Virus record (IMG/VR): IMGVR_UViG_3300002835_001189
Location: 1-22,491 of that record
DNA: 22,491 bases
From: a virus
Reading direction: 5' to 3' (one strand)
The translations under genes were made by a program, and so were the position numbers. Under the pieces are notes generated by a model. It saw nothing but the letters and a program-made list of their open reading frames with translations, made no database searches and was not told where the DNA came from. Positions 1-22,491 of this stretch are shown here, in pieces (positions within the stretch are counted from its first letter, which is position 1; each line of letters starts with the position of its first letter).

Positions 1-12
1 CAAAACTTTAGT

Positions 13-18
13 TGTCAA
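13..18 (-). promoter_or_regulatory. -35 box of a promoter running off the left edge
   Basis: A TTGACA hexamer on the minus strand is preceded by GTAAGG, as at the promoter at 3158-3185. The -10 box would lie outside the window, so this is only half a promoter. By analogy it would drive another small minus-strand gene to the left. Confidence 0.5.
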
Positions 19-80
19 CCTTACAAGTCCCACAGGGTTCGCTGACTAGCCTGACTAGGCCACGTTTCGACCCCATAGGG

Positions 81-308
81 TTAGCTGAGACTAACCGGGG
101 TTGGATTCGACCGATAGTATTTTGCCCACAGCTCATCCATCACAAACTGGACAACACGATCATGAGTACCGCGACAAACGTAGTATCCCATGTGAATGTC
201 GAACAGGGCAAACGATCCATCCTCTTTCGGATGAAACGTGAACCCACACTTGTAGGCATAGCCATTGATGCTACGCTTGACGGTCGAAACTTTCGGAGGC
301 TTTCTCAT
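81..308 (-). CDS. Small hypothetical phage protein (75 aa)
   Basis: Function not recognised. The protein is basic at its N-terminus (MRKPPKVSTVKRS) and continues with an aromatic-rich, probably beta-rich core containing YKCGFTFHPKEDGSFALF. I start it at the ATG at 308 because the sigma70-like promoter at 337-365 puts the transcript start near 330, so in-frame codons further upstream would fall in the promoter. The ATG follows the purine-rich leader shared by this gene set. It is the first gene after double-hairpin element 455-540. A short inverted repeat, GGTTAG/CTAACC, overlaps its stop codon. Confidence 0.78.
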   Translation of the reverse strand: MRKPPKVSTVKRSINGYAYKCGFTFHPKEDGSFALFDIHMGYYVCRGTHDRVVQFVMDELWAKYYRSNPTPVSLS

Positions 309-336
309 TTTCACTTTCTCTCTTTCTTGTCTTACC

Positions 337-365
337 ATTATACATCTATTATCGTCATTTGTCAA
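337..365 (-). promoter_or_regulatory. sigma70-like promoter of gene 81-308
   Basis: Minus strand: TTGACA (365-360), 17-bp spacer, TATAAT (342-337). Both hexamers are consensus. It lies in a 71-bp segment repeated at 951-1021. Confidence 0.85.
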
Positions 366-407
366 TAGGGTAGAACAGAAAAAGTTTCCTTACAATCTCG
401 TAAGGTT
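337..407. repeat. Intergenic cassette repeat, type A copy 1
   Basis: It aligns without gaps to 951-1021 over 71 bp, with about 10 differences by eye. It includes a promoter and the inverted repeat CCTTAC-N6-GTAAGG (388-405). The differences cluster in the promoter spacer and the hairpin loop, leaving the hexamers and stem intact. Confidence 0.8.
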
Positions 408-454
408 CGGATGCCTATATATTGGTCAACATATGCAAACATTTTAATCATTGG

Positions 455-540
455 ACGTAAGTCTATACAACATAAGCACTTACGACACGCCCGGCCCACC
501 CCTCTCACCCTAAGTCCTTATGTGGTAAGGGTTTGTGTCG
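455..540. repeat. Double-hairpin element, copy 1
   Basis: It holds two imperfect stem-loops built on TAAGTnCTTA-like dyads: CGTAAGT...ACTTACG, then UAAGUCCUUA/UAAGGGUUUG with a GUGG-containing loop and G-U pairs. A GC-rich linker (cgcccggcccacccctc) separates them. It begins at the stop codon of gene 543-698 and separates it from the next block. No U-tract follows on either strand, so it is not a standard intrinsic terminator. Confidence 0.75.
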
Positions 541-542
541 AG

Positions 543-698
543 CTATTTGGCTAGGCGATACCTAAACAGCAGTTCAGTAGCAAGGTAGCTGATCAGCAGC
601 TTGTAACCATCCCTCACTTCGGGAATTTTGCAAGTTTCCAGTTTGATCTGAGTATTCCTCAGAAGGTCTTGCATTGTACGGGTGTTCATGTCTTTCAT
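543..698 (-). CDS. Small hypothetical phage protein (51 aa)
   Basis: Function not recognised. The sequence looks wholly alpha-helical (MQDLLRNTQIKLETCK...GYKLLISYLATELLFRYRL), with an amphipathic C-terminal helix. The ATG at 698 is chosen because it follows the shared purine leader and lies just downstream of the promoter at 724-752; longer in-frame readings would begin inside the promoter. An alternative start is the ATG at 689. Second gene of a two-gene block with 749-925, ended by the double-hairpin element 455-540. Confidence 0.75.
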   Translation of the reverse strand: MKDMNTRTMQDLLRNTQIKLETCKIPEVRDGYKLLISYLATELLFRYRLAK

Positions 699-723
699 CT
701 TTCTCTCTCTTTCTTGTGCTGCT

Positions 724-752
724 ATTCTACCAAACTTTTCCGATACTGTCAA
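724..752 (-). promoter_or_regulatory. sigma70-like promoter of gene 543-698
   Basis: Minus strand: TTGACA (752-747), 17-bp spacer, TAGAAT (729-724). The -35 box contains the TGA stop codon of the upstream gene 749-925. Confidence 0.85.
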
Positions 753-925
753 TTCCCCTTTTTTCTGCTAAGAGCAGCATGGCATACGATCTGATCAAGC
801 GTATACCATTCACCATCACCGTATCGGCCGGAAAGCCGAATCTTCAGATTCTTTCCGATGATTTGCTGAACAATACCATATCCGTCAACCACTTGAACCA
901 CATCGCCAACCATGATCTTCTGCAT
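749..925 (-). CDS. Small hypothetical protein with SH3-like/KOW-type pattern (58 aa)
   Basis: The protein reads VGDVVQVVDGYGIVQQIIGKNLKIRLSGRYGDGEWYTLDQIV. Short alternating strands around GD and G-Y/W turns resemble small SH3-like beta-barrels; this is a pattern judgement, not a family assignment. The ATG at 925 follows the conserved purine leader; MVGD at 913 is an alternative start. The stop codon TGA sits inside the -35 box of the next gene's promoter. First gene of its block. Confidence 0.75.
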   Translation of the reverse strand: MQKIMVGDVVQVVDGYGIVQQIIGKNLKIRLSGRYGDGEWYTLDQIVCHAALSRKKGN

Positions 926-950
926 CTCTTTCTCTCTTTCTTGTGCTATG

Positions 951-979
951 ATTATACCACTATTATCGTCCAAAGTCAA
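951..979 (-). promoter_or_regulatory. sigma70-like promoter of gene 749-925
   Basis: Minus strand: TTGACT (979-974), 17-bp spacer, TATAAT (956-951). First promoter of its block. Confidence 0.82.
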
Positions 980-1021
980 TAGGCTAGACCAGAAAAAGTT
1001 TCCTTACAATACCGTAAGGTT
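951..1021. repeat. Intergenic cassette repeat, type A copy 2
   Basis: Partner of 337-407. It contains the same promoter position and the hairpin CCTTAC-N6-GTAAGG at 1002-1019. Confidence 0.8.
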
Positions 1022-1033
1022 TGATGATCACGA

Positions 1034-1050
1034 TTGGCACAGCATTTGCT
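1034..1050 (+). promoter_or_regulatory. sigma54-like (-24/-12) motif upstream of double hairpin 2
   Basis: On the + strand, TTGGCACAGCATTTGCT matches the known RpoN pattern (TGGCAC...N4...TTGCW) with GG-N10-GC spacing. About 12 bases past the GC the predicted start falls at ~1061, at the first base pairs of the double hairpin. An 18-base core is identical at 3519-3536. Whether it is a promoter is inference; it could be another conserved binding site. Confidence 0.4.
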
Positions 1051-1057
1051 ACATGAT

Positions 1058-1142
1058 ACGTAAGTCGTTATCTGACAAGTACTTACGCTTCGCGTGGCGG
1101 GCCGCGTTTGCCCTAAGTGCTTATAGGGTAACGCTTTACGTC
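1058..1142. repeat. Double-hairpin element, copy 2
   Basis: First stem: ACGTAAGTcgtta...caagtACTTACG. Linker cgcgtggcgggccgcg. Second unit: CCCTAAGTGCTTATAGGG, then TAACGCTTTACGTC. It starts about 30 bp beyond the stop of gene 1174-1554 and lies between two gene blocks. Confidence 0.75.
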
Positions 1143-1173
1143 AACTGCTATATTTTTGTGCAGTAGTGTACGT

Positions 1174-1554
1174 TCATTCATCACTTTTGAAGCTGAACGG
1201 ACTGATTTCTTCACCACAAGCAGCAATGGCAGCATACTGTCTGGTCAGTTCTTCGACACGTTCACGCGAACCCGGCTTGCCAACCGGAACGATCATGGTA
1301 TCCTCACCCCCTACATAGCGGGGGTCAGCCTTTTCCTTGCGAACCTTTCCCAGATTCTTCAAAGCAGTACGATTGAACTTGATAACCTTTTCACTCACGA
1401 CATAACGCTTCTGGTCAGTCACGCCGTAGACGTAATCGGTATCTTCTGTGATTCGATCATCTGGGATTTCCACGAGCATCGGCACGGCGATACCCTTGAA
1501 GATCATACGGGCTTGACGCTTGGCATTTTCGATGATGGGGAACTTGGTTTTCAT
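1174..1554 (-). CDS. Hypothetical phage protein (126 aa), Lys/Arg-rich
   Basis: Largest protein of the small-gene module; function not recognised. It starts MKTKFPIIENAKRQARMIFKG and ends in an acidic tail (PFSFKSDE). A middle basic stretch reads KNLGKVRKEKADPRYVGGEDTMIVPVGKPG. The ATG at 1554 is used because the promoter at 1596-1624 makes a start at 1608 impossible on the same transcript. Third gene of the block 2103-1174, followed by double hairpin 1058-1142. Confidence 0.8.
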   Translation of the reverse strand: MKTKFPIIENAKRQARMIFKGIAVPMLVEIPDDRITEDTDYVYGVTDQKRYVVSEKVIKFNRTALKNLGKVRKEKADPRYVGGEDTMIVPVGKPGSRERVEELTRQYAAIAACGEEISPFSFKSDE

Positions 1555-1595
1555 TTTCTTTTTCTCTCTAAGGTCTATCGTTCTCTTGTTCGTGG

Positions 1596-1624
1596 ATTCT
1601 ATCAACAATTCTTTTCTCTATCAA
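1596..1624 (-). promoter_or_regulatory. sigma70-like promoter of gene 1174-1554
   Basis: Minus strand: TTGATA (1624-1619), 17-bp spacer, TAGAAT (1601-1596). The TGA stop of gene 1621-1830 lies inside the -35 box, as at 747-752. Confidence 0.8.
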
Positions 1625-1830
1625 CCCCCATTGTGGGTGGGCCGACGAGTCCAAGGGTGTCCGTAGGCATCGACTGCGGGCGAAAGCTCATGGTCTGCAC
1701 AGTCATGAAGATTTCCACCTTCGGTACGCACTACCCACACATTTCCCTCATCATAGTGATAGGAAACAATCTTTCCAACAATCTGCTTCTCGAATCCCTT
1801 GAGCATCACACTGTCGCCAATCTCGTACAT
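1621..1830 (-). CDS. Small protein with SH3-like/KOW-type pattern (69 aa)
   Basis: MYEIGDSVMLKGFEKQIVGK followed by IVSYHYDEGNVWVVRTEGG resembles the strand-turn pattern of small SH3-like barrels (G-D-x-V, then K-I-V-x-Y, then V-W-V-V-R). There is a short basic tail (TRRPTHNGG). The exact role is unknown. The ATG at 1830 directly follows the leader gagagaaaaga. Its own promoter lies at 1856-1883, and its stop codon is shared with the next promoter. Confidence 0.8.
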   Translation of the reverse strand: MYEIGDSVMLKGFEKQIVGKIVSYHYDEGNVWVVRTEGGNLHDCADHELSPAVDAYGHPWTRRPTHNGG

Positions 1831-1855
1831 TCTTTTCTCTCTTTCTCTTTCTGGT

Positions 1856-1883
1856 ATTCTATCAAAGTTTTTGTGCTTGTCAA
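1856..1883 (-). promoter_or_regulatory. sigma70-like promoter of gene 1621-1830
   Basis: Minus strand: TTGACA (1883-1878), 16-bp spacer, TAGAAT (1861-1856). A small GC stem (CCCC...GGGG, 1885-1899) separates it from the preceding stop codon. Confidence 0.82.
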
Positions 1884-1899
1884 TCCCCTCTAACGGGGG

Positions 1900-2103
1900 T
1901 CACATTCTCCATTCCACAAACTTGAGAACACACACCTTTCCAGGATACTTTGCATCGATATACTTCTGTGCAGTAGTCTTGCTATTGTCTGTAGCAGAGC
2001 AACACTGAACAATCGTACCGTCGATTGAAACGCTCCAAATCCTACGCTTCCGAATCTTGGGAAGCGAACCAATGAAACCATTCACACTCATAACCTTTTC
2101 CAT
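1900..2103 (-). CDS. Small hypothetical phage protein (67 aa)
   Basis: It starts MEKVMSVNGFIGSLPKIRKR, then IWSVSIDGTIVQCCSATDN and AAQKYIDAKYPGKVCVLKFV-like sequence: strand, loop, helix, strand. Function not recognised. The ATG at 2103 follows the purine leader; the ATG at 2091 (preceded by ggaaaagg) is possible. First gene of its block, with a TATAAT-class promoter. Confidence 0.75.
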   Translation of the reverse strand: MEKVMSVNGFIGSLPKIRKRRIWSVSIDGTIVQCCSATDNSKTTAQKYIDAKYPGKVCVLKFVEWRM

Positions 2104-2145
2104 TTTCAACTCTCTCTTTCTTTCTTCTCTATCTCTTATATCGAC

Positions 2146-2174
2146 ATTATACCATGCTCATCTTGAGCTTTCAA
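2146..2174 (-). promoter_or_regulatory. sigma70-like promoter of gene 1900-2103
   Basis: Minus strand: TTGAAA (2174-2169) inside CTTGAAAG, 17-bp spacer, TATAAT (2151-2146). Block-first promoter with an off-consensus -35 and a consensus -10. Confidence 0.82.
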
Positions 2175-2238
2175 GCTAAATCCAGAAATTTTTGTGTCAA
2201 GAGATTTTGACAAAACTTTTCTCGATTTTGTTGAGTTT

Positions 2239-2254
2239 TGGTACAACATTTGCT
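2239..2254 (+). promoter_or_regulatory. GG-N10-GC (sigma54-like) motif upstream of double hairpin 3
   Basis: TTGGTACAACATTTGCTA keeps the GG-N10-GC spacing, with changes from the copies at 1034 and 3519. The predicted start, 12 bases beyond the GC (~2265), again falls at the first hairpin. Weaker match to RpoN consensus. Confidence 0.3.
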
Positions 2255-2260
2255 AAGTTG

Positions 2261-2345
2261 TCGTAAAGTCTTATATGGTAAGCACTTACGTCAAATCCGT
2301 CCCGCCCCGCTCGTCGTAAGTCTTTACGAGCTAAGGGCTTACGTC
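2261..2345. repeat. Double-hairpin element, copy 3
   Basis: This is the clearest copy. First stem: CGTAA-agt-CTTA, loop tatgg, TAAG-cac-TTACG. Linker aaatccgtcccgccccgctcg. Second stem: CGTAAGtctTTA...TAAGggCTTACG. The alternative short stem TCGTAA-gtct-TTACGA is also possible. The stop codon of gene 2339-2527 (TAA) is part of the second stem. Confidence 0.8.
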
Positions 2346-2527
2346 GGACTCAGCTCATATAGTGAACAGTTGTATACGTTACCATCCTCATCCTGTACGG
2401 ATGCCCACGCATTTGCCGTACCATATACAGCATCCGCAAGCACGCCCATGAACGAACGTACAGTAACAACCTTAGAGCCGTGCATCACGGTTTGCCCATA
2501 TCGAGGAGTATTTTCTACAGTGAACAT
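2339..2527 (-). CDS. Small hypothetical phage protein (62 aa)
   Basis: MFTVENTPRYGQTVMHGSKV, then a beta-rich stretch ending NVYNCSLYELSPT. The 'ELSP' ending resembles DHELSP in gene 1621-1830, suggesting a shared fold or origin, though this is only a short match. It has a good ribosome site (AAAGGA, minus strand) and no promoter of its own. It lies 14 bp after gene 2542-2859 and is the last gene of a five-gene block. Its stop overlaps double hairpin 3. Confidence 0.78.
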   Translation of the reverse strand: MFTVENTPRYGQTVMHGSKVVTVRSFMGVLADAVYGTANAWASVQDEDGNVYNCSLYELSPT

Positions 2528-2541
2528 TTGTTTTCCTTTGT

Positions 2542-2859
2542 TTAGTAGATAAGATTCATATCGGCTACAACCATACCATCTTCATACTCTAGGCCACTTT
2601 CCAGATACCACTCTCCCTTGCGTTGATATACACGCACGGGCGAATACTGGTTGATTCTATCCTTAGTGGTGGCACTATACCATCCACCAGTGTTGAGCGT
2701 AGCACTATTGTCAGGATGAATCTTTACTACATAGGTACTATGCAGCATAATCCCTACGCTACCATCAGGAAGAATTTCCGCATAGGTATTGTTGCCTACC
2801 TTGCGAGTATCCTTATTAGTCTTACCACGAACCAATTTCACTGCTTCAGAGTGTGTCAT
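2542..2859 (-). CDS. Conserved phage protein of the 'TTKDRIN' type (105 aa)
   Basis: The sequence has the pattern NNTYAEILPDGSVGIMLHST, VVKIHPDNSATLNTGGW, TTKDRINQYSP and VYQRKGEWYL. I recall this arrangement (hydrophobic strand, proline-Asp turn, LNTGGW, TTKDRIN, W-Y) from many small uncharacterised phage proteins, especially of environmental and actinobacterial phages. No biochemical role is known to me. It starts one base after the stop of the membrane-protein gene 2861-3013 and is followed 14 bp later by 2339-2527, so it is translated from the transcript begun at 3158-3185. Confidence 0.88.
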   Translation of the reverse strand: MTHSEAVKLVRGKTNKDTRKVGNNTYAEILPDGSVGIMLHSTYVVKIHPDNSATLNTGGWYSATTKDRINQYSPVRVYQRKGEWYLESGLEYEDGMVVADMNLIY

Positions 2860-2860
2860 A

Positions 2861-3013
2861 TTACATTATCCAAACGTATAGAGGAAGAAAAACAAACAGG
2901 AAAGCCCAACTACCAAACAGCAAAGCCAAGATACCTAATCCAGAAACTATTCCGAAAGTATCGATAGTCTCAGGATTCTCTCCCAACAGATTATAGCAAA
3001 TCCACTTTTTCAT
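2861..3013 (-). CDS. Tiny membrane protein (50 aa)
   Basis: The hydrophilic N-terminus is MKKWICYNLLGENPETIDTF. It is followed by a long hydrophobic segment from about residue 22 to 49 (GIVSGLGILALLFGSWAFLF...), which would span the membrane once, perhaps twice as a hairpin. The start ATG overlaps the stop of the upstream gene as TGATG, and the next gene begins one base after its TAA. This coupling strongly supports it as real despite its size. Function unknown; lysis-related or host-membrane roles are possible. Confidence 0.75.
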   Translation of the reverse strand: MKKWICYNLLGENPETIDTFGIVSGLGILALLFGSWAFLFVFLPLYVWIM

Positions 3014-3132
3014 CAGTCGTTCTCATGCAGAATGGAGTGAACAGCGTTACTTACCTCGTGAACAGTGTACGAGATGAAACCGGCAAAAGCAATCAAGGCA
3101 AACAGCTGAACGTATTCGATAGGCGTAATCAT
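3013..3132 (-). CDS. Tiny membrane protein (39 aa)
   Basis: MITPIEYVQLFALIAFAGFI is followed by a short polar tail rich in His (SYTVHEVSNAVHSILHEND). One membrane segment spans about residues 7-24. It is preceded by the leader agaaagagagaaccta and by its own promoter at 3158-3185. Its TGA overlaps the ATG of the 50-aa membrane protein, so the two are very likely translated together. It is the first gene of the four-gene transcript ending at 2339. Confidence 0.75.
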   Translation of the reverse strand: MITPIEYVQLFALIAFAGFISYTVHEVSNAVHSILHEND

Positions 3133-3157
3133 TAGGTTCTCTCTTTCTTGTGTTTGT

Positions 3158-3185
3158 ATTCTAGCAAGTTTTCTTGTGGTGTCAA
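3158..3185 (-). promoter_or_regulatory. sigma70-like promoter of the membrane-protein operon
   Basis: Minus strand: TTGACA (3185-3180), 16-bp spacer, TAGAAT (3163-3158). The -35 overlaps the right arm of the 8-bp hairpin 3184-3205. Confidence 0.84.
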
Positions 3186-3205
3186 CCTTACAATGTCGTA
3201 AGGTT
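3184..3205. repeat. Inverted repeat AACCTTAC-N6-GTAAGGTT
   Basis: A perfect 8-bp stem with a 6-base loop lies exactly between the stop codon of gene 3205-3390 and the -35 box of the next promoter. The same stem (6 bp) recurs at 388-405 and 1002-1019, and a decayed form near 19-38. It could be an operator or an RNA end structure; no U-tract follows. Confidence 0.75.
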
Positions 3206-3390
3206 CACTTTTTCTGTCCGATGGTCATCCAGCCATCATTGACGGCTTTGATGGTAAACTTTGCATGGTCGATCATGCGAGAATCAGTGAACGTAGTACC
3301 ATTCCTGTACACACGTACAATCTCGATTTCCTTGCCAATCACATGGTAATCGGCATACACACCACCAACAGCTATCATCATCGTTTGCAT
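3205..3390 (-). CDS. Small hypothetical phage protein (61 aa)
   Basis: MQTMMIAVGGVYADYHVIGK, then EIEIVRVYRNGTTFTDSRM and a C-terminus KAVNDGWMTIGQKK. This is a beta-rich pattern reminiscent of genes 749-925 and 1621-1830. Function not recognised. The ATG at 3390 is selected because the promoter at 3427-3455 excludes the upstream in-frame ATG at 3468. First gene of its block. Confidence 0.78.
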   Translation of the reverse strand: MQTMMIAVGGVYADYHVIGKEIEIVRVYRNGTTFTDSRMIDHAKFTIKAVNDGWMTIGQKK

Positions 3391-3426
3391 CTTTGTCTCT
3401 CTTTCTCTCTTACTTCTTATATCGAC

Positions 3427-3455
3427 ATTATACCCTCTCACACTTGAGCTTGCAA
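3427..3455 (-). promoter_or_regulatory. sigma70-like promoter of gene 3205-3390
   Basis: Minus strand: TTGCAA (3455-3450) within the palindrome CTTGCAAG, 17-bp spacer, TATAAT (3432-3427). Confidence 0.82.
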
Positions 3456-3518
3456 GAGAAAAATCCAAATTTTTATGTCAAGAAATTTTGACAAAACTTT
3501 TCTGAATTTTGAGTACGA

Positions 3519-3536
3519 TTGGCACAGCATTTGCTA
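3519..3536 (+). promoter_or_regulatory. sigma54-like (-24/-12) motif upstream of double hairpin 4
   Basis: TTGGCACAGCATTTGCTA is identical to the copy at 1034. GG (3521-3522) and GC (3533-3534) are 10 bases apart. The predicted start (~3546) lies at the first hairpin bases (ATAAGTGCTTA). Confidence 0.4.
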
Positions 3537-3540
3537 ATGA

Positions 3541-3626
3541 GTCATAAGTGCTTATCTGTCAGGTACTTACGTCAAGCCCGGCCCGCCCGCCTAGCCCTAA
3601 GTACTTATAGGGCAGGGGTTTACGTC
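3541..3626. repeat. Double-hairpin element, copy 4
   Basis: First stem AAGUGCUU/AGGUACUU: eight pairs with two G-U, loop aucuguc. Linker aagcccggcccgcccgcc. Second unit GCCCTA-N8-TAGGGC nested with TAAGTACTTA. The last bases overlap the stop codon of gene 3625-3840. Confidence 0.78.
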
Positions 3627-3840
3627 ATGAGGCGTGAATGAACACCGTTTCGCTTACTGTACGGTTGGTCACCGTCACAATCCACTTCTTTCCGCTACCA
3701 TCCTCACGCATGATGCCATTGATAAGACCCACATGGGCGTTACCCCTTGGATCGATCACACAGTGATACTTACCAGTTCGCATAGCAGCGAAAATCTTGT
3801 CAAGGTTGTTCATCACAGTTTTGTAGTTGGTCTGAAGCAT
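3625..3840 (-). CDS. Small hypothetical phage protein (71 aa)
   Basis: It has a helical N-terminus (MLQTNYKTVMNNLDKIFAAM) followed by a strand-rich part (KYHCVIDPRGNAHVGLING, KKWIVTVTNRTVSETVF). The N-terminal motif LDKIFAAMR resembles LDKVMAAVR in gene 4573-4821, hinting at related small proteins. Function not recognised. A good SD (AGAGGA) precedes the ATG. Second gene of a two-gene block with 3900-4145. Confidence 0.8.
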   Translation of the reverse strand: MLQTNYKTVMNNLDKIFAAMRTGKYHCVIDPRGNAHVGLINGIMREDGSGKKWIVTVTNRTVSETVFIHAS

Positions 3841-3864
3841 CTTTTTTCCTCTTGTGTTGATTCT

Positions 3865-3893
3865 ATTCTACCGTTTTGCTCTTACATTGTCAA
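3865..3893 (-). promoter_or_regulatory. sigma70-like promoter of gene 3625-3840
   Basis: Minus strand: TTGACA (3893-3888), 17-bp spacer, TAGAAT (3870-3865). It starts 6 bp past the stop codon of gene 3900-4145. Confidence 0.85.
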
Positions 3894-3899
3894 TACTGT

Positions 3900-4145
3900 T
3901 CAGAAGTATACGCTAGAATTAATGATCTTTCCGGTTTCATCGATTTCCATCGATTCGCCTTCACCCATATCGTATTCTTCCATATATCCAAAATACTCGC
4001 AAGAAGGCCACCAATCCTTACGGGCATTCTCCGCATGATTGCGAAGCATATCGAACAACTCGCCCGAAGCGTAGTGTCCGTCCAGATTCTCGGGCTGGTT
4101 GTCTTGGATATAGTCTAAAACTTCTTGCATCGTATTGAAGATCAT
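3900..4145 (-). CDS. Small acidic hypothetical protein (81 aa)
   Basis: Strongly acidic: the C-terminal half includes EYFGYMEEYDMGEGESMEID. The N-terminus (MQEVLDYIQDNQPENL, HYASGELFDMLRNHAEN) looks helical. Such charge is common among phage proteins that bind host proteins or mimic DNA, but nothing here proves that. SD AAGGA and the ATG at 4145 fit well. First gene of its block. Confidence 0.82.
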   Translation of the reverse strand: MIFNTMQEVLDYIQDNQPENLDGHYASGELFDMLRNHAENARKDWWPSCEYFGYMEEYDMGEGESMEIDETGKIINSSVYF

Positions 4146-4172
4146 TTTCTTATCCTTTTCTTCTTTCGTTTT

Positions 4173-4256
4173 CTCTTGTGTTCTTATTATACAGTATTTA
4201 TCGACGCTTTCAAGAGAAATCTTTGGAATTTTTGAAATATAATTTCATGCCAAACA
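4173..4256. repeat. Intergenic cassette repeat, type C copy 1
   Basis: It matches 5156-5239: CTCTTGTG, ATTATACAGTATTTATCG, CAAGAGAAATCTTTGGA and TTTCATGCCAAACA occur in the same order and spacing. It spans the leader, promoter and upstream sequence. Confidence 0.8.
4186..4213 (-). promoter_or_regulatory. sigma70-like promoter of gene 3900-4145
   Basis: Minus strand: TTGAAA (4213-4208), 16-bp spacer, TATAAT (4191-4186). Block-first promoter. Confidence 0.82.
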
Positions 4257-4273
4257 AAATCTTTTTTATATTT

Positions 4274-4359
4274 GTTGTAAGTCTATACGTGGCAAGTACT
4301 TATGTCGAATTCGGCCCGCCCGGCAAATCGTAAGTGCTTACCTCATAAGGCTTTACGTC
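4274..4359. repeat. Double-hairpin element, copy 5
   Basis: First unit GTAAGTctata...caagtACTTAt. Linker gaattcggcccgcccggcaa. Second stem GTAAG-tg-CTTA, loop ccuca, TAAG-gc-TTTAC. It abuts the TAA of gene 4360-4509. No GG-N10-GC motif is visible before this copy. Confidence 0.75.
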
Positions 4360-4509
4360 TTATAGAATCGTACCATCGCCACGAATGCGATACATGATAC
4401 CCCCGATACTGTACAGGCTTATACCCTCTCCCATGTGCTGTACAAATGTAGCAGAATAACCGTGTCGAGCAACTAGGCGGCGAATCGTGTGCTGTACTTG
4501 AATGGTCAT
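4360..4509 (-). CDS. Small hypothetical protein (49 aa)
   Basis: MTIQVQHTIRRLVARHGYSA, then TFVQHMGEGISLYSIGGIMY and RIRGDGTIL. It has a basic helical start and a short beta-hairpin-like end. Function not recognised. Support: a dedicated promoter at 4534-4563, a strong SD (AGAGGGAA), codon use like its neighbours, and a stop codon flush with double hairpin 5, as for other block-final genes. Confidence 0.78.
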   Translation of the reverse strand: MTIQVQHTIRRLVARHGYSATFVQHMGEGISLYSIGGIMYRIRGDGTIL

Positions 4510-4533
4510 CGTATTCCCTCTTGTGTTGATTCT

Positions 4534-4563
4534 ATTATAGCTTATCGTCTACGATGCTGTCAA
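4534..4563 (-). promoter_or_regulatory. sigma70-like promoter of gene 4360-4509
   Basis: Minus strand: TTGACA (4563-4558), 18-bp spacer, TATAAT (4539-4534). Both hexamers are consensus. Confidence 0.85.
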
Positions 4564-4572
4564 TAGATGAAT

Positions 4573-4821
4573 TTAAAATTCCCCATCGTCAAGGCCCGGA
4601 ATATAGTCAGCCTCATCCGCACAAGCTTCACACACCATGTCATAGTAGAGGGCGTTTACGTTGTTCAGAATCTGATTCTCTGAACGAATCCACACACCGT
4701 CATGGATCATGTCTTTCGGCTCAATTTTGAACGATGCTCCTGCTTGAATCACTCGCACCTTATGCGAATCCTTGCCAAAAATCTGTCGAACAGCAGCCAT
4801 CACCTTGTCGAGCGTAATCAT
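4573..4821 (-). CDS. Small acidic hypothetical protein (82 aa)
   Basis: It begins MITLDKVMAAVRQIFGKDSH, a helix, then VRVIQAGASFKIEPKDMI (strands), and ends in an acidic tail (DEADYIPGLDDGEF). Function not recognised. The ATG at 4821 follows a purine leader with AAAAGGAAAAG. Middle gene of a three-gene block; all three have separate promoters. Confidence 0.82.
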   Translation of the reverse strand: MITLDKVMAAVRQIFGKDSHKVRVIQAGASFKIEPKDMIHDGVWIRSENQILNNVNALYYDMVCEACADEADYIPGLDDGEF

Positions 4822-4851
4822 TTTCTTTTCCTTTTCTCTTGTGTTGGCTCT

Positions 4852-4881
4852 ATTATACAGTATCGGCTATTCCGTTGTCAA
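4852..4881 (-). promoter_or_regulatory. sigma70-like promoter of gene 4573-4821
   Basis: Minus strand: TTGACA (4881-4876), 18-bp spacer, TATAAT (4857-4852). Confidence 0.85.
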
Positions 4882-4885
4882 TACC

Positions 4886-5128
4886 TTAGTAGTAAAGAAA
4901 ATCTCGCACAACCTCACCATCACGAGCAACCTCGATATACTCTCCCTCGTCACCCATCGGGAAAAAGTATTCGATATATCCGGTAACATCGTTAGCAATA
5001 TCGCTAGCAAGAGCCTCAGCGAGCAACTCTCCACCGATACGAGCAACACCCACCAAAGTATCGGGGCTGGTCGAATCAGCACCATAGAGAAAGTTTTCGA
5101 GTTCGTTGCGGTTGTTGATGGTGATCAT
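4886..5128 (-). CDS. Small acidic hypothetical protein (80 aa)
   Basis: MITINNRNELENFLYGADST, a helical LVGVARIGGELLAEALASDI region, then an acidic stretch (FFPMGDEGEYIEVARDGEVV). Function not recognised; overall acidic like 3900-4145. The ATG at 5128 (SD AGAGGA) is preferred to a longer reading from 5191, which would start inside the promoter at 5169-5196. First gene of its block. Confidence 0.8.
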   Translation of the reverse strand: MITINNRNELENFLYGADSTSPDTLVGVARIGGELLAEALASDIANDVTGYIEYFFPMGDEGEYIEVARDGEVVRDFLYY

Positions 5129-5155
5129 TTTCTTGTCCTCTTGTTGTCTCTTGTT

Positions 5156-5239
5156 CTCTTGTGCTTTCATTATACAGTATTTATCGGCCATTGCAAGAGA
5201 AATCTTTGGATTTTTTCGAATATATTTTCATGCCAAACA
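5156..5239. repeat. Intergenic cassette repeat, type C copy 2
   Basis: Partner of 4173-4256; promoter hexamers and the distal TTTCATGCCAAACA block are conserved. Confidence 0.8.
5169..5196 (-). promoter_or_regulatory. sigma70-like promoter of gene 4886-5128
   Basis: Minus strand: TTGCAA (5196-5191), 16-bp spacer, TATAAT (5174-5169). First promoter of the whole small-gene array as read on the minus strand. Confidence 0.82.
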
Positions 5240-5257
5240 TAAAAATTCTTCAAATTA

Positions 5258-5350
5258 GCCATAACCCTATACTACACAAGCACTTACATCAAATTTTGCC
5301 CACTAGTATCGTCGTAAGTGCCTATGCCATATAGAGTTAGGGGGTTTTTT
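5258..5350. repeat. Double-hairpin element, copy 6 (degenerate)
   Basis: The left part CTATACTACACAAGCACTTAC matches copy 1, and GTCGTAAGTG matches copies 3 and 5, but base pairing is largely lost and the linker is AT-rich. It ends in GGGGGTTTTTT on the + strand. It does not follow a gene end, unlike the others. With the terminator at 5381-5418 it fills the otherwise gene-free stretch 5129-5451, together with the cassette repeat. Confidence 0.6.
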
Positions 5351-5380
5351 CGTTTCGGCTTGACAGTTGGTAGTTTAGGT

Positions 5381-5418
5381 AAAAAACTCGGGGAGGTGCA
5401 AACACAATAGGCACCCCC
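5381..5418 (-). terminator. Intrinsic terminator after gene 5452-5733
   Basis: Read on the minus strand, a GC-rich stem (GGTGCC.../...GCACCtCCCC, with one mismatch and a ~11-base loop) is followed after 'gag' by TTTTTT. It ends the AT-rich minus-strand region and insulates it from the small-gene array. Confidence 0.72.
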
Positions 5419-5451
5419 ATAGAATTAATTAGCCAGTTTATTAGCCATTTA

Positions 5452-5733
5452 TTAATATCTTACTGGCACATAAACCGTTTGAGGTACCGACACCACCTCA
5501 GTTTTTTTTAAAAGAGTCCAGCACCTACGTTCAACCAGAACATTTTGATACAATGTCACAGGAACATACTGTGGAGCCACAGGCACCATAGTTACCATTG
5601 GAACATAATAATATGGAACTACCGGAGCTTGTTGAATCACTACCGGAGCTTGATAAACATAAGGCATCCACTCACCACCATGAGCACTAACTCCTGCAAC
5701 ACTCATCAACAATCCCGCTAATAGCTTTTTCAT
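5452..5733 (-). CDS. Secreted Val/Pro/Tyr-rich protein (93 aa)
   Basis: A clear Sec-type signal peptide comes first (MKKLLAGLLMSVAGVSA, probable cut after A17). The mature part is nearly repetitive: QAPVVIQQAPVVPYYYVP, then MVPVAPQYVPV and VPQTVYVPVRY, with one basic Cys-containing segment (VERRCWTLLKK). There is no enzyme motif. Low-complexity Y/P/V-rich secreted proteins occur in many bacteria, including Planctomycetes, so this may be a host-derived cargo gene; that is inference. SD TAGGA precedes the ATG, and a terminator follows at 5381-5418. Confidence 0.8.
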   Translation of the reverse strand: MKKLLAGLLMSVAGVSAHGGEWMPYVYQAPVVIQQAPVVPYYYVPMVTMVPVAPQYVPVTLYQNVLVERRCWTLLKKTEVVSVPQTVYVPVRY

Positions 5734-5808
5734 AAATTTTCCTACGAGTTAAAAATAAATTGACCAGTTTCCCGCTACTAGAGATATCGACAGATTGTTG
5801 TTGAAACT

Positions 5809-6738
5809 TTAGTAGTCTTTACAACACACGGATAAATAGTAATCTATCGTATTCCTCAATCCAGTATCAAAATTTGTTTTAGCTTCCCAATCCAACAGAC
5901 TTTTCGCCCTAGAAACATCAAGAAATCTTCGAGGTTGTCCATCTGGCTTATTAGAATCCCACTGAATAATTCCTTTATATCCAACCATATCCTTAATTTT
6001 ATACACAAGATCACTTATACTAATTTCAAACCCACTCCCCAAATTAATAGGATCAGGATCGTTTATTTTTTCCAAAGCCTTAATTATTCCAGATGAAGCA
6101 TCTTCAACATATAAAAACTCCCTTGTAGCATTGCCCGATCCCCAACATTGTATACTTGATAAATTATCTCTCTTAGCCACAACCAACTTCTTAATCAAAG
6201 CCGGAATAACATGACTCTTATCATCATCAAAACTATCATTTGGCCCATATAAATTAGTTGGTATAACCACACAACCATTTAGATCATATTGAGCCTTATA
6301 ACTCTGCATCATGACCATAATGCTCTTTTTTGCTATTCCATATGGAGCATTAGTTTCTTCTGGATATCCGTTCCAAATGTCGTCTTCTTTAAAAGGGGCC
6401 GGACAAAACTTAGGATAACAACAAACCGTACTAACAAACACAAACTTTTTAATATTCATCAACCGAGCATGTTCCACCAAATTAATTCCCATACTAATAT
6501 TATTATAGAAGAACCTTCCAGGATTGACCATATTCGCCCCTATACCTCCAACATCAGCAGCCAAATGAAGAATAACATCCGGAGATATTCTTTTTAGATA
6601 GGATCCTGTTTGTTCAAAATTGGTCAAATCACAATCGGCTTTTCTAACAACAACAATATCTTGATATCCTTGGGACAATAGCTTCTTAACTACATTTTGT
6701 CCTAAAAATCCCGCTCCTCCAGTAACTAATATTTTCAT
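5809..6738 (-). CDS. fcl: GDP-L-fucose synthase (epimerase/reductase)
   Basis: Extended short-chain dehydrogenase (309 aa, about the family length of 310-320). It is expected to convert GDP-4-keto-6-deoxy-mannose to GDP-L-fucose with NADPH. Visible motifs: Rossmann TGGAGFLG (G7, G10, G13), catalytic S103 in VSTVCCYPK, and Y133/K137 in APYGIAKK. The family signature PTNLYGPNDSFDDDKSHVIP is present, followed by WGSG...REFLYVED. The partner enzyme Gmd lies at 8837-9832 on the other strand. Upstream (6739-6843) lie a terminator-like hairpin and a TATAAT box. The ATG at 6738 is the only start that includes the nucleotide-binding motif. Confidence 0.95.
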   Translation of the reverse strand: MKILVTGGAGFLGQNVVKKLLSQGYQDIVVVRKADCDLTNFEQTGSYLKRISPDVILHLAADVGGIGANMVNPGRFFYNNISMGINLVEHARLMNIKKFVFVSTVCCYPKFCPAPFKEDDIWNGYPEETNAPYGIAKKSIMVMMQSYKAQYDLNGCVVIPTNLYGPNDSFDDDKSHVIPALIKKLVVAKRDNLSSIQCWGSGNATREFLYVEDASSGIIKALEKINDPDPINLGSGFEISISDLVYKIKDMVGYKGIIQWDSNKPDGQPRRFLDVSRAKSLLDWEAKTNFDTGLRNTIDYYLSVCCKDY

Positions 6739-6767
6739 AGATGATTCTTTATGTGGGTTTGGCCTAT

Positions 6768-6809
6768 TTAATATAAAAGGAGCAAGCTTAACTAAATAAA
6801 CTTACTCCT
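6768..6809 (-). terminator. Terminator-like hairpin between 6844-7095 and fcl
   Basis: On the minus strand AGGAGUAAGUUUA pairs with UAAGCUUGCUCCU (13 pairs, two G-U; 6809-6778, loop uuuagu), followed by TTTTATATT. The G-U pairs form only in the minus-strand RNA, supporting that orientation. Confidence 0.65.
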
Positions 6810-6815
6810 ATTATA
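6810..6815 (-). promoter_or_regulatory. Possible -10 box for fcl
   Basis: A TATAAT abuts the terminator hairpin. The -35 candidate at 17 bp (TTCTTA) is poor. If used, the transcript would begin within the hairpin, so this may be a regulated leader or chance. Confidence 0.25.
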
Positions 6816-6843
6816 CGGTATTAAATTTTAATTAAGAACTACT

Positions 6844-7095
6844 TCAAGTGGTTGTCTGTTCTGTTGAAACAGTACCAACAACATTCTGCACAACAGGAGA
6901 ACTCTTTGACTTATTTGGTCGTCCTCTTGGCTTACTTAGCCTAAGTTTGCGTCGTTGACGACGAATCATAGCCATAGTAATATTTTGGCTGGTAATTTGG
7001 CTAAGCTTAACAGCTAGCTCTTCATCAGGGATAGAGGTATGATTATTGCGAATATAGTCAATTTCGCTATCTGTCCACTTTTTATAATTTCCCAT
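6844..7095 (-). CDS. Small DNA-binding protein, SANT/HTH-like with AT-hook-like tail (83 aa)
   Basis: The N-terminus KKWTDSEIDYIRNNHTSIPD, then EELAVKLSQI...NITMAMIRRQRRKLRL, has the tri-helical look of Myb/SANT-like or HTH domains that many phage regulators share. It is followed by a basic segment with an AT-hook-like core, KPRGRPNKSK, and a Thr-rich tail. The protein at 8013-8840 has a similar N-terminus. SD AAAGGAG precedes the ATG. It is divergent from the sigma-factor operon, with a perfect 14-bp palindrome between them. A role as regulator of that promoter is inference. Confidence 0.82.
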   Translation of the reverse strand: MGNYKKWTDSEIDYIRNNHTSIPDEELAVKLSQITSQNITMAMIRRQRRKLRLSKPRGRPNKSKSSPVVQNVVGTVSTEQTTT

Positions 7096-7120
7096 AAACT
7101 CTCCTTTGGTGTTATTAATA

Positions 7121-7149
7121 TTGACAAATCTTTCGAAAGATCATATTAT
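7121..7149 (+). promoter_or_regulatory. sigma70-like promoter of the sigma-factor/packaging operon with internal palindrome
   Basis: TTGACA (7121-7126), 17-bp spacer, TATTAT (7144-7149). The spacer contains the perfect palindrome ATCTTTCGAAAGAT (7128-7141), an operator-like site between the boxes. It is 36 bp upstream of the ATG at 7185. Confidence 0.75.
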
Positions 7150-7184
7150 ATTACATCTTGGCAAGTTAAGTGCAAGGAGAAAAA

Positions 7185-7388
7185 ATGTCAAATTCAAATT
7201 TTGATCATAATCTTATAAATTCGATACTAACAGTAAAAGCGTCAGAACAATCGAATTCTGATGTTGCTAAAGACCTAAATCTTCCCGAAGGAAAAACCAT
7301 AGCAGAATTATTAGATGACAAAAAAAATATCGCCAGACAAACAGAAGAAACAGAGCAAGAAGAAATCGACCAAGCTGAAGAAAACTAA
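7185..7388 (+). CDS. Small acidic protein preceding the sigma factor (67 aa)
   Basis: MSNSNFDHNLINSILTVKAS...DLNLPEGKTIAELLDD ends in a strongly acidic tail (QTEETEQEEIDQAEEN). Function not recognised. SD AAGGAG lies 7-8 bases before the ATG. The last 74 bases overlap the start of the sigma-factor gene in another frame, at a run of eight A. Either this is a true overlapping gene, or the two ORFs are one gene split by a +1 frameshift or a sequencing error. Confidence 0.65.
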   Translation: MSNSNFDHNLINSILTVKASEQSNSDVAKDLNLPEGKTIAELLDDKKNIARQTEETEQEEIDQAEEN

Positions 7389-8052
7389 AACTAAATCTAG
7401 TAAAAGTTCTCCACAAACCTTATCTAATAATGTTAGCGAAGAAGAGTTTTTATTAGTTTTAGATAATATCAGCAGAAGATTAGCTCATAAATTCAAATTT
7501 GCTTACCATAGTTTTGATGACATGAAGCAACAAGCTGCTATTTTTGCTCTTGAGGGACTAGAAAAATACGACAGAAGTAGACCATTAGAAAATTTTCTTT
7601 GGACCCACGTAAGAAATAGATTATTTAATTATAAGAGAAATAATTATCAAAGACCAGATAAACCATGCATCTCTTGTCCTCTTTTTGATAAGACTTATAA
7701 ATGCTCTAACAACCAATGCTCTGCTTATACAAATAAAAAAGACTGTGAGCTTTATGCTGCTTGGAGCAAACGGAACGAAACTAAAAAAAATATTATTCAA
7801 CCATCATATATCGAAGACGATAATCATCATGTAGATAAAAGCTCTAATATTACAGACATAATACAAAATCAAGAAATTATTAGTTTTTTGGATGCAAACA
7901 TTCGTAACGAATATAGAGAATCATATCTCAAACTTAAACACGGCATGAAGATTCCAAAGCAACAACTCAATAAACTTCAAAATCATATCCTTAAACTTAT
8001 GGAGAATACAAAGTGGAAAAACCATCAGCTCCACGAAAACGAGGACAACTAA
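7315..8052 (+). CDS. Phage RNA polymerase sigma factor, sigma70 region 2-like, with Cys cluster (245 aa)
   Basis: After a Lys/Ser-rich N-terminus (KQKKQSKKKSTKLKK), residues ~48-105 match sigma70 region 2: FAYHSFDDMKQQAAIFALEG, LEKYDRSRPLENFLWTHVRN and RLFNYKR. These fit the core-binding helix and the FD-R-x-FxNFLxxxxRN pattern typical of phage late sigmas such as T4 gp55. Residues ~118-144 carry five cysteines (CISC, YKC, NQC, KDC), possibly zinc-binding. No region 4 is evident, as in gp55-type factors. The ATG at 7315 has no clear SD; translation may be coupled to the upstream ORF. It would direct RNA polymerase to late promoters. Confidence 0.75.
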   Translation: MTKKISPDKQKKQSKKKSTKLKKTKTKSSKSSPQTLSNNVSEEEFLLVLDNISRRLAHKFKFAYHSFDDMKQQAAIFALEGLEKYDRSRPLENFLWTHVRNRLFNYKRNNYQRPDKPCISCPLFDKTYKCSNNQCSAYTNKKDCELYAAWSKRNETKKNIIQPSYIEDDNHHVDKSSNITDIIQNQEIISFLDANIRNEYRESYLKLKHGMKIPKQQLNKLQNHILKLMENTKWKNHQLHENEDN

Positions 8053-8840
8053 GTTTAGACGAAGAAAAATTTATTCGAGATAATGTAACTAAGATGTCCA
8101 TGGAAGACATAGCAGAAAATCTCAATAGAAATACTGCTCCAATTAAACGATATATTAATGAAAACCAACTATTAATAACGGATGAAGATAAAAGCAGTAA
8201 TGAATTTTTAAGATATAAACTGTATAGCAAAACCTTTTGGGGAGAAATTAAAAGACAATTTGATGAAGATACTGGCGAATTAAAATATTTTGAAGATACA
8301 TGGATTGGCCTAATAAAACAATTTAGAGAAGACGTTTTACCAGCTGAAGAACTACAGATCAAACAATTTATTACAATTGATATTCTTATTAATCGAAGTA
8401 TGAAAGAGCGCAAAAGACATATCGCAGAAACTGAAAAACTTCAAAAACAGGTTGATAAAGAATATGAGAGACCTGAATCAGAACGAGATATTCCTAAACT
8501 GGCTAATCTTGAGACACAACTTTCGTTCGCACGTAACAGTATCGCTAATTACACTAATGAATATACCAAGCTCCTTAATGAACAGCAAAAAATTAGCAAA
8601 GATCTTAAAGCAACAAGAGAGCAAAGAATCAAACGAATAGAAGACGGTAAGAGCTCTTGGACAGGATTAATACGAATGCTAGAAGATGAACAGATCAGAG
8701 AGAAAGAAGGACGAGAGATGGAAATTTTAAACATGGCTACAGAGAAGACCATGAAACAACTTAGTTCTTTACATACATTCCAGGATAATACTGTAGACAG
8801 ACCATTTTTAACCCCAGAAACAGTAGAGGAAGATTCATGA
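8013..8840 (+). CDS. HTH and coiled-coil protein, possible terminase small subunit (275 aa)
   Basis: The N-terminus (residues ~8-50: GQLSLDEEKFIRDNVTKMSM, EDIAENLNRNTAPIKRYI) is a HTH-like DNA-binding domain similar to that of 6844-7095. The middle and C-terminal parts are long charged helices, including KRHIAETEKLQKQVDKEYER, consistent with a coiled coil. HTH plus coiled coil is the usual plan of small terminase subunits, and TerL lies in the same operon three genes on; still an inference. GTG start at 8013 with GGAG eight bases upstream, overlapping the sigma gene by 40 bases. It ends in ATGA overlap with gmd. Confidence 0.72.
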   Translation: MEKPSAPRKRGQLSLDEEKFIRDNVTKMSMEDIAENLNRNTAPIKRYINENQLLITDEDKSSNEFLRYKLYSKTFWGEIKRQFDEDTGELKYFEDTWIGLIKQFREDVLPAEELQIKQFITIDILINRSMKERKRHIAETEKLQKQVDKEYERPESERDIPKLANLETQLSFARNSIANYTNEYTKLLNEQQKISKDLKATREQRIKRIEDGKSSWTGLIRMLEDEQIREKEGREMEILNMATEKTMKQLSSLHTFQDNTVDRPFLTPETVEEDS

Positions 8841-9832
8841 CTAAAACTGCTCTAATAACAGGAATCACAGGACAAGATGGATCATACTTAGCAGAACTTT
8901 TACTTCAAAAAGACTATACAGTAGTAGGCTTATATAGAAGAACTAGTATTGATCATTTTGACAGAATTAAACATTTAGGCCAAAACCCTAACTTAACATT
9001 AGAAGAATTCGATTTAACAGATCCCTCGAATGTAATTAATACTATAGACAAATATCAACCAGATGAATTCTATAATTTAGCTGCACAAAGTCATGTTGAA
9101 ACTAGTTTTCGACAGCCAACCACAACTTTTGAAATTGACACTATAGGTGTTATTAATATTTTAGAGGCTATTCGACACTATTCGTCTTCTACAAAATTCT
9201 ATCAAGCTAGTACTAGTGAGATGTTTGGTCGTAATTTTAGTACTTGTCCAGATACTAATATTAAATATCAGGATGAAAATACTGAGCTTTTACCTCAAAG
9301 TCCATACGGAGTGGCAAAAGTAGCTAGTCATCGCATGGTACAAATTTATCGAGATGGTTATGGTTTATTTGCTACTAGCGGAATTTTATTTAATCATGAA
9401 AGTCCACGACGAGGCGAAAACTTTGTTACTCGTAAAATAACTAAGTATATCGGCAATTTAGTTAATAATGGGTACTCAGAAAATTTAAAACTAGGAAATC
9501 TTAGGGCCCAACGAGATTGGGGACATGCTAAGGATTATGTTAGAGCAATGTGGCTAATGTTACAGCAGGATGTTGCTGATGACTTTGTTATTTGTACCGG
9601 TCAAACTTGGAGTGTACTAGACTTTGTTAGAACCTCATTTGAATATGTTAATTTGGATTATACAAAATATTTAGAAATTGATCCATCTTTATGTCGTCCA
9701 GCCGAAGTTGATTATTTAAGAGGACGTAATACCAAAGCGCATAACATATTGAACTGGTCACCAGAAATAGACTTTAATACTCTTATTAAAGATATGGTAG
9801 ATCATGATATAGGAACAGTATCTAATGTCTAG
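8837..9832 (+). CDS. gmd: GDP-mannose 4,6-dehydratase
   Basis: Full-length SDR enzyme (331 aa) that converts GDP-mannose to GDP-4-keto-6-deoxy-mannose, the substrate of the Fcl encoded at 5809-6738. Motifs: GITGQDG (G9, G12, G15), YNLAAQSHVETSF, ASTSEMFG, catalytic Y157/K161 in SPYGVAK, and the Gmd signature NHESPRRGENFVTRKI followed by QRDWGHAKDYV. It is embedded between a packaging-type gene and an HNH gene, with overlaps on both sides (4 and 8 bases), so it is co-expressed with the head operon. It has no visible truncation. Confidence 0.96.
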   Translation: MTKTALITGITGQDGSYLAELLLQKDYTVVGLYRRTSIDHFDRIKHLGQNPNLTLEEFDLTDPSNVINTIDKYQPDEFYNLAAQSHVETSFRQPTTTFEIDTIGVINILEAIRHYSSSTKFYQASTSEMFGRNFSTCPDTNIKYQDENTELLPQSPYGVAKVASHRMVQIYRDGYGLFATSGILFNHESPRRGENFVTRKITKYIGNLVNNGYSENLKLGNLRAQRDWGHAKDYVRAMWLMLQQDVADDFVICTGQTWSVLDFVRTSFEYVNLDYTKYLEIDPSLCRPAEVDYLRGRNTKAHNILNWSPEIDFNTLIKDMVDHDIGTVSNV

Positions 9833-10103
9833 AAATTATGATGATCCAATATATAAAAAATGGAGATTACAAATTTACGAAAGAGACAAATTTAAGTGCC
9901 AATGGCCAGGATGTAATATTACTAAAAAATTAAATGCTCACCATATTAAAAGATGGGCAGATAATCCTGGGTTAAGATATAATCCTTTAAACGGTATTAC
10001 ATTATGTAAAAATCATCATAAAATGGTAACTGGCTTAGAATCTTACTATGAAGCAATTTTTCTAAAAATAGCAGCAAATAACAATGACAACAAATCACAA
10101 TGA
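9825..10103 (+). CDS. HNH endonuclease (92 aa)
   Basis: Classic HNH with a Cys zinc frame: CQWPGC, then LNAHHIKRW, then NPLNGITLCKNHH. In many phages a small HNH protein near terminase assists cleavage at packaging; others are homing nucleases. The position three genes before TerL and the tight overlaps favour the packaging role, but this is inference. It overlaps gmd by 8 and the next gene by 20 bases. Confidence 0.88.
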   Translation: MSRNYDDPIYKKWRLQIYERDKFKCQWPGCNITKKLNAHHIKRWADNPGLRYNPLNGITLCKNHHKMVTGLESYYEAIFLKIAANNNDNKSQ

Positions 10104-10569
10104 CTTTACTATAATCGTAGATACACGAGAACAACAACCTTGGACATTTGATAATTATGCCGTAGCTCATAGAAAGCTTGACGCTGGAGACTATAGTATT
10201 GAGGGACTTGAAAATATTTTGGCTATTGAAAGAAAAAAAAGTGTAAATGAAATTGCTAACAATATTATTGAAAGTAGATTTAAGGACGCTATAGCAAGAC
10301 TATCAGAACATAAGTATGCTTTTTTGTTATTAGAATTTGATATTCAAAATGTATTAAACTATCCTATTGGAAGCAATTTACCTAAAAGGCTTTGGGATAA
10401 AATTAAGATTAGCCCAGCTTTCTTAATGAAACATATTTTGGAGTGGCAAACGGAACATAATATTAAAGTCATGTTTTGCGGATCATCTAGCGATGCTGAA
10501 AGCGTGGCGGAATTCATACTAAACAAGGTTTATTATTTAGAAGTAATTAAAAAGGAGAAATTATCATGA
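10084..10569 (+). CDS. ERCC4/XPF-type nuclease domain protein (161 aa)
   Basis: Residues 9-56 contain IIVDTREQQPW (D13, E16) and GDYSIEGLENILAIERKKSV. This matches the ERCC4 nuclease pattern GDx(n)ERKx3D, except that the final D is N55. Such single-domain proteins occur in phages and are thought to cut branched or flap DNA in replication and repair. The rest (LSEHKYAFLLLEFDIQNVL...) follows the family's strand-helix order. No HhH domain is present, so it is a minimal form. It overlaps HNH at the start and the next gene by 4 bases. Confidence 0.85.
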   Translation: MTTNHNDFTIIVDTREQQPWTFDNYAVAHRKLDAGDYSIEGLENILAIERKKSVNEIANNIIESRFKDAIARLSEHKYAFLLLEFDIQNVLNYPIGSNLPKRLWDKIKISPAFLMKHILEWQTEHNIKVMFCGSSSDAESVAEFILNKVYYLEVIKKEKLS

Positions 10570-11126
10570 ATCTTAATCAAACAATCACTCTTAATCCACC
10601 ACCATACACAGATACTAATACTAATAAAGTTATAACACCACCTCCTATTGTAATGGATGTTTTAGATGTGACATATAGTGATAATCCATTAAATAAAAAT
10701 GTTATCGCCAATATTAAAAATATACCAAGCGCTATCGGACTACTACATGGTGCAGACTATGATGCTGCCGGAGATTATTCTCAAGCATTTATTGAAAATA
10801 AACTACGTCAATATCTAGGTAATGATCCAGCTGCGACTTTACGTGCTTTATTTCCTAAAACTCTGGAAGAAAATCCAAATGGAGCTGGTACTATTTTAAC
10901 AGGTATGATTAGTGCTTTGGGAATTAAGAGTAGTAGCACATGTTCTTGTAGGAGACATGCTTTAGAGATGAATGAAAAGGGCAACGACTGGTGTGATCAG
11001 AACATCGATACTATTGTTTCTTGGCTCAAGGAAGAAAGCTCTAAGAGAGGTTTACCGTTCGTAGAAACAGTAGGTCGTATGATGGTCAACAGAGCCATTT
11101 CTAAGTCTAGAAAATTACAAGGCTAA
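10566..11126 (+). CDS. Conserved-looking protein with CxC-R-W-C motif, before TerL (186 aa)
   Basis: It has a Pro-rich N-terminus (LNPPPYTDTNTNKVITPPPI), then a middle region with EENPNGAGTILTGMISALGI. The C-terminal block TCSCRRHALEMNEKGNDWCD, then IVSWLKEESSKRGLPF and RMMVNRAI, may bind metal through three cysteines. I have seen similar CxCxxR...M...C...WL.EE..KRGLPF arrangements in phage and bacterial proteins but know no function. SD AAGGAG precedes the ATG. Its stop overlaps the TerL start (TAATG), so a link to packaging is plausible; it is an alternative candidate for a terminase partner. Confidence 0.8.
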   Translation: MNLNQTITLNPPPYTDTNTNKVITPPPIVMDVLDVTYSDNPLNKNVIANIKNIPSAIGLLHGADYDAAGDYSQAFIENKLRQYLGNDPAATLRALFPKTLEENPNGAGTILTGMISALGIKSSSTCSCRRHALEMNEKGNDWCDQNIDTIVSWLKEESSKRGLPFVETVGRMMVNRAISKSRKLQG

Positions 11127-13147
11127 TGACCAAAAACTTTGATTTCGATGATTCCTGGTTAGGTTTAGGTGATCTATCCAAACTTCAGATCGACAAGAAT
11201 CTCATGATTCATCGATCCAAGATTGACATAGAACAACCAGACTTACATCTAATTAAGATACTGAGAAATCCAGACTATATTGGATCTACATGTAAACTCT
11301 TATTTAATATAGAACTACATCCTATTCAAATTGCTATTATTCAAGAATTTTGGATACGAGCATTTCCTATGTATATAGCTAGTCGTGGTTGGGGAAAGTC
11401 TTTTCTATTAGCTTTGTACTGCGTATTAAGATGTTCTTTTTATCCTGGAACCAAGATAGTTGTTGTTGGAGCAGCATTTAGACAAAGTAAGATTATCTTT
11501 GAATATATGGAAACCATTTGGAGAAACAGCCCTATTTTACGCAGTATCTTTAATAGCAACGATGATGGACCTAGACGAGACGTAGATAGATGTACTATGA
11601 GACTGGGAGACAGTTGGACCATTGCTATTCCCATGGGTGACGGTAGCAAAATCAGAGGTCTTAGAGCACATATTATTATTGCTGACGAATTTGCATCTAT
11701 CAGTCCAGATATTTATGAAACGGTAGTATCTGGTTTCGCTGCTGTTTCAGCTAGCCCAATACAGAACGTAAAAGAAGAAGCTAAAAAAGATGCTATGAGA
11801 GCAGCAGGATTATGGAATGAAGAGCTAGAAGTTCTAAATAAAAAGATGGGTAACCAAGCTATTATTTCTGGTACAGCAGATTATGCTTTTAAACACTTTG
11901 CTAGCTATTGGAGAAGATACAAAGCTATTATTGAAAGTAAGGGAGATACTAATAAGTTAGAAGAATTATTTAAGGGTGAAGTACCAAGTAATTTTAATTG
12001 GAAAGATTATAGCATTATAAGAATACCTTATGAGTTAATTCCAAAAGGATTCATGGATGATAAACAAGTATCTCGCGCTAAAGCTACTATCCATAATGGA
12101 ATATACAATATGGAGTATGCAGCTTGCTTTGTTAGTGATAGTGAAGGATTTTTTAGAAGAAGTTTAATTGAAAGTTGTGTTGCTAATGATAATAAGCCAA
12201 TAGTTATAGGAAATAAAAAGATTGTTTTTGATGCAGTCACCAGAGGTAGTAACGAACATAAATATGTATACGGGATCGACCCAGCATCCGAACAAGATAA
12301 TTTTAGTATCGTAGTTTTAGAGTTACATAACGATCATAGTCGCATAGTATATTGTTGGACTACTAATCGTAGTAATTTTAAAGAACGTCAAAAAACAGGA
12401 TTAATTAAGGAACACGATTTCTACGGATTTTGTGCTAGAAAAATTCGAAATTTGATGAAAACTTTTCCTCCAGTAAAGATAGGTTTAGATGCTCAGGGTG
12501 GAGGTGTTTCTATTGAAGAAGCTCTACACGATCCTAGCAAGCTTGAAGACGGAGAATTAGTTATTTGGCCGATTATAGATCCAAACAAATCAAAAGATAC
12601 AGACGACCAATCTGGTTTACATATATTAGAATTGGTGCAATTTGCCAAAGCAGAATGGACAGCACAAGCTAATCATGGTTTAAGAAAAGACTTAGAAGAT
12701 AAAGTATTATTATTTCCAAGATTTGATAACTTAACATTAGGGTTAGCTTTAGATAAAGAAGGCAAAGACATTTTAGACACAGACCTCAATCCTATTTATG
12801 ATAGTGTTAGTGAATGTATTTTAGAAATAGAAGAACTAAAAAACGAATTGACAACAATAGTAATGACTCAAACTAGCACCGGAGCGAACGCTAGAGATCG
12901 ATGGGATACTCCCGAAGTAAAACTACAAAACGGCAAAAAAGGCAGACTAAGAAAAGATAGATATAGCTCCCTATTAATAGCAAATATGATAGCTCGTCAA
13001 GCTCAAAGAATACTACAGCCCATAACATACGATGTTGTTGGAGGTAATAGAAGAGAAATGGTCAAGAATGATGGAGCAATGTACAAAGGTCCAGAATGGT
13101 TTACTTCCGCTGCAAATGATGATATTTATAAGGGAGTATATAGATAA
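11126..13147 (+). CDS. terL: Terminase large subunit
   Basis: ATP-driven DNA-packaging motor and nuclease (673 aa). Walker A is SRGWGKS (S86-S92), preceded by the Q-motif-like HPIQIAIIQEFW. Walker B plus catalytic Glu is HIIIADEF (D187, E188). The RNase H-like nuclease half includes YGIDPASEQD (D385) and KIGLDAQGGG (D455). No intein or split is seen. It starts in overlap with the previous gene and ends 58 bp before portal. Confidence 0.93.
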   Translation: MTKNFDFDDSWLGLGDLSKLQIDKNLMIHRSKIDIEQPDLHLIKILRNPDYIGSTCKLLFNIELHPIQIAIIQEFWIRAFPMYIASRGWGKSFLLALYCVLRCSFYPGTKIVVVGAAFRQSKIIFEYMETIWRNSPILRSIFNSNDDGPRRDVDRCTMRLGDSWTIAIPMGDGSKIRGLRAHIIIADEFASISPDIYETVVSGFAAVSASPIQNVKEEAKKDAMRAAGLWNEELEVLNKKMGNQAIISGTADYAFKHFASYWRRYKAIIESKGDTNKLEELFKGEVPSNFNWKDYSIIRIPYELIPKGFMDDKQVSRAKATIHNGIYNMEYAACFVSDSEGFFRRSLIESCVANDNKPIVIGNKKIVFDAVTRGSNEHKYVYGIDPASEQDNFSIVVLELHNDHSRIVYCWTTNRSNFKERQKTGLIKEHDFYGFCARKIRNLMKTFPPVKIGLDAQGGGVSIEEALHDPSKLEDGELVIWPIIDPNKSKDTDDQSGLHILELVQFAKAEWTAQANHGLRKDLEDKVLLFPRFDNLTLGLALDKEGKDILDTDLNPIYDSVSECILEIEELKNELTTIVMTQTSTGANARDRWDTPEVKLQNGKKGRLRKDRYSSLLIANMIARQAQRILQPITYDVVGGNRREMVKNDGAMYKGPEWFTSAANDDIYKGVYR

Positions 13148-13162
13148 TTAGTGTATATCTTT

Positions 13163-13192
13163 TTGACAGTTCTATTATAATCCTATTACAAT
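13163..13192 (+). promoter_or_regulatory. sigma70-like promoter before the portal gene
   Basis: TTGACA (13163-13168), 18-bp spacer, TACAAT (13187-13192), ending 13 bp before the portal ATG. This would give a very short leader and agrees with the absence of a clear SD there. It is the only gap in the head operon large enough for a promoter. Confidence 0.55.
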
Positions 13193-13205
13193 ACCAATAT
13201 AAATT

Positions 13206-15407
13206 ATGGCTAAAAAATATCCGAAAAGTCAAGTTATCCAAGACGCCACAACAGGTAATCAGGAAGCATATATTGCTTGGGGTGAAGATTTATCTAGTAA
13301 ACAAGACGCTTTAAAGAAAGCTTCTGAGTCTTTAGACGAATATACCGGAATCCAAAAAGCAGAAGCCGCTGGTCGTAGATATAGTCTTGATTATTCTAAT
13401 TTGGACGGAATAACTGGTGGTCGTCCAGGATTAACTCGTACAGATTATGACTTTTTCAGACCAGACGAAGCAGTACCTAGGCGCAGTATTAAGTTGATTA
13501 TGCGCAGAGCTGAGGATATTTATCAAAGAGTTGGTCTAGTTAAAAATGTCATTGATCTTATGGGAGATTTCGGAGTACAAGGTATCAAAATTGTCCATCA
13601 GAATAAAAGAATAGAAAAATTTTATAGACAATGGTTTAAGAAAATATCTGGCAAAGATCGTAGTGAAAGATTTTTAAACAACATCTATAAAGTAGGTAAT
13701 GTTGTTATACATAAACAAACCGGAAAATTAAGTCTTAAAGTTACAGATAAATTATATAGAACAGTTGCTGCTCCCGACTTAGATATTACCGATCTAGACT
13801 CTATTGCTCTAGAAAAAAGAGAAATTCCTTGGAGATATACTTTTATTGATCCTGTATTTGTTGAAGTAGCAGCTGGATCTTTATCTTCTTTTGTAACGCA
13901 AAAAAGATATGAACTTGTATTACCAGCTTCTCTTCGTAAAACTATTAATAGTCCAAAGACAGACGCAGAAAAACAAATTATAGATAAGTTACCTCCACAG
14001 ATTGTACAAGCAGCAAAACAGAAAACAGCATACCCACTAGATCCAGATAAAATTATTGTATACCACTATAAAAAAGACGATTGGCAGACATGGGCTTTTC
14101 CTATGATGTATGCCATTATGGACGATATTACAGTTATAGAAAAACTTAAATTAGCTGATATGGCAGCTCTTGATGGGGCTATCTCAAATATTCGTATTTT
14201 TAAACTTGGTAGTCTCGAACACAAAATAGCTCCAACCAAAGCAGCAACCGCTAAATTGGCTCAGATACTAGGAAATAACGTCGGTGGCGGAACAATGGAT
14301 TTGGTTTGGGGTCCAGATATTGAGCTTCTAGAGTCTAAAACTAATGTGCATCAATTTCTTGGAGAAGGTAAATATATTCCTCATTTAAATTCAGTATATG
14401 CCGGTTTAGGTATTCCTCCAACCTTAACTGGTACGTTTGGAGCTGCTGGAACAACCAATAACTTTATTTCTTTAAAGACACTCACCCAAAGACTTCAATA
14501 TGGTAGAGATATATTAGTAAATTTTTGGGAGAAAGAAATAGAACTAGTACAAAAAGCTATGGGATTTAGATATCCAGCAAAAATAGAATTTGATAGAATG
14601 GATCTAAGTAATGAAGATTCAGAAAAAGCTCTTTTAATTCAATTAGCTGATAGAAATCTTATTAGTGACGAGCTATTGCAAACTAGATTTGGCTTCGATC
14701 CAGACATGGAAAAGAGTAGACTCAATAGGGAGTCTAGAGATAGAAAAGGTGATCGTATGGTCAAAAAGGCTGGACCATGGTATGATCCAGAATTTGAAAA
14801 TTCTCTTAAAAAGATTTCTTTGCAGTTAGGAGCAGCAACTCCAAGTCAAGTTGGTCTGCAACTCGAAAAGAAAAAACCTGGAGAAAAAACTGTCCTCGAA
14901 ATGAAGATGCCCGTAGTTCCTCCTTCAACGAAGTTGGCAAACGATCCGTCTTCGGATTCGTTGCCCAAAGAACCTGGAGAAGGCAGACCCAAACTATCTA
15001 AAGACACCGAGAAAAGAGCAGATAGAAAATTTTCACCCAGAACTGGCGCAAAACTTTTAATCTGGGCAACCAACGCCCAAGAAAAAATTAGCGAGATAGT
15101 TAACCCCATGGTTTTGGAATTCTATACTAAAAAAAATCTCAGAACATTATCTAGTGCAGAAGCAGAAGAATTAGAATCCCTTAAAACTAATATACTGCTC
15201 AACATGTCCCCATACTCTAAGATAGATCAAGACAATGTTTTATTAGCATGTAGTTCTAATGAATCATTAACAGATATTGTTGTCAACTTTCGTAATTGGA
15301 TTAGAGCATTACAATCAGATTTAAGCAGAGAATTATCTATGGACGAATATAAACAAGCTAAAGCTTCTTATTATTCTATGGTGTATGGTAATTTGGATCC
15401 AACCTAA
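13206..15407 (+). CDS. Portal protein
   Basis: 733-aa head-vertex protein through which DNA is packaged. Support: location between TerL and protease/MCP; the portal-like sequence IMRRAEDIYQRVGLVKNVID near the start; a central stem region; and YAGLGIPPTLTGTFG followed by NNFISLKTLTQRL, resembling the 'GIPP.LLTG' plus helix seen in portals. A long Lys/Pro-rich tail (KKPGEKTVLEMKMPVVPPST) precedes a final helical region. No SD lies before the ATG. The protein is longer than the usual 450-600 aa because of the C-terminal extension. Confidence 0.88.
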   Translation: MAKKYPKSQVIQDATTGNQEAYIAWGEDLSSKQDALKKASESLDEYTGIQKAEAAGRRYSLDYSNLDGITGGRPGLTRTDYDFFRPDEAVPRRSIKLIMRRAEDIYQRVGLVKNVIDLMGDFGVQGIKIVHQNKRIEKFYRQWFKKISGKDRSERFLNNIYKVGNVVIHKQTGKLSLKVTDKLYRTVAAPDLDITDLDSIALEKREIPWRYTFIDPVFVEVAAGSLSSFVTQKRYELVLPASLRKTINSPKTDAEKQIIDKLPPQIVQAAKQKTAYPLDPDKIIVYHYKKDDWQTWAFPMMYAIMDDITVIEKLKLADMAALDGAISNIRIFKLGSLEHKIAPTKAATAKLAQILGNNVGGGTMDLVWGPDIELLESKTNVHQFLGEGKYIPHLNSVYAGLGIPPTLTGTFGAAGTTNNFISLKTLTQRLQYGRDILVNFWEKEIELVQKAMGFRYPAKIEFDRMDLSNEDSEKALLIQLADRNLISDELLQTRFGFDPDMEKSRLNRESRDRKGDRMVKKAGPWYDPEFENSLKKISLQLGAATPSQVGLQLEKKKPGEKTVLEMKMPVVPPSTKLANDPSSDSLPKEPGEGRPKLSKDTEKRADRKFSPRTGAKLLIWATNAQEKISEIVNPMVLEFYTKKNLRTLSSAEAEELESLKTNILLNMSPYSKIDQDNVLLACSSNESLTDIVVNFRNWIRALQSDLSRELSMDEYKQAKASYYSMVYGNLDPT

Positions 15408-15418
15408 GAGGTCAAACT

Positions 15419-16936
15419 ATGCATATTTTTGAACAAGAAAAAATCGACGGCTTGGCAGACCTAATGAGCACATCTGCATCAATTTCTTATGCTTGCGTTG
15501 CAGAACCTTGTTCGTTAACCTACAAAAAGCCACCTAAAATAAAAAGTATCGCATCTTATAGCGATGAAGATCTATATTATGTACAGTCTATTTTAGTAAC
15601 ATCTTCTTGGAATAAGAATGATGATATTTTTGATAAAACAGAGGTTTGGAAAGCTAAACACACTCCAGAACACAAGCCAACAAACCTAGAGCATAATGAA
15701 GATATTATTATAGGTCATATTATTTCTAATTGGCCCATTACAGAAGATGGCGATTTAATTGATGAAAATACTCCTATACAAGATCTTCCTAATAAATTTC
15801 ATATATTAACAGGCTCGGTTATTTATAGAGGATTTAGTAATCCAGAGTTAAAAGAAAGATCAGAAAATCTTATTTCACAAATTCAGGCTGGTACTAAGTA
15901 TGTTAGTATGGAATGCTTTTTTAAGGGTTTTGACTATGGTGTTTTAAATACTCAAACTAATGAATATAAAGTATTAGCTAGGAATGAAGAAACAGCATAT
16001 TTAACAAAATTTCTTAGATCATATGGCGGAATGGGACAACACCAAGACTATAAAATTGGTAGAGTCTTACGTAACATTACATTTACTGGGAAGGGTTTTG
16101 TTGACCGTCCAGCAAATATCGATAGTATTATTTTTATTAAAAACTTATTTCCTGAGACAAATAAAGATAATATTGAAGAAAAAAATTCAGAAATGGTTCA
16201 ATCGGGTGTATTTATTTCACAGTCCAATATTAATTCGGAGAAACTAATTATGAGTTCAGATAATCAAGAAACAGAAATGCAAAAAACAGAAGTTGAAAAT
16301 GTCAATGTTGAGTTTACGGCTTTATCTTCTGAAGTTGCAGAGCTAAAACTTGTCAAAGAAAAACTCGAAGCAGATCTATCTGATCTCGCTCAGACCAAAG
16401 AATCTGAAATTACTGCTTTAAAAGAAGAAGCAGCTAACAAGACAAAAGAGATGGAAGAAGAAAAGAAGCAAATGGAAGAAGAAAAGAAGAAAATGAAAGC
16501 AGAACTAGATGCTGCTCTCGAAGCCATCGCTGGCTACAAAACGAAAGAAGCAGAGATGGAAAAGAAAGCTAAGACTATGAAAAGAAAAGCTTCTTTAATC
16601 GAGCAGGGAGTAGATGCTGAAATTGCTGCTAATATCATAGAGAAATTTGATTCTATGGAAGATGAAGCTTTTGAAGCTATGACAGTCATTTTTGCTGGCA
16701 AGATGCCTCCTTGGCTAGATAAAAGCAAAAAAGATGAAACCAAAGAAGACGAAAAAGACATGAAGGCAAAGAAGAAGGCTTCAGAAGAAAATTCAGATCC
16801 AGCTGTTCTAGAAACCGTTGAGATCGCAGAAGAAGTTAATCTTGGTGTTGGTAGTGCAATTGAATCTGAAGTAGACTCAACTAGAGCGGCTCTTGTTGAT
16901 TTCGTTCGCAGCAAAATCGGTAAAAAGGTCAAATAA
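15419..16936 (+). CDS. Prohead protease fused to scaffold (505 aa)
   Basis: Residues ~40-240 look like a phage prohead maturation protease: NKNDDIFDKTEVW, LEHNEDIIIGHII, FHILTGSVIYRGF, KYVSMECFFKGFDYGVLN and FTGKGFVDRPANIDS. The last resembles the 'VdrPAn' signature near the end of such proteases. Catalytic residues cannot be fixed by eye. Residues ~285-420 are a highly charged coiled coil (KKQMEEEKKKMKAELDAALE) typical of scaffolding or core proteins; the end is basic. SD GAGG precedes the ATG. It lies between portal and capsid genes. A nested in-frame start is listed at 16250. Confidence 0.82.
   Translation: MHIFEQEKIDGLADLMSTSASISYACVAEPCSLTYKKPPKIKSIASYSDEDLYYVQSILVTSSWNKNDDIFDKTEVWKAKHTPEHKPTNLEHNEDIIIGHIISNWPITEDGDLIDENTPIQDLPNKFHILTGSVIYRGFSNPELKERSENLISQIQAGTKYVSMECFFKGFDYGVLNTQTNEYKVLARNEETAYLTKFLRSYGGMGQHQDYKIGRVLRNITFTGKGFVDRPANIDSIIFIKNLFPETNKDNIEEKNSEMVQSGVFISQSNINSEKLIMSSDNQETEMQKTEVENVNVEFTALSSEVAELKLVKEKLEADLSDLAQTKESEITALKEEAANKTKEMEEEKKQMEEEKKKMKAELDAALEAIAGYKTKEAEMEKKAKTMKRKASLIEQGVDAEIAANIIEKFDSMEDEAFEAMTVIFAGKMPPWLDKSKKDETKEDEKDMKAKKKASEENSDPAVLETVEIAEEVNLGVGSAIESEVDSTRAALVDFVRSKIGKKVK
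16250..16936 (+). CDS. Probable separate scaffold protein from an internal in-frame start (228 aa)
   Basis: Within the protease-scaffold gene, an ATG at 16250 (residue 278 of the long form) is preceded by GGAG at 16237-16240, with nine bases between. It is placed exactly at the boundary between the protease-like part and the coiled coil. The product would be the scaffold alone, as with lambda C/Nu3. The frame is unchanged. This is inferred from SD, position and precedent. Confidence 0.5.
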   Translation: MSSDNQETEMQKTEVENVNVEFTALSSEVAELKLVKEKLEADLSDLAQTKESEITALKEEAANKTKEMEEEKKQMEEEKKKMKAELDAALEAIAGYKTKEAEMEKKAKTMKRKASLIEQGVDAEIAANIIEKFDSMEDEAFEAMTVIFAGKMPPWLDKSKKDETKEDEKDMKAKKKASEENSDPAVLETVEIAEEVNLGVGSAIESEVDSTRAALVDFVRSKIGKKVK

Positions 16937-16963
16937 CTAACTAATTATAGGGAGAGAACTAAC

Positions 16964-17410
16964 ATGGCTCTAAAACCAGATCGTATCGAATTACTAACTG
17001 ATGTATCATTTTTCATGAACTCCACAGCCGAGCGCGGTGGTGTTGCCTGTGTTACCACAGGAGGTTCTGGTATCTCTATGGACGATGCCAATGCTGTTGT
17101 CGCATATGCCGCAACTGTTTCTGGCTCAAAGCCCGTAGGCGTTTTACTTAACGATGTTGTAAATATTGATCTAACAAGACAGCACATCAACTGGCACAAA
17201 GACGAAGTGCAACTTGGTGGTAAGGTAACATTGCTCCGTAATGGACAGGTTACAACCAACAAGGTCACAGGTAGTCCAGCTGCTGGTGTTGATGCTTATG
17301 TTGGTGTAAGCGGCTTAATTGGTACAAGCTCAACAAACTCTGTTAAGATTGGCCAGTTCTTAAGTGCTGTAGACGCCGACGGTTACGCAAAAGTATCAGT
17401 TAATCTATAA
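16964..17410 (+). CDS. Probable capsid decoration/structural protein (148 aa)
   Basis: MALKPDRIELLTDVSFFMNS, then AERGGVACVTTGGSGISMDD, LLNDVVNIDLTRQHINWHKD and EVQLGGKVTLLRNGQVTTNK; the rest is a beta-rich domain. I recall very similar proteins directly before the major capsid gene in cyanophage- and pelagiphage-like genomes, annotated as virion structural proteins. Strong SD (AGGGAGAG) and high-expression-type codon use fit a protein made in many copies. Confidence 0.78.
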   Translation: MALKPDRIELLTDVSFFMNSTAERGGVACVTTGGSGISMDDANAVVAYAATVSGSKPVGVLLNDVVNIDLTRQHINWHKDEVQLGGKVTLLRNGQVTTNKVTGSPAAGVDAYVGVSGLIGTSSTNSVKIGQFLSAVDADGYAKVSVNL

Positions 17411-17434
17411 TTTTTAATCATAGGGAGAAAATAT

Positions 17435-18445
17435 ATGTCAGCTAAAACCGAAAGATTCCAACCAACACCAGAATTAACAGATCTTTTGATGCGTTCTGGT
17501 TCAGCTAACAGAGAGGTGGCTCTAGCCGCTAATGCAGAAATTGCAAAAGCTCTAGAACTACCTCTACGTCAAGGTGTGCTAAACGGCGACGTTCTAGATG
17601 GTATTTTCGAGCCAATTCAACTTGCTCAAAGTGCTACTCCTGAGTTTCCTTTAGACTTCCTTGCTCCTGGCACAGAGAAGGATTTTGTGGCCTACACAAT
17701 TCCTAATCATGGTTATGTTCCAGAACGTCATGTTGAAGGCGATTACGTCATGGTTCCAACCTATGACGTTGGTTCTTCAATCGATTATCTTCTAAAGTAT
17801 GCTCGCGATGCTCGTTGGGACGTTGTGGGTCGTGCCATGGAAGTTCTCGAAGCTTCTTTCGTTAAGAAGATGAATGACGACGGCTGGCACACCATTCTTG
17901 CTGCTGGTGTTGATCGTAATATCGTTGTTTACGATAGTGATGCCAATGCAAGTCAGTTCACAAAGCGTCTCGTTAGTCTCATGAAGACCGTTATGCGTCG
18001 TAACGGTGGTGGTAACTCAGCCAGCAACAATCGTGGCTTACTAACAGATCTATACGTTTCTCCAGAAGCAATGGAAGACATTCGCAACTGGGGCATCGAT
18101 CAGGTAGACGAAGTAACACGTCGTGAAATTTACACAGCTGCTGATGGTACTCTTAACCGTGTATTCGGCGTAAATCTTCATGATCTCGATGAACTAGGTG
18201 TTGGTCAAGAATACCAGCTATTCTATACCGATACTTTATCAGCTTCTCTTCCAAGTGGTGACACAGAAGTAGTAGTTGGTCTAGATCTAAGAAAGAGAGA
18301 TAGCTTTATTATGCCAGTTCGTCAAGAAGTTCAGATCTTCGAAGATGATACTCTTCATCGTCAGAAGAGAGCTGGTTTCTATGGATGGGCTGAACTCGGC
18401 TTTGCTGTTCTAGATAACCGCAGAGTTCTAGTTGGTTCTCTCTAA
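17435..18445 (+). CDS. Major capsid protein, HK97 fold
   Basis: 336 aa. It has a charged N-terminal arm, then a conserved-looking core DFLAPGTEKDFVAYTIPNHG (E-loop/spine region) and VVGRAMEVLEASFVKKMNDD (spine helix). LLTDLYVSPEAMEDIRNWG and a C-terminal hydrophobic FYGWAELGFAVLDNRRVLVG are typical of A-domain elements of HK97-type capsid proteins. The gene follows protease/scaffold and decoration genes, has strong SD (AGGGAG) and GC-richer, regular codons, and is followed by the strongest terminator in the window. Confidence 0.9.
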   Translation: MSAKTERFQPTPELTDLLMRSGSANREVALAANAEIAKALELPLRQGVLNGDVLDGIFEPIQLAQSATPEFPLDFLAPGTEKDFVAYTIPNHGYVPERHVEGDYVMVPTYDVGSSIDYLLKYARDARWDVVGRAMEVLEASFVKKMNDDGWHTILAAGVDRNIVVYDSDANASQFTKRLVSLMKTVMRRNGGGNSASNNRGLLTDLYVSPEAMEDIRNWGIDQVDEVTRREIYTAADGTLNRVFGVNLHDLDELGVGQEYQLFYTDTLSASLPSGDTEVVVGLDLRKRDSFIMPVRQEVQIFEDDTLHRQKRAGFYGWAELGFAVLDNRRVLVGSL

Positions 18446-18484
18446 TCATTTAGATCTTTAGATCGATATAATTAAAAGAAGATC

Positions 18485-18515
18485 GGCCAGTAGCAATACT
18501 GGCCTTTCTTTTTTT
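18485..18515 (+). terminator. Intrinsic terminator after the major capsid gene
   Basis: A perfect 8-bp stem GGCCAGTA/TACTGGCC with a GCAA (GNRA) tetraloop is followed by TTTCTTTTTTT. It lies 40 bp downstream of the capsid stop codon. Confidence 0.95.
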
Positions 18516-18543
18516 ATATACAATAAGATACCTCATTAAGGGT

Positions 18544-18560
18544 GTATATTCTGATATACT
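18544..18560 (+). promoter_or_regulatory. Possible extended -10 promoter with a dyad, before gene 18588-18995
   Basis: TGATATACT forms an extended -10 (TG at 18552, TATACT 18555-18560) within the perfect dyad GTATAT-tctg-ATATAC. There is no good -35 box. It lies between the terminator and the next gene, where a fresh promoter is expected. Confidence 0.4.
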
Positions 18561-18587
18561 AACAACATACCACAATAGGCTTTAATT

Positions 18588-18995
18588 ATGGCAGCTAGTA
18601 AGTATGACTTTGTTATAGAGCAAGGGTCATCTTTTAAACTATCGTTAGTCTACAAAGATGCTAATGGAGATCCAATAAATCTAACAAACTGGTGCGCTAG
18701 ACTAGTTTGGAAAACCAATCTTGCAACCACACAAATATTTTCCACAGAAAACTTGGATTATAGTGTTTATAAATTCACTATAGAACCTCTTTTAGGAAAA
18801 ATCACATTACTTATTCCAGCAAATACAACGAATAGCCTCACTTTTAATACTGCAAAATATGACCTAGAACTACAAAGCGATGATGATTTATATGTTGGTG
18901 GAGGCAAATCTATTATTAGACTTTTATATGGGAAAACATCAATAATAAAAAGATTTAGTGAAACATCTGACATGTTGGAGTGCAATATTATATAA
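18588..18995 (+). CDS. Probable structural protein, Ig-like/baseplate-type (135 aa)
   Basis: ASKYDFVIEQGSSFKLSLVY, then KDANGDPINLTNWCARLVWK. The pattern 'I-Q-G-x-F-x-L-x-L-x-W-K-D-x-x-G-x-P-x-D-L-T-x-(Y/W)-x-A-R' is common in small phage tail/baseplate-associated proteins with BppU-like or Ig-like beta folds. The remainder is beta-rich (ITLLIPANTTNSLTF, KYDLELQSDDDLY). Its exact role is unknown; the position before fibres supports a tail location. A poor SD (agg) precedes the ATG. Confidence 0.72.
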   Translation: MAASKYDFVIEQGSSFKLSLVYKDANGDPINLTNWCARLVWKTNLATTQIFSTENLDYSVYKFTIEPLLGKITLLIPANTTNSLTFNTAKYDLELQSDDDLYVGGGKSIIRLLYGKTSIIKRFSETSDMLECNII

Positions 18996-19216
18996 TGACA
19001 AGTTTAGATATAATAGAAAATATTACATATTTAGAAATCGAATCAACTGTTGGAACAGAGACTAATAATATAGAAATCACATCATCTAATTTTGGATCTG
19101 TTGATATTACTTCAGGTTATGCTAGTATGATTGTTTATGCCAGTGATGTTGTTGGACTAGATAATTATCTATCTAATTTTATAGATCAATATGAAATAGA
19201 TTGTGGGTCACCCTAA
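18995..19216 (+). CDS. Small hypothetical structural-region protein (73 aa)
   Basis: MTSLDIIENITYLEIESTVG, TETNNIEITSSNFGSVDITS, then YASMIVYASDVVGLDNYLSN. Acidic and mostly beta; function not recognised. The ATG at 18995 overlaps the previous stop (TAATG), implying coupled translation; a GTG at 18980 in the same frame would add five residues. It sits between the Ig-like protein and the first fibre gene. Confidence 0.7.
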   Translation: MTSLDIIENITYLEIESTVGTETNNIEITSSNFGSVDITSGYASMIVYASDVVGLDNYLSNFIDQYEIDCGSP

Positions 19217-19250
19217 TTCTTAATGCTTTTAAATTTTAACGGAGAAGACT

Positions 19251-20588
19251 ATGTCAGTTCAAACATTAATTCAAATTAGAAGAGGAACCACATCAGAGTG
19301 GTCTTCGGTCAATCCAACACTAGGTGCTGGAGAATGGGGTTATGATACAACATCTAAAAGATATAAACTAGGAGACGGATTAACCTCATGGAATAGCTTA
19401 TTATATTCCTCTATAAGACCATCGTCTAACGATCTTGTTGGAACTAGTGGTATAGGAATAACATTTGCGGCAACAACAGGGATTCCAGTAACTATTGCTG
19501 TTACAGGAATAGTGTCATCACAAATTACAGATTTTAATACTGCTGTAGATAATAGAATTAGTAGTGCTGCTATTGATGCAGAAGGAATACAAGATATTGT
19601 TGGTAGTGGTAATCATACCTCGACGGGATTTTTAAGAAATGGTACTGGGATCTTATTAGATTATAATGACAGTTCTAATTATTTAACTATTAATGTTAGT
19701 GGATATGCGCCCTCTGGCCACACACATGATGATAGATACTATACCGAAACAGAGCTAAATACTAGCGGAGGTGGAGGTCAAGTTCATTGGGATAATCTAA
19801 CGAGTAAACCAGCAACATTTACACCATCGAGTCATAATCATTCGTGGAGTGAGATTACAGATGCTTCCGCAAGAGCAACTCTCGGAGAATTATCTTATTT
19901 ATCTGGAGTAAGTGCTGGAACAGCATCTGCTAATAGAGCTGTAATATTAGATATAAATAAAGATATATCTGGTATTGGATCAATTTCTACAACTGGTAAT
20001 ATTACGGTTGGTGGTAATTTAACAGTTAACGGAACTACTACTACTGTTAATAGTACTACTGTTGATATTGGAGACAATATTATTAGAGTTAATGTTTCTG
20101 GCGCGGCTACTCAAGGCGGTTTGGAAGTTAAAAATACATCAACAGCTGGTATAACTCAATTAGTTTGGGACACAGAGGATAGTAGATGGGAGTTTACTGG
20201 TGGTAATGTTTATACTAGTGGATATTTCATTGGGTCATTAAGTGGAAATGCTAGTACCGTAACTAATGGAGTTTATACTAGCGATAGTGGAACAGTAACT
20301 AGTTTAATGATTGCTAATAATACAATTGTTAATGCAGATATTAATAGTAGTGCTGCAATTGATTATAGTAAATTAAATCTATCAAATTCTATTCAAAATA
20401 GTGATATTAGTAATTCCGCAGGCATAAGTGTTACTAAACTAGCTAGTAGTGGTATTACTATCGGTTCCACAACCGCTGTTCTAGGCACCACCATATCTAG
20501 TATTGTTGGATTGACATCTATTAGTGGTACGAGTACAGGCTCACCAACAGCCTTATACAACTGTCTTATTGATGGCGGTACTCCATGA
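19251..20588 (+). CDS. Tail-fibre-like protein 1 with MTD-like N-terminus (445 aa)
   Basis: Residues 4-48 (LIQIRRGTTSEWSSVNPTLG, EWGYDTTSKRYKLGDGLTSW) match the N-terminal attachment domain found on phage receptor proteins such as major tropism determinant. Next come QITDFNTAVDNRI repeats typical of fibre shafts, a GHTHDDRYYTETEL motif, HNHSWSEITD, and Gly/Ser/Thr/Asn-rich beta repeats (GNITVGGNLTVNGTTTTVNS). No enzymatic tip is seen. Strong SD (CGGAG). Receptor binding or virion fibre is the likely role. Confidence 0.85.
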   Translation: MSVQTLIQIRRGTTSEWSSVNPTLGAGEWGYDTTSKRYKLGDGLTSWNSLLYSSIRPSSNDLVGTSGIGITFAATTGIPVTIAVTGIVSSQITDFNTAVDNRISSAAIDAEGIQDIVGSGNHTSTGFLRNGTGILLDYNDSSNYLTINVSGYAPSGHTHDDRYYTETELNTSGGGGQVHWDNLTSKPATFTPSSHNHSWSEITDASARATLGELSYLSGVSAGTASANRAVILDINKDISGIGSISTTGNITVGGNLTVNGTTTTVNSTTVDIGDNIIRVNVSGAATQGGLEVKNTSTAGITQLVWDTEDSRWEFTGGNVYTSGYFIGSLSGNASTVTNGVYTSDSGTVTSLMIANNTIVNADINSSAAIDYSKLNLSNSIQNSDISNSAGISVTKLASSGITIGSTTAVLGTTISSIVGLTSISGTSTGSPTALYNCLIDGGTP

Positions 20589-20681
20589 GACATTTTTTCT
20601 TAGAACATAAAGTCATATTTGCTTAAATTCAACATTTGTCAATGGGTGTATTAACCATTATTATAGCATAGATAATAACCC

Positions 20682-20689
20682 TATAAATA
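20682..20689 (+). promoter_or_regulatory. T4-type late promoter octamer TATAAATA
   Basis: An exact TATAAATA lies 16 bp before the ATG at 20706, in the 117-bp gap between the fibre genes. T4 late genes are read from this octamer by gp55-sigma polymerase, and this phage encodes a similar sigma. It is the only exact copy I noticed, so it may be chance in AT-rich DNA. The rest of the gap holds a weak stem (ATGG...CCAT) plus TTTTTT at the end of gene 19251-20588, and no gene. Confidence 0.45.
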
Positions 20690-20705
20690 GGATCAATATT
20701 TCAAG

Positions 20706-22355
20706 ATGGCAGTAAATGACCTAATAACATTTCGCAAAGGAACATCTGAACAATGGAATTCTGCTAATCCTATTTTAGCTAGTGGTGAGCCCGGATATGA
20801 TTTAACGAATAGTGTTCTTAAGATAGGTGATGGTGTTTCTAATTGGGTGGCTCTTAGTGGAATAGGATCGACTAGTGTTGGTGGGTCATCGTCCTCCTAT
20901 GTTGGAGTTAGAGGAATAATAAGCACAACAGGAACATTGACCAGTTTTGCAGTATCGGGAGGCTATCCAGTCGGATATCTGGACCTGTTCCAAGATGGAG
21001 TTAAGTTAGTATCAACTTTAGATTTTTCTGCAACAGACGGATCTAATGTTACTCTCAATAACAGTGTCCCATCAGGAACAGTTTTAGAATATGCTAGTTT
21101 AGGAGCTTCAGTATCTTCTTCTAATTATACTAAACTAGATAATATAAGCTCATCTTTTAACGGATCATCTACATCATTTGGATTAGCGGTTAGTGGAACA
21201 GCGTATTATCCAGTAAGCGCCAATACTTTGGGAATTTATGTGGGAGGTGTTGCTCAGGAACCAATCTCTTCATATAGTGTTAGTGGATCAGATATAGTTT
21301 TTACCGAAGCTCCAGCTAGTGGATTAACTTTCTGGGGAGTCGGCTATGGAACAACGGCGGTGGCTACATTAAATGGAATAGTTCCTGGCTCATCAGGATC
21401 ACCAGCTATTAGTTCATCCAGAGACCCTTCAACAGGATTTTATTTTCCAAGTTCTGGTAATATTTCTGTAGCTGGCAATTTAGGAATAGGAACATCATCA
21501 CCATCGAGCAAACTTCATGTAGTTGGTAGCATTACTGCTACTAGTGGTAATTTTACTAATAATTTACAAGTTAATAATGTTAATGTTAGCGTTAGTGGAC
21601 ACTCTCATACTGTTAGTGATATTATTAATTTTAATAGTAGTGTTAGCGGCTTATTGCCAATTACTAATATAATTGCTGAAAGTGGAATCAATGTTTCTAT
21701 TAGCGGAACAACAGCTACTATAACTAGTAATGATACTACTAAGTGGAACTTGTTTTTACCTGCTGCTCCGACTAACCTTGTGGCTACCGCTGGCAACGGT
21801 CAGGTATCACTATCATGGACTGCGCCATCGGGTGTGATATCGCAGGCTCCGATCACAGACTATCTCGAACAGTACAGCACAAATAGCGGAACAACGTGGA
21901 CGACATTTTCTGCGACTGCATCGACAGCTACGAATGCTACAATAACAGGGTTGACCAACGGTACTTCGTATGTATTCCGTGTGGCGGCGACGAATGGCAT
22001 CGGAACAGGAAGCTACTCGGAGGCATCGAGTGCCGTGACGCCGAATTCGGCGAGCGTTCCTGGTGCTCCGACTTCACTGCGAAATGCCGACAACTACTGG
22101 GGATGTTCGTCTAACGATACTATGTGGAACACACCAGTGTCTAACGGCGGGTCGGCAATTACGGGATACGTTTGGCGAATCGGTAGCGGAGCGACGACCA
22201 GTGTGGCTCCGTCCAGCGGAACCCGGCCCGCAGGGTCTTATACGGGCGGTTTTATCGACAATCACGCGCCCACCGGCTCGTTCCAAGTTGCTGCCGTCAA
22301 TGCCGTTGGGACGGGGCCGTTTGCGTCAATCACTCTTCAACAGGACTGCAACTAA
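20706..22355 (+). CDS. Tail-fibre-like protein 2 with MTD-like N-terminus and fibronectin-III-like C-terminus (549 aa)
   Basis: Residues 5-50 (DLITFRKGTSEQWNSANPIL, GYDLTNSVLKIGDGVSNW) repeat the attachment domain of the previous protein. Then come a beta-rich region, a GTSSPSSKLHVVGSITATSG motif typical of fibres, GHSHTVSDIINF, and from residue ~350 fibronectin type III-like sequence (AAPTNLVATAGNGQVSLSWT, ITGLTNGTSYVFRVAATN), followed by a second, Trp- and Cys-containing, less regular unit (WGCSSNDTMWNTP...). Fn3 modules on virions are thought to bind surface glycans weakly. GC content rises sharply at this point. Weak SD. Confidence 0.85.
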   Translation: MAVNDLITFRKGTSEQWNSANPILASGEPGYDLTNSVLKIGDGVSNWVALSGIGSTSVGGSSSSYVGVRGIISTTGTLTSFAVSGGYPVGYLDLFQDGVKLVSTLDFSATDGSNVTLNNSVPSGTVLEYASLGASVSSSNYTKLDNISSSFNGSSTSFGLAVSGTAYYPVSANTLGIYVGGVAQEPISSYSVSGSDIVFTEAPASGLTFWGVGYGTTAVATLNGIVPGSSGSPAISSSRDPSTGFYFPSSGNISVAGNLGIGTSSPSSKLHVVGSITATSGNFTNNLQVNNVNVSVSGHSHTVSDIINFNSSVSGLLPITNIIAESGINVSISGTTATITSNDTTKWNLFLPAAPTNLVATAGNGQVSLSWTAPSGVISQAPITDYLEQYSTNSGTTWTTFSATASTATNATITGLTNGTSYVFRVAATNGIGTGSYSEASSAVTPNSASVPGAPTSLRNADNYWGCSSNDTMWNTPVSNGGSAITGYVWRIGSGATTSVAPSSGTRPAGSYTGGFIDNHAPTGSFQVAAVNAVGTGPFASITLQQDCN

Positions 22356-22491
22356 TGAGCGTTATTCTTCTAAGCAATTTTGTTAGCGAGAGCGAACGAG
22401 CCTCACTGCTGGCGTGGTGCGACACCAATGCTGCGTGCCTCGGAGACGCAAGAACTGCGGACGGCGAGTCGTATTTGTTGCGTAAAATCTC
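22355..22491 (+). CDS. Partial gene at window edge (45 codons visible)
   Basis: Begins with ATG overlapping the previous stop (TAATG). The visible part is MSVILLSNFVSESERASLLA, then WCDTNAACLGDARTADGESY and LLRKI. The start resembles 2-oxoglutarate/Fe(II) oxygenases of phages ('lsnFls..E...ll.w'), but the Fe-binding residues would lie beyond the edge. It is in the GC-rich segment. Treat as hypothetical. Confidence 0.55.
   Translation, partial: MSVILLSNFVSESERASLLAWCDTNAACLGDARTADGESYLLRKI

Follow-up and report, generated by a model that had tools for sequence, protein, structure and literature searches.

The genomes of large uncultivated phages contain long arrays of small, swappable genes of unknown function, and it is asked how a phage brings newly gained genes under its control. 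The window (the whole stretch of 22,491 nucleotides analysed here) raises this question through six related elements of ~85 bp, which an earlier note had read as double hairpins. When scored with a profile of 409 distinct relatives, all six were found on the plus strand at the positions proposed, at 455–540 (copy 1, 66 bits), 1058–1142 (copy 2, 63 bits), 2261–2345 (copy 3, 70 bits), 3541–3626 (copy 4, 64 bits), 4274–4359 (copy 5, 62 bits) and 5258–5350 (copy 6, 34 bits). The last proved degenerate, forming one long near-complete hairpin with a T-run at its plus-strand end (minus-strand fold z = −6.1). IMG/VR phage contigs hold more than 700 relatives of these copies; a single phage has many of them, grouped within one region.

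The family shares a layout of four AA-N4-TT dyads separated by gaps of 7/30/7, with the sites in alternating orientation (a1>, a2<, a3>, a4<). In copy 1 the sites occupy 456–467 (a1, >), 473–484 (a2, <), 509–520 (a3, >) and 526–537 (a4, <); in copy 2, 1059–1070, 1076–1087, 1112–1123 and 1129–1140; in copy 3, 2262–2273, 2279–2290, 2315–2326 and 2332–2343; in copy 4, 3543–3554, 3560–3571, 3596–3607 and 3613–3624; and in copy 5, 4276–4287, 4293–4304, 4329–4340 and 4346–4357. Copies 2 and 3 match the 22-base form of the layout exactly, a form that occurred in none of 100 shuffles. The spacing is rigid: the 7/30/7 set was exact in 424 places, any other gap in at most 12, and the inner-arm gap is identical in all window copies. 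Indels within the element are almost absent. Half-sites are conserved, without internal gaps, and the linker is free; its supposed motif GGCCCGCCC was exact in only two copies, the linker varying in sequence at a fixed length.

The genes in 1–7095 are all encoded on the minus strand, with the elements placed after their stop codons. The proposed location at or near the stop codons of block ends was borne out. Copy 3 contains the stop codon of the minus-strand gene 2339–2527, copy 4 overlaps that of 3625–3840 (minus strand), copy 5 abuts that of 4360–4509 (minus strand) and copy 2 lies 31 bp from a stop codon, while copy 6 closes the array with no small gene directly upstream. The element is directional. 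Of 585 copies, 423 have a near-consensus sigma-70 promoter (≥10/12) that reads outward from one end; 61 have one at the other end, and in 12 a promoter points towards the element.

Distances from the element to the −35 box peaked at 18, 28–29, 39–40, 49–51 and 59–63 bp, successive peaks differing by one turn of the DNA. Unseen copies were then compared with a prediction set in advance: 44 of 53 fell in the 13 predicted positions and 7 in the predicted gaps; the peaks at 49–51 and 59–63 were additional ones from these held-out copies. Relative to the promoter, the outer dyad lay within 1.6 bp of −61, −71.5 or −82 in 216 cases and near −66.5 or −77 in 25. Proteins bound as class I activators contact the alpha subunit of the polymerase and raise transcription. 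CRP activates at −61.5, −71.5/−72.5 and −81.5/−82.5 and hardly at −66.5 or −76.5 (PMC6301791); the element shares with such sites both the dyad positions and the loss at half-turn offsets. This likeness holds family-wide, but four of the six window copies lie farther upstream. A CRP site has a single dyad, the element four, set in an 82-bp block of fixed layout beside near-consensus promoters.

The window copies belong to the long-spacer class, four of the six lying 79–90 bp from the −35 box, and their promoters are all on the minus strand. Two are clearly in phase: those of copy 5 (TTGAAA-16-TATAAT, 4186–4213) and copy 6 (TTGCAA-16-TATAAT, 5169–5196), with outer dyad centres near −103.5 and −104.5. 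For copy 1 (TTGACA-17-TATAAT, 337–365) and copy 2 (TTGACT-17-TATAAT, 951–979) the centres near −132.5 and −121.5 miss the phase by about 2 bp, and for copy 3 (TTGAAA-17-TATAAT, 2146–2174) and copy 4 (TTGCAA-17-TATAAT, 3427–3455), both near −129.5, they are out of phase. A second dyad, CCTTAC-N6-GTAAGG, lies on the minus strand at 388–405 and 1002–1019, in the spacers that lead from copies 1 and 2, respectively, to their −35 boxes, and at 3186–3203, where it touches the −35 box of a promoter that has no element. The −35 box was perfect at 57% of element promoters versus 63% of element-less ones. Element promoters are thus near consensus with no clear difference in strength, and activation is therefore not evident; weak −35 boxes, at which the window had hinted as a sign of activation, were not borne out in 554 versus 947 promoters. 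A sigma-54 promoter (TGGCAC-N5-TTGC at 1035, 2239 and 3520, plus strand) looked exact in three copies, which have a duplicated flank in common; family-wide it was not a general feature and also occurred inverted, and it was dropped.

Among the options offered in the earlier note, multi-dyad protein sites gained support from the rigid spacing, the half-site conservation and the helical phasing with the promoter. We assign a probability of about 70% to the reading that the element is a four-site block of double-stranded DNA for one dimeric or oligomeric protein, that is, a putative cooperative multi-dimer operator or enhancer for the sigma-70 promoter. The protein, most likely phage-encoded, would occupy TAAGTNCTTA-type dyads as four dimers, arranged as two pairs; centres would be spaced by 15 bp inside each pair, and by 53 bp, or five turns, between the pairs. 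The outcome would be a rigid nucleoprotein block that separates the end of each small gene from the promoter that follows, with the promoter-nearest dyad on the helical face from which a class I regulator can reach RNA polymerase (centres about −60.5, −71, −82, −92.5 and −103). Through contact with the polymerase, the bound protein might adjust the sigma-70 promoter, by either activation or repression, and the block may also stop read-through from the preceding gene; a role as block insulator is possible.

The strongest competitor, though an unlikely one, holds that the element acts as a terminator or processing hairpin, its RNA copy folding behind each stop codon so as to end or protect the message. 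Elements do lie directly after stop codons, single strands fold somewhat better than shuffled sequences, whichever strand is taken (z about −2), and T-runs within 8 nt were found in 17% of copies on the promoter side and 12% on the other, versus 4% in the background. However, the stems do not keep pairing through paired changes as had been proposed. In 58 diverse copies the two-hairpin model paired 75.1% of cells versus 75.6% when shuffled, with a covariation score of 0.135 versus 0.144; across 409–568 distinct copies its pairs changed in a compensatory way no more than column composition predicts, and with 568 copies the unit-1 register had the most negative Watson–Crick excess among 127 registers. 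Covariation beyond DNA palindromy, a lack of which the earlier note had named as telling against RNA, was therefore not seen in the two-hairpin pairs, and the two-hairpin RNA was rejected. The whole-element register had the highest raw Watson–Crick excess of all, which favours the hairpin; most of it disappeared after control for G+C/A+T composition, and the covariation of one long hairpin was weak (43 of 500 shuffles reached it). A three-base periodicity in mutual information reflected only the decay of local correlation.

Sense strands folded no better than antisense, no Rfam match was found in the window, and the alternative short hairpins of copies 3 and 4 occur in single copies only. Together with the missing covariation and with the rarity, noted above, of promoters that point towards the element on the promoter side, these results leave both an RNA processing or stability element and a plus-strand small RNA without support. 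The stem followed by a U-tract in gene direction that marks an intrinsic terminator was not the rule, since more than 80% of copies lack the U-tract. RNA folding also leaves the fixed spacer lengths and the phasing with the next promoter unexplained. The pairing potential arises because four copies of one near-palindromic DNA site stand in alternating orientation. A convincing 'conserved hairpin' can thus be a protein–DNA array viewed from one strand, and helical-phase statistics on metagenomic contigs can help to tell the two apart.

The hairpin reading would make the element resemble the stem-loop half of the PeSLs (promoter-early stem-loops) of T4-type phages, reportedly described by Arbiol in 2010 and Comeau in 2014, works named in PMC4503421. 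PeSLs combine a structure after a gene end, described as a stem-loop terminator, with an early sigma-70 promoter, and recur in many copies between nonessential genes as boundaries of modular shuffling. The element is likewise a small regulatory cassette coupled to a sigma-70 promoter at such boundaries, but it consists of four rigid DNA dyads in helical phase with the promoter, lacks pair covariation or a regular U-tract, and belongs to phages unrelated to the T4 type.

Slightly less probable still is a roadblock, in which the protein-bound element mainly halts transcription from the upstream gene and so insulates each block. The element sits where a terminator would, in many copies per phage within one region, and Cluster A mycobacteriophage repressors halt elongation at about 30 scattered stoperators (PMC6550527), which are also oriented sites between phage genes, as predicted for binding here. 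Stoperators are 13-bp single sites, mostly off promoters (PMC6550527), whereas the element is a four-site block with a phased promoter on one side, and a roadblock alone needs no phasing.

It is improbable that common descent alone relates the copies and that the phasing is left over from a few ancestral spacers. Many copies do have related flanks; in 164 spacer groups of <60% identity, spacers and copies still partly related by descent, R(10.5) was 0.45, as against at most 0.23 among 2000 jittered sets. At 80% or 75% identity the periodicity was no longer significant, because nearly all promoters then fall into one cluster, and stop-codon distance, intended as a negative control, was not clean (R(10.5) = 0.29). 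Against descent alone, the 18, 28–29 and 39–40 classes each contain several spacer groups of <60% identity, a peak at 28–30 recurs among the inverted promoters of the other side, and spacer shifts of 10–11 bp occur within clusters of 90% identity.

The element with its promoter behaves as an exchangeable cassette end. In 449 copy pairs one flank was common and the other was not, and four times as many homology ends as expected fell at the stop-side edge (48 versus 11.9). In the window, position 2345, the edge of copy 3, is where homology to a sister phage stops, and a one-gene difference from sister phage G026 has its junction at an element edge. Because homology between phages so often ends there, the element and promoter appear to move as a cassette; these breakpoints were observed, and from them we infer recombination. 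Integron attC sites, on which a tyrosine recombinase acts, are imperfect inverted repeats that close gene cassettes at their 3′ ends. That a recombinase shuffles genes at attC-like sites would fit the inverted repeats at each cassette's 3′ end, the exchange breaking at the stop-side edge and the G026 junction, but is highly improbable: posterior crossover points spread over the element, too widely for a site-specific crossover, helical phasing is not expected, no recombinase was found among the selected proteins scanned against Pfam, attC relies on a folded single strand while the element lacks pair covariation and a conserved fold, and each block has its own promoter. With hundreds of natural variants phased by whole turns with near-consensus promoters, a portable element–promoter cassette offers a directly testable answer to how new genes come under phage control.

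The best cultured relatives of the terminase were those of Bacillus phages Stahl and Slash (about 25% identity), and the MCP was nearest to that of Bacillus phage G (23%); no cultured relatives were found by DNA. A supposed copy in a SAR11 genome (GTDB pattern search) was a chance match inside an aminopeptidase gene, and as host copies the profile matches L200, L201 and L203 were short MAG contigs, with none for L204.

For the operator or enhancer reading, a phage precedent is the SPBRE of SPbeta, a 15-bp motif at about ten promoters bound by the master regulator MrpR (PMC10516654); both are repeated intergenic elements at phage promoters, and the SPBRE as described differs in sequence and architecture. 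Tentatively, and with less confidence than in the operator itself, a dedicated phage regulator might assemble simultaneously on rigid four-dyad elements at 10–20 promoters, as an enhancer-like block that insulates and phases RNA polymerase. A gene captured beside an element–promoter cassette would then come at once under phage control, in a modular regulon for gene exchange. A possible candidate is the 83-aa three-helix protein with an AT-hook encoded at 6844–7095 (minus strand), which is conserved across the phage group. It has 71 homologues and a confident three-helix model; AT_hook was matched in 23 of 48 family members (E ≤ 0.1) and phrog_323 ('transcriptional regulator, D5-like') in 22 of 48. 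Its gene adjoins a sigma-factor-like gene.

The repeat of the window is a real, widespread and oriented four-dyad DNA control element. As the earlier note had claimed, six related copies are present, and a profile built from relatives scored them all: copies 1–5 (455–540, 1058–1142, 2261–2345, 3541–3626 and 4274–4359) at 62–70 bits and copy 6 (5258–5350) at 34 bits. Every gene in 1–7095 lies on the minus strand, the majority with a near-consensus sigma-70 promoter, and the element is located after one gene's stop codon and before the next gene's promoter. Shuffled sequence never reproduced the exact layout, and an Rfam search of the window returned no family matches. The array-closing copy 6 forms one near-complete hairpin (minus-strand fold z = -6.1), and its + strand end, GGGGGTTTTTT, resembles a terminator of antisense transcription. 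One relative locus (L095) holds a copy of similar form.

IMG/VR was scanned with one first pattern, for which the counts are lower bounds, and then with two further patterns that added loci. The first pattern yielded at least 637 non-overlapping copies, at least 482 of them full-length and at least 409 distinct; flank analyses used 585 copies with both flanks and 174 additional, previously unseen copies. Large phages carry ∼6–18 strict copies each (26 of 30 records had a match), clustered at ∼1-kb spacing in records with listed positions. The phage group's terminase was present in 27 of the 29 records examined. Terminase relatives of this 22-kb record include contigs of up to 244 kb, and the nearest cultured terminases share ∼25% identity. 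A protein encoded on one phage contig (L211:3352–4461, record G030) combines an N_methyl domain with SBP_bac_10 (DUF1559). This pairing is typical of Planctomycetota, a hint of Planctomycetes as hosts.

The element is a DNA feature, not an RNA feature. Its alignment has no internal gaps; four AA-N4-TT dyads with gaps of 7, 30 and 7 occurred at least 424 times, and any other gap length at most 12 times. The half-sites are GACGTAAGTCCTTA-like in the orientation > < > <, and the GC-rich linker is fixed in length and variable in sequence. The earlier note had held that the stems keep pairing through G-U or paired changes. Under that two-hairpin model, Watson–Crick pairs were no commoner than column composition predicts, unit 1 had the most negative Watson–Crick excess of 127 registers, and in the covariation check proposed there shuffles equalled or exceeded the observed values (58 diverse copies). 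A one-hairpin register gave the highest raw excess of all registers, mostly reflecting symmetric G+C/A+T composition, with a weak pair count. Sense and antisense strands fold equally well. At four loci (L288, L312, L314 and L318) two second-unit matches lie 52–53 bp apart in the same orientation, which suggests a direct-repeat relation between the two units, five helical turns apart.

A promoter matching at least 10 of 12 positions pointed away from the first-dyad (a1) end in 423 of 585 copies; the opposite end had such an outward promoter in 61, and in 12 the promoter faced the element. Distances from the element edge to the -35 box peaked at 18, 28–29 and 39–40, with gaps between. When this phasing, fixed beforehand as a prediction, was applied to new loci whose element and flanks were both previously unseen, the 13 predicted positions took 44 of the 53 distances of 45 bp or less, and predicted gaps took 7; additional peaks appeared at 49–51 and 59–63. 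Across 164 spacer groups (<60% identity) R(10.5) was 0.45; the highest value among 2000 jittered sets was 0.23. Coarser clustering weakens this test because one cluster takes most promoters, and common descent is therefore a possible, though unlikely, source of the phasing.

Relative to the predicted start, the outer dyad was centred at about -60.5, -71 or -82 in 216 cases, versus 25 at half-turn positions. CRP acts best at -61.5, -71.5/-72.5 and -81.5/-82.5 and is hardly active at -66.5 or -76.5 (PMC6301791); the element resembles such class I sites in its matching outer-dyad positions and sparse half-turn positions. The window copies belong to a long-spacer class, with outer dyads in phase at -103.5 and -104.5, ∼2 bp off phase at -121.5 and -132.5, and out of phase at -129.5 (two copies). 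Promoters with and without an element are of roughly equal strength. Across all loci, promoters within 34 bp of the element have mostly perfect -35 and imperfect -10 boxes, and those >75 bp away mostly perfect -10 and imperfect -35 boxes.

The element and its downstream promoter travel together. In 449 copy pairs one flank was at least 80% identical and the opposite flank unrelated; element halves tend each to go with their own flank, and inferred crossovers are scattered across the whole element. For the window, 48 homology ends lay no more than 12 bp from the stop-side edge and 16 lay at the promoter-side edge, against 11.9 expected for either edge; this stop-side concentration argues that the element moves with the promoter. 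In the sister phage G026, whose terminase is 98% identical, homology covers window positions 925–2345 and resumes at 2540–2862, with the junction at the copy 3 edge; one window gene is thus absent there. The element shares promoter coupling and shuffling with the promoter-early stem-loops (PeSL) of T4-type phages, but its phage group does not fit. We therefore do not call it PeSL; it is a distinct variant, related in kind. It would act in the manner of a multi-dimer class I operator/enhancer coupled to a mobile promoter cassette of the PeSL kind.

A second dyad, CCTTAC-N6-GTAAGG followed by AAA.TTTT, occurs at 388–405, 1002–1019 and 3186–3203. Among the collected loci its loop was N6 in 112 cases, N3 in 13 and any other tested length in none, and the spacing between this dyad and the -35 box likewise follows helical-turn steps (0, 9–11, 19–23). 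The + strand motif TGGYAC-N5-TTGC (1035, 2239 and 3520) ends ∼11 bp before copies 2–4. Despite its textbook look it was rejected as a sigma-54 site: it lies within flanks that are duplicated, some relatives carry it in inverted orientation, and it is therefore probably the site of another protein.

Our best lead for a protein binding the element is the 83-aa product of 6844–7095, predicted to form three helices (pLDDT above 90). It has 71 distinct homologues and is conserved in many contigs of the phage group; among 48 family members, 23 matched AT-hook (E≤0.1) and 22 matched phrog_323 ('transcriptional regulator, D5-like'). A fold search gave insignificant matches only, and since the top one was the small terminase of phage G20C, the protein may instead act in packaging or in some other DNA-related process. 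The product of the adjoining gene is sigma-70 region 2-like, under the Pfam cut-off. Adjoining the head genes, 5809–6738 (-) and 8837–9832 (+) encode NAD-sugar epimerase/dehydratase-like proteins, which by sequence appearance resemble GDP-fucose synthase and GDP-mannose dehydratase.
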